Assembly (NCBI RefSeq): GCF_025420585.1
Contig: NZ_JAOEGB010000001.1
Span: 62,001 to 126,000 of the forward strand
Reading direction: 5' to 3'
Source of the DNA: Planotetraspora sp. A-T 1434
Lineage (GTDB): Bacteria > Actinomycetota > Actinomycetes > Streptosporangiales > Streptosporangiaceae
DNA length: 64,000 nt
A program made the translations under genes and the position numbers. Positions 1-64,000 of this stretch are shown here, one piece after another. The number at the start of each line of letters is the position of its first letter. Within the stretch, counting starts at the first letter, position 1. Below the pieces are notes generated by a model that did no database searches, was not told where the DNA came from, and worked only from the letters and a program-made list of their open reading frames with translations.

Positions 1-869
1 ATGCTCTCGTCGGAGAGCCCCTGCGCGGCCAGCCTCAGCACCTGATGCGCGCCGTTCGGGGACTCCACGGGTGTGGCACGCGCCCAGAGCTCCTCGAAGA
101 GGGAGCGCAGCGCCGCCACGACGATGGGGGCGCGGACGAGGGAGCAGTTGTAGGCGTGCTCGGGCAGCGGGTCGCCCCACTCCGCGGGAAGGCCGACCGT
201 GTCCTCGCCCAGTGCGAAGAACCAGCTCGGCACCCGGTCGAGGGTCCGGATGCCGGCGCCGGCCTCGATGAGCCGGTCGCACACCTCCCGCACGCCCGGA
301 GCCGTCATAACGGAGACGGGGATGACGGTCCGTGACGACAGGACGCCGTCCTTGATCGCCTGGATCCAGGGGCCGGTGTACTTCTCGGCGAAGTCGCTCA
401 TCGTGCGCCGGTCGTCGATCGCGAAGACCATGTCGGCCGGGGGGTTCTGCAGGGCCAGGCCGACGACGCTCTCGTACAATTCGTCCGCCCCGCTGACGAG
501 CTCCACGGCGAACCGGCCGCTCTGGTAGTCGCGCCCGGCGTCGTAGTGGTGGGTGAGACGGCCGACGGAGGCCAGCGCCTCGTCGATCTGGCGGCTCTCC
601 CTGGCGAGCCGGTCCAGTCTCTCGGCCACCAGCCGCCCGATCGCCGCCGCCGGGTGGCGGGCGAGGTACTTCCCGTCCTGCTCCTCGACCGCGCCGAGCC
701 GTACGAGCCGGGTGAGCCGGTCGAGCACGTCGTCCGCGGGCTGGTCCACGGAGTAGGCGATCTCCGCGAGAGTCGCCCGGTGCAGTTTCAGCACCGTTGT
801 GTAGAGGACGGTCTGGTCCTGCGTGAGGCCGAGGGCTTCGAGAGGGTCCGCGTTCCGGGTCGTACTCAT
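1..869 (-). CDS. TrmB/LuxR-type transcriptional regulator, 3' end outside window
   Basis: The gene reads leftward from ATG at 869 and is still open at base 1, so 289 codons are visible. The first ~75 residues look like a TrmB-type winged helix (TLAEIAYSVDQP, then DVLDRLTRLVRLGAVEE). A ~180-residue sensor-like middle follows (FAVELVSGADELYESVV, MVFAIDDRRTMSDFAEKY). The last visible residues, VLRLAAQGLSDES, are the usual opening of a GerE/LuxR DNA-binding domain. This TrmB-plus-LuxR architecture is common in actinomycete regulators of unknown ligand. A GGAGCGGAG ribosome site precedes the start. The ~700-bp upstream gap carries two phased TGCA palindromes that could be its operator. Confidence 0.75.
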   Translation of the reverse strand, partial: MSTTRNADPLEALGLTQDQTVLYTTVLKLHRATLAEIAYSVDQPADDVLDRLTRLVRLGAVEEQDGKYLARHPAAAIGRLVAERLDRLARESRQIDEALASVGRLTHHYDAGRDYQSGRFAVELVSGADELYESVVGLALQNPPADMVFAIDDRRTMSDFAEKYTGPWIQAIKDGVLSSRTVIPVSVMTAPGVREVCDRLIEAGAGIRTLDRVPSWFFALGEDTVGLPAEWGDPLPEHAYNCSLVRAPIVVAALRSLFEELWARATPVESPNGAHQVLRLAAQGLSDES

Positions 870-1233
870 GGCTCCGCTCCGTTGGTCGTCTCGCTCTACC
901 GCGCGAGAACGCTCCCGCGGTCCCGCGCGCGCGGAACTCCGGAAGCTCGATCCCTCGCCTCGCTTCGCGTCGTGAGAATAGCTCTGATTTGTGCTGCGGT
1001 ACCGGGACCTTCGCACATTCAAGCCGCCGACATGGCCGCTTTGTGCATATGCAGGTCCGGGCTTTGTTTCGTTCGCATTTTCGAAACTCCAACAAATGTA
1101 ACTTTGTGCAGTTGCACGTTGAGACATTGCGCATCGACGTTCCGTGACGCATCCTTGACTCAGCGTTAGCCGTGACGCCGCGTTACTCGGGCGCGGAGGG
1201 GGGCTCGATGGCGTGGCCAACGCGACGCCGCAT
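870..1233. other. Non-coding gap upstream of the LuxR/TrmB-type gene
   Basis: I find no credible gene here on either strand; codon-position GC bias is lost and the DNA is AT-richer than its surroundings between about 980 and 1160. Apart from the two TGCA palindromes I see no recognisable RNA or protein feature. The promoter of the leftward regulator should lie here. Confidence 0.5.
1039..1116. promoter_or_regulatory. Two phased palindromic sites upstream of the LuxR/TrmB-type gene
   Basis: CTTTGTGCAnnTGCA occurs at 1039-1053 and again at 1102-1116. Each contains a palindrome, TGCATATGCA and TGCAGTTGCA. The starts are 63 bp apart, which equals six turns of B-DNA, so a protein bound at both would sit on the same face. 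They lie 170-250 bp upstream of the leftward regulator gene in a locally AT-richer stretch. An operator role is inference. Confidence 0.45.
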
Positions 1234-3064
<1,831 letters not shown>

Positions 3065-3144
3065 GAAGACCGGCTCGACGAGCAGAGGGTACGGCTTCCG
3101 CGTGGCGGGGGCCGTACGCACATGAATGGGAAAGAATAGGCCAT

Positions 3145-4263
3145 ATGACTCAGGTGGAGATCGGGCGCGGCAAGAGCGGGCGGCGCGCGTACGCGCTGGA
3201 CGAGATCGGCATCGTGCCCTCCCGGCGCACCCGTGACCCCGAGGAGGTGTCGATCTCCTGGCAGATCGACGCCTACCGGTTCGACCTGCCGCTCGTGGTG
3301 AGCCCGATGGACAGCGTCGTGTCGCCCGAGACCGCGATCCAGATCGGCCGGCTGGGCGGCCTGGCCGTCCTCGACCTCGAAGGGCTGTGGACCCGCTACG
3401 AGGACCCGGCGCCGCTGCTGGAGGAGGTCGCGACCCTCGACCAGGCGGCCGCGACGCGGAGGCTGCAGGAGATCTACACCGCTCCGATCCAGGACGAGCT
3501 GATCGGGCGGCGCATCGAGCAGATCCGCTCCGCGGGTGTCACCGCCGCCGTACGGCTGTCGCCGCAGCGGACCGTGCAGCACCACAAGGCCGTGATCGAC
3601 GCCGGCGTGGACATCTTCGTCATCCGCGGCACCACGGTCTCCGCCGAGCACGTGTCGGGCCGGGCGGAGCCGCTGAACCTGAAGCAGTTCATCTACGAGC
3701 TCGACGTCCCGGTCATCGTGGGCGGTTGCGCGACGTACACGGCCGCGCTGCACCTCATGCGGACCGGCGCCGCCGGCGTGCTGGTCGGTTTCGGCGGCGG
3801 CGCCTCCCACACCACCCGCAACGTGCTGGGCGTGGTCGTGCCGATGGCTACCGCGATCTCCGACGTGGCCGCGGCGCGGCGCGACTACATGGACGAGTCG
3901 GGCGGCCGCTACGTCCACGTCATCGCCGACGGCGGCATGGGCGGCTCGGGCGACATCGCCAAGGCGATCGCCTGTGGCGCCGACGCGGTCATGGTGGGCT
4001 CGCCGCTCGCGAGGGCGGCCGAGGCCCCCGGCCGGGGCTTCCACTGGGGATCGGAGGCGCACCACCCCGAGCTGCCGCGCGGCAAGCGCGTCGAGTTCGG
4101 CACGATCGGGACGCTGGAGGAGATCCTGCACGGCCCGTCGTCCGTGGCGGACGGCTCCATGAACCTCATGGGCGCGCTGCGCCGGACGATGGCCACCGCG
4201 GGCTACTCCGACCTGAAGGAGTTCCAGCGCGTCGAGGTGGTCGTCGCCCCGCCCCAGCCCTGA
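3145..4263 (+). CDS. guaB3: GuaB3 family IMP dehydrogenase-related protein
   Basis: A 372-residue TIM-barrel paralogue of IMPDH without CBS domains, in the same guaB-guaB3 order as in mycobacteria and Streptomyces. Phosphate and nucleotide-binding glycines are kept (VHVIADGGMGGSGDIAKAIA, VMVGSPLA). The loop that carries the catalytic cysteine in IMPDH reads GGGASHTTR here, so Cys is replaced by His222. It is therefore unlikely to act by the standard covalent thioimidate mechanism. Published work assigns differing activities to GuaB3 proteins, and the substrate here is undecided. ATG at 3145 gives the usual N-terminus MTQVEIGRGKSGRRAY; the ribosome site is weak (GGGAAAGAA). Confidence 0.9.
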   Translation: MTQVEIGRGKSGRRAYALDEIGIVPSRRTRDPEEVSISWQIDAYRFDLPLVVSPMDSVVSPETAIQIGRLGGLAVLDLEGLWTRYEDPAPLLEEVATLDQAAATRRLQEIYTAPIQDELIGRRIEQIRSAGVTAAVRLSPQRTVQHHKAVIDAGVDIFVIRGTTVSAEHVSGRAEPLNLKQFIYELDVPVIVGGCATYTAALHLMRTGAAGVLVGFGGGASHTTRNVLGVVVPMATAISDVAAARRDYMDESGGRYVHVIADGGMGGSGDIAKAIACGADAVMVGSPLARAAEAPGRGFHWGSEAHHPELPRGKRVEFGTIGTLEEILHGPSSVADGSMNLMGALRRTMATAGYSDLKEFQRVEVVVAPPQP

Positions 4264-4276
4264 CCCCCTCCCATGC

Positions 4277-4350
4277 GTGATCATGCACAGGCTCCCGTGC
4301 CAACGAGCTGACCAGCGCCGATCCTTAACGTGATCATGCATGTGTTTCCG
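4277..4350 (+). repeat. Phased GTGATCATGCA array, locus A (2 forward units)
   Basis: GTGATCATGCA starts at 4277 and 4330, 53 bp apart, followed by the family's CTCCCG/TTTCCG block. It begins 14 bp after the guaB3 stop, between convergent guaB3 and nagA. No clear inverted units are seen. It is a member of the five-locus family also found at about 17.0, 31.6, 42.1 and 52.8 kb. Confidence 0.8.
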
Positions 4351-4418
4351 TGCATACGGGGATGGCCGGCGGTGAGACCGGGGCAAGGGGCCGGTGATGT
4401 GAGGAATCCGCCGTCGGC

Positions 4419-5561
4419 TCAGGCCGCGGCGGGTTCGCGCACCCACGCTCCGCGTTTCATGACGCCGGCGAGTCGCAGGTCGTCGTCTAGCACGACCAGG
4501 TCGGCGTACTTCCCCACGGAGATCGAGCCGATCTCGCCGTCGAGACCGAGGACGCGGGCCGGGGTGAGAGAGGCCATCAGGGCCGCCTCGGCCAGCGACG
4601 ATCCCACCTCGCGGACCGTGCGGCGGAACGCCACGTCCATGGTGAGCGTGCTGCCGGCGATCGCGCCGCCTTCGGCCAGCCGCGCCACGCCGTTCTCGAC
4701 GTTGACGGTCATCGGGCCGAGCGGGTAGCTCCCGTCGCCCATGCCCGCCGCCGCCATCGCGTCCGTGATCAGCGCCGTACGGCTCGCGCCCGCCTCGTGC
4801 ATGGCGAGCCTGAGCATCGCCGGGTGGACGTGGACGCCGTCGTTGATCAGCTCGACCGTGACCCGCTCGTCCTGGAGCAGGGCGGCGATCGGGCCGGGGA
4901 CCCGGTGGTTCAGGGACGGCATGGCGTTGTAGAGGTGGGTGGCGACGGTGCCCCCGGCCTCGATGCCCGCGATCGTCTGCTCATAGGTGGCGTCGCTGTG
5001 GCCGAGCGCGGCGATGACGCCCTCGGCGGCGGCGTCCCTGATGACGTCGAGCGCGCTCGGCAGCTCGGCCGCGATCGTGAGCATGCGCACGTGGCCGCGC
5101 CCCGCCTTGACCAGTGCCTGGAACTCCGCCCGGTCCGGGTCGCGGAGCAGCGCCGGATTGTGCGCCCCGCAGCGGGCCTTCGAGATGTACGGACCCTCGA
5201 AGTGGATGCCCGCGATGAGGCCCTGTTCGCACAGGTCGGCCAGCGCGGACGCCGCCCGGGCCAGGGTGCCGGGGGCCGCGGTGACAAGGCTGGCCAGCGC
5301 GGTCGTGGAGCCGTGCGCGAGATGGAAGGCCGCGATCGCGGCGGCCGTCTCGGGATCGCCGTCCGGGTAGGAGCCGCCGGCCCCGCCGTGGGTGTGGATG
5401 TCGACGAACCCGGGGACGACCGTGCGCCCGCCGAGGCCGTGCCCGTTGCCGGGCGCCGGGCCCCGGCCGATGTGGGTGATCCGGCCGTCCTCGATGGTGA
5501 GCCAGCCGTCGTGGACTCCGTCCGGAGTGACAACGCGGAGGTCCGAGAGAGTCACGCTCAT
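4419..5561 (-). CDS. nagA: N-acetylglucosamine-6-phosphate deacetylase
   Basis: Removes acetate from GlcNAc-6-phosphate to give glucosamine-6-phosphate in chitin and cell-wall amino-sugar use. The product is 380 residues, an amidohydrolase of the usual size. The metal and substrate motifs appear in order: VDIHTHGGAGG, GIHFEGPYIS, ALGHSDA, VATHLYNAM, INDGVHVHP and LITDAMAAAG, with a C-terminal SISVGKYADLVVLD strand. ATG at 5561 lies 16 bp after the stop of the SIS gene, so the two are probably co-transcribed and controlled by the divergent DeoR regulator. Confidence 0.96.
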   Translation of the reverse strand: MSVTLSDLRVVTPDGVHDGWLTIEDGRITHIGRGPAPGNGHGLGGRTVVPGFVDIHTHGGAGGSYPDGDPETAAAIAAFHLAHGSTTALASLVTAAPGTLARAASALADLCEQGLIAGIHFEGPYISKARCGAHNPALLRDPDRAEFQALVKAGRGHVRMLTIAAELPSALDVIRDAAAEGVIAALGHSDATYEQTIAGIEAGGTVATHLYNAMPSLNHRVPGPIAALLQDERVTVELINDGVHVHPAMLRLAMHEAGASRTALITDAMAAAGMGDGSYPLGPMTVNVENGVARLAEGGAIAGSTLTMDVAFRRTVREVGSSLAEAALMASLTPARVLGLDGEIGSISVGKYADLVVLDDDLRLAGVMKRGAWVREPAAA

Positions 5562-5577
5562 GCGGCCATCTTTCCGG

Positions 5578-6462
5578 TCAGGGCGCCAGGATCACAGAGC
5601 GGGTGAGGTGAAGCGGCTCGTCGGGGTCGAGCCCGTTCGCCTCGGCACGGGCCACGGCCACCCGCTGCACGCGGATCAGCTCGGCCATGGCGTCCCGGTC
5701 GCTGGAGACGAACGCGCCTCCGGCGCCGGCCACCTCGCCGGCCAGGCCCACGGGCACGTCGGCTCCGAGCATCCAGGTGACGCGGCCGGGGCCCGCGATG
5801 CTGATCGGGCCGTGGCGATATTCCATGGCGGGGTAGCTCTCGGTCCAGGCCCGCGCGGCCTCGCGCATCTTCAGCGCGGCCTCGGCCGCGAGGCCGCAGG
5901 TCCAGCCGCGGCCGAGGAAGGTGTACTGCTCGGCCTCGACGAGCGCGGGCGGCAGCAGCTCGGCGACGGCCCGCTCCGCGTCGGCGATCGCCCCAGCCAG
6001 CCCGTCATCGGCCAGGTGGGCCCGGAGCAGGGCGAGCTGGGTGGTGGCGAACCGGGTCTGGACGACGGACTGCTCGTCGGCGAAGTCGAGCACCACGACC
6101 TCGTCCGCGAGCCCCATGACGGGCGTCTCCGGATCGGCCGTGATCGCGACGGTGGGGGCCGTGGAGTTCCGCAGCAGCTCCAGCACCTCGGTCGTGGTGC
6201 CCGAGCGGGTGAGGGCGAGGATCCGGTCGTACGTCCGGCCGGCCGGTGTCTCCGAGGCGGCGAAGGCGTCGGTCTCGCCCTGGCCGGTCTGCTCGCGGAG
6301 CGCGGCGTAGGCCTGGGCCATGAACCACGACGTGCCGCAGCCGACCACCGCCACGCGCTCGCCGCGCCGTGGCAGCGATCCGCCCACCTCGGCGGCCAGC
6401 TGGACCGCTCGCCTCCAGCACTCGGGCTGGGACGCGATCTCCGTCGCGGTGTGACTCGCCAC
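5578..6462 (-). CDS. SIS-domain sugar-phosphate deaminase/isomerase (AgaS/NagB-II type)
   Basis: A 294-residue double-SIS protein (VAVVGCGTSWFMAQAYAALRE; ALTRSGTTTEVLELLR; YTFLGRGWTCGLAAEAALKMREAA) of the GlmS-isomerase-like group. Next to nagA, the likely role is to convert glucosamine-6-phosphate to fructose-6-phosphate and ammonia, replacing classical NagB; this is inference from context. I choose GTG at 6462, preceded by GAGGAG. The longer in-frame ATG at 6510 would begin inside the promoter, because a TGCACA -35 (6514-6519) and TATAAA -10 (6491-6496) lie there on the minus strand. Confidence 0.85.
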   Translation of the reverse strand: MASHTATEIASQPECWRRAVQLAAEVGGSLPRRGERVAVVGCGTSWFMAQAYAALREQTGQGETDAFAASETPAGRTYDRILALTRSGTTTEVLELLRNSTAPTVAITADPETPVMGLADEVVVLDFADEQSVVQTRFATTQLALLRAHLADDGLAGAIADAERAVAELLPPALVEAEQYTFLGRGWTCGLAAEAALKMREAARAWTESYPAMEYRHGPISIAGPGRVTWMLGADVPVGLAGEVAGAGGAFVSSDRDAMAELIRVQRVAVARAEANGLDPDEPLHLTRSVILAP

Positions 6463-6490
6463 AGGCGGCTCCTCGCTCGTTTCTGCATCG

Positions 6491-6519
6491 TTTATACCAA
6501 AATGGAGCATTATTGTGCA
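6491..6519 (-). promoter_or_regulatory. Promoter of the SIS-nagA operon
   Basis: On the minus strand TGCACA (6514-6519) and TATAAA (6491-6496) are separated by 17 bp, a good vegetative promoter. It lies in the 59-bp gap shared with the divergent DeoR gene, whose start at 6522 is only 2 bp from the -35, so a regulator bound here could control both directions. Confidence 0.55.
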
Positions 6520-6521
6520 GC

Positions 6522-7289
6522 ATGAGTCGGTACGAACGGTGGAACGCGCTGCTGGAGCTGCTCGCCGGGCAGGGACGGCTGAGCGTGGAGGAGGCCGCCG
6601 CGTCGCTTGACGTGTCCACGGCCACGATCAGGCGCGACTTCGACGAGCTGGCCCGCCAGCAGATGATCGCGCGGACGCGCGGCGGAGCGGTCGCGCAGAG
6701 CGTCAGCTACGACCTGCCGCTGCGCTACAAGACCGCCAGGCACGCCGGGGAGAAGCAACGCATCGCCGCGGCGGCCGCCGAGCTGGCGGCCCCCGGCGCC
6801 GTCGTCGGCATGAACGGCGGCACCACCACCTCCGAGGTGGCCAGGGCGCTCGCCCTGCTGGCCGACGACGAGCGACCGTCCACCATCGTGACGAACGCGC
6901 TGAACATCGCCGCCGAGCTGACCGTGCGGGGCAGCCTGAAGATCGTGGTGGTCGGCGGGGTGGTCCGGCCGCAGTCCTACGAGCTGATCGGGCCGCTCGC
7001 CTCCGGGGTGATCGGGCAGCTCTCGCTGGATACGGCCTTCCTCGGGGTGGACGCTCTGGACCTCGCGGGAGCGTACGCGCACGACGAGGGCGAGGCGGAG
7101 GTCAACAACCTCCTGATCCGCCGAGCCGCACAGGTGGTCGCGGTGGCCGACAGCTCGAAGGTCGCCCGCCGGGCGTTCGCCCGGATCTGCGCGCTCGACG
7201 CCGTCGACGTTCTCGTGACCGACACCGGAGTGCCGGACACCGTTGCGGCGGAGTTCACCGAACGCGGAGTGAAGGTGCTGCGCGCCTGA
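6522..7289 (+). CDS. DeoR/GlpR family transcriptional regulator
   Basis: A 255-residue repressor-type protein. The N-terminal DeoR helix-turn-helix (RLSVEEAAASLDVSTATIRRDFDELARQQMIARTRGGAV) is followed by a DeoR C-terminal sensor domain (GMNGGTTTSEVARAL, IVTNALNIAAEL, VVGGVVRPQSYELIGPLA, AVADSSKVARRAF) that binds sugar phosphates in this family. ATG at 6522 is the natural start. It is divergent from SIS-nagA and upstream of glpD, so it could sense an amino-sugar phosphate or glycerol-3-phosphate. The shared promoter region with SIS-nagA favours the former. Confidence 0.88.
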   Translation: MSRYERWNALLELLAGQGRLSVEEAAASLDVSTATIRRDFDELARQQMIARTRGGAVAQSVSYDLPLRYKTARHAGEKQRIAAAAAELAAPGAVVGMNGGTTTSEVARALALLADDERPSTIVTNALNIAAELTVRGSLKIVVVGGVVRPQSYELIGPLASGVIGQLSLDTAFLGVDALDLAGAYAHDEGEAEVNNLLIRRAAQVVAVADSSKVARRAFARICALDAVDVLVTDTGVPDTVAAEFTERGVKVLRA

Positions 7290-7358
7290 TCTGCCCAGGT
7301 CAACCCGAATATTGGAAGATCGTTGGGAAAGGGGATTAGAGGTACGATTTGCGGGTGG

Positions 7359-7372
7359 CTACCCACGGGTAG
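7359..7372. promoter_or_regulatory. Palindromic operator candidate upstream of glpD
   Basis: CTACCC-AC-GGGTAG is a perfect palindrome with 6-bp arms, 41 bp before the glpD start, in the 123-bp gap after the DeoR gene. It is a plausible repressor site for glpD; the cognate regulator is unknown. Confidence 0.4.
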
Positions 7373-7412
7373 AAAACGATCGCACAGGCGAAAGCCGTAC
7401 AGAGGGAGCCCT

Positions 7413-9155
7413 ATGACGGCGCGGATGGGCATGGCACGGCTCGGCCCGGCAGAACGTTCGGCGGCACTGTCCCGGATGGAATCACAGGAACTCGACGTGG
7501 TCGTGATCGGCGGCGGCGTGGTCGGGGCCGGTGTCGCTCTGGACGCGGCCACCAGGGGCCTTTCCGTGGGCCTCGTCGAGGCGCGGGACTTCGCCTCCGG
7601 GACCTCGTCGCGCTCCTCCAAGCTGATCCACGGCGGCCTGCGCTATCTGGAGCAGTTGAACTTCGACCTGGTCAGGGAGGCCCTGCAGGAGCGCGCGCTG
7701 CTGCTCCAGCGGATCGCGCCCCACCTGGTCAGGCCGGTGCCGTTCCTGTTCCCCCTGACTCACACGGGCTGGGAGCGGCCGTACGTCGGGGCCGGGCTGG
7801 TGCTCTACGACTCCCTGGGCTTCTCCTTCGGCTTCAACCGGGGCGTCCCCGGCCATCGGCACCTGTCCCGGCGGCGGGCCCTGCGCATCGCGCCCGCGCT
7901 CAAGCGGTCGGCGTTCACGGGGGCGGTGCAGTACTGGGACGCCCAGGTCGACGACGCCCGCTACGTCATGACCATGCTCCGCACGGCCGCGACGTACGGC
8001 GCGCTCGTGGCGTCGCGCGCCCAGGCGGTCGGCTTCCTGAGGGAGGGAGAGCGGGTCACCGGCGTCCGGGTTCGCGACCTGGAGACGGGGACGGAGATCG
8101 ACGTGCGCGCCCGTCAGGTCGTCAACGCCACCGGCGTCTGGACCGACGAGATCCAGGAACTGGTCGGCGGGCGAGGCCAGATCCACGTGAAGGCGTCGAA
8201 GGGCATCCATCTCGTGGTGCCGCGCGACCGGATCCACTCGCTGACCGGGATCATCATGCGCACCGAGAAGTCGGTGCTCTTCGTCATCCCCTGGGGACGG
8301 CACTGGATCATCGGGACGACCGACACGGAGTGGACCCTCGACAAGGCCCACCCGGCGGCGTCCCGGACTGACATCGACTATCTCCTCGATCACGTGAACT
8401 CCGTGCTGTCGGTGCCGCTGACCAGGGACGACGTGGAAGGCGTCTACGCCGGGCTGCGTCCGCTCCTGGCCGGCGAGTCGGAGGAGACCTCGAAGCTCTC
8501 GCGCGAGCACGTGGTGGCCCACCCGGTGCCCGGCCTTGTCATGGTCGCCGGCGGCAAGTTCACGACCTACCGCGTGATGGCGAGCGACGCGGTCGACGCC
8601 GTGGCGCACGGGCTCGACCAGCGCGTGCCCCCGTCGTGCACCGACCAGGTGCCCCTGGCCGGGGCGGAGGGCTACCAGGCGCTGTGGAACTCCCGGCACC
8701 GGCTCGCCCGGTCCTCGGGCCTGCACGTCGCCCGGATCGAGCACCTGCTCCAGCGGTACGGCTCCATGATCGACGAGCTGCTCGACCTGATCGAGCGCGA
8801 CCCCTCTCTGGGCCGGCCGCTGAGCGGCGCGGACGACTACCTGCGCGCCGAGATCGTGTACGCCGCCACGCACGAGGGGGCGCGGCACCTCAACGACACG
8901 CTGACCCGGCGGACCCGCATCTCGATCGAGACCTTCCACCGGGGCGCCGCCGTCGCGCAGGAGGCCGCCGAGCTCATGGCCAAGCCGCTCGGCTGGGACG
9001 CGGAGCAGGTCAAGCGGGAAGTCGAGTACTTCACCAAGCGCGTGGAGGCCGAGCGGGCCTCCCAGGAGCAGGACACCGACCAGGAGGCCGACGCGATCCG
9101 CCTCGGCGCTCCCGAGATCGTCCCCGTCGCCCTCCCGGAAGGCCGCCCGGTCTGA
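7413..9155 (+). CDS. glpD: Glycerol-3-phosphate dehydrogenase, FAD-dependent
   Basis: A membrane-associated flavoenzyme that oxidises glycerol-3-phosphate to dihydroxyacetone phosphate and passes electrons to quinone. The 580-residue length is normal. The FAD Rossmann motif VVIGGGVVGAGVALDAATRG is near residue 30. GlpD signatures follow: SSRSSKLIHGGLRYLEQ, VNATGVWTDEIQ, GLRPLLAG and VAGGKFTTYRVMA, then the C-terminal helical DAO_C domain. ATG at 7413 has a GAGGGAG ribosome site. It is monocistronic, followed by a long inverted repeat. Confidence 0.95.
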   Translation: MTARMGMARLGPAERSAALSRMESQELDVVVIGGGVVGAGVALDAATRGLSVGLVEARDFASGTSSRSSKLIHGGLRYLEQLNFDLVREALQERALLLQRIAPHLVRPVPFLFPLTHTGWERPYVGAGLVLYDSLGFSFGFNRGVPGHRHLSRRRALRIAPALKRSAFTGAVQYWDAQVDDARYVMTMLRTAATYGALVASRAQAVGFLREGERVTGVRVRDLETGTEIDVRARQVVNATGVWTDEIQELVGGRGQIHVKASKGIHLVVPRDRIHSLTGIIMRTEKSVLFVIPWGRHWIIGTTDTEWTLDKAHPAASRTDIDYLLDHVNSVLSVPLTRDDVEGVYAGLRPLLAGESEETSKLSREHVVAHPVPGLVMVAGGKFTTYRVMASDAVDAVAHGLDQRVPPSCTDQVPLAGAEGYQALWNSRHRLARSSGLHVARIEHLLQRYGSMIDELLDLIERDPSLGRPLSGADDYLRAEIVYAATHEGARHLNDTLTRRTRISIETFHRGAAVAQEAAELMAKPLGWDAEQVKREVEYFTKRVEAERASQEQDTDQEADAIRLGAPEIVPVALPEGRPV

Positions 9156-9174
9156 CGCTTCCCTCGCCGACGGG

Positions 9175-9240
9175 TCTTGTACGGTCATCCGGCCAGGGAG
9201 ATCGCTTTTCCGCCGCCCGCCATCGCTCGACCGTACAAGA
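9175..9240. terminator. 12-bp inverted repeat between convergent genes
   Basis: TCTTGTACGGTC (9175-9186) pairs perfectly with GACCGTACAAGA (9229-9240), separated by 42 nt. It sits exactly between the stop codons of convergent glpD (9155) and the beta-propeller gene (9246). It may be a bidirectional terminator, although the loop is long for an intrinsic one and there is no T-run. Confidence 0.45.
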
Positions 9241-9245
9241 AGGTC

Positions 9246-11252
9246 TCACTTGAAGGGGATCCACGCCTGGTCGGCGAGGCTCGCCGCGTCACTGACCTTG
9301 AGACCGAGGTCGGAGACGGTCCAGAGGCTCCCGCCGATCACTATGCAGCGGCGGATGCCGGGGTCGTACCGTTCCGGACCACCGGACCGGGGGTGCGTGA
9401 TCATTCCCTCCTTGGTGATCCCGCTGTCGCCGACCTTCAGCACGATGGCCCCGCTGCCACCGTCGCCCCAGTCAGACACGGGGACCATGGCCAGCCCCGA
9501 CTCCGGCCAGTAGAGGAACGCGTGCGGGTCCCACTCGGCCTCCGAGCCCGAGCTCTTCTGGAGGAACCGGGACAGGATCCGCGGGCTGGCTGGATCGTTC
9601 ACGTCGAACAGCGAGATCTGCGTGCCCATGACCTGGCCCTTGGCGTTCGCCTCCTGGCCGATGCCGAGCAGCCGTCCCGGACCGCCGGGGTGCAGATAGG
9701 ACGAGTATCCGGAGATCTTCAGCTCGCCCGTGACCTTGGGGGCGGCCGGGTCCCGCAGGTCCAGCGTGTAGAGCGGGTCGGTCTGTTTGAACGTCACCAC
9801 GTATCCGAGGTCGCCGATGAACCGAACCGAGTAGATCTGCTCGCCCTTGCCCAGGCCGGTCACCGCGCCCACCTGGGCCAGCGTGTCGGCGTTGAGCACG
9901 TAGACGCCGCTGTCACTGGTCCCCTGGCTCGCGCCGAAGACCTCGGCGTTGGAGGTGGTCGCCACCCTGAGGTTGCCCTGGTGCTCCGACAGTGAGTACT
10001 GGTTCAGCAGCCGTCCCGGGACGACCCCCGAGCCCACGTAGCGGGGGGCGCCGGAGCCTCCGATGTCGAACCGGTGCACCTCCGTCTGCTCTGGCGGCGC
10101 GGTCGGCGTCGGGGACGGCTCGGGCGACCCGCTCGCCGCCTGGCCGGGCTCCGGCACCGCGTCGTCGATCGCCATCGGGTTGGACCACCAGCGGGGGTTG
10201 CTCGTCACGTAGAGGCTGCTCTGCGTGCCGTACACGGTGTCGCCGTCGGCCGCCACGCTGATCGGCGAGTCCGAGTCGAGCGCGGTGGACGGGTCGGCGG
10301 CGAGATCGATCGTGTGAACGGTCAGCATCGACGTCCCGGTGAACTCGGCCGGGTGGCTGACCTGCTCGCATTTGACCTTGTCCGTACGGCTCACGCCACC
10401 GGACTCGATGGTGAACCGCGGCAGCCACGCGTCGATGGGCGCGGACATCACGGCTTCGCGGTTGCGCTTGAGCAGCTTGGACTCGGCGGTGTCCGGTTTC
10501 GCCTCAGGGAACGCGATCTCCGGCTGCGACCGGACGACGATCCGCACGACGGACCCCACCTGGCGGGCGTCCACGTGGCCTCCGTGGACGCTCAGCGACC
10601 CGAGCACCCTGGGCCGGCCGGACAGATCCACGATCATGTACTTCGGGTCCGACAGCCCGGGCCGCATCTTCGCCACCGCCCCGAACGGCAGCAGCCCCCG
10701 GCCCTGGATGAGCACCAGCGCGCGGTCTCCGGAGATCAGCAGGTCGGCCGGCGACCAGCTCTGCTCCGGCGGGAGGAGCCGCAGCGTTCCGGTGACCTCC
10801 CTGGTCGCGGTGTCGACCACCCGCAGCACGCCCTGGTTGACGGTGACGATCCGCTTGCCGTCGGTCTTGACCAGGTCGGGCTCGTCCACCCCCGCCTCGT
10901 GGACGTTGGTCGTGGAGTACGACTGGTCGCCCCCCGCGCCCCCGGAGTCCCCGGACGCCTTGGCGTTGGGGGCCACGTCCAGACGGTTCGCGTACATGAT
11001 GTTGCCCCCGAGGCCCCACGGGGTGACCTTCTTCGCGGTGGCCTCCCGCAGCCCGGCCAGCATGTCGTCGCAGCTCGTGTAGGAGACGAGCTTCACCTTC
11101 CCGGTCAGCTCCACGGTGCCCCCGCCGCCCCCGCCGTCCCCCGGAGCCTGTGCCGCACGGCCCGCGGAGCACGCCGCGGCCAGGATCCCGGCCAGCGCGA
11201 GGGTGCCTGCCGTACGAATCGATGTCCTCATGCCCCCTACGACGGATCGCAC
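9246..11252 (-). CDS. Secreted beta-propeller domain lipoprotein
   Basis: A 668-residue protein with a lipoprotein signal: two arginines, a hydrophobic stretch, then the lipobox LAAAC with Cys near residue 28. The conserved block TTNVHEAGVDEPDLVKTDGK marks the Pfam 'beta propeller domain' family (PF09826, from memory). Blade-like repeats continue to the end (YVLNADTLAQVGAVTGLGKG, IYSVRFIGDLGYVVTF, TLDLRDPAAPKVTGELKISG). The chosen GTG at 11252 has GGAG four bases upstream; ATG at 11231 is the alternative. It lies 21 bp downstream of the receptor kinase and is probably in its operon. The function is unknown; an extracytoplasmic partner of the kinase is possible. Confidence 0.85.
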   Translation of the reverse strand: MRSVVGGMRTSIRTAGTLALAGILAAACSAGRAAQAPGDGGGGGGTVELTGKVKLVSYTSCDDMLAGLREATAKKVTPWGLGGNIMYANRLDVAPNAKASGDSGGAGGDQSYSTTNVHEAGVDEPDLVKTDGKRIVTVNQGVLRVVDTATREVTGTLRLLPPEQSWSPADLLISGDRALVLIQGRGLLPFGAVAKMRPGLSDPKYMIVDLSGRPRVLGSLSVHGGHVDARQVGSVVRIVVRSQPEIAFPEAKPDTAESKLLKRNREAVMSAPIDAWLPRFTIESGGVSRTDKVKCEQVSHPAEFTGTSMLTVHTIDLAADPSTALDSDSPISVAADGDTVYGTQSSLYVTSNPRWWSNPMAIDDAVPEPGQAASGSPEPSPTPTAPPEQTEVHRFDIGGSGAPRYVGSGVVPGRLLNQYSLSEHQGNLRVATTSNAEVFGASQGTSDSGVYVLNADTLAQVGAVTGLGKGEQIYSVRFIGDLGYVVTFKQTDPLYTLDLRDPAAPKVTGELKISGYSSYLHPGGPGRLLGIGQEANAKGQVMGTQISLFDVNDPASPRILSRFLQKSSGSEAEWDPHAFLYWPESGLAMVPVSDWGDGGSGAIVLKVGDSGITKEGMITHPRSGGPERYDPGIRRCIVIGGSLWTVSDLGLKVSDAASLADQAWIPFK

Positions 11253-11273
11253 CGGGCTCCGGTTCGAGGCCGG

Positions 11274-13607
11274 TCAGCTTCCGAGTTGCCGGCGCGAGTA
11301 GTACGGCCCCAGGATCTCGGCCTGCGTGGTCTCCAGGAGCGTCCGCAGGTGCTGACCCCGCAGGTCCGTCACGACCACGGCCGACTTGCCGGCGATGACC
11401 TCGGTCCAGCAGAACAGGTGCTGCTCGTCCCACCAGCCGAGGACCTTCGTGCAGTCGGAGCCGAACCTGCCCGTCTCCACCCCTGTGGTGGCGTTCCAGT
11501 AGCAGACCTTCGCCGCGTCGTCGGCACACTTGGTGACGATCGAGGCGCCGGACGGGGAGAACAGCCCCGACAACGTGTTGTACGGCATGCCGACGCCTTC
11601 GAGGGTCCTGACCGGATCGCCGTCGAGGTCGTAGTAGCGGATCCCCTTGGTCGTGCCGTTGTCGAACCAGGTGGCGACCATGCTGCCGTCGCCGTTCCAG
11701 TAGAACCGGCCCTCCTTGATCGAGGAGTCGTTGATCTTGCGGACCGTGGCGGTGCCGGCGTCGACGTCCACGATGATGAACCCCTTGGTGGTCCAGGTGG
11801 AGCCGCCGGGGTTGCGGATGCTGAGGAGCAGGCGGCGGCTGTCCTTGGTCCAGTCGGCGTACTCGTACGTCAGCGGATACTTGACGGTCTTGACCGTGTG
11901 GACGACGCCGGTGGCGCGGTCGACGAGGTCCACGCCGTGGTAGTTGTCGTTCGTGTAGTTCCTGGTCCGCCCGGCGGAGACCTTCCCGTCCGGGGAGATG
12001 GCCTGCTGCCAGTACTTCACGCTCTTGACGAACCGGCCGTTCGCCGTCGAGCGCGGGTAGTTGATCCACTCGTTCTTCCGCTTGTTCTCGACCTCGTAGT
12101 AGGTCAGCCTCATCGGGTCGGACGCGCTCTCGTAGGCTGTGGCGTTCACGCCCGGCAGCTTCGCCTCGGTCGTCTCGGCGGTCACGGCCGGCGTCGGGCT
12201 CGGCTCCTGGCTGGACGGCGTCGAGGCCGGAGTGGCGGACGTCGTCGTCGTTCCCCCGGCCTGGATGGTGCCGTCCGGGTCGCGATTGGCGATCACGACG
12301 GCGACCAGCACGACGATCAGCACCGCCACCGCACCGCTCGCGATGGCCACGCCGTACTTCCGCGGGGAGCGTTCCGGGTCGTTCTCCAGGGTCTTCGTCT
12401 CCCTGACGGCCTGGGACGGCATCGGCGGCGGGTACGGCGACGGCGGCGGGCCCGGATACGGCCGGGTCGGCGGCGGGGGATAGGGACGGTTTCCGGGCGT
12501 AGCCTGGTGGGCCCCCGGATCCGACGCCGGGCCGGAGTACGGCCGTGGCGGTGGTGGCGCCGGGTAAGACCGGTCATCCGGGCGAGGCGGGCGCGCGCCC
12601 GGGTCCGACGCGGGCCCCGGATAGGGCGGTGGCGGCACCGGCTGCCGAGCGCCCCAGCCGGCCGGGGACGCCGGCGCGGCCGAAGATCCCGGTATGGCGG
12701 GGGACGGGCGGTGGGATGCCGGGGTGGCGGGGGGTGGGCCGGGGGCCTCGGACGCGGCGGCGGCCGCTTCCTGGAGGATCGCCGGGCTCGGCGCGGAGTG
12801 CTGCAGCAGGCCGAGGAGCACCTGTTCGGCCGTGGGCCGCGTGCGCGGATCCCTGGCCAGGCAGGAGACCACGACGTCGCGAAGCGGGGGCTGGAGGTCG
12901 CCCAGCTTCGGCTGGCCGTTCAGGATCCGGTTGATCACGGCGGGTAGCGAGTCGCTGCCGAACGGGCTCTCGCCGGTGGCCGCGTGGGCGATCGTGCAGC
13001 CCCAGGCGAACAGGTCGGCGGGCGGCCCGGCGGGCTCGCCCATGATCTGCTCCGGGGCCATGTAGGACGGCGTGCCCACGGGACGAGACGTCAGTGTGGA
13101 GGATGCGTCCAGGGCTCTGGCGATGCCGAAGTCGATCACTCGCGGGCCGTCCGGTCCCATGATGACGTTGGCCGGCTTCAGGTCGCGGTGGACGATCCCC
13201 GCCCGGTGGATGGCCGCGAGGGCGGTGGCCGTACCGATCGCGAGGCGGTGCAGGGCCGGGCCGCTGATCGGGCCCGAGGTGAGGACGCGCCGTTGCAGCG
13301 ACGGGCCCTCGATGTACTCGCTGACGATGTAGGGACGCTCCGCCTCCACGCCCGTCTCCATGACCTGGGCCGTGCAGAACGGGGCGACCCGCTTGGCCGC
13401 CGCCACCTCGCGGAGGAAGCGCTCCACCATATCGGGGTCGCCCGCGAGGTCGGGCCGGAGCCACTTGATGGCGACCTTCTCGCCGGACGCCCCCGCGCCG
13501 AGGTAGACGACGCCCTGGCCCCCTTCTCCCAACCGCCCCTGGAGGTCGTAGGCGCCCAGCCGTCCCGGGTCTCCCGACCTCAGCGGGGCGACCTCAGCAG
13601 CCGGCAT
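11274..13607 (-). CDS. Transmembrane Ser/Thr protein kinase with extracellular sensor domain
   Basis: 777 residues. A Hanks-type kinase domain spans about 19-275: glycine loop GEGGQGVVYLG, VAIKW lysine, HRDLKPANVIM, DFG and APEQIMGE. A long Pro/Gly-rich linker with imperfect PYPGPASDPGA-like repeats follows, then one membrane segment near 416-440 (GAVAVLIVVLVAVVIA). The ~330-residue outside domain is repetitive and beta-propeller-like (ISPDGKVSAGR, DSRRLLLSIRN). It resembles actinobacterial PknD-type receptors. I see no convincing ribosome site before ATG at 13607. Phosphorylation targets are unknown. Confidence 0.92.
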   Translation of the reverse strand: MPAAEVAPLRSGDPGRLGAYDLQGRLGEGGQGVVYLGAGASGEKVAIKWLRPDLAGDPDMVERFLREVAAAKRVAPFCTAQVMETGVEAERPYIVSEYIEGPSLQRRVLTSGPISGPALHRLAIGTATALAAIHRAGIVHRDLKPANVIMGPDGPRVIDFGIARALDASSTLTSRPVGTPSYMAPEQIMGEPAGPPADLFAWGCTIAHAATGESPFGSDSLPAVINRILNGQPKLGDLQPPLRDVVVSCLARDPRTRPTAEQVLLGLLQHSAPSPAILQEAAAAASEAPGPPPATPASHRPSPAIPGSSAAPASPAGWGARQPVPPPPYPGPASDPGARPPRPDDRSYPAPPPPRPYSGPASDPGAHQATPGNRPYPPPPTRPYPGPPPSPYPPPMPSQAVRETKTLENDPERSPRKYGVAIASGAVAVLIVVLVAVVIANRDPDGTIQAGGTTTTSATPASTPSSQEPSPTPAVTAETTEAKLPGVNATAYESASDPMRLTYYEVENKRKNEWINYPRSTANGRFVKSVKYWQQAISPDGKVSAGRTRNYTNDNYHGVDLVDRATGVVHTVKTVKYPLTYEYADWTKDSRRLLLSIRNPGGSTWTTKGFIIVDVDAGTATVRKINDSSIKEGRFYWNGDGSMVATWFDNGTTKGIRYYDLDGDPVRTLEGVGMPYNTLSGLFSPSGASIVTKCADDAAKVCYWNATTGVETGRFGSDCTKVLGWWDEQHLFCWTEVIAGKSAVVVTDLRGQHLRTLLETTQAEILGPYYSRRQLGS

Positions 13608-13746
13608 GAGGTCGCCGGAAAAAGCGAGCGATTTCTGGCATAGCTGGATTCTGGCGTGTCGCCAGGAGGACGCGGAAGTATCGTGTCCCGATGGTTGTCT
13701 TTACCGGCCAGTAGCCATAAGTCACGCTCCGGAATATTCTTCCGTC

Positions 13747-15303
13747 ATGAGTGCAGCAATTGGGACGCTCGATGCGGCCATGGTCGAACGCATCCTTAAG
13801 CACGTCACCTCGGAAGGTAAAACTCGGGAGATCTCCGCTCCCTTCACCGGCGAGCTCCTCGCCGAAGTGCCGATCTCCACCGCCGAGGACGTCCGCACGG
13901 CGTACGCCAAGGCCCGGGCCGTGCAGGAGGCGTGGGCCGCGCTGCCCGTGCGGGAGCGGGTCAGCCCGTTCCTCCGGCTGCACGACGCGATCCTGGACCG
14001 GCGCGAGGAGCTTCTCGACATCGTCCAGATGGAGACGGGCAAGGCGAGACGCCACGCGAACGAGGAAGTCCTCGACGCGGCCGGCTGCACGCTTTATTTT
14101 GCGCGGCGCGCCCCCCGCCTGCTGGAGCCCCAGCGCCGCAAGGGCATCTTCCCCATCGCGACCCGCGCCACCGAGATCCGCCACCCCAAGGGCGCCGTGG
14201 CGGTGATCAGCCCGTGGAACTACCCGCTCGCGCTCGGCGTGCCGGACGTGGTCCCGGCGCTGATGGCGGGCAACGTCGTGGTCCACAAGCCCGACACGCA
14301 GACCCCGCTCTCGACGCTCTGGACGATCGACCTGCTCGTGGAGCTCGGCATGCCGCGTGACATCTGGCAGGTCGTGCTCGGCGAGCCCGCCGACATCGGC
14401 GACGCGCTGATGGACGGCGCCGACTACGTGGCCTTCACCGGCTCGACCCGCGGCGGCCGGAAGATCGCCGAGGAGGCCGCCAGGCGGCTCATCGGCTGCT
14501 CCCTGGAGCTCGGGGGCAAGAACCCGATGATCGTGCTCGACGACGCCGACCTGAACCTGGCCGCGCAGGGCGCCGTCCGGGCCTGCTTCACCAACGCGGG
14601 TCAGCTCTGCATCTCGATCGAGCGGCTCTACGTCCAGGAGTCGATCGCCGACGCGTTCCGCGAGAAGTTCGTCCGCGTGGTCGAGAACATGAAGCTGGGC
14701 GGGGGCCTCGACTGGAACTCCCAGATGGGGTCGCTCACGTCCCGGCGGCAGCTCGACACCGTGTCCGCCCACGTGGCCGACGCTGTCGAGAAGGGCGCCA
14801 CGGTGCTCGCCGGAGGCCGGGCGCGGCCCGACCTCGGCCCGCTGTTCTACGAGCCCACGGTGCTGGAGAACGTCACCGAGGACATGGACCTGTGCCGCGA
14901 CGAGACGTTCGGCCCCGTTGTGGCGCTGTACCGCTTCTCGGCCGAGGACGAGGCCGTCGCCAAGGCCAATGACACCGTCTACGGCCTGAACGCCTCGATC
15001 TGGACCCGTGACCTCGACCGCGGCCGGCGGCTGGCCGCCCGGGTCAAGGCGGGCACCGTCAACATCAACGAGGGGTACGGCTCGGCCTACGGCTCCTACG
15101 ACGCCCCGATGGGCGGCATGAAGGCGTCCGGCCTCGGGCGGCGCCACGGGACCGAGGGCCTGCTGAAGTACACCGAGGTCCAGACCGTCGCCAGCCAGGC
15201 CTCGTGGCTCGGGTTCGAGCCGATCCTCGGCCTGCCGTACGACACGTACGCCGACACCCTCGCGACCCTGCTCAAGACGATGAAGCGACTGCACCTCAAG
15301 TAG
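13747..15303 (+). CDS. Succinic semialdehyde dehydrogenase family protein
   Basis: A 518-residue aldehyde dehydrogenase that would oxidise an aldehyde such as succinic semialdehyde to the acid with NAD(P). Key motifs: VISPWNYPLALG, the cofactor loop FTGSTRGGRKIAEEAARR, general base Glu in LELGGKNPMIVL and catalytic Cys in TNAGQLCISIERLYV, then ETFGPVVALYRF. The closest family I recognise is the actinobacterial GabD2-like group, but the substrate is not proven by sequence. ATG at 13747 was chosen because it begins just before the conserved fold. Nine bases separate it from the GMC oxidoreductase gene, so the two form an operon. Confidence 0.88.
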   Translation: MSAAIGTLDAAMVERILKHVTSEGKTREISAPFTGELLAEVPISTAEDVRTAYAKARAVQEAWAALPVRERVSPFLRLHDAILDRREELLDIVQMETGKARRHANEEVLDAAGCTLYFARRAPRLLEPQRRKGIFPIATRATEIRHPKGAVAVISPWNYPLALGVPDVVPALMAGNVVVHKPDTQTPLSTLWTIDLLVELGMPRDIWQVVLGEPADIGDALMDGADYVAFTGSTRGGRKIAEEAARRLIGCSLELGGKNPMIVLDDADLNLAAQGAVRACFTNAGQLCISIERLYVQESIADAFREKFVRVVENMKLGGGLDWNSQMGSLTSRRQLDTVSAHVADAVEKGATVLAGGRARPDLGPLFYEPTVLENVTEDMDLCRDETFGPVVALYRFSAEDEAVAKANDTVYGLNASIWTRDLDRGRRLAARVKAGTVNINEGYGSAYGSYDAPMGGMKASGLGRRHGTEGLLKYTEVQTVASQASWLGFEPILGLPYDTYADTLATLLKTMKRLHLK

Positions 15304-15312
15304 CGGGGAACC

Positions 15313-16995
15313 ATGGATTACGACGTCGTCGTCATCGGATCGGGGTTCGGCGGGAGCGTGACGGCGCTCAGGCTGACCGAGAAGGGATACTCGGTCGGCG
15401 TCCTGGAGGCCGGCCGGCGGTTCGACGAGAACACGCTGCCCAAGACCTCCTGGCGGGCCAGGGACTTCCTGTGGGCCCCCGCGCTCGGCCTGAAGGGCAT
15501 CCAGCGGATCCACGTGCTGCGCGGCCGGAACGGCGTCATGGTCCTCGCCGGGGCGGGCGTCGGCGGCGGCTCCCTCGTCTACGCCAACACCCTCTACGAG
15601 CCACTCGACCCGTTCTTCGACGATCCCCAGTGGAGCCACATCACCGACTGGAAGTCTGAACTCAGCGCCTACTACGACCAGGCCAAACGCATGCTCGGCG
15701 TGGTGCTCAACCCCACCGTGACCCCGGCCGACGAGGTCATGCGCAAGGTCGCGGAGCGGATGGGGGTGGGCGACACCTTCCATCTCGCTCCCGTCGGCGT
15801 GTTCTTCGGCGAGCCGGGCGTCGAGGTGGACGATCCCTACTTCGGCGGGGCCGGGCCGCGCCGCCGAGGGTGCCTGGAGTGCGGCGAGTGCATGACCGGC
15901 TGTCGCCACGGCGCCAAGAACACGCTGATCAAGAACTACCTCCACCTGGCCGAGAAGGCCGGGGCGAAGGTCCACCCCGAGACCACCGTCAGGAGCGTCC
16001 GCCCGATCGACGGCGGCTATGAGATCACGGTCAGGAAGACCGGCTCCCTCGGCCGGGCGCGCACGCTCACGGCCCGCCAGGTCGTCTTCGCCGCCGGCAC
16101 GTACGGCACGCAGCACCTGCTCCACCGGCTCAGGGCGACTACCCTGCCGCGGCTGTCCTCCCGGCTCGGCGTGCTGACCAGGACGAACTCCGAGGCCCTG
16201 CTCGGCTTCGAGCGCCTGACGGCCAAGGGGGAGAAGCTCAACCGGGGCGTGGCGATCACGTCGTCGATCCACCCCGACGCCGAGACCCACATCGAACCGG
16301 TCAGGTACGGCGACGGCTCCAACGCGATGGCCATGCTCCGCACACTGCTCATCGACGGCCGTTCCGATGGCGGAGGACGAACGCCGCGCTGGCTGAGGTT
16401 CCTCGGCGCGGCCCTCCGGCGGCCGCATCTCGTGCCCCGGCTGTTCAACCACCGCAAATGGTCCGAGCGGGGCATCATCGCCCTCGTCATGCAGGCCAAG
16501 AACAACTCGATCACGGTCTCCCTGCGGAAGGGGAGCCTGCGGGCCGGGCCCGGCCACGGCGAGCCGAACCCGACCTGGATCCCGGCCGGGCACCAGGCGG
16601 TGCGCCTGGCGGCGGAGGAGATCGGCGGCATGCCCGGCGGGTCATGGCTGGACCTCTTCGACATCCCGGCCACGGCCCACTTCCTCGGCGGTTGCGCGAT
16701 CGGCGACTCGCCCGAGACCGGCGTGATCGACCCCTACCACCGCGTCTACGGGTACGAGGGCCTGCACATCGTCGACGGCTCGGCGATCTCGGCCAACCTG
16801 GGCGTCAACCCCTCGCTGACCATCACCGCCCAGGCCGAGCGAGCCATGGCGTTCTGGCCGAACAAGGGCGAGCCCGACCCGCGTCCCGCGCTGGGTTCGG
16901 ATTACGCACGGCTCTCGCCGATCGCCCCCGCCCGGCCGGTCGTCCCCTCAGCCGCTCCCGGCGCCCTCCGGCTGCCGATCGTGGAGATCACATAG
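15313..16995 (+). CDS. GMC family oxidoreductase, cholesterol-oxidase-like
   Basis: 560 residues. The FAD motif VVIGSGFGGSVTALRLTEKG is at the N-terminus, GGGSLVYANTLYEP follows, and the GMC C-terminus FLGGCAIGDSPETGVIDPYHRV...GVNPSLTITAQAERA is complete. It corresponds to the ChoD-like proteins found beside guaB3 in mycobacteria. Near residue 180 it carries GCLECGECMTGCRHGAKNT, a CxxCxxCxxxC pattern like a [4Fe-4S] ferredoxin site, which is not found in classical cholesterol oxidases. Substrate specificity is uncertain. It is translated from ATG at 15313, 9 bp after the dehydrogenase stop. Confidence 0.88.
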   Translation: MDYDVVVIGSGFGGSVTALRLTEKGYSVGVLEAGRRFDENTLPKTSWRARDFLWAPALGLKGIQRIHVLRGRNGVMVLAGAGVGGGSLVYANTLYEPLDPFFDDPQWSHITDWKSELSAYYDQAKRMLGVVLNPTVTPADEVMRKVAERMGVGDTFHLAPVGVFFGEPGVEVDDPYFGGAGPRRRGCLECGECMTGCRHGAKNTLIKNYLHLAEKAGAKVHPETTVRSVRPIDGGYEITVRKTGSLGRARTLTARQVVFAAGTYGTQHLLHRLRATTLPRLSSRLGVLTRTNSEALLGFERLTAKGEKLNRGVAITSSIHPDAETHIEPVRYGDGSNAMAMLRTLLIDGRSDGGGRTPRWLRFLGAALRRPHLVPRLFNHRKWSERGIIALVMQAKNNSITVSLRKGSLRAGPGHGEPNPTWIPAGHQAVRLAAEEIGGMPGGSWLDLFDIPATAHFLGGCAIGDSPETGVIDPYHRVYGYEGLHIVDGSAISANLGVNPSLTITAQAERAMAFWPNKGEPDPRPALGSDYARLSPIAPARPVVPSAAPGALRLPIVEIT

Positions 16996-17041
16996 TTCCC
17001 CGGCAGGCAAGGTCTGGCCGTTCAACACCAGCCCTCTCGGC

Positions 17042-17354
17042 GTGATCATGCAGATGTTCCCGTATGGGCCGTCCTGCCTGGTGCTTTGTCCCACATGATC
17101 ATGCGCAGGTTCCCGTATGGACCGCCCACCTGGCGCTTTGTGCCGCGTGATCATGCACCACGAGGGCGTGCCCGTCGGACGAACGCTGCCTGATCACGAA
17201 GAGTGCCGGCGCTGATCAGACTGTGTGTGGCGGAATCCGTGCATGATCACAATTCGGGAAACCGGACGTGCCTAAGCGTCCCGGGACACCGTGCATGATC
17301 ACGATTCGGGAAACTGGACGTGCCTGAGCTTCCCGGGACACCGTGCATGATCAC
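17042..17354. repeat. Phased GTGATCATGCA array, locus B (3 forward + 3 inverted units)
   Basis: Forward units start at 17042, 17095 (ATGATCATGC) and 17147. Inverted units, TGCATGATCAC, start at 17240, 17292 and 17344. Spacings within each block are 52-53 bp. The block TTCCCG follows each intact forward unit at a fixed distance and is mirrored as CGGGA or GGAAT before the inverted units. The array fills the 435-bp gap between the GMC gene and guaA; nothing else is seen there apart from the guaA promoter region. Confidence 0.88.
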
Positions 17355-17390
17355 GGCGACACGGAGAACGGCTTGAGTGGAACGCGCCGA

Positions 17391-17400
17391 TAGACTGACC
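17391..17400 (+). promoter_or_regulatory. Candidate -10 region of guaA
   Basis: TAGACTGACC, identical to the decamer before guaB. It lies 31 bp before the GTG start. TTGAGT at 17373-17378 is too close (12 bp) for a standard -35. The upstream boundary is the last inverted unit of the repeat array. Confidence 0.4.
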
Positions 17401-17430
17401 GTACCGCTCGCTCTTCTGGGGGTCCTTCCG

Positions 17431-18978
17431 GTGTCTGAGTTCGACACGGTCCTGGTCGTCGACTTCGGCGCGCAGTACGCGCAGCTGATCGCCCGCCGGG
17501 TGCGTGAATGCCACGTCTACTCCGAGATCGTCCCGTCGACGATGCCGGTGTCCGAGATGCTGGCCAGGAAACCCAAGGCGATCATCCTGTCCGGTGGCCC
17601 GTCGTCGGTGTACGCCGAGGGCGCTCCGCCTGCCCCGGAGGGCCTGTTCGAGACCGGGGTGCCGACGTTCGGCATCTGCTACGGCTTCCAGGCGATGGCC
17701 CAGGCGCTGGGGGGCCGGGTCGCCAAAACTGGGGCCGCCGAGTTCGGCGGCACGTCGCTGAACGTGCTCCGCGAGGGCCTGCTCTTCGCCGGGCTGCCGG
17801 CCGTACAGTCGGTCTGGATGTCGCACGGCGACTCGGTGGTGGGGGCCCCGTCGGGGTTCGCCGTCACCGCCTCGACCGAGGCCACCCCGGTCGCCGCGAT
17901 GGAGGACCCCTCCCGCGGCCTGTACGGCGTGCAGTTCCACCCCGAGGTGCTCCACTCCGCCCACGGCCAGGCGGTGCTCAAGCACTTCCTCGACGCGGCC
18001 GGTTGCCGCCCGTCGTGGACCATGCTCAACATCGTCGAGGACGCCGTCGAGGCGGTGCGTGAGCAGGTCGGCGGCGGCAGGGCGATCTGCGCGCTGTCGG
18101 GCGGCGTCGACTCCGCCGTGGCCGCCGCCATCGTCCAGCGGGCCATCGGCGACCGTCTCACCTGCGTCTTCGTCGACCACGGGCTGCTGCGCAAGGGCGA
18201 GGCCGAGCAGGTCGAGCGGGACTTCGTCGCCGCGACCGGCGTCAAGCTCCGCGTCGTGGACGCCGCGGAGCGGTTCCTCAAGGCACTGTCCGGGGTCACC
18301 GACCCGGAGGAGAAGCGCAAGATCATCGGTCGGGAGTTCATCCGCGTCTTCGAGGACGAGCAGCGCGCCATCCTCGCCGACGGCCCGGTCGACTTCCTCG
18401 TCCAGGGCACGCTCTACCCCGACGTCGTCGAGTCGGGCGGAGGCACCGGGACCGCCAACATCAAGTCGCACCACAACGTGGGCGGGCTTCCCGACGACCT
18501 CAAGTTCGAGCTGGTGGAGCCCCTCCGGACACTGTTCAAGGACGAGGTCCGGCGGGCCGGCGAGGAGCTTGGCCTGCCGCCGGCGATGGTGTGGCGTCAG
18601 CCGTTCCCCGGCCCCGGACTCGGCATCCGGATCATCGGCGAGGTCACCAGCGAGCGGCTCGACCTGCTGCGCGAGGCTGACGCCATCGCCCGCGAGGAGT
18701 TGTCCCGCGCCGGGCTCGACCGTGACATCTGGCAGTGCCCCGTGGTTCTGCTGGCCGACGTCCGATCGGTCGGCGTCCAGGGCGACGGCCGCACCTACGG
18801 TCACCCGGTCGTCCTCCGGCCCGTCACGTCGGAGGACGCGATGACCGCCGACTGGGCCCGCGTGCCGTACGACGTGCTGTCCCGGATCTCCACGAGGATC
18901 ACCAACGAGGTCCGCGAGATCAACCGCGTGGTCGTCGACGTCACCAGCAAGCCCCCCGGCACCATCGAGTGGGAGTAA
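17431..18978 (+). CDS. guaA: GMP synthase (glutamine-hydrolysing)
   Basis: Converts XMP, ATP and glutamine to GMP. The 515-residue product has a class I glutamine amidotransferase domain with [15 protein letters not shown] (nucleophilic Cys) and the His-Glu pair in [10 protein letters not shown]. It then has the ATP pyrophosphatase P-loop [13 protein letters not shown] and a C-terminal dimerisation domain ending [18 protein letters not shown] chose GTG at 17431 ([20 protein letters not shown], with GGGGGTCC upstream); the in-frame GTG at 17377 overlaps the promoter motif. Confidence 0.96.
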
Positions 18979-19014
18979 CCCCTTCTCGCACGCCGCCACC
19001 CGGATCGACTCTTC

Positions 19015-19068
19015 TTCGCTATAAGTAGCGAACAAGTGTCGGAGTGTTACGGAACCATAGTGTTCCGT
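19015..19068. promoter_or_regulatory. Two perfect palindromes before the DUF3800-like gene
   Basis: TTCGCTA-TAAG-TAGCGAA (19015-19032) has 7-bp perfect arms and contains TATAAG, a possible -10. ACGGAAC-CATAGT-GTTCCGT (19049-19068) also has 7-bp arms and covers the GTG start codon at 19067. Together they look like an autoregulatory operator or an RNA hairpin that masks initiation. Confidence 0.45.
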
Positions 19069-19621
19069 GACCGCTCCCCCCTTGACCGGCTACATCGACG
19101 AGTCAATTCGTGCTGGAGGCCTGTATTTCGTCGGGATAGTGATCGCGGACTGCCTCTTGTCGGATGAGGTGCAAACTCGCCTGCGGAAGCTTGTGCCGTC
19201 GACTTCGCCGCCCCATTGGTACGACGAAAGTGCAGATGTCCGCCAGGCTCTGATCTCGGAAGTGGCACGGCTGGACATCATGGCGCTCGTGTACGGATGT
19301 CGCTTCGACCGGCCCAAGCGCAAGGAAGCGGCTCGCGCCCGAGCGTTGACCTGGATGGTGCACAACGTTCCGAAGGATGTGCGTCACCTCGTACTGGGTC
19401 AGCGCGAGGCGAGTCAAGATCTCCATGATCGCAAGGTTCTTCGCGGGTTGGGGGGCCGCCCGCCCCGATACACCGTGACGCATGCGGCAATGGCCAAGGA
19501 GCCGCTGCTATGGGTCGCCGACATCGTGGTGAGTTCTGTGGCTGGCGCGCTGGTGAGCAACGACGCGTCTGTTCTTCTACGCCTGGAGGGTGTTCTCGCG
19601 GCAGCCGAGTGTGAACCGTAG
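19067..19621 (+). CDS. DUF3800-like protein, putative RNase H-fold
   Basis: A 184-residue protein starting MTAPPLTGYIDESIRAGGLYFVGIVIAD. The YIDES opening and the later KEPLLWVADIVVSSVAGAL segment with an Asp are the pattern of DUF3800 proteins, which are thought to have an RNase H-like fold and are often carried by mobile or defence islands. Assignment rests on motif memory only. It is solitary between guaA and the Roadblock cluster. The start codon lies inside a perfect inverted repeat and no ribosome site is visible. Two identical 56-bp structured repeats follow it directly. Confidence 0.6.
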   Translation: MTAPPLTGYIDESIRAGGLYFVGIVIADCLLSDEVQTRLRKLVPSTSPPHWYDESADVRQALISEVARLDIMALVYGCRFDRPKRKEAARARALTWMVHNVPKDVRHLVLGQREASQDLHDRKVLRGLGGRPPRYTVTHAAMAKEPLLWVADIVVSSVAGALVSNDASVLLRLEGVLAAAECEP

Positions 19622-19797
19622 ACAGCGCGAAGGCCGGGCCACCACCGTCCCGGCGGTCACTCCCGGCCTCACTTCGTGGTTCGCACCCGACCACGCATAA
19701 CCCATAGTAGTCGCATAGTCGCTCTGGTCAACCCGGTTGCAACAGCGCGAAGGCCGGGCCACCACCGTCCCGGCGGTCACTCCCGGCCTCACTTCGT
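19622..19797. repeat. Pair of identical 56-bp structured direct repeats
   Basis: The sequences at 19622-19677 and 19742-19797 are identical over 56 bp (ACAGCGCGAAGGCCGGG...CACTTCGT), 120 bp apart. Each folds: CGAAG and GGCCGGG pair with CCCGGCC and CTTCG, with a small bulge and an inner ACCG/CGGT pairing. The first begins immediately after the DUF3800-like stop. They may be duplicated terminators or a small RNA pair. From 19798 to 20001 I see only a possible TAGAAT -10 at 19963. Confidence 0.75.
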
Positions 19798-20001
19798 AGC
19801 CCTACTGGGCTGCGCATTACTCCTCGTACTCATCTCGTCACCACAGTCAACCTTCCCTCTGGTCTGCCCGGATGACCGCTGATCTTTCCGAGTGTCTTTA
19901 CCTGCGCTGACAACCGCCGGGGAGCTCGTCCTGGAACGTTCTGCGGCAGTGCGGACGTCCCCTAGAATCTGCCTGCGGTGCCTGGTGGAAAGGACGCATC
20001 C

Positions 20002-20418
20002 ATGCCCGTGTCTCCCTTTGACTCCTTGCTTGCCGAGGTAAGGCAGATCGACGGCTTTGTGCTCGGGTGTCTCATCGACGCCTCGACCGGCATGGTGCTG
20101 GGTTCCGTACAGGAGCAGGAGGAGGCGCGCCTGCCCGTCGCGGCGGCGGGCGCGGCCGATGTGGCCAGGGTGATCTCCCTCATGACCGGAGAGCTGGCCG
20201 CTAACGGCGGGCTCGAGGACGCGATCATCACCTTGACTGGTCATTATCACCTGATCCGGCAGTTCAGCCCGGCGCCCAGACTGCGGTTTCTGCTGCTTGT
20301 GGTGCTGGACCGGTCGAGGGCGAACCTGGCGATGGCCCATCGGGAGCTTCGCGACTTCGACATGAGCTTCGCCGGACGAGCCGATTCGGGCCTGCCCCGT
20401 CACTATCAGAGCGTGTGA
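20002..20418 (+). CDS. Roadblock/LC7 domain protein 1
   Basis: 138 residues, one Roadblock/LC7 fold (MPVSPFDSLLAEVRQIDGFVLGCLIDASTGMVLGSV, ..., LRFLLLVVLDRSRANLAMAHRELRDF). Proteins of this fold act as dimers that modulate Ras-like MglA/Rab-type GTPases, or in actinomycete conservons as partners of GTPase and kinase subunits. None of those partners is encoded here. ATG at 20002 is preceded by GGAAAGGA. It is the first gene of a small cluster in which the next gene starts 24 bp later. Confidence 0.85.
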   Translation: MPVSPFDSLLAEVRQIDGFVLGCLIDASTGMVLGSVQEQEEARLPVAAAGAADVARVISLMTGELAANGGLEDAIITLTGHYHLIRQFSPAPRLRFLLLVVLDRSRANLAMAHRELRDFDMSFAGRADSGLPRHYQSV

Positions 20419-20442
20419 CCCTCGGCCAGGACAGGAACCACC

Positions 20443-21195
20443 GTGTACTTCAACAGGGACCCGCTCGTCGTCCGGCTGGGAAAGCTCGCCGACTCCGGCC
20501 AGACCGGTGTGCTGCGTCTGCCGGGCGACCTTGGCGGGGCCATCTATCTCAGCGAGGGGGATGTCGTCTTCGCGGAGTCGAAGCGCACCCCCGGGCCGGC
20601 CAGTGGGCTCGCGCGGCAGCCGGGGCGTCCGCATGAGGCCGACCCGGCGGGCTCCCGGGCGAACCGCGGCGGCCCGGCGGATGCCGTCGATCCGGAGATC
20701 GCCGGCTCGCTCGCATGGCGCTTCGCGGTCAGGGAGGCCACCGTCGACGCCGCGCTGGAACTGCTGTCCAGCAGGCCGCGGCACGCGCTGCTGCAGCGGT
20801 TCCGCGAATCCGGCACTCCCACTGTCGGCACGGTGGGCGGCATGTCCCTTCCAGCGCTGCTCACCGAGGTGAATCGGCGGCAGGAGATCGTGAAGCAGAT
20901 GTCCATCTCCCTCACGGCCGACACGGCGGTCTTGCGAAACCCGCACATCGACTCACCCGAACTACAGGTCTCCGAGTTGCAGTGGGCTCTGCTCATCCGG
21001 ATGCGTGACCGGTCCACGCCGCGGGACCTCGCGTGGGAACTGGGACACAGCGTCTTCGGCACGACCGTCGAAGTCTCCCAGCTGATCGCCCTGGGGCTTG
21101 TGTCGGTCGTCGGCGCCCCGTCACCCCGAGAGCCGGGGGAACCGTCCGGGCCCCGGCGAGACACCGTGTCCTTCCTCCGGGCGCTGATCGGATGA
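20443..21195 (+). CDS. DUF4388-like (PATAN-type) protein 1
   Basis: 250 residues. The N-terminus (LVVRLGKLADSGQTGVLRLPGDLGGAIYLSEGDVVFAES) has the 'gene-product as display surface' pattern of DUF4388/PATAN domains, which occur in bacterial signalling proteins. A helical C-terminal region follows with LLTEVNRRQEIVKQMSISL and a winged-helix-like segment (ELQWALLIRMRDRSTPRDLAWELGHSVFGTTVEVSQLIALGLVSVV). The gene starts with GTG and lies between two Roadblock genes in the same direction. The function is unknown. Confidence 0.75.
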   Translation: MYFNRDPLVVRLGKLADSGQTGVLRLPGDLGGAIYLSEGDVVFAESKRTPGPASGLARQPGRPHEADPAGSRANRGGPADAVDPEIAGSLAWRFAVREATVDAALELLSSRPRHALLQRFRESGTPTVGTVGGMSLPALLTEVNRRQEIVKQMSISLTADTAVLRNPHIDSPELQVSELQWALLIRMRDRSTPRDLAWELGHSVFGTTVEVSQLIALGLVSVVGAPSPREPGEPSGPRRDTVSFLRALIG

Positions 21196-21256
21196 TCGAG
21201 GCCGTCGTGTGCAAAGAGATCCGCCAAGGCGGGTCCGGACCAGCAGGGGTGAACGG

Positions 21257-21724
21257 ATGACCGGGCCGAGCGCAGAAGAGCCGACCCCCGAGGAGCGGAT
21301 CCGCGCGGAGCTCCGTGAGCTGAGAGATCAGGTGGTGGGCGTGCGCGGCAGCATGGTCGCCACGAGCGACGGATTCCTGGTGACCCACGACATCCCCGAT
21401 CTGGAGCCGACCCGGATCGCCGCCCTCGTCGCGGCGACGTTCGGCCTGGCTCGTCAGGCCACGGAGACGACCGGCCGCGGACGGTTCCGCGAGGCGGTCG
21501 CCCGTGGCGCCGAGGGCTACCTGGCGGTGTTCGCGGTGAGCGACAGCTCCGTCGTGGCGGTCGTCGGAACCAACGATCTGAACATCGGGATGCTGCACTA
21601 TCAGACCCGGGACATGGTCAAGCGGATATCGGGTCACATGGCGGAGTTCGATTCGGGCTGGCAGGGCCATGCCCTGCCGGACGGCCCTCCGGGAACCATG
21701 CACAATCACGACGCGGATGGGTGA
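21257..21724 (+). CDS. Roadblock/LC7 domain protein 2
   Basis: 155 residues. The first ~30 are acidic and helical (TPEERIRAELRELRDQVVGVRG), then a Roadblock domain (GSMVATSDGFLVTHDIPDLEP, RIAALVAATFGLARQ, AEGYLAVFAVSDSSVVAVVGTNDLNIGMLHYQTRDMVKRI). This resembles the larger actinomycete Roadblock proteins. ATG at 21257 follows a weak site (GAACGG). The 3' end of the gene (21689-21710) resembles an inverted unit of the phased repeat family. Confidence 0.85.
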   Translation: MTGPSAEEPTPEERIRAELRELRDQVVGVRGSMVATSDGFLVTHDIPDLEPTRIAALVAATFGLARQATETTGRGRFREAVARGAEGYLAVFAVSDSSVVAVVGTNDLNIGMLHYQTRDMVKRISGHMAEFDSGWQGHALPDGPPGTMHNHDADG

Positions 21725-21743
21725 CGTGACGGGCTGCTTCCCT

Positions 21744-21768
21744 GGTCGTGTCTGACAAATCAAGCCCT
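21744..21768. mobile_element. Solo end of the MITE-like element
   Basis: GGTCGTGTCTGACAAATCAA followed by GCCCT matches 23 of 25 bases of the complement of the right end of the element at 57688-57760. No second end is found nearby, so it is a remnant. It lies in the 50-bp gap between the convergent second Roadblock gene and the second DUF4388-like gene. Confidence 0.6.
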
Positions 21769-21774
21769 CACCTT

Positions 21775-22800
21775 CTAGCCCATCCGCTTGAGCCCTTCCA
21801 GGACCCGCTCCAAGACGCCGTCGTGGATCGGCGTGACCGGCGGTAGGACGGCTCCCGAGGGCCCCTGCGCGAGTTCGGGGAGTACGGCGCCGGCGGGCGT
21901 TCTGTCGTAGGTCGTCATGCCCGGCCGGCGACGAGGCAGAGAGTCCACCGGGGGGCCGTCGGCACCGGCCGTACGCGTGCGGGACGGCGGCGTCTGGGGA
22001 GAACGAGCCGTCGGAGCCGGTCCGGGGACCTTGGGCAGCTCCATCGTGGCGCTGTCCGTCTCATCCACCGGCCGCCCGTGACCCGCCCCGTCGTCGCGCC
22101 CCGGGGATCCCACGTCTTTCTGAAGGGTGCACAGGCCCGCCCGGACAAGTCCGGCCACGTTCTCCATGGTGTCGTAAAGGGCCGAGCCGTTTCGCCAGGC
22201 CAGTTCCCGCAGCGTCATGACGCCGTCGATCCCGCAGGCGACCATCCACTGCGCGCGGCCCACGACCGCCAGCGGACGACGCAGGTCGGACATCTGGGGG
22301 CGGTCGTCGAGGCTGATGTCGTACCCGGCCAGCAGCCGGGTCCGCGGCGCGACCTCGGACAGAACGGACTCGACGTCCAAGTCAAGGATCGGCCCGATCC
22401 AGGGGCGCTCCAGCGGCGCGAACCGGATGCCGCCGACCGATGGTCGACCCGGCATCGCCAATGCGGTGATCGCGTCCAACGAGACCGAACGCACGACGGC
22501 CCGCATCTCGTCTTCGCCGATGTCGCCCTGCTCCACGAGAAGTACGGCCAGCTCACCGGGGGGCCGGGCCTGCGCGTGGAGCGTGCTCGATCGGTCGGCC
22601 GGCAGCCGCCCCGAGCCGATCAATCTGGCGGCGAGGTCGGGAACCCCGGCTGCTTCGGCGAAGGTCAGACGTCCGCCATCGAGATAGATCGTTCCACCGC
22701 GGTCTCCTCCTACGTTCAGCGTCCCAGAGGCCCTTTCCCGTGCCAGGGCGTGGAGCTCGTCGGTGATCCGTCCTTGGCCTCGCCTGTCCAACTCGCTCAC
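21775..22800 (-). CDS. DUF4388-like (PATAN-type) protein 2
   Basis: 341 residues, transcribed toward the other cluster members. The N-terminus (ITDELHALARERASGTLNVGGDRGGTIYLDGGRLTFAEAAGVPDLAARLIGSG) is the same DUF4388/PATAN pattern as the gene at 20443. A winged-helix-like stretch (GRAQWMVACGIDGVMTLRELAWRNGSALYDTMENVAGLVRAGLC) follows. The last ~100 residues are Pro/Thr-rich and low-complexity, suggesting a disordered tail. GTG at 22800 has GGACGGAG upstream. The function is unknown; a role with the adjacent Roadblock proteins is inferred from position. Confidence 0.75.
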   Translation of the reverse strand: MSELDRRGQGRITDELHALARERASGTLNVGGDRGGTIYLDGGRLTFAEAAGVPDLAARLIGSGRLPADRSSTLHAQARPPGELAVLLVEQGDIGEDEMRAVVRSVSLDAITALAMPGRPSVGGIRFAPLERPWIGPILDLDVESVLSEVAPRTRLLAGYDISLDDRPQMSDLRRPLAVVGRAQWMVACGIDGVMTLRELAWRNGSALYDTMENVAGLVRAGLCTLQKDVGSPGRDDGAGHGRPVDETDSATMELPKVPGPAPTARSPQTPPSRTRTAGADGPPVDSLPRRRPGMTTYDRTPAGAVLPELAQGPSGAVLPPVTPIHDGVLERVLEGLKRMG

Positions 22801-23127
22801 CCGGGCTCCGTCCTCTGCCGGGGAGACGCGACCACCAACCCCAGTTCACGGCCGGTACGCAAGGGTCTTAAGTCACGCTTGCGACGGAATCCGGCCGGAT
22901 TTGCAGGGTAGCGCCGTGGTGCTGTCGCCGCCAGTGCGCTCCCGCTCCCCGGAGCCGGAAGGGCCACCCGAGATCAGTCACACGACTGCGCGTGATCGTC
23001 AGGCTACGGACTTGAACTTGCCTCAGGTGCCGCCATCAGGGAAGACTCTGGGTCCGGCGTACCGCCGTGCACATCCTTTGCGCGCCGTCGTGATCAGACC
23101 CGGCGCGCTCATTTCAGAAAGCTCCCC
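22801..23127. other. Divergent gap between DUF4388-like 2 and Roadblock 3
   Basis: A 327-bp gap between divergent genes. I see no RNA gene, repeat or convincing promoter pair. Short reading frames here lack the codon bias of the neighbours. Confidence 0.5.
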
Positions 23128-23541
23128 ATGAACCTCGCACAGATCGTCACCAATACCCTCAAGATCTTCCGTCAGAATGTTCCCGAGTACGTCGGCTCGG
23201 GAGTCGTCGATATCTCGACCGGAATGCTCCTCGCGGTCGACACCGTCGACAATCACCCCCGCGAGATCCTCGACACCGTCGCGGCGGCCACCGCCGACCT
23301 GTTCCAGGGCCGGACGATCGTGCAGATCGAGGAGATGTGGGCGCATAGCCGTGGGATGGGCGACAGCCGGCGTTACTTCAACGAGATCCTCGTCAACAGC
23401 GAGAACCTCGTGCACCTCTTCATGCGAAGCAAGACCAACCCCGACATCGTGGCGGTCGTGATCTGTACACGTGCGGTGAACGTCGGCATGCTCTTCGCGC
23501 AGGCGCGTCAGGGAATGCGTGAACTGGAGACCGCCCGCTGA
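23128..23541 (+). CDS. Roadblock/LC7 domain protein 3
   Basis: 137 residues: MNLAQIVTNTLKIFRQNVPEYVGSGVVDISTGMLLAVDTVD..., with ENLVHLFMRSKTNPDIVAVVICTRAVNVGMLFAQAR near the end, a complete single Roadblock fold. Unlike the first two it has the N-terminal amphipathic helix of stand-alone Roadblock proteins. It is divergent from DUF4388-like 2, giving five genes of two families in 3.5 kb with no GTPase or kinase among them. ATG at 23128; only a weak GAAAG is upstream. Confidence 0.85.
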   Translation: MNLAQIVTNTLKIFRQNVPEYVGSGVVDISTGMLLAVDTVDNHPREILDTVAAATADLFQGRTIVQIEEMWAHSRGMGDSRRYFNEILVNSENLVHLFMRSKTNPDIVAVVICTRAVNVGMLFAQARQGMRELETAR

Positions 23542-23725
23542 CCTGTCTCGGGCGCGCGACTCTCGCCGCATCGGCCTCACCGAGGTCCAGGGCGGGCGAC
23601 GGCGGAGGAGACCCGCAGGACCGAGGGGTCCGGCGGGTCTCCGCTTGTCCTGGTCGTGTTCCGGCAGAGACACCCCTTTGGTCGGCAAACATCCCAATTC
23701 AGGTGAGATCTTCGTAAAGCCCGGT

Positions 23726-24946
23726 ATGTTAACGCGGGTGATTGCCACTCAGCCGGTCATCGGATCGTCAAGCACGAAGGTCGCGCGGCTGGCGTGGCTC
23801 GACGCGCTACGGGGGATCGGGGCGATGGCCGTGGTGGCCGAGCACATGCTGCCCTGGTTGATGCCCGCGCTCCGGCCCTTCTGGTTCAACCTCGGCATGT
23901 ATGGCGTGCTGGTGTTCTTCCTGGTCAGTGGCTATATCATTCCGACCTCGCTGGAGCGCAGGGGAGACGTCAGGGCGTTCTGGATCAGCCGTTTGTTCCG
24001 GCTCTATCCCCTCTATCTGGTCGTCATCGGTCTCGTCCTGGTCATGGCGATCTGGGTGCCGGTGCGCCAGGAGGTCCCGCGCCATGTGTCCTCCGTGGCC
24101 GCGCACCTCACGATGCTGCTCGACGTCGTGCACCACGGCGGCCTGGCCGATCCCATGTGGACCCTGTCGTACGAGATGGTCTTCTACCTGCTGGTGACCG
24201 CCCTGTTCGTCGGCGGGGTGCACAAGCGGAGCGGGACGCTGGCCATCGTCTTCGGCATCGTGGCCGTCTGCGCGGGGCTGGTGCTGTCCGCGCCGCTGCT
24301 GCCGGGCAAATGGCCGGCCATCGCGGCGTGCGCGGTGTTCGTCGCGGGCGTGGCGTGCCTGATCACCGGCCGGTTCCGTACGGCTGCCGCCTACGCGCTG
24401 GGCCTGATGGCTATCGTCCTGCTGGTCTTCGCGAGCTTCGTGCCCTGGTTCGGAGCGGCGATCCTCGCGGTCATGTTCACGGGAACGGCCATCCAGCGGT
24501 GGGAGAGCGGCGCGAGCGGGCTGACGCCGGTCGTCGTGTCGGCGGCCCTCGTGGCCGCCGCTCCGGTGTGGTCGATCCAGGCGGGCTGGTGGTGGGTGCA
24601 GCCTGACGTGTGGATCACCACGATCGCCCTGGCCGCCGCGACCTTCGCGCTCGGGATGGCGCTGCGCGGCCGTCCCCTGCCGGGAGTGCTGACCTGGCTG
24701 GGCCTGATCAGCTACTCGATCTATCTGCTCCACCATCCGCTGCTCAGGTTCCTGAACGCCATGGCGGGCGATCTCCGGCGGTTGCCGACCGCTGCTCAGG
24801 CGTCCATCACCCTGGGCTATCTGACCTTGCTGCTCGGCCTGAGCTGGCTGACGTACCGGTTCGTGGAGTCCCCGACGCAGCGTCTCGGGAGGCGGATCAG
24901 CCGTCGCTCAGCAGCGGCTCCTCCGGGTATATCTGCCCAGGGATGA
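23726..24946 (+). CDS. Acyltransferase 3 family membrane protein
   Basis: A 406-residue polytopic protein of the OafA/YrhL type that transfers acyl groups to extracytoplasmic polymers or glycans. It opens with the family signature LAWLDALRGIGAMAVVAEHM, followed by FFLVSGYIIPTSLERRGDVRAFWISRLFRLYPLY and about ten hydrophobic helices. The end, YLTLLLGLSWLTYRFVESPTQRLGRR, is typical of the family. The start is ATG 23726, or GTG 23738; neither has a strong ribosome site. The last 50 bp overlap the 3' end of the convergent deacetylase gene. Confidence 0.85.
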   Translation: MLTRVIATQPVIGSSSTKVARLAWLDALRGIGAMAVVAEHMLPWLMPALRPFWFNLGMYGVLVFFLVSGYIIPTSLERRGDVRAFWISRLFRLYPLYLVVIGLVLVMAIWVPVRQEVPRHVSSVAAHLTMLLDVVHHGGLADPMWTLSYEMVFYLLVTALFVGGVHKRSGTLAIVFGIVAVCAGLVLSAPLLPGKWPAIAACAVFVAGVACLITGRFRTAAAYALGLMAIVLLVFASFVPWFGAAILAVMFTGTAIQRWESGASGLTPVVVSAALVAAAPVWSIQAGWWWVQPDVWITTIALAAATFALGMALRGRPLPGVLTWLGLISYSIYLLHHPLLRFLNAMAGDLRRLPTAAQASITLGYLTLLLGLSWLTYRFVESPTQRLGRRISRRSAAAPPGISAQG

Positions 24947-25625
24947 GCTTCTGGCCTTCGAGCAGCTTGGAGACCGTCACGAAGTGGTAGCCCTGCTTGG
25001 TCAGCTCCTTGAGCACGGTCGGGAGTGACTGGACCGTCTGCTTGACCGTCTCGTGCATCAGCACGACCTCGTCCCGGCCGGCGATGTCGAGAGCCCTGGT
25101 GGTGAGGAACTCGACGTCGCGGTAGTCCGGGATGAAGTCCTGGGTGGCGACCGTTCCGGGGACCTGGATCAGCCCGAACTTGGCCGTCGCGGTCTCCACG
25201 TCCTCGTCGGTCAGCCCGCCGGGCGCCCGGAAGAGGACCGGCGTCTTACCGGTGGCCTTCTTGATGATCCGCTGAGTGTCCCTGATCTCGTGGTAGATGT
25301 CCTCGTAGCTCAGCTCGGTGAGGTACTTGTGGTCCCAGGTGTGGTTGCCGATCTCGTGGCCCGCCTTGGCGATGTTCGCGGTGATCTTGGGGTGCTTCTT
25401 CACCCGATTGCCGATCACGAAGAAGGTCGCCTTGGCCTTGTACTTCTTGAGGATCTTCAGCAGGGTCTCCGCGTAGTCGGCGGGCCCGTCGTCGAAGGTC
25501 AGCGCGATGCACTTGTGGGTCACGCAGTATGGCTTCTTCGGCGCCGACCGGGCATGAGCCGGTGCGGCGACCGCCATCGTCAGCGCGCACGCGACGGCGA
25601 GGGAAATGAGACGACGCAAAGCCAT
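24897..25625 (-). CDS. Secreted polysaccharide deacetylase (NodB domain)
   Basis: 242 residues with an N-terminal signal peptide (MALRRLISLAVACALTMAVA, cleavage near AHA-RS). The NodB domain is complete: metal-binding CIALTFDDGPADYAETLL, GHEIGNHTWDHKYLTEL, a PVLFRAPGG motif, DEVVLMHETVKQTV and final YHFVTVSKLLEG. It is likely to deacetylate peptidoglycan, chitin-like or surface glycans outside the membrane. ATG at 25625 has AAGGAG at good spacing; longer in-frame starts would bury the signal peptide. It is convergent with, and overlaps by 50 bp, the acyltransferase. Confidence 0.92.
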   Translation of the reverse strand: MALRRLISLAVACALTMAVAAPAHARSAPKKPYCVTHKCIALTFDDGPADYAETLLKILKKYKAKATFFVIGNRVKKHPKITANIAKAGHEIGNHTWDHKYLTELSYEDIYHEIRDTQRIIKKATGKTPVLFRAPGGLTDEDVETATAKFGLIQVPGTVATQDFIPDYRDVEFLTTRALDIAGRDEVVLMHETVKQTVQSLPTVLKELTKQGYHFVTVSKLLEGQKLIPGQIYPEEPLLSDG

Positions 25626-25832
25626 GGTGCAGCTCCTTGGGGGATTATTCAGGCCGCATCGTAACGTGCTCTGACACACCACCCGCTTGGAGCGCCAACT
25701 AAAGGCGCCGGGTCTCGTGGTCTGATCGCCTATTTGGGCGAGGGGGCGGGCCAGGTCAAGGAACGGCCAAGCGTTGGTAAGGCGATCGAGGTTAGGCGAT
25801 GCCCGCCGCCCGCCGGAAGGCATCCTGGCCAC

Positions 25833-26039
25833 GTGACGGTGCCTCCCGAACTGCTCGCCGAGCACACTTCCGGGCTCAAGAACCGCTACGACAGGCACGT
25901 ACGCCACCGCTTCGGCGTGCTGCGGGTCGAGGGCCATGCCTACATCACGCGCCTGGAGAGCGCAGGTCGTCGGCACGGGCGGTGGACGGCGACGGTCGGG
26001 CGGACGGAGCAGGGGCTGCCGCTGCGGATGCTCGCATGA
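25833..26039 (+). CDS. Small hypothetical protein upstream of the GT39-like gene
   Basis: A 68-residue basic product from GTG 25833 (MTVPPELLAEHTSGLKNRYD..., ending GLPLRMLA). I recognise no family. Its stop overlaps the start of the glycosyltransferase as ATGA, which suggests translational coupling and is the main reason to believe in it. Confidence 0.4.
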   Translation: MTVPPELLAEHTSGLKNRYDRHVRHRFGVLRVEGHAYITRLESAGRRHGRWTATVGRTEQGLPLRMLA

Positions 26040-27652
26040 CGGAGCTCATGACAAGGCTCATGACAAGGCTCATGACAAGGCTCACCGCTCCGCCTGCCGT
26101 ACGGAATCGTGCGGTACGGCTCGGCGTACCGGGGCGCCCTTGGCGGCGCATGGGGTCCGGCCCGCCCGGGCCGAGTGTCACCGTTGTCGTGCCGGGCGTC
26201 CTCGCGCTCGCCGCCGGGCTGTGGAACCTGAGCGGCCCGCCCCTCTGGCGGGACGAGGCCGCCACGATCAGTGCCGCCACCCGGACGCTGCCCCAGCTGC
26301 TGCACCTGCTCCACACGGTCGACCTCGTTCACGGCGTCTACTACGTGCTGATGCACGTGTTCGTCGCGGTGTTCGGGACCGGTGACGTGGCGTTGCGGCT
26401 GCCGTCCGTCCTGGCCGGGGTGGCGTCGGCCGCCGGAGTGGGCGTCCTCGGGCGCGCGCTCGGCAACCCCAGAGCCGGTCTGTACGGCGGGGCATTGCTG
26501 GCGGTGATGCCGGTCTTCTCCCGCTACGTGCAGGAGGCCCGGCCATACCCGTTGGCGATGGCCATGACAGTCGGCGTGTCGCTGCTGCTCCTGCGGGCCC
26601 TGCGAGAGCCGTCCCGGATGGCCTTCGCGGTGTACGGCATGGCCCTGGCCGGGCTGGCCTACGTCAACCTGTTCGCCTTCCTGGTCGCCGGCGCCCACGG
26701 GATCTACGTCGTGTGGTCGCGGGGGCCGGTCCTGAAGTGGTTGGGAGCCGTCGCGATGGCGCTGGCCGCCGTGGCGCCCTTCGCGGCGCTCACGTCCGCG
26801 CAGAGCGCCCAGGTCTCCTGGATTCGCTCGCCCGGCGCCGGTGACGTGGGCATGCTCGTGGTCCAGCTCTTCGGCGACCTCGGCGCGACGAGCCCGGCCT
26901 GGCTGGGGGTGGCCCCACTCGCGGGGGGCCTCGCGCTGCTCGCCATCAGCCGGCATGCGCCGCGAGGCGGGCGGGACCGGCGGGACCGGCGAGAATCGCA
27001 GGAAGGGCGAGAATCGCGGGAATGGCGGGGCGGGCGCGGGGAAAGGCTCGTCGGGCTGGCGCTGCCGTTGGCCATCGTGCCGCCACTGGCGCTGCTCACG
27101 GTCTCGTGGGTGGACCATCCGATCTACGTCTTCCGTTACGTCTTCTGCTGCGTGCCCGCCGCGGCTCTGCTCGCGGGTGCCGGGCTGGCCGCGCTTCCCC
27201 GCCGAGCGGCCCTCGCTCTCCTGGTGGCGGGGCTCGGACTGTCGATTCCCGGCCATCTCCTCACCCGGGGGCCGGACGGGCGGCAGGACGATCCCGGTCC
27301 GGTCGCGGCGGTGCTCGCCGCCGGCGCGAAGCGCGGCGATGCCGTGCTGTTCGTTCCGGACAAGGCCAGGAAGTACGAGCTGGTCTACCCCGAGATCTTC
27401 GGACGCCTCGATGACGTCGCTCTCAAGCGGTCACCCCAGCGCGACGGCAGTTTCGGCGGACGCGACGTGGGTCCCCTCGTGCTGGCCACCCGGCTTGCCG
27501 GGGTTCGCACGCTCTGGGTGGTCGGCCACACCGGCAAGGTGGCGACTGCGAGCAAGCGGCTGAACCTCGTCCGCGGCTCGTTCGTCCCCACGGGCCGATG
27601 GACCTCCCGTGGCATGTTCGTGGCCCGCTACGAAGCCCCCGTCGCCCGCTGA
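26036..27652 (+). CDS. GT39/PMT-like membrane glycosyltransferase
   Basis: About 538 residues with roughly ten membrane helices. The first outside loop carries LWRDEAATISAATRTLPQLLHLLHTVDLVHGVYYVLMH, the acidic DE site and downstream pattern of lipid-linked glycosyltransferases of the PMT/ArnT superfamily, which move sugars from polyprenyl carriers to an outer acceptor. A charged cytoplasmic linker (RGGRDRRDRRESQEG...) splits the helices, and a ~100-residue soluble tail ends the protein. Three tandem 12-bp ATGACAAGGCTC repeats at the 5' end give four possible ATG starts in a row. Confidence 0.75.
   Translation: MTELMTRLMTRLMTRLTAPPAVRNRAVRLGVPGRPWRRMGSGPPGPSVTVVVPGVLALAAGLWNLSGPPLWRDEAATISAATRTLPQLLHLLHTVDLVHGVYYVLMHVFVAVFGTGDVALRLPSVLAGVASAAGVGVLGRALGNPRAGLYGGALLAVMPVFSRYVQEARPYPLAMAMTVGVSLLLLRALREPSRMAFAVYGMALAGLAYVNLFAFLVAGAHGIYVVWSRGPVLKWLGAVAMALAAVAPFAALTSAQSAQVSWIRSPGAGDVGMLVVQLFGDLGATSPAWLGVAPLAGGLALLAISRHAPRGGRDRRDRRESQEGRESREWRGGRGERLVGLALPLAIVPPLALLTVSWVDHPIYVFRYVFCCVPAAALLAGAGLAALPRRAALALLVAGLGLSIPGHLLTRGPDGRQDDPGPVAAVLAAGAKRGDAVLFVPDKARKYELVYPEIFGRLDDVALKRSPQRDGSFGGRDVGPLVLATRLAGVRTLWVVGHTGKVATASKRLNLVRGSFVPTGRWTSRGMFVARYEAPVAR
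26048..26083 (+). repeat. Tandem 12-bp repeat at the start of the GT39-like gene
   Basis: ATGACAAGGCTC occurs three times head to tail (26048, 26060, 26072), encoding MTRL three times after MTEL. Every unit begins with an in-frame ATG, so unit loss or gain would change the N-terminus but not the frame. Confidence 0.85.
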
Positions 27653-27678
27653 GAGACCTCATCCGCTGATGGGCCGCC

Positions 27679-27748
27679 GACAAGCCGATCGCCGCTGACA
27701 AGCCGATCGCCGCCGATAAGCCGATCGCCGCCGATAAGCCGATCGCGG
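27679..27748. repeat. 18-bp tandem repeat, about four units
   Basis: Units GACAAGCCGATCGCCGCT-like start at 27679, 27697, 27715 and 27733 (the last 16 bp). They sit in the 145-bp gap between the convergent GT39-like and Stealth genes. Confidence 0.8.
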
Positions 27749-27797
27749 GCCGCCTCCCATGGGCGGCCCGCGAAGTCAGACGAGGTCGAACGGGGAA

Positions 27798-29396
27798 TCA
27801 GACGAGCTCGAACGGCGTCGGCGTCGGGTAGTAGGCCTCGAGGAAACGCGCCAGCAGCGCGTCCTGCTCGGCGGTGGTCGGGGCGGTGTCGTTGAGGCAG
27901 AAGGCGTCGTGCCTGCGGCGGGTGAGCATACGGCGGAGCTTGGCCGGCGTCTTGCGCAGCGACAGGTCGACGTAGGTGTAGTCCACCGTACCCGGCACGG
28001 CCCGGCCGCTCAGATAGCCGTAGTAGTGCGCCAGCGACGACACGACCGAGATGTCCGAGGACTTCCGGAAAGTGCTGCGCGAGGTCGCCTCGAACTCGGC
28101 CGAGAACCGCTCCTCCAGCTCGTACATCAGCGAGCGGCGCAGCGCGTACGGCACGTGCTTGAGCTTCTGCGTCAGCGTCCGGCCGGAGAGGTTCTCCAGC
28201 ATGCGCCGGTTGTTCATGCCGGCCGCGTGGACCGGCGACTCCTCCGACTCGGGCGCGCCGAACGGCACGTGCACCACACTCGGGAAGAACCGGGTGATCC
28301 CGTTCCCCTCGAAGAACGTCCGCGGCGACAGCGGGCGGCCCAGGAAGAAGTCGTCGTTCAGGTAGAGGAAGTGCTCCGCCAGGCCGTCGATGTGGTGGAG
28401 CTGCGTCTCGATGGCGTGCGAGTTGAAGACCGGCAGCACCGACGGATCGCTGAAGATCTCCTTGTGGTGGACCACGGTCACCATCGGGTGCGTCGTGTCC
28501 AGCCATGACGGCGTCTGACCGTCGGTCACGATCCAGACCCTGTTGACCCAGGGGGCGTACATCAGCAGCGAGCGCAGCGAGTAGCGCAGCTCGTCCCTGC
28601 TGGTGAACCGCGCCTCGGTCGTGGCCAGCTCGCTGAGCCCGCCGTTCGGGCCCTCGCCGGCTCCTCCGGAAAGCGCGCCGGAGAGGGCGAGGTCACGGCG
28701 GGCGCGCCAGGCGGGGTCGCCGCCGTCGACCCAGGTGTAGACCGCGTCGATCGGGAAGTCGATGTCGTCGACCAGCCGCCGGGTGAACTCCGGCCGTGTC
28801 GGGTATGTCCGCACACTCCGCGCGGCCGACACGAGCGTGTTGAAGAGCTGTTCGCCACCCTCGACCGTCTCGTCTCGAACCGGGACGACCTCGCACGCGA
28901 GGTTGGGCCGCGGCGCGACCAGGACGTCCTCCTCCCGCGACCAGAACTCCAGGTCACAGCCGTGCTCGGGACCGAGCGTCAGCGTCCGCGACGGGCTGGC
29001 GAACAGCAGCGCCACCCGCACGATCCTGGCGTCCTCCAGGAGCCCCGCCGCGCGTCGCAGCGGGCGCATCCGGCCCACGTCCGACGGCCGGGTCTTCGCG
29101 CCCTGCTTGCCGTACGGCTGCCGCGCCGCGAAAAGCGGGTGCCCGCCGGCGGCGAGCGCGGTGAGCGCCCGGAGGCGGTCGCCCTCCGCGACGGCCACGA
29201 CCGGCGGACGGCCCGGCATCGGGCGGACACAGAAGTACGGCACCGCGGCGCCGGAGAGCAACGAGCACACGAGGTCGAGCGTCTCGCGCTGCGCCTGCAG
29301 CGGGCTCGCGCCCTCGCGGATCAGAGCGGCCCGCGGCGTCGGCTCCCAAGACGGCAGCCGCCCCTGCAGCCGCCGGTACAGCGTAATAACCGGCAT
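27798..29396 (-). CDS. Stealth family polysaccharide phosphotransferase
   Basis: A 532-residue protein. All four Stealth regions are visible: CR1 IDAVYTWVDGGDPAW, CR2 RDELRYSLRSLLMYAPWVNRV...DGQTPSWL then FLYLNDDFFLG, CR3 GMNNRRMLENLSGRTLTQKLKHVPYALRR, and CR4 FCLNDTAPTTAEQD. The family transfers hexose-1-phosphate from UDP-sugars to build phosphodiester-linked surface polymers. The N-terminal ~200 residues, as in other actinobacterial members, are not recognised. ATG at 29396 has a GGGGGGAG ribosome site. It is divergent from a CDP-alcohol phosphatidyltransferase, pointing to a surface polymer locus. Confidence 0.92.
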   Translation of the reverse strand: MPVITLYRRLQGRLPSWEPTPRAALIREGASPLQAQRETLDLVCSLLSGAAVPYFCVRPMPGRPPVVAVAEGDRLRALTALAAGGHPLFAARQPYGKQGAKTRPSDVGRMRPLRRAAGLLEDARIVRVALLFASPSRTLTLGPEHGCDLEFWSREEDVLVAPRPNLACEVVPVRDETVEGGEQLFNTLVSAARSVRTYPTRPEFTRRLVDDIDFPIDAVYTWVDGGDPAWRARRDLALSGALSGGAGEGPNGGLSELATTEARFTSRDELRYSLRSLLMYAPWVNRVWIVTDGQTPSWLDTTHPMVTVVHHKEIFSDPSVLPVFNSHAIETQLHHIDGLAEHFLYLNDDFFLGRPLSPRTFFEGNGITRFFPSVVHVPFGAPESEESPVHAAGMNNRRMLENLSGRTLTQKLKHVPYALRRSLMYELEERFSAEFEATSRSTFRKSSDISVVSSLAHYYGYLSGRAVPGTVDYTYVDLSLRKTPAKLRRMLTRRRHDAFCLNDTAPTTAEQDALLARFLEAYYPTPTPFELV

Positions 29397-29551
29397 TGAT
29401 CTCCCCCCGGATACGGACTGTAACGGATCGCAACCCCGATTGGCGGACGGTTTACCCAGGTGGGGGACATAGTCAAGAACTGGCAACGAGATGCCCAGCC
29501 TGTTCCCGAACTGCACGTGAACGCCTACCCGCTGTAGTCATTCTTACCTGC

Positions 29552-30421
29552 ATGGGGGGCTACACGCTGGATGACATCCTCGCGACTCGCAAGCCGCGGG
29601 ACTCGTGGTGGACCGTTTTCATGGTCGACCCGCTCGCCTGCCGGCTCGCGCTGCTCGTCGCCAACCACTCGTCGCTCACGCCCAACGGTCTGACCCGGCT
29701 GTCGATGCTGGTCGGCCTCGGGGCGGCGGTCTCCTTCGCGGAGGGCGCCCTGATCCTCGGCGCGGCGCTGTTCTACCTCAGCTTCACCGTCGACTGCATG
29801 GACGGGAAGATCGCCCGGCTCAAGGGCACCGGCACACCGTTCGGCCTCTGGCTCGACTACGTCGGCGACCGGATCCGGGTGGTGTGCTGCGCGTTCGGGA
29901 TCGGCTTCGGGGAGTACGTCCAGGACGGCGACATCGAGTTCCTGCTCGCCGCCATGGGCGTCGTCCTGCTCGACCTGTTCCGCTACATCAACGGGCCGCA
30001 GCTCAAGCGCGTCAAGGAGGCGACCCGGGTGCTCGCCCACGCTCGGATGAAGGCCGACTGCGTGTTCGTGGAGGACGTCCTGCGCGCGCGGCCGCGCACC
30101 GACGTGGGGGAGCTGGCCGTGGGGGACGGCCGGACGCTCGTGGACCTGCAGAAGGAGTTCCACGCGCGGTTTCCCTGGTACGACCGGTTCCGCGTCTTCC
30201 TTGTAGGGCGCCGCATCCGGACGCACGTGGTCAGCGGAATCGAGTTCCACGCCGCGGTGTTCGTGGTCGGCCCGCTGCTCGGATCGCGGGCGTGGGTGCC
30301 GGTGTCGGCCGGCGCGGGGGCGCTGCTGCTGGCGTTCGAGATGAGCCTCGTCTACCGCGTCTGGCTGGCGGCCCGCCAGGTCCCGCGGGACACACCGGAG
30401 AGGAACAGGATTCTTGTCTGA
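29552..30421 (+). CDS. CDP-alcohol phosphatidyltransferase family protein
   Basis: 289 residues with several membrane helices. The family signature D-G-x2-A-R-x8-G-x3-D-x3-D is intact (CMDGKIARLKGTGTPFG, then WLDYVGDR). Members transfer a CDP-linked alcohol to a hydroxyl acceptor, making phospholipids or polyol-phosphate polymers. Position between a Stealth enzyme and a sulfotransferase suggests a surface glycopolymer or glycolipid precursor rather than bulk phospholipid. ATG at 29552 starts MGGYTLDDILATRKPRDSWW and lacks a clear ribosome site. The end is close to the sulfotransferase gene (118 bp). Confidence 0.88.
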   Translation: MGGYTLDDILATRKPRDSWWTVFMVDPLACRLALLVANHSSLTPNGLTRLSMLVGLGAAVSFAEGALILGAALFYLSFTVDCMDGKIARLKGTGTPFGLWLDYVGDRIRVVCCAFGIGFGEYVQDGDIEFLLAAMGVVLLDLFRYINGPQLKRVKEATRVLAHARMKADCVFVEDVLRARPRTDVGELAVGDGRTLVDLQKEFHARFPWYDRFRVFLVGRRIRTHVVSGIEFHAAVFVVGPLLGSRAWVPVSAGAGALLLAFEMSLVYRVWLAARQVPRDTPERNRILV

Positions 30422-30539
30422 TCGGCCTGCCACCGCGCCCGCCGGGGGCCCACGCCCGGTGCGCGAGCGGTCGGCCGCCCACGCGGGGGCGGCCGACGCC
30501 CGCCACGCGTCGTCATCTCATCACGGGGGGATTGATTTC

Positions 30540-31580
30540 ATGCAGTCGGACAGGCCGGTCTTCGTCATCGGCTGCCCGCGTTCGGGCACCACCATGCTGC
30601 AGCTCATGCTGCACTCGCACCCGCGCATCGCCGTACCGCCGGAGACCCGGTTCCTGGTCCCGGCCTACTTCTCGCGCAGGATGTACGGCGACATGCGCCT
30701 GGCGGAGAACCGCCGCACGCTGGCCAACTGGATCGCCACCGGGCGGAACACCAAGTTCCGCGAGCTGGGCCTCGACGAGGCCGAGTTCGTCCAGTCGGCG
30801 ATGCTCGGCCCGGGCAGCTTCGGCTCGGTCGTCGGGATGGTCTTCAAGAGCTACGCCGAGCGGTTCGGCAAGCCGCGCTGGGGTGACAAGCGGCCCAGCT
30901 ACTACCGGCACGTCGAGATGATCATGCGGATGTTCCCCGACGCCCAGTTCATCAACCTGGTCAGGGACGGGCGCGACTGCGTCGCCTCCCTGAAGGAGAT
31001 GCCCTGGTACAAGCCGGACAGCGTGCACGCCATGGCCAACTGGGCCGAGGCGATCGACTTCGGCGAGCGCAACGCCCGCAAGCTGCCGGCGGACACCTTC
31101 TACCAGCTCCGCTACGAGGACCTGACGGCGGATCCGGAGACCGAGCTCAAGAAGCTGTGCGCCTTCATCGGCGAGGACTTCGACCCCGCCATGTGCGAGC
31201 CCCGGCACATCGCCGAGGTGGCGGTGCCCAAGCACAAGGTCTGGCACAACAACACGCACGGGGAGGTGACCACCGCCCACGCGGGCAGATGGTCCACCAG
31301 GCTGGAGCCCTGGGAGATCGCCCTCTGCGAGGAGGTGCTGGGCGACCGCCTCATCGCCAACGGCTACGAGCTGAGCGGAGCGCCCAGGGCCGAGCGTCAG
31401 CATGTGATCGCCTTCAAGGCGGCGGCCGGCAAGCGCCGTACCGCGCGGCTGCGGAAGTACAACCGGGACCGGTTCACCAGGCTGCGTGAGCCCGGCCCGC
31501 TGGCGGCTCTGCTGACCGAGGGCCAGCGCAGGCTCGCCGGCCTCCCCCAGCAGCGCAACCGCGAGTTGGTCATCCGCTGA
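30540..31580 (+). CDS. Sulfotransferase family protein
   Basis: 346 residues. The PAPS 5'-phosphosulfate loop VFVIGCPRSGTTMLQLML is at the N-terminus, and the 3'-phosphate site appears as FINLVRDGRDCVASL with YEDLTADPETELKKLCAFIGEDF later. It would sulfate a carbohydrate or lipid hydroxyl in the cytosol. ATG at 30540 follows ACGGGGGGA. With the two preceding surface-polymer genes it suggests a sulfated, phosphodiester-containing glycan. No PAPS-synthesis gene is in the window. Confidence 0.9.
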   Translation: MQSDRPVFVIGCPRSGTTMLQLMLHSHPRIAVPPETRFLVPAYFSRRMYGDMRLAENRRTLANWIATGRNTKFRELGLDEAEFVQSAMLGPGSFGSVVGMVFKSYAERFGKPRWGDKRPSYYRHVEMIMRMFPDAQFINLVRDGRDCVASLKEMPWYKPDSVHAMANWAEAIDFGERNARKLPADTFYQLRYEDLTADPETELKKLCAFIGEDFDPAMCEPRHIAEVAVPKHKVWHNNTHGEVTTAHAGRWSTRLEPWEIALCEEVLGDRLIANGYELSGAPRAERQHVIAFKAAAGKRRTARLRKYNRDRFTRLREPGPLAALLTEGQRRLAGLPQQRNRELVIR

Positions 31581-31596
31581 CCCCGACAAGCCGGGT

Positions 31597-31884
31597 GTGA
31601 CCATGCACACGTTCCTTGGTGCTGCCGATGAGGTGCGATCCCACTCATCGTGATCATGCGCAGATTCCCGGGGACGCTGTCCGAAGTGGCCTTCCTCGCT
31701 TCGTGATCATGTAGCTGCCAGATCATGAACGACGTAGGTCCAGGTAGCGCCGCCATCGCGGGAATGCGTGCATGGTCTCGAAGGGTGTGTGGCCTGCTTA
31801 CCGTGCCACCGTGGGAGTCTGTGCATGATCACGAGGGGAGTGTGCCGTGGTCCCGGCGTCATCGAGGAACCTCTGCATGATCAC
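31597..31884. repeat. Phased GTGATCATGCA array, locus C (3 forward + 3 inverted units)
   Basis: Forward units start at 31597 (GTGACCATGCA), 31650 and 31703; inverted units start at 31769 (degenerate TGCATGGTCTC), 31822 and 31874. Spacing is 52-53 bp within each block. It begins 16 bp after the sulfotransferase stop and ends 17 bp before the stop of the convergent small membrane-protein gene, filling the whole gap. Confidence 0.87.
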
Positions 31885-31900
31885 GCGCAAGGGGAGGGGG

Positions 31901-32128
31901 CTATCGTCGGAGGGCCTTGGCGATGATGGCCACGAAGGCCGCGAAGCCGAGGCCCCCGACCAGCACGGGGGCCATGATCACTGCGTCGGGAGGCGGGCCG
32001 GTCAAGTAGCGGACCCCGATGCCGACGAACAGCAGACCGCACAGCAGGGCCATCCAGTTGGTCCGGTGCGCCTGGCGAGGCCGCTCGGGACGGCGGTCGG
32101 GACCGTTGGACAGTTGATCAGGCCGCAC
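31901..32128 (-). CDS. Small two-helix membrane protein downstream of the PspC gene
   Basis: 75 residues: a basic N-terminus (RRPERPRQAHR) and two hydrophobic stretches (WMALLCGLLFVGIGVRYL; VIMAPVLVGGLGFAAFVAIIA). The GTG start at 32128 overlaps the PspC gene's end by 11 bp, so it is probably translated from the same message. I recognise no family name; it may be an accessory of the PspC envelope-stress protein. Confidence 0.7.
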   Translation of the reverse strand: MRPDQLSNGPDRRPERPRQAHRTNWMALLCGLLFVGIGVRYLTGPPPDAVIMAPVLVGGLGFAAFVAIIAKALRR

Positions 32129-33848
32129 GGCGCACCTCCACGTCCCCGATCCCGGCCTTCACGTGCAACTCGATCGTCGGCACGTCACCCGAGCCCATGA
32201 CCTCCGGCTCCAGGGTGCGCTCGAAAGTGACGTCCGCGCCGTCCTCCACCTTGTGGTCGATTTTGACCTCGCCCAGCTTCGTGTAGCCGTGCACCTCGAC
32301 GCGGGCGGTCGACGGCACGATGACCGTGATCTGCCCGACCGACACCGACGCGTTGAACCTGACCCGGCTCCCCGGCGCGAGGGCGTAGTCGCTCAGGTCG
32401 AGTCTGCCCTCGCCCATCCCGAGGACGTAGTCCGTGCTCGCCTGGGCGCTGCTCACCGGCCGCCAGACGAAGCTGCCGATCTTCTTCGGAATTCCGTTCA
32501 CCGACGACCCCGCGACAAGGACGAGCGACACGATGGTGCCGGCGGCGACGAGTGCCGCGCCCCGGCCGAACCATGTCGCGACCAGCAGTCCCGCGCCGAT
32601 CGTGACAAGAACCGCTCCGCCGATCACCGGCAGGCTGACCGCACCGGCGCCCGACCGCTGAACCGTAACCATGACCCCTCCAACGATCAGCGCCAGGCAG
32701 ATGGTGAGTCCGCCGATGAACGACCTGGGCCGCTTCGCCTTCCTCGGCCGCGGCGGCCGGGGCGGCGCCGGAGGCGGCGACGGCTGGTACGACTCTTGGT
32801 GCCGGTACGGCTCACGCGCGGTGTACGGGCCGTGCGGTGCGAAGGGCTCGCCGGAGGAGTAGCCGTAGGTGCTGTCGCGGGCCTCTCTCGCGAGGTCCGA
32901 CAGCCTCCGGTAGCCCGCGGCGGCCGGCGGCCCGGCGGGCATCGCGGTGGTGCCGGCTGTGGTCCTCCCCGTTGCGCCCGACGCGCCCTGGTCCGCCGAC
33001 GCGCCCATGTCCGACGCCGCGCCCAGGGGACCAGAGGCCCTCTCCGCGCCCGCGGCATCTGAACCCGCCATGGCCGCCAAATCCCCCGCCACGGCCGCAC
33101 TCTCCGCGCCCGCCGGACCTGCTGCGCCCGCCGGACCTGCTGCGCCCGCCGGACCCGCAGCGTCATCTGTGCTGACGGGAACCGACGGCATTTCCCGCGT
33201 GCCTGCCGTACTCGCCGGATGGGACGGTGCGGCGGGGCCCTGCTCGGCGGGCACGCCGTACGGCGTCCGCGGGTCGGTCCTGGCGAACGGCGGGTCGGTC
33301 GTGGTGAACGGCGCCGGCGGGGGAGGCGAGGTGAAGGCCGTAGTGGCGGGGGTGCGCGTCATGCCACGCCGCCCGGTCGCCCGCTCGGGGACCGACTTGG
33401 CCATCATCAGCAGGTCGACACCCCGTGCGTGCGCCGCCAGAAGCACGATGGCCAGCAGGGTGCCGACGACGATCGTGCCCCTGCTGATCCCGCCCGACGC
33501 GACGTTGATGATCAGACCGAACGCGAAGACCGCCGCCATGAGGGCGAGCACGGTCTCGGCGTCGAACATCCGGCGGGTCCACTGCTCCAGATATCCGGGG
33601 CCCCCGCCGGGCTGCCGCATGAGGAGGAAGGCCGCGACGTACAGCATGATCCCGATGCCGGACGCGAGGACCAGGACGGCGAAGCCCACCCGGAACAGGA
33701 CCGGGTCCATGCCCGTGTACCTGCCGAGACCAGCGCACACTCCGGTGAGCATGCGGCCGGAGCGGCTGCGGCTCAGCACGCGCTCGGGCTCCCCTCCAGG
33801 GGCGGCTCCGGCGGCGTCGTCTGCGGTGGTGGGTGGTGCCTCGGTCAT
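32118..33848 (-). CDS. PspC domain membrane protein
   Basis: 576 residues. The PspC domain is near residues 25-85 (LSRSRSGRMLTGVCAGLGRYTGMDPVLFRVGFAVLVLASGIGIMLY). Further helices, a long Ala/Gly/Pro-rich cytoplasmic linker, more helices and a C-terminal LiaF-like beta domain (RVRFNASVSVGQITVIVPSTARVEVHGYTKLGEVKI) follow. PspC/LiaF proteins report membrane stress to partner kinases. The gene is 3.2 kb from, and divergent from, a kinase with its own PspC domain. ATG 33848 with AGGA upstream is preferred over GTG 33878. A short 18-bp tandem repeat (33106-33156) encodes GPAGAA copies. Confidence 0.88.
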   Translation of the reverse strand: MTEAPPTTADDAAGAAPGGEPERVLSRSRSGRMLTGVCAGLGRYTGMDPVLFRVGFAVLVLASGIGIMLYVAAFLLMRQPGGGPGYLEQWTRRMFDAETVLALMAAVFAFGLIINVASGGISRGTIVVGTLLAIVLLAAHARGVDLLMMAKSVPERATGRRGMTRTPATTAFTSPPPPAPFTTTDPPFARTDPRTPYGVPAEQGPAAPSHPASTAGTREMPSVPVSTDDAAGPAGAAGPAGAAGPAGAESAAVAGDLAAMAGSDAAGAERASGPLGAASDMGASADQGASGATGRTTAGTTAMPAGPPAAAGYRRLSDLAREARDSTYGYSSGEPFAPHGPYTAREPYRHQESYQPSPPPAPPRPPRPRKAKRPRSFIGGLTICLALIVGGVMVTVQRSGAGAVSLPVIGGAVLVTIGAGLLVATWFGRGAALVAAGTIVSLVLVAGSSVNGIPKKIGSFVWRPVSSAQASTDYVLGMGEGRLDLSDYALAPGSRVRFNASVSVGQITVIVPSTARVEVHGYTKLGEVKIDHKVEDGADVTFERTLEPEVMGSGDVPTIELHVKAGIGDVEVRRAA

Positions 33849-34171
33849 GGTCCCATCCTGGCGGTCCGCGCCGCTCACCCACTATCGGGGGAACCCCTGA
33901 CTCACCCCCGAACCGTCGGGGTCGGCATCAGGGCACTGTCGCGGCCTGGCCGGAGAGCCCTCGGGGAGGTACACAGGAAGAAGAGCGGCGGTCCTGGGGT
34001 GATGCGCGTCGGGGCGCGTGGCGATGGCTTCCCCGGTGTGTGCTTGCGTGCACGTCGCCGTTCTAAGGAACCTCTAAAGTTGGCCGAAACCACACTTGAG
34101 GCCGCGATGTTTGTGTTGTCGCCACGGCGCCGGTTCTCGTCCGGCGCGCTCAGTGGACGAAAGGCATCACG
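33849..34171. other. Divergent gap between PspC and secreted-repeat genes
   Basis: A 323-bp gap between divergent genes; both promoters should be here. I see no repeats or RNA structure. AT-richer stretches at about 34060-34110 (TTCTAAGGAACCTCTAAAG) may mark the promoter of the secreted protein. Confidence 0.4.
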
Positions 34172-34825
34172 ATGATGAAACGCACACGGCTGGTGGTGGC
34201 CACGGCAACGCTCGCCGCGCTGGCCGCGATCGGTACGACGTCGGCGGCGGCGTCCGGTTCGGCCCCGACACCGGGCGCCGGGAAGTGCGGTTCCGCGACG
34301 GTCGATCCGGACGGGAAACCCACGGGGGCCGCGGATGCCGGCTTCGCCGCGGTCGCGGCGAAGCTGGGGGTGACGACCGACCGGCTCGATGCCGCGCTGG
34401 TCGCGGCCAAGACGTCGCCGGCCACCTCGACCGGCGATACACCGGACGCCTTCGTCGCGGCGGTCGCGGCCAACCTGGGGCTGCCGGTCTCGCAGGTCCA
34501 GGACGCTCTGGGACCGCTGGTCGCCAAGCCCGCGCCGGGTGACGACCACGGCAAGCAGGACAGCAAGGACAGGAAGGGCGTGGACGGCCCGCAAGACTCG
34601 CCGTTCACCACGGACGCCGCGGCGGCGTCTGTGGCCGCGGCGCTCGGCGTCGGTCAAGCTGAGGCGAAGGCCGCTCTGACCGCTGTGGTGGCGTTGGGAT
34701 CGGCTTCCGGCGGAGTCGATCCGACGTCCAAGGCCTTCGGCGACATCGCCGCCTCGCTCGGGGTCAGCTCCGACCGGCTCACCAGCGCGTTGGCGGATCT
34801 GAAGCGGTCGCTGGCCAACGGCTGA
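34172..34825 (+). CDS. Secreted alanine-rich helical-repeat protein
   Basis: 217 residues with a signal peptide (MMKRTRLVVATATLAALAAI, cleavage near residues 26-30). Four similar ~23-residue segments of the form F-x-A-V/I-A-x-x-L-G-V-x-x-x-x-L-x-x-A-L occur near residues 58, 94, 149 and 189, separated by charged linkers (HGKQDSKDRKG). I know no family name, although similar repeats occur in actinobacterial secreted proteins. It stands 54 bp before a two-component operon and may be its target or ligand; this is inferred from position only. ATG 34172 or 34175. Confidence 0.75.
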   Translation: MMKRTRLVVATATLAALAAIGTTSAAASGSAPTPGAGKCGSATVDPDGKPTGAADAGFAAVAAKLGVTTDRLDAALVAAKTSPATSTGDTPDAFVAAVAANLGLPVSQVQDALGPLVAKPAPGDDHGKQDSKDRKGVDGPQDSPFTTDAAAASVAAALGVGQAEAKAALTAVVALGSASGGVDPTSKAFGDIAASLGVSSDRLTSALADLKRSLANG

Positions 34826-34879
34826 CAGCCGCCGCGTCTCACAGCACAGCTTCAGGAGCGACGATGAGGATGGGCGACC

Positions 34880-35551
34880 ATGCGGATACTTGTGGTGGAC
34901 GACGACCCGGCTGTGCGGCGGTCCCTGGAGCATGCGTTGCGCCGGGACGGCTACGACGTGTCATCCGCCGCTGATGGGGCGTCCGCCCTCGCCGAGCACG
35001 GCGTGTTCCGCCCGGACGCGGTGGTGCTCGACGTCCTCCTGCCCGAACCGAACGGGCTGGAGGTGTGCCGGACGCTGCGTTCGGGCGGCCTCAACACGCC
35101 GATCCTGATGCTCACGGCCCGGGACCTGGTCACCGACCGGGTCGCCGGGCTCGACGCGGGGGCCGACGACTACCTGGTCAAGCCCTTCGCCTTGGACGAG
35201 TTGCGGGCCCGGCTCAGAGCCCTGCTCCGGCGCAGCGGCGCCAGGGCCGAAGTGCTCCGCTTCACCGACGTCGACCTGGACTTGAGCGGCTGCAGGGCGG
35301 AGCGTGCCGGTCGGCGCCTGGAGCTGACCAAGACGGAGTTGTCGCTGCTGGAACTGTTCCTGCGCAATCCCGGCCGGGTACTGAGCCGGACCCAGATCTT
35401 CGAGTCCGTCTGGGGCTACGACTTCGGCTCGGAGTCGAACGCGCTGTGGGTCTACATCAGCTACCTGCGGAGCAAGCTCGAGGCGGACGGCGGCAGTAGA
35501 TTGATCCAGACGGTTCGTGGCCTGGGTTATGTCCTGCGCGAGGAGCCATGA
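34880..35551 (+). CDS. OmpR/PhoB-type response regulator
   Basis: 223 residues. The receiver domain starts MRILVVDDDPAVRRSLEHAL, with phospho-acceptor in DAVVLDVLLPEPNG, Thr in ILMLTARD and Lys in YLVKPFA. The C-terminal winged helix ends LIQTVRGLGYVLREEP. It resembles MprA-type regulators. ATG at 34880 (MRILVVDDD) is taken as start. Its stop overlaps the kinase gene (ATGA at 35548), so the pair is translationally coupled. Confidence 0.95.
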   Translation: MRILVVDDDPAVRRSLEHALRRDGYDVSSAADGASALAEHGVFRPDAVVLDVLLPEPNGLEVCRTLRSGGLNTPILMLTARDLVTDRVAGLDAGADDYLVKPFALDELRARLRALLRRSGARAEVLRFTDVDLDLSGCRAERAGRRLELTKTELSLLELFLRNPGRVLSRTQIFESVWGYDFGSESNALWVYISYLRSKLEADGGSRLIQTVRGLGYVLREEP

Positions 35552-36897
35552 ACCTGCGCACCCGGTTGGCCATCGCCGGCGGTTCCGTGGTCGCGGGCGC
35601 GTTGGTGCTCGTGTCGGTGGTCCTGTATCCGGCTGTGGAGGCCAACCTCCGCGGCCAGATCGACAGCTCACTGGTCGCGGCGGTCGAACAGGCACCGGCC
35701 GTGGCCATGGCCATCAAGGCCAAGTACAGCATGTCGAACACGCAGCCGGACTTCCCGGCTGTTCCGCTCGGGATCGGGAACACCAAGCTCCAGATCGTGC
35801 CGGACCCGGTCCAGATCGGGCCGTCGACGGAGTTCGTCGACCTCACCGCCCGCGACGTCGCCGTCGCGAACGGCACCGCCAGCGCCTACTTCCGTGACGC
35901 GGTGTACAACGGCGTCGGCTACCGCGTCTACACCGCCCAACTTTCCGGATCACGTGGGGCGCTCGTGCGCACGGCCATCCCGGAATCCGATCCCGTACCC
36001 ACGCTACGTCAACTCGCCTGGCTGCTCGCCGGCTCGACGGTGGCCGCCGGACTCCTGGCGGCACTGGCCTCACGCCTGGCAGCACGCCGCGTCCTACGCC
36101 CGGTAGGCCGGCTCACCGAGACCGTCGAACTGATCCGCACGACGGGCGATCTGGCCATCCCGATCCCCGCCGACAGCCGGGATGAGATCGGCCGGCTCGG
36201 CTCGGCGTTCGCCGCGATGACCGCTGCCCTGGACGAATCGGTCGGCGCCCAGCGTCGCCTGGTGGCTGACGCCTCGCACGAACTCCGGACACCGCTGACG
36301 AGCCTGACCGTGAACCTCGAGCTGCTGGCGGAAAACCTGGCCGACGCGCAGGCCCCACTCCTCGCCGCCGAAGCGCTCGGCCAGGCCGGCGAACTCAAAA
36401 CGCTGGTCAACGACCTGGTCGACCTGGCTCGCTACGGCCAGCCCGCGTTCCACACCGAAGACGTCCGCCTCGACCTCGTCGCCGAGCGCGTCGCAGCCCG
36501 CGCGGCGCGTCGGGCACCAAAGATCGGTTTCGAGCTGACCTGCGCGCCCACCCTCGTCCACGGAGACCCCGACGCGCTGGAACGCGCCGTCGCGAACCTT
36601 GTCGACAACGCCGTGAAATGGAGCCCGTCCGGCGGCCGGATCCGGATCAGCGTCAAGGCGGGCACCCTCGAGGTCGCAGACGACGGCCCGGGGATCCCCG
36701 ACACCGACCTCGAATTCGTCTTCGACCGCTTCTACCGCTCACCCGCGGCCCGCGCGCACCCTGGCTCCGGACTGGGCCTGGCCATCGTCCGGCAGGTCGC
36801 CGAGGCTCATGGCGGGACGGCAGAAGCCGTACCGTGTCAAAGCGGCGCGACACTGCGCCTGGTACTGCCGGTGTGTATCGAACACGCGGAGCCTTAG
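35548..36897 (+). CDS. HAMP-domain sensor histidine kinase
   Basis: 449 residues. An N-terminal membrane helix (LAIAGGSVVAGALVLVSVVL), a ~120-residue outside domain, a second helix (LLAGSTVAAGLLAAL) and HAMP (ASRLAARRVLRPVGRLTETV) come first. The H-box is RRLVADASHELRTPLTSL, N-box VANLVDNAVKWSP, and the ATP lid is DDGPGIPD...GSGLGLAIVRQVAEAHGG. It is the partner of the preceding regulator. The resemblance to MprB suggests an envelope signal; the true stimulus is unknown. Confidence 0.95.
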   Translation: MNLRTRLAIAGGSVVAGALVLVSVVLYPAVEANLRGQIDSSLVAAVEQAPAVAMAIKAKYSMSNTQPDFPAVPLGIGNTKLQIVPDPVQIGPSTEFVDLTARDVAVANGTASAYFRDAVYNGVGYRVYTAQLSGSRGALVRTAIPESDPVPTLRQLAWLLAGSTVAAGLLAALASRLAARRVLRPVGRLTETVELIRTTGDLAIPIPADSRDEIGRLGSAFAAMTAALDESVGAQRRLVADASHELRTPLTSLTVNLELLAENLADAQAPLLAAEALGQAGELKTLVNDLVDLARYGQPAFHTEDVRLDLVAERVAARAARRAPKIGFELTCAPTLVHGDPDALERAVANLVDNAVKWSPSGGRIRISVKAGTLEVADDGPGIPDTDLEFVFDRFYRSPAARAHPGSGLGLAIVRQVAEAHGGTAEAVPCQSGATLRLVLPVCIEHAEP

Positions 36898-37098
36898 GCG
36901 GCGCTCCGGCATCATCCGGCCGGTTACCGGCGACGGCCGCGGCGCCGATGGTGGTCCGTTCACGGCGAGACGTGGCGAGCTGACGGATAAGGCCTGGCAA
37001 CGGCAGGTCATCATTTGAGACGCGTGGACCCTGAGACCGCGTGCGACGGCTCGGGGGAGGACCAGGGCGGGCCCTGATGCGGCGGGGGGCTGTGACGT

Positions 37099-38313
37099 GT
37101 GACGATGCTTCACGATATGTCTGAGACCCGTAACCTCCCCGAGGAGTACCCGAGGCTTGTCAGGCCCGTCGCGGGCCGGGTGGTCGCGGGTGTCGCCCAG
37201 GGCGCCGCCGCCCAGTTGCGGCTCGACCCGGTCGTGCTGCGGCTGGCCTTCGTGCTGCTCACCGTCGTCGACGGCCTGGGCTTCGTCGCCTATGCCGCCC
37301 TCTGGATGTTCACGCCCAAGGAACAGGTCCCCAAGGAACAGGTCAAGGGGCCCCAGCCCGGCCGCGACTGGGGCCAGCTCGCGGCGTACGGCGTGCTGTG
37401 GCTGGCGCTTGCCGCCTTCGCCTGGATGACGGGGGCGTCCAGCGGGGGATTCGGCACTTGGCCGATCGCCGTGGGTGGCATCGGCGCCCTGATCCTGTGG
37501 CAGCAGGCCGACCCCGGCCGGCGGCAGCGCTGGATGACCGGCGCGGTGAAGCAGGTCAGCACGACCTGGGTCCGTACGGGCATCGGGGCGCTGCTGGTGG
37601 TCGTCGGCGCGATCGGCTTCCTCGCCGCCAGCGGCGAGCTGGCGAAGGCGCGGACCGGCCTGGTCTTCACCGCCGTCGTCGTCGGCGGGATGCTGATGAT
37701 CGCCGCGCCTTGGCTGGCCTCCCTCGTGAAGGAGCTCCAGCGCGAGCGGACCGAGCGCATCAGGCAGGAGGAGCGGGCCGAGGTGGCCGCCCACGTCCAC
37801 GACTCGGTGCTGCACACCCTGACCCTCATCCAGCGCAACGCGGCCGACCCTCGCGAGGTGACCCGGCTCGCCCGGTCCCAGGAGCGCGAGCTGCGCAACT
37901 GGCTCTACCAGCCCAAGCAGGACGCCGACGCCACGCTCGCGGCAGCCGTACGGAGGGTCGCCGCCGAGGAGGAGGACGCTCACGGCGTGCCGATCGAGGT
38001 GGTCTGCGTGGGCGACTGCGAGCTGACCGAGGGACTCGTGGCCTTGCTCCACGCCGCCCGGCAGGCGATGGTGAACGCGGCCAAATACTCTGAATCTCCC
38101 GTGATTTCCGTCTACGCCGAGGTGGAGAGCGACGAGGTGACGGTGTTCGTCCGGGACCGGGGCAAGGGGTTCGTGCTCGACGACGTGCCGGAGGACCGGA
38201 TGGGCATCCGCCAGTCGATCATCGGCAGGATGGAGCGCCATGGGGGAAGCGCCAGGGTCAGGACCGAGCCAGGCGACGGAACCGAGGTCATGCTGACCAT
38301 GAAGAGGTCGTGA
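37099..38313 (+). CDS. PspC-domain histidine kinase
   Basis: 404 residues. The N-terminal PspC domain (VAGRVVAGVAQGAAAQLRLDPVVLRLAFVLLTVVDGLGFVAY) and four to five membrane helices are followed by a HisKA_3-type dimerisation box (EVAAHVHDSVLHTLTLIQ) and a HATPase (VNAAKYSE, VFVRDRGKGFVLDDVPEDRMGIRQSIIGRMERHGG). It should sense envelope stress through PspC and phosphorylate the LuxR-type regulator 45 bp downstream. GTG at 37099 with GGGGGG nine bases upstream is preferred to ATG 37117. Confidence 0.92.
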   Translation: MTMLHDMSETRNLPEEYPRLVRPVAGRVVAGVAQGAAAQLRLDPVVLRLAFVLLTVVDGLGFVAYAALWMFTPKEQVPKEQVKGPQPGRDWGQLAAYGVLWLALAAFAWMTGASSGGFGTWPIAVGGIGALILWQQADPGRRQRWMTGAVKQVSTTWVRTGIGALLVVVGAIGFLAASGELAKARTGLVFTAVVVGGMLMIAAPWLASLVKELQRERTERIRQEERAEVAAHVHDSVLHTLTLIQRNAADPREVTRLARSQERELRNWLYQPKQDADATLAAAVRRVAAEEEDAHGVPIEVVCVGDCELTEGLVALLHAARQAMVNAAKYSESPVISVYAEVESDEVTVFVRDRGKGFVLDDVPEDRMGIRQSIIGRMERHGGSARVRTEPGDGTEVMLTMKRS

Positions 38314-38358
38314 AGAGCCGTGAACGAGGTCGTGAGAAGCCGTGAAGAGGAACGCCGA

Positions 38359-38997
38359 ATGAAGACCGTACGTGTGCTGATCGTCGACGACCACCGGCTG
38401 TTCCGATCGGGTGTGCGCGCCGAGCTGGGGCCGTCGATCGAGGTGATCGGCGAGGCCGAGGACGTGGACACGGCCGTCCGGGCGATCTCCGAGCTGGAGC
38501 CCGACGTCGTGCTGCTGGACGTTCACATGCCGGGCGGCGGCGGCCAGGAGGTGCTCAAGCGGGTCCTCGGGGCGGGCTCGCAGGTCCGGTTCCTCGCGCT
38601 GTCGGTGTCCGACGCGGCGGAAGACGTCATCGGCGTGATCAGAGGCGGAGCGAGGGGATACGTCACCAAGACCATCAACGGCACCGAGCTGACCGACGCC
38701 ATCGTCCGGGTCTCGGAGGGCGACGCGGTCTTCTCGCCCCGGCTGGCCGGGTTCGTCCTGGACGCCTTCGCCTCCACGGAGGCGCCGCCGATCGACCCGG
38801 AGCTCGACTCGCTGACCCAGCGCGAGCGCGAGGTGCTGCGCCTGATCGCCCGCGGCTACGCCTACAAGGAGATCGCGAAGGAGCTGTTCATCTCCGTCAA
38901 GACGGTCGAGACGCACGTGTCGAGCGTGCTCCGCAAACTCCAGCTGTCCAACCGCCATGAGCTCTCCCGCTGGGCCACCGCCCGCCGCCTGGTGTAG
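38359..38997 (+). CDS. NarL/LuxR-type response regulator
   Basis: 212 residues. The receiver domain (VRVLIVDDHRLFRSGVRAEL; acceptor in DVVLLDVHMPGGGG; FLALSVSD; GYVTKTI) is followed by a GerE DNA-binding domain (LTQREREVLRLIARGYAYKEIAKELFISVKTVETHVSSVLRKL). It pairs with the upstream PspC kinase. ATG 38359 has GAAGAGGAAC before it. Likely targets include the divergent PspC gene about 4.5 kb away, by analogy with Psp/Lia systems. Confidence 0.95.
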   Translation: MKTVRVLIVDDHRLFRSGVRAELGPSIEVIGEAEDVDTAVRAISELEPDVVLLDVHMPGGGGQEVLKRVLGAGSQVRFLALSVSDAAEDVIGVIRGGARGYVTKTINGTELTDAIVRVSEGDAVFSPRLAGFVLDAFASTEAPPIDPELDSLTQREREVLRLIARGYAYKEIAKELFISVKTVETHVSSVLRKLQLSNRHELSRWATARRLV

Positions 38998-39097
38998 GCC
39001 GGGTCCTCAGCTCCGCCGGCGGAACATCGCATGAGCGGCATATCTCAGGAAACAAAGCTATAAGCGATCGGGGACGAGGCGCCGCTCGGAGGTTCCC

Positions 39098-40564
39098 ATG
39101 GGACGTGACGTACCAGCCATCGCGTTCACCCGGGAGGACCGCCGCCGCTACCGCGACAAGGTGCGCCGGTCGCTCGACGTGCTCGCCCAGATGTTGCGGG
39201 AGTCGCGGTTCGACGTCGAACGGCCGCTGGCGGGCCTGGAGATCGAGCTGAACCTGGTCGACTCCCGTGGCGAGCCGGCCATGAAGAACGCCGAGGTCCT
39301 GGCGGCCATCGCGGAGCCGGACTGGGCGACCGAGCTGGGCCAGTTCAACGTCGAGATCAACGTCGCCCCGCAGGAGCTCTCGGGAGACGGCGCCCGCCGT
39401 CTGGAGGATTCCGTACGGCGGCGCCTCAACCGAGCGCAGGAGCGGGCCGGGCCGGTGGGCGGCCACCTGATGCTCGTCGGCATCCTTCCGACGCTCCGCG
39501 AGTCCGACGTCAGTGAGGCGACCCTGTCGGCCAACCCGCGGTACAAACTGCTCAACGAGCAGATCTTCGCCGCCCGTGGGGAGGACCTGCACATCGCGAT
39601 CGACGGGGTGGACCGGCTCGACACGTACGCCGACAGCATCACCCCGGAGGCGGCCTGCACGAGCGTGCAACTCCACCTGCAGGTGAGCCCGTCCGCGTTC
39701 GCCGATCACTGGAACGCCGCGCAGGCCATCGCCGGGCCACAGGTCGCGGTGGCCGCCAACTCGCCGTTCCTGTTCGGGAAGGAGCTGTGGCGGGAGACCC
39801 GGATCAGCCTGTTCGAGCAGGCCACGGACACCCGGCCCGAGGAGCTTAAGGCGCAGGGCGTGCGGCCGAGGGTCTGGTTCGGCGAGCGGTGGGTCACCTC
39901 GGTCTTCGACCTGTTCGAGGAGAACGTCCGCTACTTTCCCGCGTTGCTGCCCATCTGCGAGGACGAGGATCCGCGGAAGGTCCTCGACGGGGGCGGCACG
40001 CCGGAGCTTCACGAGCTGACCCTGCACAACGGCACGGTCTACCGCTGGAACCGGCCCGTCTACGCGGTGGTGGACGGCGTGCCGCATCTGCGGGTGGAGA
40101 ACCGGGTGCTCCCGGCCGGGCCCACGGTCGCGGACATCGCGGCGAACGCGGCGTTCTACTACGGCCTGATGCGGGTGCTGCCGACGGCGGAGAGGCCGGT
40201 GTGGACCCGCATGTCCTTCGCCGCCGCCGAGGACAACCTGCGCGGGGCGGCCCGCCACGGCCTCGACGCGCGCCTCTACTGGCCGGGTCTCGGCGAGGTC
40301 CCCGCCGCCGAGCTCGTCCTGCGGCGGCTGCTTCCCCTGGCCTACGAGGGTCTTGACCTGTGGGGAGTGAATCCGGCCCAGCGCGACCGGCTGCTCGGCA
40401 TCATCGAACGGCGCTGCGTCACCGGCCGAACGGGGGCGACCTGGCAGGTGGAGACCGTACGGGCTCTCGGCGGCGGATACGACGCCCTACGGGAGATGAC
40501 CCTGCGGTACATCGAGCACATGCACACGAACGAACCGGTCCACACCTGGTCATATCCGGATTAA
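39098..40564 (+). CDS. Glutamate-cysteine ligase family 2 (GCS2) protein
   Basis: 488 residues matching the GCS2/YbdK-type fold: AGLEIELNLVDSRGEPAMKNAEVLAAI, LGQFNVEINVAPQEL, TPEAACTSVQLHLQVSP, ANSPFLFGKELWRETRISLFEQ and HLRVENRVLPAGPTVADIAANAAFYYGL. Members use ATP to join an amino group to the gamma-carboxyl of glutamate. Actinomycetes make mycothiol rather than glutathione, so the physiological substrate is unclear. ATG at 39098 is preceded by GGAGG. It follows the PspC regulator gene by 100 bp. Confidence 0.82.
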   Translation: MGRDVPAIAFTREDRRRYRDKVRRSLDVLAQMLRESRFDVERPLAGLEIELNLVDSRGEPAMKNAEVLAAIAEPDWATELGQFNVEINVAPQELSGDGARRLEDSVRRRLNRAQERAGPVGGHLMLVGILPTLRESDVSEATLSANPRYKLLNEQIFAARGEDLHIAIDGVDRLDTYADSITPEAACTSVQLHLQVSPSAFADHWNAAQAIAGPQVAVAANSPFLFGKELWRETRISLFEQATDTRPEELKAQGVRPRVWFGERWVTSVFDLFEENVRYFPALLPICEDEDPRKVLDGGGTPELHELTLHNGTVYRWNRPVYAVVDGVPHLRVENRVLPAGPTVADIAANAAFYYGLMRVLPTAERPVWTRMSFAAAEDNLRGAARHGLDARLYWPGLGEVPAAELVLRRLLPLAYEGLDLWGVNPAQRDRLLGIIERRCVTGRTGATWQVETVRALGGGYDALREMTLRYIEHMHTNEPVHTWSYPD

Positions 40565-40603
40565 TTGTGTGCATCGGCCCAAGGATCGGGCAGCATTGCG
40601 GGC

Positions 40604-41296
40604 GTGGCGCCTCGACTGATCGCTTCCCTCACGCTGGTCCTTGCCGTCGTGCTCGTGCTGACCGCCGCCTGCGGGCGGATCGCGCAGCGGCACTCGGCGG
40701 GCTCACCGCCCGGCACGGCGTCCGCGGCCCCGTGCAACGAGGCGGGGGAGGACTTCGCGAGCGACGTGAGGCTCGCCCGGTGCCTGACCGAATGGTTCTG
40801 GACGAAGCGGTTCGCCGCCAGCGGGAGGACCTATCAGCCGATCAAGGCATTCATCCCCTACCACGGCACGGGCGGCCCCGATTGCGGAGGCCAGCCGGCA
40901 GTGCCGGAAAACGCGTTCTACTGCCCGGCCGGGCACTTCATCGCGTTCGACGTGGACTGGCTGGAGTCGCTCTACAACGACATGGGCGACGGGGCGGTCT
41001 ACGTGATCATTCCGCACGAGTTCGGGCATGCCGTACAGGCGCAGCTCATGAACGACTTCACCTACAACGTGGAGCGGGAGTTGCAGGCGGACTGCTACGC
41101 CGGAGGCACGCTCAGCGGGCTGCTCCAGGAAGGTCAGATCCGGGCCGACGAGGGCGACGACTCGGAGCTGCTCACCAGTCTCGCCGCCGCCGGAGACCCC
41201 ACCGACGCCTGGTGGGCGCCGGACGCTCACGGCTCACCGGAGCAGCGGCAGGGATTCTTCGCCAAGGGCTTCCAACGGGGCGTCGGAGCCTGCTGA
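40604..41296 (+). CDS. Lipoprotein zinc metallopeptidase (HExxH)
   Basis: 230 residues. The signal peptide ends in a lipobox (VLVLTAACGR, Cys near residue 23), so the protein is anchored outside the membrane. The zinc motif is IIPHEFGHAVQAQL, and the third ligand probably lies in VERELQADCYAG, a pattern of the neutral zinc metallopeptidase/YpfJ-like group. Four further Cys residues (APCNEAG, ARCLTE, DCGGQP, YCPAGH) may form disulfides. GTG at 40604 removes a non-hydrophobic leader present in the longer TTG-initiated frame. Confidence 0.85.
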   Translation: MAPRLIASLTLVLAVVLVLTAACGRIAQRHSAGSPPGTASAAPCNEAGEDFASDVRLARCLTEWFWTKRFAASGRTYQPIKAFIPYHGTGGPDCGGQPAVPENAFYCPAGHFIAFDVDWLESLYNDMGDGAVYVIIPHEFGHAVQAQLMNDFTYNVERELQADCYAGGTLSGLLQEGQIRADEGDDSELLTSLAAAGDPTDAWWAPDAHGSPEQRQGFFAKGFQRGVGAC

Positions 41297-41354
41297 CTCA
41301 CCGCCCACCCCTGAGCGGCCCACAATGACGGTGTGACACGGAGGAGGGCATGAC

Positions 41355-42101
41355 GTGGGCCGGGTGAATCCTCTGGTGCCGGCACTGGGCGTGCTCGTCG
41401 CCGCCAACGTGATGAACAACCGGATCGCCCCGCGGTGGGCCCCCGTGACGTCGGCCGTCGCCACCGGAGCCCTGGCCGCGATCGCCCGCCGGGGCGGGCT
41501 CACGTGGCCCGAGCTGGGCTTCCGCACGCCCCGGCGCGGCGCCGCGATCGGCGGGACGCTCGCCGCCGGGGTGGCGGCCGGCTACGCCGCGGGAGTCGCC
41601 CTTCCGCGCACCCGGCCCCTTTTCCACGACGAGCGGGCTCTCGCGCTGTCGCGCCGCCGCCTGCTGGAGGAGGCGCTGGTCCAGGTGCCCGCCGGGACCG
41701 TGCTGCTCGAAGAGGTGGCCTTCCGCGGCGTGCTTCCCGCCCTCCTCGGGAGGTCGGTCCCGGCTCGTACGGCTGTCGCCGCGTCGGCCGCCCTCTTCGG
41801 GCTGTGGCACGTGCTGCCCGCCCTCGACATGGCCCGCGCCAACCCCGCACTCGGCCGCCTGACATCGGGCGAGACGGGGGATGGCGTGGAGACCGCTCGT
41901 CTTGTCGCGGGGACCGTGGTGTCGACAGGCATCGCGGGTCTGCTCTTCCACGAGCTTCGCCGTCGTGGCGGTCTCCTTGCCCCGTCCGTGCTGCATGTCG
42001 CCACGAACTCGCTCGGTTACCTCGCCGCCCGCGCCGCCCGGCGGCTCAGCCCCCACCCCCCCGGCCGTGATCATGCAAGGGTTCCCGGCGGGGCCGTCTG
42101 A
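41355..42101 (+). CDS. CPBP family intramembrane metalloprotease
   Basis: 248 residues, polytopic. CPBP/Abi motifs are present in order: TVLLEEVAFRGVLPALL (EExxxR), SAALFGLWHVLPAL (FxxxH) and SVLHVATNSLGYL (HxxxN). Relatives process prenylated proteins or act in stress and bacteriocin immunity. GTG at 41355 follows GGAGGAGGGC. The last ~12 residues (GRDHARVPGGAV) are encoded by the first unit of the phased repeat array, so the original C-terminus has probably been replaced. Confidence 0.88.
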   Translation: MGRVNPLVPALGVLVAANVMNNRIAPRWAPVTSAVATGALAAIARRGGLTWPELGFRTPRRGAAIGGTLAAGVAAGYAAGVALPRTRPLFHDERALALSRRRLLEEALVQVPAGTVLLEEVAFRGVLPALLGRSVPARTAVAASAALFGLWHVLPALDMARANPALGRLTSGETGDGVETARLVAGTVVSTGIAGLLFHELRRRGGLLAPSVLHVATNSLGYLAARAARRLSPHPPGRDHARVPGGAV

Positions 42102-42363
42102 GGTGTGGAGATCCGATGCGTGATCATGCAAGGGTTCCTTCGGGCCGTCTTAGGTGCGGAGATCCGGTACGTGATCATGCACGGCTTCCTACGGGCACCG
42201 CTTGAGGTGCGGAGGTCCGATGCGTGATCATGCACGGGAGGCCTCCGTGCCAGATCGCGGACCGAGCATCCGCAGGTCAGACGTTAATCGGGGAATCTGT
42301 GCATGATCATCAACATGGGGGTGGCAGCTCGTTGGGGCTGCTGGGGAATCCCTGCATGATCAC
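42067..42363. repeat. Phased GTGATCATGCA array, locus D (4 forward + 2 inverted units)
   Basis: Forward units start at 42067, 42120, 42171 and 42224; inverted units at 42300 (TGCATGATCAT) and 42353. Spacings are 51-53 bp. The ~30 bp between forward units are also conserved here (GCCGTCT, AGGTG, GGAGATCCG). The first unit lies inside the 3' end of the CPBP gene and the last ends 18 bp before the convergent permease stop. Confidence 0.88.
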
Positions 42364-42381
42364 GCACGTGACCTCCGATGG

Positions 42382-43119
42382 TTAGGGGCGGAACAGGCCG
42401 CGGGCGGCGAGCTCGATGGTGACCAGCACGGCCACGGCCTCGGCGGCGATCAGCGCGATGAGCACGACGAGCTGCACCGCGCCAGCGTGAACGGGGTCGG
42501 CCCCGCCGAGCAGCATGCCGACGAACGCGCCGGGAAGGGTCACCAGGCCCACCGTCCTGGCCTGGTCGAGCGCGGGCACCAGCGCCTGGGCGGCGGCGGG
42601 CCGGCAGATCTCCAGCGCGGCCTCCCGGCCGGACAGCCCGATGGACAGGGCCGCCTCGACCTCGCCCCGCCGTACGGTCAGCTCGTCGAGCGCGCGGCGG
42701 CCCGCCAGCGAGGTGGCGGTCAGGCAGCCGCCGAGCACGATCCCGGTGATGGGGATGACCACGATGCCCTTCATGGGCAGCGTGCCGGTCACCGCCATCA
42801 GGCCCACGACGGGGACCGTGCCCGCGCCGACGGGCAGCGCGGCCCACCAGGCGGCCCGGCTCCGGACGATCCTCCGCCCGGCGGTGGCGGCCGCCACGCC
42901 GTACATGACCAGCAGGAACAGAAGTACGGCGGGCAGCCGGGCGACCGCCCAGACGATGATGAGCGAGACGGCGGCGAGTTGCGCGGCGGCCCGGACGGAC
43001 GCCGTGACGATGGCCCTCGTATGCCCCAGGCGGCCGAGGACGCTGACGCCCGCACCGGCCAGGACCAGCAGGACCAGGACCAGGACGAGCCGAGGGGTCA
43101 CCGGGAGCAGTGTGTTCAC
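42382..43119 (-). CDS. FetB/UPF0014-like ABC transporter permease
   Basis: 245 residues with about six to seven membrane helices. Family stretches are ASVRAAAQLAAVSLIIVWAV, GGCLTATSLAGRRALDEL, AALSIGLSGREAALEICRPAAAQALVPALDQARTVGLVTLPGAFVGMLLGG. E. coli FetB of this family is linked to iron export with the ATPase FetA; no such ATPase gene is adjacent here. GTG at 43119 follows AGGATC. It lies 63 bp downstream of the PIG-L gene and may share its transcript. Confidence 0.85.
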   Translation of the reverse strand: MNTLLPVTPRLVLVLVLLVLAGAGVSVLGRLGHTRAIVTASVRAAAQLAAVSLIIVWAVARLPAVLLFLLVMYGVAAATAGRRIVRSRAAWWAALPVGAGTVPVVGLMAVTGTLPMKGIVVIPITGIVLGGCLTATSLAGRRALDELTVRRGEVEAALSIGLSGREAALEICRPAAAQALVPALDQARTVGLVTLPGAFVGMLLGGADPVHAGAVQLVVLIALIAAEAVAVLVTIELAARGLFRP

Positions 43120-43182
43120 GCCATGATCCTGCCCGTGCTCTCCGCCCTTGGCCCCCGCGGATGGAGCACCATATGGCCCGGG

Positions 43183-43902
43183 TCAGGCGCTGACCACGAC
43201 CTGGAAGGCCTCGGCGAACGTGCCTTCGGGGAGGCCCGCGGTCGCGGCGTTGGCGGCGAGCCAGCCTCTGATCATGCCGTCGAGGTCCTCCACGTGGGCG
43301 GTCTGGCTCTCATGGGCGCGCAGCGCGGCGATCTTGCGGTCGACGGTCGCCGTGACGTCGACGTAGTGGTCGGGCGTCATGGTGCCCATCAGCCAGACCT
43401 CGCGGACCGTCCAGGCGTCGAGTCCCTCGTCAGCCAGCAACTCGGGGAACGCGTAGGGGTTGCGGGCGTCGGGGTAGACGGCGTCGAGGGTGGCTCCGCC
43501 GACGGCCCGGTGGTCCGGGTGGCTCGGACCCAGACGGGCGTAGTTGCGCTCGGGCGTGGAGGTGATCACGAGATCGGGCCTGACCTGCCGGATCACCCGC
43601 GTGATGTCGCGCCGGAGGCCGAGGGTCTGCTCGACCACACCGTCCTGGTGGCCGAGGAAGCGGAGGTCGCTGACGCCGACGCACTTGGCGGCGGCCGTCT
43701 GCTCGGCGCGGCGCCGCGCGGCCATGCCGCCGTTGTCGAGATCCCGGTCGAAGCCGCCCGCGTCGCCGTCGGTGACCAGGCAGTACACGACCTGCGCCCC
43801 CGCGTCGGAGAGCTTGGCGATCGTCCCGGCTCCGCCGAAGTCGATGTCGTCGGGGTGCGCGGTCACTACCAGCACCGTTGTGATCTCAGCGTCATCCAGC
43901 AT
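43183..43902 (-). CDS. PIG-L family deacetylase
   Basis: 239 residues. The zinc motif VVTAHPDDIDFGGAGTIAKLSDAG is at the N-terminus, with the third ligand in GPSHPDHRAVGGATLDAVYPDARN. The family removes acetyl groups from N-acetylglucosaminyl substrates, including MshB and Mca in mycothiol metabolism. This protein is shorter than MshB, so a different LmbE-like substrate is likely. ATG at 43902; GGAGG lies upstream. It is divergent from pcrA. Confidence 0.9.
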   Translation of the reverse strand: MLDDAEITTVLVVTAHPDDIDFGGAGTIAKLSDAGAQVVYCLVTDGDAGGFDRDLDNGGMAARRRAEQTAAAKCVGVSDLRFLGHQDGVVEQTLGLRRDITRVIRQVRPDLVITSTPERNYARLGPSHPDHRAVGGATLDAVYPDARNPYAFPELLADEGLDAWTVREVWLMGTMTPDHYVDVTATVDRKIAALRAHESQTAHVEDLDGMIRGWLAANAATAGLPEGTFAEAFQVVVSA

Positions 43903-43967
43903 GGGCTGGCCTCCTCCTGGTCCGGCAACTCACCTTAAAGGGGGCTTCTCTGGAGGGCGGGCACCGG

Positions 43968-46238
43968 ATGTCGGTGGACGGTCATACCCTTAGTCACGTG
44001 TCCACCCGAGCCGCCACCCACCCCTTGCTCGACGGCCTCAACCCGCAGCAGCGGGAGGCCGTCCTCCACCAGGGCAGTCCCCTGCTGATCGTCGCGGGAG
44101 CGGGCTCCGGCAAGACGCGGGTCCTGACCCACCGCATCGCCTACCTGCTGGCCGAGCGCGGTGTGCAGCCGGGGGAGATCCTCGCGATCACCTTCACCAA
44201 CAAGGCCGCTCGCGAGATGAAGGACCGGGTCGACCGGCTCGTCGGGCCGAGGTCCAAGGCCATGTGGGTGATGACCTTCCACAGCGCGTGCGTGCGGATC
44301 CTGCGCCGGGAGGCCAAGCGGCTGGGCTTCCCCAGCAGCTTCTCGATCTACGACCAGGCCGACTCGCAGCGGCTCATGGCGCTGGTGTGCCGGGAGCTCG
44401 ACCTGGATCCCAAGCGCTACCCGCCGCGGTCGTTCTCGGCCCAGGTCAGCAACTTCAAGAACGAGCTGATCGACTACGAGACGGCGGCGGAGCGGGCCCA
44501 GACCCATCTGGAGCGCACGCTCGCCGAGGCGTACCGGACCTACCAGCAGCGGCTCACCGAGGCCGGCGCGATGGACTTCGACGACCTCATCATGCTGACG
44601 GTCGCCCTGTTCCAGCTCTTCCCCGAGGTGGCCGAGCACTACCGGCGGCGGTTCCGGCACGTGATGGTCGACGAGTATCAGGACACCAACCACGCGCAGT
44701 ACACGCTGGTCCGCGAGCTGGTCGGCCGGCCGGAGGTGCGGACCGCCGACGGCGACGTCGTGAGGGAGGGCGTCGAGCCCGCCGAGCTGGTCGTCGTGGG
44801 CGACGCCGACCAGTCGATCTACGCGTTCCGCGGGGCGACGATCCGCAACATCCTCGAGTTCGAGCGTGACTACCCCGACGCGCGGACGATCCTGCTGGAG
44901 CAGAACTACCGCTCCACGCAGACGATCCTGAACGCGGCGAACGCGGTGATCTCCCGCAACGAGAGCCGCAAGCCCAAGAACCTGTGGTCCGACCAGGGCG
45001 CCGGGGCGAAGATCGTCGGATACGTCGCGGACAACGAGCACGACGAGGCCATGTTCGTCGCGCAGGAGGTGGACCGGCTCAGCGACGACGAGGGGATCAC
45101 CCCGGGCCAGGTGGCCGTCTTCTACCGGACCAACTCGGCCTCCCGTGTCTTCGAGGAGATCTTCATCCGCACCGGCCTGCCGTACAAGGTCGTGGGCGGG
45201 GTGCGGTTCTACGAGCGCAAGGAGGTCAAGGACCTGCTCGCCTACCTGCGGGTCCTGGCCAACCCGAGCGACACGGTGTCGCTGCGGCGCATCCTCAACG
45301 TGCCCAAGCGCGGCATCGGCGACCGGGCCGAGGCGATGATCGAGGCCTTCGCGACCAGAGAGCGGATCAGCTTCTGGGAGGCGCTCCAGCGGGCCGGCGA
45401 GGCCCCCGGCCTCGCCACCCGGTCGCTCAACGCGATCAGGGAGTTCACGGCGATGCTGGAGGATCTGCGGGCCAAGGAGCTGCCGCTGTCCGACCTCGCC
45501 GAGGAGGTGCTGAACGGCACGGGCTACCGCACCGAGCTGGAGACCTCCGGCGACCCCCAGGACGAGAGCCGCCTGGAGAACCTCAACGAGCTGATCTCGG
45601 TGGCCGCCGAGTTCGAGGAGGCCAACCCGGACGGCACGCTGGTCGACTTCCTGGAGCAGGTGTCGCTCGTCGCCGACGCCGACCAGATCCCCGAAGGGGA
45701 GGACCACGGCGGCGTCGTCACGCTGATGACGCTGCACACCGCCAAGGGCCTGGAGTTCCCCGTCGTGTTCCTCACCGCGATGGAGGACGGCGTCTTTCCC
45801 CACATGCGCTCGCTCGCCGACGCCAAGGAACTGGAGGAGGAGCGCCGCCTGGCCTACGTGGGAATCACGCGCGCCGAGCAGCGGCTCTACCTCTCCCGCG
45901 CGGCCGTGCGCACCTCCTGGGGCGCGCCGTCGTTCAACCCGGCCTCCCGGTTTCTCTCGGAGGTGCCTGGCGACCTCGTCGACTGGCGCAGTGACCCGGC
46001 CAAGAACGCCTGGTCCGCCGCCACGTCTCCCCGGTCCCGTACGGCTCCCGCCCCCAGGACGGGCGGCCGGGAGATCCCGAACCTGACACCGGGAGACAGG
46101 GTCACCCACGACACGTTCGGCCTCGGCACGGTGGTCGCCGTGGAAGGCATCGCGGAGAAGACCCGAGCGAAGATCGATTTCGGTAGCGAAGGCGAGAAGA
46201 CACTTCTTCTGGCCTACGCCAAGGTCGAGAAGATCTGA
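43968..46238 (+). CDS. pcrA: ATP-dependent DNA helicase PcrA/UvrD1
   Basis: A 756-residue superfamily 1A helicase that unwinds DNA 3' to 5' in repair and replication restart. Motifs in order: IVAGAGSGKTRVLTHR (Walker A), AITFTNKAAREMKDRV, VMVDEYQDTNHAQY (II), VVGDADQSIYAFRGA (III), LEQNYRSTQTIL (IV), VTLMTLHTAKGLEFPVVF (V) and YVGITRAEQRL (VI). The C-terminal Tudor-like domain (LTPGDRVTHDTFGLGTVVAVEG), which binds RNA polymerase in PcrA, is present. ATG 43968 is taken; GTG 43998 is an alternative. Confidence 0.96.
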   Translation: MSVDGHTLSHVSTRAATHPLLDGLNPQQREAVLHQGSPLLIVAGAGSGKTRVLTHRIAYLLAERGVQPGEILAITFTNKAAREMKDRVDRLVGPRSKAMWVMTFHSACVRILRREAKRLGFPSSFSIYDQADSQRLMALVCRELDLDPKRYPPRSFSAQVSNFKNELIDYETAAERAQTHLERTLAEAYRTYQQRLTEAGAMDFDDLIMLTVALFQLFPEVAEHYRRRFRHVMVDEYQDTNHAQYTLVRELVGRPEVRTADGDVVREGVEPAELVVVGDADQSIYAFRGATIRNILEFERDYPDARTILLEQNYRSTQTILNAANAVISRNESRKPKNLWSDQGAGAKIVGYVADNEHDEAMFVAQEVDRLSDDEGITPGQVAVFYRTNSASRVFEEIFIRTGLPYKVVGGVRFYERKEVKDLLAYLRVLANPSDTVSLRRILNVPKRGIGDRAEAMIEAFATRERISFWEALQRAGEAPGLATRSLNAIREFTAMLEDLRAKELPLSDLAEEVLNGTGYRTELETSGDPQDESRLENLNELISVAAEFEEANPDGTLVDFLEQVSLVADADQIPEGEDHGGVVTLMTLHTAKGLEFPVVFLTAMEDGVFPHMRSLADAKELEEERRLAYVGITRAEQRLYLSRAAVRTSWGAPSFNPASRFLSEVPGDLVDWRSDPAKNAWSAATSPRSRTAPAPRTGGREIPNLTPGDRVTHDTFGLGTVVAVEGIAEKTRAKIDFGSEGEKTLLLAYAKVEKI

Positions 46239-46250
46239 CTCCACCGCCCG

Positions 46251-46356
46251 CGAACCGGCTGACGCGGGACCCTTTGGCCGACATGGAAAGTGGAGGAGCC
46301 GGAAGCCCGGCGTGCGGCGAAGCGGCTGGCGCGGGACCTTTCGCCGACATGGAAAC
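46251..46356. repeat. Imperfect 39-bp direct repeat after pcrA
   Basis: The segments 46251-46290 and 46318-46356 share CGGCTG, CGCGGGACC and GCCGACATGGAAA at the same spacing, 67 bp apart. They separate pcrA from the following terminator hairpin. Confidence 0.65.
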
Positions 46357-46382
46357 GGGAGGCCAGGTGCCGTGGCCTCCCG
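46356..46382. terminator. Bidirectional terminator hairpin between pcrA and the secreted protein gene
   Basis: CGGGAGGCCA (46356-46365) pairs perfectly with TGGCCTCCCG (46373-46382) over a 7-nt loop. It is placed between the stops of convergent genes. Confidence 0.65.
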
Positions 46383-46400
46383 CTTCAGTGTTACCGGCGG

Positions 46401-47282
46401 TCAGTCGCCCAGGTTGATGTAGTCGGGCATCTCCGGCACGGTGCCGTCGATGTCGGAGACGTCGGCCACCTGGTCGGACGGCGGAGGCGTGATGTGGATC
46501 TTGGAACCCCACCCGGTGAACGTGAGGGTGCCGGCCACGTCGAGGGTGAAGCTGACCTTCTTGGTCTTGTACTTCAGGCTCGTCGAGGTCGACAGCCGGC
46601 GCACCAGGCTGTCGGAGCCGACCCAGAGCTTCCAGGAGACGACCGTCTTACGGCTTTCCGGCCCGAGAGCCTTGAGCTCGTTCTTGAGGGACGGCGTCGA
46701 AGCGGCGAGCTGCTGCAGGGTGATCGCGCCGCGGTAGAGCGTCGTCTTGGCCCCGCCGATCACACCGCCGTTGCCGTGGGCCTTGGCGGTGGCGAGCACG
46801 GCCTTGAGCGCCTGGGGGTTCAGCGGGTTGATGAAGTTGTTGCCCGCGACGGAGCCCGCCGCGTCGCCGCCGGGCATCCGGAGCCACGTCTTCCCGTCGG
46901 GAAGGGCGTCGGCGTACACGCCGCCGGAGACGTAGGTCTTCTTCTTCACGGTGATGGTCCGGGTCGGGTCGTCGAGGCCCTGAAGGTCGCCTTCGTCCCC
47001 GAGCGAGCCGCCGAAGTCGATCTTCGCCGTGACGTCGCTCGCGGAGACGCCGGCCCTGGCGAACTCGACGTCGCCCTTCTGGCGGAGCTTGACCGAGGAG
47101 AAGCCGCCGATGCTGATCTTCCCGACGGACGTGAAGTGAACGCCGTGCCCGGCGACGAACTGCTTCTTGAGCGCGGCGACCGGGTCGGCGGCGCCGGCCT
47201 GCGCGTGGGCGGGCGCCGCGACCGCGGGCGCGATTAGCGTGGCTGTAGCGGCGCATGCCAAAGCGGCGATTGTTCGCCTCAT
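46401..47282 (-). CDS. Secreted protein, possibly LppX/LprG-like fold
   Basis: 293 residues. The signal peptide MRRTIAALACAATATLIAPA ends near AHA-QA; no lipobox cysteine. The mature part has a repeated beta pattern (GDVEFARAGVSASDVTAKIDFGG; RTITVKKKTYVSGGVYADALPDGKTWLRM; WKLWVGSDSLVRRLSTSTSLK) like actinobacterial LppX/LprAFG-type carriers, but that assignment is only by feel. ATG at 47282 with GGAGGAA upstream. It is monocistronic, convergent with pcrA. The ligand is unknown. Confidence 0.75.
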   Translation of the reverse strand: MRRTIAALACAATATLIAPAVAAPAHAQAGAADPVAALKKQFVAGHGVHFTSVGKISIGGFSSVKLRQKGDVEFARAGVSASDVTAKIDFGGSLGDEGDLQGLDDPTRTITVKKKTYVSGGVYADALPDGKTWLRMPGGDAAGSVAGNNFINPLNPQALKAVLATAKAHGNGGVIGGAKTTLYRGAITLQQLAASTPSLKNELKALGPESRKTVVSWKLWVGSDSLVRRLSTSTSLKYKTKKVSFTLDVAGTLTFTGWGSKIHITPPPSDQVADVSDIDGTVPEMPDYINLGD

Positions 47283-47492
47283 TGGGGGGTTCCTCCCGTA
47301 AATGCCCCTCGTTCTTCGAGAGGTGACCCGGAAATCTTGCCGAGCCGTAATCACGGAAAAGTCACGAAACTCAACGTTTGCTGTGAGTTTTTAGTTGATT
47401 AACGGAATTGGTCCGCATGGCAGGGCCGTACGGCGGCGCCGGTCGGGGCTGCGGTTACGCTTCGGGCAGCGGGCACCATCTGGGAGGACTTC

Positions 47493-47888
47493 ATGGAAGC
47501 CAGGATCCGGGTCGTCATAGCGAAGCCGGGGCTCGACGGACATGACCGCGGAGTCAAGGTCGTGGCGCGGGCACTGCGTGACGCGGGCATGGAGGTCGTC
47601 TACACGGGGCTGCACCAGACGCCCGAGCAGATCGTCAAGACCGCCATCCAGGAGGACGCGGCGGCCATCGGCCTGTCCATCCTCTCCGGTGCCCACATGA
47701 CGCTCTTCGCCCGGCTCATCGAGATCCTCCGCGAGGAGGACGCCGAGGACATCGTCGTGTTCGGCGGTGGCATCATCCCGGAGGCGGACATCCCGGAGCT
47801 CCAGAAGATGGGCGTCGCGCGGATCTTCACGCCCGGCGCCACGACGCAGGAGATCGTGGACTGGGTCCGTACGGCGGTGCCCGCCTGA
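47493..47888 (+). CDS. icmB: Cobalamin-binding small subunit of an acyl-CoA mutase
   Basis: 131 residues with the complete B12-binding signature: [36 protein letters not shown] (the lower-ligand His in DGHDRG), GLSILSGAH and [15 protein letters not shown]. The length and stand-alone form fit isobutyryl-CoA mutase small subunit IcmB, or an equivalent methylmalonyl-CoA mutase small partner; the large subunit is not in the window. I recall an icmB between pcrA and sucCD in Streptomyces, which supports the name. ATG 47493 with GGGAGGA upstream. Confidence 0.85.
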
Positions 47889-47895
47889 GGCGGGG

Positions 47896-48141
47896 TCACG
47901 GTCGCGCCGCGAAGCGTGCGATGGGGTTCACGAGCGTCCCGGCGAACTGAAGGGCGGCCGACGGGCCGGCCAGGTCGACCATCTGCCGGTTGCCGCGCAA
48001 TCGCAGCCGGTTGAGGCAGGACAGCGGGAACTCTCCGGCGAACATGTCGTACCGCTCGAACTTCCCGGCCGGCCACGGGACGGACGCCTGATAGCGGGAC
48101 ACGCTGAATGACACCACCCGCCCGCGCTGTCCCTTAGACAC
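47896..48141 (-). CDS. Possible small protein or gene fragment
   Basis: An 81-codon frame from GTG 48141 (VVSFSVSRYQASVPWPAGKF..., ending LVNPIARFAARP) fills the 303-bp gap between icmB and the acylase gene. It reads like plausible protein but I recognise no family, and no ribosome site is clear. It may be the tail of a lost gene. Confidence 0.3.
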   Translation of the reverse strand: MSKGQRGRVVSFSVSRYQASVPWPAGKFERYDMFAGEFPLSCLNRLRLRGNRQMVDLAGPSAALQFAGTLVNPIARFAARP

Positions 48142-48191
48142 CGATTAGACACCGATGTGGGCGCGGCCATACCAGAAAGAGGGGGAGCGGA

Positions 48192-50282
48192 GTGACCATC
48201 GAGACCTATCGGGACGCCTGGGGGATCCCGCATCTGCGAGCCGGGAGCGCGCACGAGCTGGCCTTCGCACAGGGGCGCGACGTCGCGATCGACCGGGCCT
48301 GGCAGATCGAGGTCGAGCGGCACCGTTCGGAGGGCACCACCGCCGCCTTCCTCGGCGCCGCCGCCGTACCCTGGGACCGCTTCGCCCGGCAGGCCCGGCT
48401 GGACGACACCGCCCGCCGCTGTTTCGACCGCCTCGACGCGGACACCGGCGCGTGGGTCAGGAGCTACGTCGACGGAGTCAACGACGGGCTCGCCGAGGGA
48501 GCGCGCCGGGCACCGGAGTTCGCCGCCACCGGACTGGCCCCCGGCCGCTGGGAGCCGTGGACGCCGCTCGGACTCTGGCTGTCCACGCACATCCTCTTCG
48601 CGAACTTCCCCGCCAAACTCTGGCGCGAGGAGGTCGCCCGCAGCCTTGGCGACGAGGCCATCCGGCTGTTCGCCCACGACGGCCCGCCCGGCGCGTCCGG
48701 GAGCAACGGCTGGATCCTCAGCGGCGCCCGCACCATCACCGGAGCCCCCCTCATCGCGGGCGACCCGCACCGGGTGATCGAGGACCCCGGCGTCTACCAG
48801 CAGGTCCACCTGTCGTGCCCCGAGTTCGACGTCGTGGGGCTGGCCGTCCCGGGCGTTCCCGGCATCGCCCATTTCGGGCACACCGGCACGGTGGCCTGGG
48901 CCATCACCAACGCCATGGCCGACTACCAGGATCTCTACCGGGAGCGCCTCCGGAGGCGGGGAGGAGAGGTCGAGGCCCTCGGCCCGGACGGCTGGCGGCC
49001 CGCCTCGGTCCACGTCGAGACCATCGAGGTGGCGGGCGGCGATCCCGTCCAGGTCGAGGTCATCGAGACCGACCGCGGCCCCCTGGTGATCGGCGGCGCG
49101 GGGGCTGACGGGGAGGGGCAGGGAATCAGTCTCCGCTATCCTCCGCGAGTGCGTGAGGACGTGGGCTTCCGCGCTCTCCCCGCGCTGCTCAGAGCGGCCA
49201 CCGTCGCCGACGTGGATCGGGCGCTCGACCTGTGGGCGGAGCCCGTCAACGTCGTGCAGGCCGCGGACACCGAGGGCGGTCTGCTGCACCGGGTGGCCGG
49301 CATGGTGCCGCTCCGCCATCGGGACAACGGGTTGCGCGTCGTGCCCGCGTGGGATCCCGCCCACGAGTGGCACGGCTGGCACGAGCCGTTGCCTCGTGCG
49401 GAGGTCGACGATGTCGCGGTGATGGCGAACCAGCGGGGCCTGGCCGAGCCGCTCGGTGTCGACTTCGCCGCCCCCCACCGGGCCGAGCGGATCCGCCACC
49501 TGCTGGACGGGTCGGCGGCCTGGTCCGCCAAGGACGTCACAGCCATCCACACCGACACCTTCCTGAGTTCGGCCCGGTCGCTGCTGGACCTGCTGGCCGG
49601 ACTGGACGGCCTGACCCCCGACGCCGCACGCCTTCGGGAGCGGTTGCTGCGCTGGGACGGCCGGATGGAGGCCGACAGCGGCGACGCCACCTTGTACGCT
49701 GCTGTGCGAGCGGGGGTGGTGCGGCGGCTGGCCGCTCATCCCGCGCTGGCCGGGCTGGCCGAGACCGCGTCGCGGTATTCCGAAATCTTCCAGCCATGGG
49801 TCCTGCTGGTCCGGCGGATCGCGTTCGCCCTGGAAGGCGTGCTGACCACCGAACTGCTGCCCGGCATCGACACGCCCGGCGTCGTCAGGGCCGCCATCGA
49901 GGACGTCGCCTTAACTGCCGCGGCGGAGGCCGGGACCGGGGAGGTGCTGCCGCGGTGGGGAGAGGTGCACCGGCTCGCCCCATGGCAGGCGCTGCCGGGG
50001 CTGACGCATGAGGTATGGCCGGGCCTGTCCGGCGACCATGACTGCGTGCTCGCGACGTCCAGCGTGCCCGGCATCACCGACCACGCCGCACGCGGACCCG
50101 CGGCCCGCTACGTCTGGGACCTCGCGCGGCGTGAGGACAGCCTCTGGGTCGTCCCGTTCGGGGCCTCCGGCGTACCCGGCGACGCCCACCACCGCGACCA
50201 GTTGCCGCTGTGGCTGCGCGGAGAGTTCGTCCCCGTGATCACGGACTGGAACCACCTCACCGAGGAGAGACATGACCGCTGA
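48192..50282 (+). CDS. Penicillin acylase family (Ntn-hydrolase) protein
   Basis: 696 residues. The autocatalytic processing site GASGSNGWILSG supplies the N-terminal serine nucleophile of the beta chain; GDPHRVIEDPGVYQQVHLSC, GIAHFGHTGTVAWAITNAMADYQDLY and the C-terminal WRLAP-like region (GEVHRLAPWQALPG) match the family. Such enzymes cleave amides such as beta-lactam side chains, acyl-homoserine lactones or lipopeptides. There is no signal peptide, so it is probably cytosolic. GTG 48192 begins MTIETYRDAWGIPHLRAGSA, with GGGGGAGCGGA upstream. Confidence 0.9.
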   Translation: MTIETYRDAWGIPHLRAGSAHELAFAQGRDVAIDRAWQIEVERHRSEGTTAAFLGAAAVPWDRFARQARLDDTARRCFDRLDADTGAWVRSYVDGVNDGLAEGARRAPEFAATGLAPGRWEPWTPLGLWLSTHILFANFPAKLWREEVARSLGDEAIRLFAHDGPPGASGSNGWILSGARTITGAPLIAGDPHRVIEDPGVYQQVHLSCPEFDVVGLAVPGVPGIAHFGHTGTVAWAITNAMADYQDLYRERLRRRGGEVEALGPDGWRPASVHVETIEVAGGDPVQVEVIETDRGPLVIGGAGADGEGQGISLRYPPRVREDVGFRALPALLRAATVADVDRALDLWAEPVNVVQAADTEGGLLHRVAGMVPLRHRDNGLRVVPAWDPAHEWHGWHEPLPRAEVDDVAVMANQRGLAEPLGVDFAAPHRAERIRHLLDGSAAWSAKDVTAIHTDTFLSSARSLLDLLAGLDGLTPDAARLRERLLRWDGRMEADSGDATLYAAVRAGVVRRLAAHPALAGLAETASRYSEIFQPWVLLVRRIAFALEGVLTTELLPGIDTPGVVRAAIEDVALTAAAEAGTGEVLPRWGEVHRLAPWQALPGLTHEVWPGLSGDHDCVLATSSVPGITDHAARGPAARYVWDLARREDSLWVVPFGASGVPGDAHHRDQLPLWLRGEFVPVITDWNHLTEERHDR

Positions 50283-50505
50283 CGCCTCTCCCGCTGAAGC
50301 CCACCCACGCTCCTGTCCGACTGCCTCGCGTACGCGCCGGCGGACCCGAGCCGGCGGCGGGATCGTGGCCGAGCCCGACGCCCGCAACGACAAGGCGATC
50401 GCGCGCCTGATCCAGATGGGATTCGCGCCGGGACGGAGATAGATCTTCCCGGCAAGCGGGCCCGGCTGGTCTTCCTTAACCGGTCGTCATGGGCGCTCGG
50501 CACGT
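50272..50505 (+). pseudogene. Remnant of a siderophore-type GNAT acyltransferase
   Basis: An ATG at 50272 overlaps the acylase stop and opens a 56-codon frame whose second half reads IVAEPDARNDKAIARLIQMGF, the C-terminal acetyl-CoA-fold segment of RhbD/DesC/MbtK-type N-acyltransferases. The frame stops at 50442, but the next frame continues the same family with [17 protein letters not shown] (to about 50500). So a frameshift near 50430 and loss of the 5' two-thirds make this a pseudogene. From 50506 to 50676 I see nothing. Confidence 0.65.
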
Positions 50506-50676
50506 CCCGATATCGGTTTAGGACAATTCGCCCAACCCTGCCGTATATCCCATGTCCTTGGCAAGGCTTTACCAGGACCCCATGACGTGGCCATGTCTGT
50601 GCTGCGGCTAGGCTTCATGCGCGGAATCGCCGGGCGGGGACCACAGCCTGGCCTCGACATCAAAGGACGGACCCTC

Positions 50677-51858
50677 GTGGACCTGTTCGAACATCAGGCG
50701 AAGGAGCTCTTCGCGGAGTACGGCATCCCGGTGCCGCGCGGCATCGTCGCGCACACCGCGGAGGAGGCGCGCGCGGCTGCGGAGCAGCTCACCGGCCGCG
50801 TTGTCGTCAAGGCCCAAGTCAAAACCGGCGGGCGTGGCAAGGCCGGCGGCGTGAAGGTCGCGGACGACGCCGCCGACGCCTACCAGAAGGCGACGCAGAT
50901 CCTCGGCATGGACATCAAGGGCCACACGGTCCACAAGGTTCTGATCGAGGAGGCCAGCCAGATCGCCGAGGAGTACTACTTCTCCTTCCTCCTCGACCGC
51001 GCCAACCGGACCTTCCTCGCCATCTGCTCGGCGGCCGGCGGAATGGACATCGAAGAGGTCGCGCACACCGCGCCGGAGAAGGTCGCCAAGATCCCGGTGA
51101 GCCCCATCACGGGAGTTCACCGCGACAAGGCCCGCGAGATCGCCGTGGCCGGTGGCCTGCCGCCGCAGTCGATCGAAGGCGCCGCCGAGCTCATCGAGAA
51201 GCTCTGGGCCGTCTTCGTCGACGAGGACGCCTCGCTCGTCGAGGTCAACCCGATGATCCTGTCGGCCGACGGCCAGGTGAAGGCCCTCGACGGCAAGGTC
51301 ACCCTCGACGAGAACGCGAGCTTCCGCCAGCCCGAGCACTCGGCCTACGTCGACAAGGCCGCCGAGGACCCGCTTGAGGCGAAGGCCAAGGAGAAGCACC
51401 TCAACTACGTCAAGCTCGACGGCACGGTCGGCATCATCGGCAACGGCGCGGGCCTGGTCATGTCCACGCTGGACGTCGTGGCCTACGCGGGCGAGGCCTA
51501 CCCCGGCCAGCCCAAGCCGGCCAACTTCCTCGACATCGGCGGCGGCGCCTCGGCCGAGGTCATGGCCAACGGCCTGGAGATCATCCTCTCCGACCCGTCG
51601 GTCAAGTCGGTGTTCGTGAACGTCTTCGGCGGCATCACCGCCTGCGACGCCGTCGCCAACGGCATCGTCTCAGCGTTCCAGCTGCTGGAGAGCCGCGGCG
51701 AAGCGGTGACCCACCCGCTGGTCGTACGGCTGGACGGCAACAACGCCGCTCTCGGGCGGCAGATTCTCGCCGACGCCGCGCTGCCGCGCGTCGAGCTGGT
51801 GGACACTATGGACGATGCGGCCAAGCGCGCCGCCGAGCTCGCCGCGGTAGGTGCGTAA
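50677..51858 (+). CDS. sucC: Succinyl-CoA synthetase beta subunit
   Basis: 393 residues. TCA-cycle enzyme subunit that binds nucleotide and succinate. The ATP-grasp domain has [22 protein letters not shown] and [13 protein letters not shown]; the C-terminal CoA-ligase domain has [14 protein letters not shown] and [23 protein letters not shown] at 50677 ([16 protein letters not shown]) has AAAGGACGG upstream, which rejects the longer in-frame start. It overlaps sucD by one base (TAATG). Confidence 0.97.
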
Positions 51859-52736
51859 TGGCTATCTGGCTCACTGACAGTAGCAAGATCATTGTTCAGG
51901 GCATGACCGGCGCGGAGGGCACCAAGCACACCCGCCGCATGCTGGCCTCCGGCGCCAAGGTCGTCGGCGGTGTCAACGCCCGCAAGGCCGGCACCGTCCA
52001 CGAGGGGCTGCCCGTCTTCGGGACCGTCGCCGAGGCCATCGAGAAGACCGGCGCGGACGTGTCCGTCGTCTTCGTGCCCCCGGCGTTCACCAAGGACGCG
52101 GTCAAGGAGGCCATCGACGCCGAGATTCCGCTCTGCGTGGTGATCACCGAGGGCGTTCCGGTCCACGACACCACCGAGTTCTGGGCCTACGCCGTGTCCA
52201 AGGGCCACAAGACCCGCATCATCGGGCCGAACTGTCCCGGCATCGCCTCTCCGGGCGCGTCCAACGCGGGCATCATCCCTGCGGACATCACGACCCCGGG
52301 CCGCATCGGCCTGGTCTCGAAGTCCGGCACGCTGACCTACCAGCTCATGTACGAGCTGCGGGACTTCGGCTTCTCCACGGCCGTCGGCATCGGCGGCGAC
52401 CCGGTCATCGGCACGACGCACATCGACGCGCTCCAGGCGTTCCAGGATGACCCGGGCACCGACGCGATCGTGATGATCGGTGAGATCGGCGGCGACGCCG
52501 AGGAGCGGGCCGCGGCGTACATCGAGCAGCACGTGACCAAGCCGGTCGTGGCCTACGTGGCGGGCTTCACCGCTCCGGAGGGCAAGACCATGGGCCACGC
52601 GGGCGCGATCGTGTCCGGCTCGGCCGGCACGGCCCAGGCCAAGAAGGAGGCCCTGGAGAAGGTCGGCGTCCGCGTCGGCAAGACTCCCAGCGAGACCGCC
52701 CGCCTGATGGGCGAGATCATGCGCTCCCTCGGCTGA
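51858..52736 (+). CDS. sucD: Succinyl-CoA synthetase alpha subunit
   Basis: 292 residues, normal length. The CoA-binding Rossmann domain opens [20 protein letters not shown] and the phosphohistidine loop is [18 protein letters not shown] (His247). [15 protein letters not shown] and [16 protein letters not shown] are typical. It is translationally coupled to sucC through the TAATG overlap. The product catalyses substrate-level phosphorylation with SucC in the cytosol. Confidence 0.97.
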
Positions 52737-52750
52737 CCCCACCCCCGGTG

Positions 52751-52910
52751 GTGATCATGCGCGGATTCCTGAACGGGTAGGTTGACCTGCGCATTCGGCC
52801 TTCGTGACCTTGCACACTCTTCCGAGGTGCAAGGTCACGAGCGTTATATGCCCACGTCACCGGCGATGCGCGGGAATCTGTGCATGATCACGCAGGAGGT
52901 GCATGATCAC
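52751..52910. repeat. Phased GTGATCATGCA array, locus E (2 forward + 3 inverted units)
   Basis: Forward units start at 52751 and 52804 (GTGACCTTGCA); inverted units at 52828 (TGCAAGGTCAC), 52881 and 52900. The innermost forward and inverted copies form a perfect 13-bp stem (52803-52815 with 52827-52839, 11-nt loop) although both differ from the consensus at two positions. The array starts 15 bp after the sucD stop and fills the gap before the DUF6350 gene. Confidence 0.85.
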
Positions 52911-52981
52911 GCCGGTTGCGTGGGGAACGGGACGGCGTGGCTGCGTGGAAAGAGCGGCCCGGGCTGGGAGCATGGGGTAGC

Positions 52982-54634
52982 GTGACGGCCCTTCTCGACC
53001 AGCTACGGACCGCCCCTCGTGCGGTCCTCAGCCGTTTCCCCTTCGGCGACGACGAGGAGACCCGCCGTCCTCTCCCGGTCTCCGGCATGCTTGCCGCCGT
53101 CTGGACCCTCGGCGCCGGCCTCGCGGTCCTCACCACGTTGACGCTGGCCGGGTGGATCGCCGCGCCGCGCAGTGCCTTCGGCGCGGGCCTCCCCGGCGTG
53201 TTCCGTACGGCATGCCAGCTCTGGCTCGCCGCCCACCACGCCGGGTTCGCGATCCCCGGAGGGCGCGTCGGCCTGCTGCCCCTCGGGCTGATGATCCTGC
53301 CGGGCACGCTGCTCTACCGGGCCGGTCTGTGGATGGCGCGCGACGCCGACCTCCGGCTGCGCATGCCTGCCCGGCTGCCGAAGGGCACGCCCCGCGACGT
53401 GGAGAACGCCCGCCGCCGTGCGCAACTCCTGCTGGTCGCCCAGGCGGGCATCTCGCTGGCCGCGCCGTACGCGCTGCTCGCGGGAGTGATCTCGCTCGTC
53501 GCCCGCAACGAGGTCACGCAGCCGTTCCTCGGAGAGGCGCTCGTCAGCCATCTGGTGCTGGCCTTCCTGGCGGGCTCGGTGGCCACCGCCCGCACGATCG
53601 GCCCCTGGCGGTCGATGCTCCGTCTGCTCCCCGAGCGTCCCCGCTCGGTCGTCGTCGGTACGGCTGTCGCGGTGTCGGTGCTGCTCGCCGCCGGGATGCT
53701 GCTGGTGCTCGCGGCGATCGTGGTGAACTTCGGCGAGGTCCAGAGGCTGTCCGACGTCCTCAGCCCCGGGTTCGTCGGCGGGCTGCTGCTCCTGCTGCTG
53801 GAGGGGCTCTACCTGCTCAACGCGGTCATCTGGGGCCTGTCATACATCGCGGGGCCCGGGTTCGCCATCGGCACCGGGACGCTGGTGGCGCCGACCGGCG
53901 TGAAGCTGAGCGCGGTCCCCACGCTGCCCCTCCTGGGGGCCCTGCCGATGTCGGGCACGTCGCCGACCTGGGTCATGGCGGTGATCGCCGTGCCGTTCGT
54001 GGCGGGGGCGATAGCGGGCGTCGTGGTGGTGCGCATCGCGCCGACACCGACGATCGAGGCCGCGCCGCTGTGGGGGTTCGCGTGCGGGGTGTGCTCGGGA
54101 GCCACGGCGGGGGTGCTGGCCGCCCTGTCCGGCGGCCCGCTGGGCGGGGCCAGGCTGTCCGCCGTGGGGCCGTCCCCCTGGGAGGTGGCGCTCTCGGTCA
54201 CGCTGGAGGTGGGCGTGGCGGCGGGCATCTCGGCCGGGATCGCCAACCTGTGGCTGATCTCGCGACGGCCGCTCGCTCCTCCCGAGCCCGTGCGGAAGGC
54301 GGGAGCGGTGATCGCCAAGGCGGCGGGCCGGGTCCGGGTGGCGGACAAGAACGCCCGCGTGCTCCCCGGCCACTGGTTGGACGCCACCGAGGCCGATACC
54401 CAGCCGATCCCAGTGATCAAGGATGACTGGACGGACGAGCATGCCGCCGCCACCGCCGAGACGTTCGACGACATCCGGTCCAGGCGACCCGACAGTCCCA
54501 AAAGTCCGAGCCGCTCCAGTCGTCCCCCTCGTCCCGGCGGTCCCGACCGGCCACGCAGGGACATCGTGGACGAGTCCGACGACCGCGGCGGCCATGTGAT
54601 CTATGTGGACCCGTACGCGTGGGACCGAGACTAG
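52982..54634 (+). CDS. DUF6350/PerM-like polytopic membrane protein
   Basis: 550 residues: about ten membrane helices (AVWTLGAGLAVLTTLTLAGWI; LLIVA-type stretches through residue ~430), then a ~110-residue acidic and basic cytoplasmic tail with low-complexity [12 protein letters not shown]. Position between sucCD and purNH equals that of mycobacterial perM (Rv0955 by memory), a divisome-linked protein. GTG at 52982 has GGGAGCATGGGGTAGC upstream. Its TAG stop lies in the CTAG end of the MITE-like element. Confidence 0.8.
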   Translation: MTALLDQLRTAPRAVLSRFPFGDDEETRRPLPVSGMLAAVWTLGAGLAVLTTLTLAGWIAAPRSAFGAGLPGVFRTACQLWLAAHHAGFAIPGGRVGLLPLGLMILPGTLLYRAGLWMARDADLRLRMPARLPKGTPRDVENARRRAQLLLVAQAGISLAAPYALLAGVISLVARNEVTQPFLGEALVSHLVLAFLAGSVATARTIGPWRSMLRLLPERPRSVVVGTAVAVSVLLAAGMLLVLAAIVVNFGEVQRLSDVLSPGFVGGLLLLLLEGLYLLNAVIWGLSYIAGPGFAIGTGTLVAPTGVKLSAVPTLPLLGALPMSGTSPTWVMAVIAVPFVAGAIAGVVVVRIAPTPTIEAAPLWGFACGVCSGATAGVLAALSGGPLGGARLSAVGPSPWEVALSVTLEVGVAAGISAGIANLWLISRRPLAPPEPVRKAGAVIAKAAGRVRVADKNARVLPGHWLDATEADTQPIPVIKDDWTDEHAAATAETFDDIRSRRPDSPKSPSRSSRPPRPGGPDRPRRDIVDESDDRGGHVIYVDPYAWDRD

Positions 54635-54796
54635 TGCCCTGACCGTCGAGGTTTGCCCGGAAGGAGCGGTGTCCAGGGTGGTGCATCGCAAGGCGGAGGA
54701 GGAGGTCGTAGCGGAGCCTACGAGCGACGACGACAACGCGGCGAAGCGCCGCCCTGGGCGACGCGACGGGGCAAAGATTGACGGGAGGGGCACTAG
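54631..54796. mobile_element. MITE-like element, intact copy with CTAG ends
   Basis: 166 bp. The left end CTAGTGCCC-N3-CCGTC-N4-TTTGCCC (from 54631) is repeated in inverse at the right end (to 54796), a ~28-bp imperfect terminal repeat, with CTAG at both extremes. The interior (CATCGCAAGGCGGAGGAGG, CGACGACGACAACGCGGCGA) matches the copy at 1234-1446. There is no transposase gene. CTAG reads TAG on both strands and gives the stop codon of the rightward DUF6350 gene (54632-54634) and of the leftward DUF4190 gene (54793-54795). Confidence 0.75.
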
Positions 54797-55197
54797 GCCG
54801 GGGCGGGGATGCCTGCCGGCCAGGGGACGCCTAGCTTCTGCTCGAAGGCATGCTTGAACTGGTCGGAGCACTCCTGCTGGGCCTCGACCGTCCCCGCGCC
54901 CTTCCGGCACTCGGTGTAGGCGGAGATCTCGGCCGAGAAGTAGAGCTGGACGGCGGTCGTCCCGGCGCCCAGCAGGAAGGCGATGGAGGAGATCACGAGC
55001 GCGCTCGTGGCCATCCCGACCCTCTGCCGCCCACGCTGCAGGGAACGCAGGTCGCGGATCGCGATGATGATCCCGAACACGGACAGCGCCAGCCCGGCCG
55101 CGGGCAGCATCAACGTGAAGACCAGCGCCATGATGGCAAGGGTGAGTGCCCTGCGGCCTCCCGTCTCGGGGGCCGACATCTGGAGGGGTGTTGTCAC
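54793..55197 (-). CDS. DUF4190-like small membrane protein
   Basis: 134 residues with two or three membrane helices: ALTLAIMALVFTLMLPAAGLALSVFGIIIAI, RDLRSLQRGRQRVGMATSALVISSIAFLLG. A soluble C-terminal part with two cysteines (AYTECRKGAG, QECSDQF) follows. The pattern fits DUF4190 proteins of unknown function. GTG at 55197 follows GAGGAG. It is convergent with the DUF6350 gene across the MITE, and divergent from purN. Confidence 0.8.
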   Translation of the reverse strand: MTTPLQMSAPETGGRRALTLAIMALVFTLMLPAAGLALSVFGIIIAIRDLRSLQRGRQRVGMATSALVISSIAFLLGAGTTAVQLYFSAEISAYTECRKGAGTVEAQQECSDQFKHAFEQKLGVPWPAGIPAPA

Positions 55198-55354
55198 GAT
55201 CTCCTCGCCTCGCGCTCCGCCGGGCTGGACCGGCGTGGGTCATAGTGGCCGGCGCCCGATACCCTTTTACCTGCGTCGAGGGATGCTCGCCTCCAAGCGA
55301 TCATCTCTCGACAATCACCTGTGAAACGCAGCCCGCTCACGAAGGAGTTCCGCC

Positions 55355-56035
55355 CTGTCCTTCCGGCTCGTGGTCCTCGTCTCCGGTTCGGGGACCAACT
55401 TACAAGCCCTTCTGGATGCCACGACCAGCGAGGCGTTCGGCGCCCGGGTTGTGGCCGTCGGCGCCGACCGCGACGGGATCGAGGGGCTGGCCCGGGCGGA
55501 GCGGGCCGGGGTCCCGACGTTCGTCGTGCGGGTCGGCGACCACGCCGGCCGCGACGAGTGGGACGAGGCCCTCGCGGCGCGCATCGCCGAACACAGGCCC
55601 GACCTCGTGGTCTCGGCGGGATTCATGAAGATCCTCGGCCACCGCGTCCTCGGGGCGTTTCCCGTGGTCAACACCCATCCGGCGCTGCTGCCGTCCTTTC
55701 CGGGGGCGCACGCCGTCCGGGACGCGCTGGCGTACGGCGTGCGGGTCACCGGCTGCACGGTCCATCTGGTCGACTCGGGCGTCGACACCGGCCCGGTGAT
55801 CGCCCAGCAGGCGGTCGACGTCGCGGACGACGATGACGAGGAGTCGCTCCACGAGCGGATCAAGACCGTCGAGCGCGGGCTGCTCGTCGAAGTCGTCGGC
55901 CGCATGGCCCGCGACGGCTGGACGGTGACCGGCCGGGAAGTCCGCCTCGGGCGGCAGAAAGCCAGCCGCGAGGGCAGCCGGACAGGCGGCCTCGACGGCA
56001 AGGAGTCCCAGCGACAAGGGAGGACCACGAAGTGA
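55355..56035 (+). CDS. purN: Phosphoribosylglycinamide formyltransferase, probable CTG start
   Basis: Transfers a formyl group from 10-formyltetrahydrofolate to GAR in purine synthesis. About 226 residues with [15 protein letters not shown] (phosphate loop), [21 protein letters not shown] (catalytic Asn-His), [18 protein letters not shown] (catalytic Asp). AAGGAG (55342-55347) is 7 nt before CTG 55355, giving [13 protein letters not shown], the expected first strand. The first canonical start, GTG 55370, is 22 nt from that site and would trim the strand. The end overlaps purH (GTGA). A ~30-residue charged tail follows the usual end. Confidence 0.9.
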
Positions 56036-57576
56036 CCCGCATCGCCATCCGGCGCGCGCTGATCGCGGTATACGACAAGACGGGGCTGGAGGAGCTGGCC
56101 CGGGGGCTCGAGGCCGCGGGCGTGGAGATCGTCTCGACCGGTGGCACCGCCGCCAAGATCGCGTCCTTCGGCGTGCCGGTGACCAAGGTGGAGTCGCTGA
56201 CCGGCTTCCCGGAGTGCCTGGACGGCCGGGTCAAGACCCTGCACCCGCGCGTCCACGCCGGCCTGCTCGCCGACGGGGAGAACCCGTCGCACGTCAAGCA
56301 GCTCGAAGAGCTGGAGATCGAGCCGTTCCAGCTCGCGGTGGTGAACCTCTACCCGTTCGCTGAGACGGTCGCCTCGGGCGCGTCCGACGCCGAGTGTGTC
56401 GAGCAGATCGACATCGGCGGCCCGGCCATGATCCGCGCCGCCGCGAAGAACCACGGCACCGTGGCCGTGGTCGTCGACCCGTCGGCGTACGGGCAGGTGC
56501 TCGCCGCGGTCGCCGAGGGCGGCTTCCTGCTGACCGAGCGGCGGCGGCTCGCCGCGGTCGCCTACGCGCACACCGCCTCCTACGACGTCGCGGTCGCCTC
56601 GTGGTTCGCCAGCGTGTACGCCGGGCAGGGGGCGGAGTGGCCGGACTTCATGGGCGCCACCTGGGAGCGCAAGGCAGCGCTGCGCTACGGCGAGAACCCG
56701 CACCAGCGGGCCGCCCTCTACACCGGCCAGACCGGCGGCCTGGCCAACGCCGAGCAGCTGCACGGCAAGGAGATGTCCTACAACAACTACGTGGACGCCG
56801 ACGCCGCGTGGCGGGCGGCCTGGGACTTCGCCGAGCCCTGCGTGGCGATCATCAAGCACGCGAACCCGTGCGGCATCGCCGTCGGCGCCGACGTGACCGA
56901 GGCCCACCGCAAGGCGCACGAGTGCGACCCGGTGTCGGCCTACGGCGGCGTGATCGCGGTCAACCGGGAGGTCACGCGCGAGCTGGCCGAGCAGATCGCC
57001 CCGATCTTCACCGAGGTCGTCGTGGCGCCCTCGTTCGCCCCCGAGGCGCTGGCCGTGCTGCGGGAGAAGAAGAACATCCGGCTGCTCGCCTGCCCGGAGG
57101 GCCCGGCGGGCGCCGCCGAGTTCCGCCGGATCGACGGCGGCCTGCTGGTCCAGACCGTCGACCGGGTGGACGCGCCCGGCGACGACCCGGCGACGTGGGA
57201 GCTCAAGACCGGCACGGCGGCGTCGCCCGAGGTGCTGGCCGACCTGGCGTTCGCCTGGAAGGCCTGCCGTTCGGTGAAGTCGAACGCCATCCTGCTGGCC
57301 TCCGGCGGCGCGACTGTGGGCGTCGGGATGGGCCAGGTCAACCGGGTCGACTCCGCGCGTCTCGCGGTCAGTCGGGCCGGCGATCGCGCGGCCGGATCGG
57401 TGGGCGCGTCGGACGCGTTCTTCCCGTTCCCCGACGGTCTCCAGGTCCTGGCGGAGGCGGGGGTCAAGGCGATCGTCGAGCCCGGCGGCTCGATCCGCGA
57501 CGAGGATGTCATCGCGGCCGCCGAGGAGGCCGGCATCACGCTCTACTTCACCGGCACCCGGCACTTCTTCCACTGA
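56032..57576 (+). CDS. purH: Bifunctional AICAR formyltransferase/IMP cyclohydrolase
   Basis: 514 residues. Catalyses the last two steps to IMP. The N-terminal MGS-like cyclohydrolase domain contains [50 protein letters not shown] and [14 protein letters not shown]; the AICAR transformylase domain has [45 protein letters not shown] and [18 protein letters not shown] at 56032 overlaps the purN stop, so the pair is translationally coupled. A 14-bp terminator hairpin follows. Confidence 0.97.
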
Positions 57577-57593
57577 TCCCTTTGATCCATCGC

Positions 57594-57632
57594 GTACGGC
57601 TGCCGCCGCAAACCATCAGGCGGCAGCCGTAC
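57594..57632 (+). terminator. Terminator of the purN-purH operon
   Basis: GTACGGCTGCCGCC (57594-57607) pairs perfectly with GGCGGCAGCCGTAC (57619-57632) around an 11-nt loop, 18 bp after the purH stop. Confidence 0.75.
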
Positions 57633-57687
57633 CTGGACGAAACGGGTCCGGGCATCGGCGGGCGCGGGTTAGCCTGGGAGGCCCTTG

Positions 57688-57760
57688 GGAGCGTCTGACA
57701 AATGCTGCCCGTCGCGAGCCTGAGCCGCGCGCAGCAGGGCTTGATTTGTCGGGCACGACC
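57688..57760. mobile_element. Short internally deleted MITE-like copy
   Basis: 73 bp. Left end GTCTGACAAAT (57693-57703) and right end ATTTGTCGGGC (57743-57753) are inverted repeats. The core retains only CTGCCCGTCGCGAGC and CGCGCGCAGCAGGG, which flank the long interior in the 1234-1446 copy. It lies between the purNH terminator and the small gene at 57788. Confidence 0.65.
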
Positions 57761-57787
57761 TAACCCACCCCGCCCTGGAGTCCCCCC

Positions 57788-57970
57788 ATGCCCATGCTCG
57801 AACCGGTCCTGAGCTCCCTCGCGACGGTGTTCGTCACGATGAACGCGCTGTGGAGCAGCCCGGTCGCGCTCATTCCCCTCGCGCTCGCCGCCGCCTACTT
57901 CGGATGGCGGATCGTGGAGTTCATCCCGGTCACCCGGCGAATCCTCGAGCGCCGCGAAGGCGGCAGCTAG
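57788..57970 (+). CDS. Small single-helix membrane protein
   Basis: 60 residues: MPMLEPVLSSLATVFVTMNA, a hydrophobic segment PVALIPLALAAAYFGW, then a basic end RRILERREGGS. I recognise no family. It precedes folD in the same direction by 54 bp and may be co-transcribed. The absence of similar frames nearby and a sensible topology favour a real gene. Confidence 0.5.
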   Translation: MPMLEPVLSSLATVFVTMNALWSSPVALIPLALAAAYFGWRIVEFIPVTRRILERREGGS

Positions 57971-58024
57971 CAAAGGGAGCGCCGCGAAAGTGCCGACTAG
58001 GAACGCATGGAAGGATGGGGAGCC

Positions 58025-58870
58025 ATGAGCGCGCAGATTCTGGATGGCAAGGCCACCGCCGCGAAGATCAAGGCCGACCTGGCGGGACGGGTGGCGGCGC
58101 TGGCGGAGCGGGGGATCACCCCCGGTCTCGGCACGATCCTGGTCGGTGACGACCCGGGAAGCCAGATCTACGTCGCGGGCAAGCACCGTGACTGCGCGGA
58201 GGTCGGCATCGCGTCGATCCGCAGGGACCTTCCGGACACGGCGAGCCAGGCCGAGGTGGAGGCCGCGATCGACGAGCTCAACGCCGATCCCGCCTGCACC
58301 GGCTACATCATCCAGCTCCCGCTGCCCCGCCACCTGGACACCCAGTCCCTGATCGAGCGGATGGACCCGGGGAAGGACGCCGACGGCCTGCACCCGGTCA
58401 ACCTGGGCCGGCTCGTCCACATGGTCGACGCCCCGCTGCCGTGCACCCCGCGCGGCATCGTGGTCCTGCTTCAGGAGTACGGCGTGCCGACCAAGGGCGC
58501 CGAGGCGGTCGTGATCGGCCGGGGGATCACGGTGGGCCGCCCGCTGGGCCTCCTGCTGACCCGCCGCACGGAGAACGCCACGGTGACCCTCTGCCACACC
58601 GGCACCCACGACCTGGAGTCCCACGTCCGGAACGCCGACATCGTCGTGGCCGCCGCCGGAGTGCCGGGGCTGATCACGGCCGACATGGTGAAGCCGGGCG
58701 CGGCCGTGCTCGACGTCGGCGTGTCCCGCGTGGACGGAAAGATCGCCGGTGACGTGGCGCTCGACGTCAAGGACGTGGCCGGGTTCGTCGCCCCGAACCC
58801 TGGCGGTGTCGGGCCGATGACGCGAGCGATGCTGCTGACGAACGTGGTCGAGGCGGCCGAGCGGCGGTAA
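58025..58870 (+). CDS. folD: Methylenetetrahydrofolate dehydrogenase/cyclohydrolase
   Basis: 281 residues. Interconverts 5,10-methylene- and 10-formyl-tetrahydrofolate, supplying PurN and PurH upstream. Signatures: [26 protein letters not shown] (catalytic Tyr and Lys), [48 protein letters not shown] and [17 protein letters not shown] at 58025 ([12 protein letters not shown]) is preceded by GGGGAG. The last 104 bp overlap, on the opposite strand, the 3' end of the esterase gene. Confidence 0.97.
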
Positions 58871-60014
58871 GCCTCGTCTGGGGCTGCGCGGGCGCGTGTA
58901 GCTGCTGCGCGAGCCACGGCAGCGCTTCGGGAAGCTCCCGGTTCCACGTGGCGAAGTTGTGCCCGCCGCTCGGCAGGATGAGCGACGCCGCCTGCATGGG
59001 GGCCTTGACCGCCTTTAGGAACTGCTCGGTCGTCTTGTAGTCGGCCTCCCCGTGCTTGCTGGTCGTGACCAGCACGGAGACCGGCGGGGCGGGCAGGTGT
59101 GCGAGCCGCCACATCAGGTCGTTCTCGTCCTGCAACTGCCGGCTGCCGCCGAAGAGATCTCCGGTCGTGACGTCGGTCAGCGCGTGGAAGTAGCCGGAGA
59201 GCGACACGGCGGCCGAGAACGCGTCCGGGTGGCGCATGCTGAGCTTGAGCGCGCAGTAGCCGCCCGTGGAGCCGCCGATGACGCCCCAGTTCCCGGCGTC
59301 GGTGCCGACGCGGAAGGCGCCGGCCATCACGTGCGGCACGTCCTTGGCGAGGAACGTCTCCGCCTGGGGCCCGCCGGGCACGTCCACGCACTCGGTGTCA
59401 CGGGGCGGTGCGACGGTGGGGCGCATGAGCACCAGCACCGTGGGGCTGATCTGCTTCGCCAGGATCGACTTGGCCGCGAGGACCGGGAAGTCCAGCCGGG
59501 TGATCAGGTTCCTGGCGTCCCCGGGATATCCGGTCAGCGCCAGGATCGCGGGGAACCGGGTGTTGGCGAACTTCTTCTCGAAGTACTGCGGCGGCAGATA
59601 GACGTAGGCGGGGGCGCTCAGCCGGGATTGGGGTCCCGATATGACGACCTGTTCCAGCCTGCCGCCGGAGTGGCCCGCCTTCGCCTTGGGAACGAGCACC
59701 GGCCGGCTCCCGAGCACCCGCACGAGATCCGACTGGCCGACGGCCGCGCCCGCGCCGAGAGGCAGGATGGGCGCCGTGGAGTCGTCCGTGCCGAACAGGT
59801 CGCCCCAGGAGCCGTAGAAGCCGAAGTACGCGTTGATCACCAAGCCGAGCGCCAGCAGGATGAGGATCTGGTTGAGCACGAGCACGGCGACCCGGCCCGC
59901 CACCGATGGCCAGGTCCGGCTGCTCAGCCGTGGCCACGCCCACACGGTCGCCACCAGGCCGGCGACGGCGATCACGGCGAACACCAACTGGACCTTTGTA
60001 GCCGTGAGTCCCAT
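58767..60014 (-). CDS. Membrane-anchored esterase (alpha/beta hydrolase, antigen-85-like)
   Basis: 415 residues. Two to three N-terminal membrane helices ([39 protein letters not shown]) precede an outside esterase domain with nucleophile [17 protein letters not shown] and a likely catalytic His in [14 protein letters not shown]. It belongs to the esterase D/antigen 85-like superfamily. ATG 60014 follows GGGGGGAGACC, better than the frame start 39 bp upstream. The last ~34 residues are Arg/Ser/Pro-rich low-complexity and antisense to folD, so the tail probably arose by stop loss. Confidence 0.88.
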
Positions 60015-60104
60015 CCGGTCTCCCCCCGCCGTCCCCCCCTGCGGCCGGCTCAAGCAAAGTTACTCCGCCGAGGTAAGGGCAGGGTTAAGGATCCGAATGG
60101 AGGC

Positions 60105-60132
60105 TTGCGGACCGGATTTCACCATTTAGTGT
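60105..60132 (+). promoter_or_regulatory. Promoter of the MprF-like gene, probably leaderless
   Basis: TTGCGG (60105-60110) and TAGTGT (60127-60132) are 16 bp apart. The predicted transcription start falls at about 60139-60141, on the GTG codon at 60141, and no ribosome site precedes either GTG candidate. Confidence 0.45.
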
Positions 60133-60140
60133 GTGCTTCC

Positions 60141-62558
60141 GTGAGTGGTCGGACACGTATTCGGCGAGGCGTGATCTCGCGTTCCTGGGTGCCGGCGGCG
60201 GCGGGTTACACCGCGCTTGTCATCGGCATTCTGGACATCATCAAAGGCGTTGTCCCGCATTTCCGGGCGAGCAGGATCAGCGAGATCGCCAGCGTTCTGC
60301 CGGGAAGCGTCACCACGCTGGCCGAGGCGGCCATGCTGCTGGTCGGCGTCCTGTTGATCATGCTCGCGCACGCCCTGCGGCGGCGGAAGGTGCGGGCCTG
60401 GCGTGCGGTGATCGTGCTCCTGCCGCTCGGGGCCGTCGTCGAGGCGCTGCGGTGGCGGCATTCGATCGCGGCCTCCATCAGCGTGGTCCTTTTCGTCGTT
60501 CTCCTGGTCAATAGGCGCGAGTTCTACGCCCTTTCCGATCCGCGATCACGCTGGCGGGCGCTGTGGAACTTCCTCGCTCTCGGCGCTTTCGACATCGTGA
60601 TCGGGTGGGTTCTCGTCATCACCCACTCCCGCGCCATGATCGGCCAGCCGAGCTTGAGCGACCAGCTCCAGCACGTGCTTCTCGGCCTGTTCGGGCTGGA
60701 GGGGCCGATCCAGTACGCCTCGGAGCGCACCGGCGACCTGGTCTACTACTCGCTCGCGGGGCTCGGCGCGCTGACCGCCGTCACCACGCTCTACCTGGCG
60801 CTCCGGCCGGAGCGGCCCGCTGCGGCGCTCACCCCCGACGACGACCGGCGCCTCCGCGCCCTGCTCGACCGGTACGGCAGGCAGGACTCCCTCGGCTACT
60901 TCGCGCTGAGACAGGACAAGAGCGTGATCTTCTCCACGTCGGGGAAGGCCGCCATCGCCTACCGGGTGGTCGCGGGGGTGATGCTCGCCAGTGGCGACCC
61001 GATCGGAGACGTCGAGGCGTGGCCGGGAGCGATCAAGCGCTTTCTGGAGGAGGCGAGGCGGCACGCCTGGGTCCCGGCCGTCATCGGATGCAGCGAGACC
61101 GGCGGCGAGGTGTGGACCAGGGAGGGCGACCTGTCCGCCCTGGAGCTGGGTGACGAGGCCATCGTCGAGGTCGCCGACTTCACCCTTGAGGGCCGGGCCA
61201 TGCGCAACGTCCGCCAGATGGTCAACCGTACGGAACGGCTCGGCTACATCTGCCAGGTGCGGCGGGTCGGCGATCTCACGGAGGTGGAGCGCGAGCGGAT
61301 CCGCAACGCCGCCGACTTCTGGCGCGGCACCGAGACCGAGCGCGGCTTCTCCATGGCGCTCGGCCGCTTCGGCGACCCCGCCGACGCCGGCTGCATCGTC
61401 GTAACCGCCCACAAGGACCCGGCCGCCGGCGCGTCCGGGGACACCGTTCAGGCCAGGGACACCGTTCAGGCCGGGGACACCGTTCAGGCCAGGGACACCG
61501 TTCAGGAGGGTACGGCGACGCCGGGCGGGGACATCCGGGCGGTCCTGCACTTCGTGCCATGGGGCCCGGACGGCATCTCGCTCGACCTGATGCGCCGTGA
61601 CCGCGAGGCCGACCCAGGGCTGAACGAGCTGCTGATCGTCAAGGCCCTGCAGGCCGCGCCCCGGCTGGGCGTGACCAGGGTGTCCCTCAACTTCGCCATG
61701 TTCCGCTCGACCCTGGCCAGAGGGGAGCGCCTGGGCGCCGGGCCGGTGCTGCGGGCCTGGCGGGGGATCCTCGTGTTCCTGTCCCGCTGGTTCCAGATCG
61801 AGTCGCTGTACAAGTTCAACGCCAAGTTCCGCCCGTTCTGGGAGCCGCGGTTCCTGGTGTACCCGACGGCTCGTGACCTGCCGCGCATCGGCGTCTCGGC
61901 GCTCCAGGCGGAGGCGTTCCTGACGATCGGCCCGCCGAGGCCCGGTGCCTGGCTGCGGGGCCTGCGAAGGGGCTTACTGCGACGGTGGGGCGGGCCATCG
62001 GTAGAGGTGCTCGGGCGGTCCGGTGGTGCCGTACCGGAGACCGACGGTCACCCGTCCGTCGGCCGCCAGGTCGGAGATGTACCGCTGGGCCGTGGCGCGG
62101 GACAGCCCGAGCCTTCCCGCGACGTCCGTCGCGGTGACGGGCCCACCGGCGCCGCGCACGGCGTCCACGACAAGCTGGGCCGTGTGGCTGGAACGCCCCT
62201 TCCTGACCGCCGCGTCGACGCGGTCGCCCTCGTGCAGCGTCCACACGGCGCGGTCGATCTCCGCCTGACTGAGCGGCAGGGCGCCGCCCAGCCGCCCGTG
62301 AAACCGCGCGTACGCGCGAAGCCCCTCGGCGAGGTCGCTCTCGGAGAACGGCTTGACCAGGTAGTTGACGACGCCGCGGCCGAGCGCCTCCCGGACGACC
62401 GCGGCCTCGGCGGCGGTGTGGGCGACGGCCGCGAGCATGAACCCGGGCACCCTGCCGACATACCGCGCGTGCAGGTCGGCGACCCGGAAGTCGTCGTCCA
62501 CGACGAGGACCCTGATCACGGCGCCCCTCCCGGGATCGATACCGCGCCGGACAGGTGA
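60141..62558 (+). CDS. MprF-like protein with DUF2156 (phosphatidylglycerol lysyltransferase) domain
   Basis: The first ~245 residues contain about six membrane helices; a DUF2156 GNAT-like domain follows (DRYGRQDSLGYFALRQDKSVIFSTSGKAAIAYRVVAGVMLASGDPIG, AVIGCSETGGEVW, ELGDEAIVEVADFTLEGRAMRNVRQMVNR, NFAMFRSTL, KFNAKFRPFWEPRFLVYP). The family adds amino acids to membrane lipids. The conserved fold ends near 61970, but the frame stays open to 62558 across the antisense of a decayed regulator gene, adding ~195 doubtful residues. A hexapeptide tandem insert (61440-61510) interrupts the domain. GTG 60129 is an alternative start. Confidence 0.8.
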   Translation: MSGRTRIRRGVISRSWVPAAAGYTALVIGILDIIKGVVPHFRASRISEIASVLPGSVTTLAEAAMLLVGVLLIMLAHALRRRKVRAWRAVIVLLPLGAVVEALRWRHSIAASISVVLFVVLLVNRREFYALSDPRSRWRALWNFLALGAFDIVIGWVLVITHSRAMIGQPSLSDQLQHVLLGLFGLEGPIQYASERTGDLVYYSLAGLGALTAVTTLYLALRPERPAAALTPDDDRRLRALLDRYGRQDSLGYFALRQDKSVIFSTSGKAAIAYRVVAGVMLASGDPIGDVEAWPGAIKRFLEEARRHAWVPAVIGCSETGGEVWTREGDLSALELGDEAIVEVADFTLEGRAMRNVRQMVNRTERLGYICQVRRVGDLTEVERERIRNAADFWRGTETERGFSMALGRFGDPADAGCIVVTAHKDPAAGASGDTVQARDTVQAGDTVQARDTVQEGTATPGGDIRAVLHFVPWGPDGISLDLMRRDREADPGLNELLIVKALQAAPRLGVTRVSLNFAMFRSTLARGERLGAGPVLRAWRGILVFLSRWFQIESLYKFNAKFRPFWEPRFLVYPTARDLPRIGVSALQAEAFLTIGPPRPGAWLRGLRRGLLRRWGGPSVEVLGRSGGAVPETDGHPSVGRQVGDVPLGRGAGQPEPSRDVRRGDGPTGAAHGVHDKLGRVAGTPLPDRRVDAVALVQRPHGAVDLRLTERQGAAQPPVKPRVRAKPLGEVALGERLDQVVDDAAAERLPDDRGLGGGVGDGREHEPGHPADIPRVQVGDPEVVVHDEDPDHGAPPGIDTAPDR
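61440..61510 (+). repeat. In-frame 18-bp tandem repeat within the DUF2156 domain
   Basis: GACACCGTTCAGGCCAGG-type units start at 61440, 61458, 61476 and 61494, encoding DTVQAR/DTVQAG copies. The insert falls between CIVVTAHKDPAAG and IRAVLHFVPW, probably in a surface loop. Confidence 0.85.
61974..62519 (-). pseudogene. Decayed CitB/DcuR-type response regulator lacking the phospho-acceptor
   Basis: 181 codons from GTG 62519. The receiver begins IRVLVVDDDFRVADLHARYVG but passes directly from AAVAHTAAEA to AVVREALGRGVVNYLVKPF. The usual ~47-residue stretch with the phosphorylated Asp (DLVLLDxYLPD) and the TAxRD strand is missing, in frame. The C-terminal winged helix (VTATDVAGRLGLSRATAQRYISDLAADGRVTVGLRYG) is intact, so DNA binding may persist. 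It overlaps the kinase remnant by GTGA, and its whole length is antisense to the extended MprF-like frame. Confidence 0.75.
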
Positions 62559-62735
62559 GCCCGCGGGGCGGCCGGTGACTCGATCGCGCCCGGGATGCGG
62601 GCCACGAAGACCGCGCCGCAGTCCGCTCCCGACGGCCGGGTCAGCGACAGGTCGCGGCCGTGCCTGCGGGTCAGCCGCCGGGCGAGCGCCAGGCCGACCC
62701 CGTGCGAGCGGGCGTCGTCGGCGGCATGACGACCG
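62516..62735 (-). pseudogene. 3' remnant of a CitA/DcuS-type histidine kinase
   Basis: The minus-strand frame ending at 62516 reads ARSHGVGLALARRLTRRHGR then DLSLTRPSGADCGAVFVARIPG, the G2 box and final strand of a HATPase domain, with its stop overlapping the regulator start. Everything upstream (sensor, H-box, N-box) is absent. Together with the deleted receiver this shows a two-component operon in decay. Confidence 0.7.
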
Positions 62736-62759
62736 ACCCGACCGCCGCGCGCCTGACCT

Positions 62760-62871
62760 CCGAACGTCCTCGACGTGCTCGGCTCCTTCTCCCCGAAACG
62801 TGAAGGGCAAGAAGGACACGATCGACCTCGCCAAGGCCCACACGACCGAGTTCGTGAAGGCGGTCAAGTAG
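62760..62871 (+). pseudogene. Unrecognised gene fragment next to the kinase remnant
   Basis: A short plus-strand frame ends VKGKKDTIDLAKAHTTEFVK and AVK before TAG at 62869. It has Lys-rich composition unlike the surrounding Arg-rich antisense frames and no start or ribosome site. It may be the 3' end of a gene joined here by the deletion that removed the kinase. I cannot name the family. Confidence 0.35.
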
Positions 62872-62874
62872 GGA

Positions 62875-63528
62875 TCACGACGCGCGGCGGCTGGCCGGGG
62901 CCCGCTGAGGTTCAGCCTCGGCCGGTCCCGTCGCCCGCTGCGGCGGCACCACCGGGGTCGGCCGCACCAGCCCCAGCGCCACGACCTCGTTGGCCAGCCG
63001 GGTCCGCCGGTTCGTCCCCTCGGGGATGCGGAATTTCTGGTAGAGCCGCAGCAGGTGCTGCTTGACGGCGGCCTCGGTCACGACGAGGTCGTCGGCGATC
63101 TCCCGGGCCGTCGCCGGGGCCACGAACGCCTCGTCGGACAGGGCCGGCCGGCACAGCGAGGTCAGCACGTCGACCTCGCGGCGGGTCAGCTCGGGGGCGG
63201 CGGCCCGGCGCAGCTCCACCTCGGGGGCGAAGTCCTCGCGGGGGATGCCGCCGACCCGGGCCCGGGCGGCGCCGAAGGAGACGACGTCGCCGTCGTCGAG
63301 CACCCTCCTGGCGATCGGCCTGCCGTTCACCCGGGTGCCGTTGCGGGACAGACCCAGGTCAACGACGTACAGGTAGGGCCCGCGACGGACGAATTCGGCG
63401 TGCAGCCGTGACACGCTCGGATCTGTCAGCCGGATGTCCACGCCTCGCCCTCGGCCGATCGTGGTGATCTCGGGGCGCAACGGCACTACCTCGCCGCTGT
63501 CCTCGATCCGAATGAACGGCCCCTCCAC
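62875..63528 (-). CDS. FHA domain protein with C-terminal helix-turn-helix
   Basis: 217 residues. The FHA domain (residues ~5-95) has TTIGRGRGVDIRLTDPSVSRLHAEF, LYVVDLGLSRNGTRVNGRPI, for binding phosphothreonine. A LuxR-like helix-turn-helix follows (ELTRREVDVLTSLCRPALSDEAFVAPATAREIADDLVVTEAAVKQHLLRLYQKF). It could couple Ser/Thr kinase signalling to transcription; the kinase at 11.3-13.6 kb is a candidate partner only by family logic. GTG 63528 with GGGGAGGAA. Divergent from citrate synthase. Confidence 0.88.
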   Translation of the reverse strand: MEGPFIRIEDSGEVVPLRPEITTIGRGRGVDIRLTDPSVSRLHAEFVRRGPYLYVVDLGLSRNGTRVNGRPIARRVLDDGDVVSFGAARARVGGIPREDFAPEVELRRAAAPELTRREVDVLTSLCRPALSDEAFVAPATAREIADDLVVTEAAVKQHLLRLYQKFRIPEGTNRRTRLANEVVALGLVRPTPVVPPQRATGPAEAEPQRAPASRRAS

Positions 63529-63601
63529 GGCAGTTCCTCCCCAGGTAGCCCGCCGTTACTTTCGCTACAGCTCCGGCTTACCCAGACGTGGCGATCTGGA
63601 A

Positions 63602-63621
63602 TCTCCTTTGCCATAAGGAGA
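63602..63621. promoter_or_regulatory. Palindrome in the FHA/citrate synthase gap
   Basis: TCTCCTT-TGCCAT-AAGGAGA is a perfect inverted repeat with 7-bp arms, 88 bp before the citrate synthase start. It may be an operator; a TAGACT -10 candidate follows at 63675-63680. Confidence 0.4.
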
Positions 63622-63709
63622 ATCCTTCTTGAAATTGGTCTGGACCTTTGGAGAGCGGTTTACCTGCTCACGGGTAGACTTCGGGCGAAGATAAGCGGAG
63701 GAAACACTC

Positions 63710-64000
63710 ATGGCGGACAAGCCCACCAAAGGCCTCGCCGATGTCGTTGCCGCGTCCACAGCGCTCAGCGACATCGACGGCAAGGCCGGTCGGCTCTTCT
63801 ATCGTGGCTACGACATCCACGACCTGGCCGGCCGCACCACTTTCGAGGAGACCGCGCACCTGCTCCAGCACGGCTCGCTGCCGACCCGTGAGCAGCTCGC
63901 CGACTACGGAGCCGAGCTCGTCAGGGGCCGTAGCCTGGGCGCTCTCGTCGAAAGCAACATCCCCGAGATCGCCGAGAAGCAGGGGCCCATGGAGGCTCTG
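63710..64000 (+). CDS. Citrate synthase, 5' part
   Basis: 97 codons are visible and the gene continues past the window. MADKPTKGLADVVAASTALSDIDGKAGRLFYRGYDIHDLA is the N-terminus of bacterial citrate/2-methylcitrate synthases, followed by TFEETAHLLQHGSLPTREQL. It should condense oxaloacetate with acetyl-CoA (or propionyl-CoA). ATG at 63710 has GGAGGAAAC upstream. The catalytic His and Asp residues lie outside the window, so the exact type cannot be judged. Confidence 0.9.
   Translation, partial: MADKPTKGLADVVAASTALSDIDGKAGRLFYRGYDIHDLAGRTTFEETAHLLQHGSLPTREQLADYGAELVRGRSLGALVESNIPEIAEKQGPMEAL

Follow-up and report, generated by a model that had tools for sequence, protein, structure and literature searches.

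Converging arrays of a short conserved core behind genes in Streptosporangiaceae and other actinobacteria

Several kinds of short repeat are known from the spaces between bacterial genes. REP/BIME elements bind gyrase, IHF or Pol I. MIRU, also found in an actinobacterium, are intergenic and built of tandem units about 50 bp long, a feature shared with the arrays described here. The ends of Mu/Tn7-like elements carry several non-palindromic transposase sites of about 22 bp, inverted between the two ends. DNA-uptake words occur mostly as single copies, and many also lie inside genes. In Beggiatoaceae, the available part of one study counts 169 direct sets and one indirect set of TAACTGA repeats (PMC4679880).

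The family described here was studied from a window of 64 kb, the whole stretch of DNA analysed (C1:62001-126000 of genome G000, a 7.78-Mb draft assembly). A published description of it was not found in the open-licence full-text literature, most subscription papers lying outside that scope. Our overall explanation, in which belief and doubt weigh about equally, is that the arrays are oriented rows of docking sites for a putative sequence-specific DNA-binding protein.

Anatomy of the arrays and their place behind genes

In the window, GTGATCATGCA has 59 matches at up to two mismatches against 10.5 expected, and none of 100 shuffles reaches 59. An earlier note on this DNA had counted 25 copies at five intergenic loci; we find 26 in register, 16 of them exact, so its count holds only with variants allowed. 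The five loci themselves are confirmed, with 2, 7, 6, 6 and 5 in-register copies at A to E:

4277..4340, + strand: locus A, a single arm with two cores at a 53-bp step, flanked by convergent genes for an IMPDH-domain protein and an amidohydrolase
17042..17354, no single strand: locus B, three forward and four inverted cores (steps of 53 and 52 bp, then 53, 52 and 52 bp)
17042..17062, + strand: example of a core with its second box, GTGATCATGCA followed by TTCCCG (interval positions 15-20)
31597..31884, no single strand: locus C, three cores forward and three inverted, flanked by convergent genes for a sulfotransferase and a PspC/LiaF-like protein
42067..42363, no single strand: locus D, four cores forward and two inverted, flanked by convergent genes for an Rce1-like protease and a UPF0014 protein
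52751..52910, no single strand: locus E, two forward and three inverted cores, between a CoA-binding/CoA-ligase gene and a DUF6350 gene, both forward

Locus B lies between a GMC oxidoreductase gene and guaA, both forward. By our own reading, the CoA-binding/CoA-ligase gene beside locus E is of the succinyl-CoA ligase alpha type. Much of the layout that the note had described is borne out at these loci: cores within a block are 51-53 bp apart, the one exception being the final two inverted units of locus E, which are 19 bp apart, and a forward block is followed by an inverted block at four loci, locus A having a forward block alone.

The family is dispersed, as had been proposed. The assembly holds 335 exact GTGATCATGCA pairs (172 + 163) against 0 for a reversed control. 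Contig C1 (769 kb), joined from its stretches for genome-wide counts, has 303 copies at up to one mismatch, or 323 when in-register two-mismatch copies are added, and 301 of the 323 sit in 65 arrays, of which 36 are two-stranded and 29 one-armed. Three forward and then three inverted cores form the commonest layout (13 arrays). The periodicity and the orientation switch persist across the contig: among 199 same-strand steps shorter than 110 bp, 129 are 53 bp and 44 are 52 bp long, and 33 of the 36 two-stranded arrays run purely forward-then-inverted, the other three having one core out of order each. For the 17 spacings outside 51-54 bp, R at 10.5 bp is 0.50, weak support for helical phase on this contig. 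Even spacing of the arrays along C1 was considered and rejected, the coefficient of variation of the gaps being 0.98 against 0.96 at random.

Arms on C1 have two (26), three (55), four (12) or six (2) cores, and those in two Planotetraspora stretches have three to five. Between the cores lies a second box, TTC at positions 15-17, which reads TTCCCG in the window's genome and TTCGG in Planotetraspora. TTCCCG had been described as conserved at a fixed distance from the core; it, or a variant of it, does follow most cores, but rarely the last core of an arm. Among non-last cores the second box is present behind 153 of 182 on C1, 56 of 59 in P. silvatica and 56 of 62 in P. mira; among last cores the counts are 11 of 95, 1 of 18 and 2 of 19, respectively. 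A third box, ACCnG, is weak on C1 (64 of 182 non-last cores against 6 of 95 last ones) and follows 39 of 59 against 0 of 18 cores in P. silvatica and 40 of 62 against 1 of 19 in P. mira. What repeats is an interval (core, second box, often third box, next core) and not a unit, and arms begin and end in a core.

The arrays keep to the 3' ends of genes. With genes called by a simple purpose-written gene finder and junctions of at least 150 bp as background, enrichment at gene 3' ends is borne out: only 1 of 65 C1 arrays lies in a divergent junction, compared with 62 of 252 background junctions, and the same counts are 0 of 13 against 33 of 101 in P. silvatica and 0 of 13 against 33 of 96 in P. 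mira. From the facing stop codon to the nearest core the median distance is 19 bp, and 83% of 123 such distances are 60 bp or less (three stretches pooled, overlaps counted). The motif is also rarer inside genes than between them, since 13 of 208 exact cores are centred in predicted genes although 85.5% of C1 is coding; scored by the first base instead of the centre, the count becomes 21 of 208, and for one-mismatch copies it is 17 of 95. One-armed C1 arrays in tandem junctions point with the gene direction 13 times and against it 9 times. This lack of a clear preference relative to the flanking genes argues against a polar role in transcription. The sole divergent array of C1 (C1:374339) was followed as a clue to autoregulation and set aside, as it is flanked by genes that we read as a LysR-type regulator and a nitronate monooxygenase-like enzyme, with no obvious reader of the core.

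Distribution across actinobacteria

A family scan with a wider core, GTGATCWTGYA at steps of 52-54 bp, finds matches in 14 of the 341 family genomes, spread over 5 of 68 genera. The bearers are the window's genus, all five Planotetraspora, 5 of 15 Microbispora, both genomes of genus g35, and G128 with two pairs (genus names are inferred); among the 341 genomes the window's genus has no second species. Since 10 of the 15 Microbispora are without arrays by the pattern used, whatever the arrays do would not be a general function. One Planotetraspora, G239, has 90 core pairs compared with 386-731 in its four congeners, a natural case of loss or low spread. Microbispora arrays that were read have three cores per arm, the outer one usually GTGATCTTGYAGTTWGTCGCA, a word found 65 + 59 times in Microbispora G118, where many opposed pairs lie about 235 bp apart. 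The Microbispora outer unit also has GTAG internally.

In a class sample of 394 genomes seven match, five of them outside the family: G371 and G432 (family f30), G373 (f32), and G491 and G579 (f42). The same core recurs in these three other actinobacterial families with different second boxes and spacings. The word after the core is [CG][AG]TCCTGGG in G432, ATCCCGCCACCC in G373, CGTTCGCCCC in G491 and CGCCAGCGCACC or similar in G579, and in G371 locus-specific 11-mers follow the core with a 22-bp period. At one G371 locus (G371:C9:47885-48247) many 22-bp units, each a core and a locus-specific 11-bp word, form a satellite-like run, and other loci of that genome use other words. In G432, 55 of 88 steps measure 32-35 bp (search range 20-50 bp); in G373, among the matches listed, 37 bp is the commonest spacing, and G491 and G579 have mainly spacings of 31-35 and 41-44 bp. 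Over the four actinobacterial families, genomes carry from about ten to several hundred word pairs in arrays at gene ends. Two arrays of G432 and G373 were observed in divergent junctions (L248, L253), and arrays were not found in G388, of the same genus as G432. At several loci of G373 (L252-L257, e.g. L256:7400-8150), the core arms flank a central inverted repeat of about 85 bp, AGAATGCTG ... CAGCATTCT, which could be a terminator or a second repeat family.

These spacings bear on the suggestion that five helical turns place a protein on one face of the DNA. This reading fits Streptosporangiaceae, where 31 of 31 interior intervals are unchanged in length between two species (below), but it is no general rule elsewhere. 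The 37-bp spacing of G373 misfits one-face binding because it is not a whole number of helical turns, and we rejected a strict helical phase beyond Streptosporangiaceae because the off-mode spacings of G432 are without a 10.5-bp phase (R 0.21, p 0.27; steps of 20-50 bp).

Conservation in place and the alternative explanations

P. silvatica and P. mira were compared over 400 kb and 382 kb, respectively, with 96.4% mean identity of the aligned parts. All 11 arrays in shared synteny lie at the same junctions. Unit counts were taken from 31 interior units in the 8 of 11 arrays with an equal unit pattern. There the core differs at 5 of 341 positions (1.5%; 11 positions per core), the TTCG box at 5 of 124, the GACCTGC box at 14 of 248 and the spacers at 109 of 713 (about 15%), while 2963 of 46677 fourfold sites (6.3%) differ between these two species. 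The core is therefore slower than fourfold sites (p = 2.7e-5) and than spacers (p = 2e-14); the boxes are slower than spacers (p 0.005 and 0.002) and not clearly slower than fourfold sites. In addition, the interval length shows no change in 31 units despite 158 substitutions, compared with 70 indels per 498 substitutions in 83 array-free junctions of the same pair; the three array pairs of differing unit number are outside these counts, and two of them show 1-bp interval changes. The base after GTGATCATGC, at position 10 after the core, falls outside the conserved sequence: it differs in 13 of 44 units, always A/G, and the ten bases before it hardly change.

Array spacers diverge more than fourfold sites and more than every class of array-free junction (convergent 177 of 2141, tandem 476 of 11712, divergent 221 of 7379). 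Because the spacers exceed fourfold-site divergence, part of the contrast between core and spacer comes from fast spacers. Transitions outnumber transversions by 115 to 38 at non-core array positions, compared with 1208 to 1755 at fourfold sites; we do not claim spacer hypermutation, since array-free convergent junctions also lean to transitions (5.2% vs 3.0%). In this one species pair, the comparison indicates that the cores are kept by selection at fixed chromosomal places while the spacers drift.

Between genera, turnover is high. Of 189 neighbouring gene pairs comparable between G000 and P. silvatica, 4 have an array in both, 10 in G000 alone, 1 in P. silvatica alone and 174 in neither. 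Of the five P. silvatica arrays whose junctions could be tested, four thus have a counterpart in G000, which has a hypergeometric p of 0.0002 over 163 non-divergent junctions, or 0.009 if only 60 junctions are taken as eligible. Since 10 of 14 testable G000 arrays are absent from P. silvatica, most single arrays appear dispensable over that time. Among the window loci, A, B, D and E could be compared in P. silvatica. It is without an array at the junctions of A, B and D (32 bp separate the genes at the first of these), although an array follows guaA immediately, across that gene from locus B. Its locus E junction, one of the four shared, contains nine detected cores, with a central pair GTGACCATGCA on both sides. 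Within G000, the locus B subfamily was found at 40 places, the query copy plus 39 more that are 74-88% identical to it along some or all of its 276 bp (of 321 candidates, 40 were scored), among them C1:79040-79303 at 79% identity. We conclude from these 40 places that arrays have spread by copying in the lineage of G000. Several subfamily copies share an upstream GGGAA...TTCC inverted repeat (C1:638640-638725 and C1:351990-352075), which may be a hairpin terminator in its own right or may belong to the unit that was copied.

The strongest rival to a selected docking array is a miniature mobile element of MITE or REPIN-like type, in which the arms would be transposase-binding ends, gene ends would be the sites of least-harm insertion, and no host function would exist. 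Homologous copies of one subfamily at 40 different sites, junctions with and without an array between genera, and opposed arms, including the outer units about 235 bp apart in one Microbispora, all agree with it. REPs, too, avoid divergent junctions as a rule, as far as the available part of PMC3733652 goes. Moreover, 1 of 15 inter-array stretches holds a 67-aa HTH_17 (excisionase-type) protein; this single case, L120:2569-2772, lies between opposed arrays of a Planotetraspora contig in a stretch without another strong gene. The other 14 stretches contain ordinary or unassigned genes by our reading, one with a restriction-endonuclease-like domain, and an autonomous element was rejected, as no transposase cargo was seen in the 15 stretches read, from which eight proteins were scanned against Pfam. 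No subfamily copy with its halves far apart was found among the 40 scored places, and none of four empty and filled junctions read by eye has a clear target-site duplication. A search for the Y1 transposase of the RAYT class (PF01797, E 0.001) in 40 genomes, 19 with and 21 without arrays, did not detect it in 13 of the 19 bearers, G000 included, and found it in 11 of the 21 array-free genomes. We therefore rejected a REPIN/RAYT system, because Y1 presence (6 of 19 bearers, 11 of 21 non-bearers) does not track the arrays. Origins in other mobile DNA were also set aside: viral contigs gave 0 matches, and plasmid searches with one array of G432 and one of Microbispora hit 3 and 1 records, respectively, where the short matches span 7-12% of the array used as query. 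A mobile element would explain the spread and the opposed arms, not the conservation of cores at fixed places, which evolve more slowly than fourfold sites in P. silvatica and P. mira; mobility alone is no explanation for this. We regard it as unlikely in its pure form, at something near one chance in a few. Both may hold, in that arrays spread by a mobile process and were retained for a host function.

A second rival places the function in RNA: opposed cores would pair in the transcript, and the hairpin would terminate transcription from both sides. In its favour, folding of the two-stranded arrays is much stronger than that of shuffles (n=36, mean z -5.8), because opposed cores pair. Central hairpins are common. 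At locus E the central opposed pair GTGACCTTGCA forms one, and between genera both of its sides are different. The stem reaches weakly past the cores in Planotetraspora (0.44 paired vs 0.35 permuted, n=14), and two Microbispora centres are long palindromes (L226, L228). By contrast, the stem stops at the cores in G000 (0.30 paired vs 0.36 permuted, n=31), the one-armed arrays (29 of 65) are barely more structured than shuffles (mean z -0.8) and are not followed by an excess of inverted cores, and single units have z near 0: with mean z values of 0.12, -0.16 and -0.41 in three sets, interior units fold no better than shuffled sequence, and the top covarying position pairs within the unit are non-complementary. 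RNA pairing also leaves the conserved spacing and boxes unexplained, and the window has 0 matches to curated RNA families at the gathering threshold. As a general principle the hairpin is rejected for units and one-armed arrays, and it may contribute at some centres; the RNA element as a whole seems improbable to us. The palindromic centres of G118 (L226:10363-10598 and L228:7720-7954) are locus-specific, with about 26-28 bp per side and one mismatch in L228. They look as if made by inverted duplication or templated mutation, the latter being a process that can also produce central palindromes, and other Microbispora centres are less regular.

A third possibility, which we judge very improbable but which supplies the sole concrete lead to the identity of the protein, is that ArgR or one of its relatives recognises the core as it would an ARG box, with the arrays gathering or titrating ArgR. 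ArgR is widespread, whereas the arrays are rare. The available part of the S. coelicolor ARG-box table, drawn from ArgR-shifted fragments, lists CTCTCCGTGATCATGCACCC (AB.SCO5864_0, 267 bp before a start codon), and this box holds CGTGATCATGCAC, the whole core (PMC5839063). In addition, the same part describes ArgR as hexameric (PMC5839063), and three plus three cores is the commonest two-armed layout here. The box, however, was assigned within its fragment by a model, an effect on expression was not seen, and ARG boxes are imperfect palindromes of at most 20 nt, single or contiguous, again in the portion of the source available (PMC5839063). Array cores lie 22-53 bp apart, behind genes, and have an invariant left half CGTGA.

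The weakest candidate, a genome-wide self-recognition word of the DNA-uptake kind, for which biased uptake or repair would keep the core and drive copies into gene ends in lineage dialects, accords with a conserved core with a lineage-specific second half, intergenic opposed pairs and patchy occurrence, but nearly all copies lie in tandem arrays with constrained intervals and few in genes (the 13 of 208 above), and we give it scarcely any credence.

A putative docking array and its relation to known systems

The earlier note had proposed a nucleoid- or terminator-type element, or sites for a protein that binds one face of the helix. This interpretation is supported in part: a DNA-level element at gene 3' ends fits best, because divergent junctions are avoided, units are without a hairpin, and cores are conserved in place in one species pair. 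We consider a selected protein-docking array probable. The existence of the protein is suggested by selection on the cores and by the word common to several families, and docking from core to core by the conserved core and interval, the boxes lying mainly within intervals, the converging arms and the placement behind stop codons. The putative protein would contact two adjacent cores and the boxes between them, and neighbours would bind cooperatively. In Streptosporangiaceae the five-turn interval would put neighbouring proteins on one face of the helix. Less surely, such a protein-DNA block at gene 3' ends might act as a boundary for transcription, supercoiling or chromosome folding. This role is a guess from array position alone, and, granted a docking array, a boundary or termination function could fall either way. 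New arrays have spread within the genome by some form of copying, at least in the window's own species.

More tentatively, and with more doubt than confidence, one protein family might use one domain to read the fixed CGTGATCATGCA and a second domain to read an 8-11 bp dialect specific to the lineage, oligomerise from core to core and mark 3'-end boundaries. If true, the arrays would belong to a conserved but patchily inherited DNA-organising system of Actinomycetes, comparable to a written address code, whose word, dialect and spacing each evolve on their own. We expect a single, findable protein to read the word. Its discovery would reveal the way in which these high-GC genomes mark gene ends, be it for termination, supercoil control or chromosome folding, and the array-free Microbispora species offer natural controls.

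Among described systems, Streptomyces ARG boxes resemble the arrays in the one box from an ArgR-shifted fragment that contains the core; in the part of the source available, they are listed mostly by start-codon distance, with no arrays behind genes (PMC5839063). The TAACTGA repeats likewise form many intergenic short direct-repeat sets with a proposed regulatory role, but, as far as the available part of their description goes, differ in motif and lineage (PMC4679880). CRISPR shares the order of repeat, constant-length spacer and repeat, ending in a repeat. Unlike CRISPR, the family has an 11-bp repeat and many tiny opposed arrays, array spacers share boxes, and orthologous array spacers differ by point changes, with none replaced in the pair compared; ten genes flanking the window loci have Pfam domains other than cas. 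Compared with MIRU, the arrays keep only the 11-bp core and short boxes, while their spacers differ and their arms are opposed. They depart from Mu/Tn7-like ends in that no transposase cargo was seen in the 15 stretches, half elements are common, and cores are conserved in place in the pair tested.

REPIN-RAYT systems come closer, with conserved ends, a variable interior, long persistence in one lineage and intragenomic subfamilies; the arrays differ from them in the Y1 transposase, undetected in 13 of 19 bearers as noted, and in usually having at least three sites per arm. A REP-type GTAG/CGTC tag was not seen at array unit ends. Like REP/BIME elements, the arrays have hundreds of extragenic copies, mostly behind genes and seldom in divergent junctions, with opposite orientations grouped. 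Unlike them, array units are not palindromic hairpins, the repeats are direct and at a fixed interval, and two-stranded arrays nearly always converge. On the boundary reading, the arrays would be a DNA-level counterpart of BIMEs.
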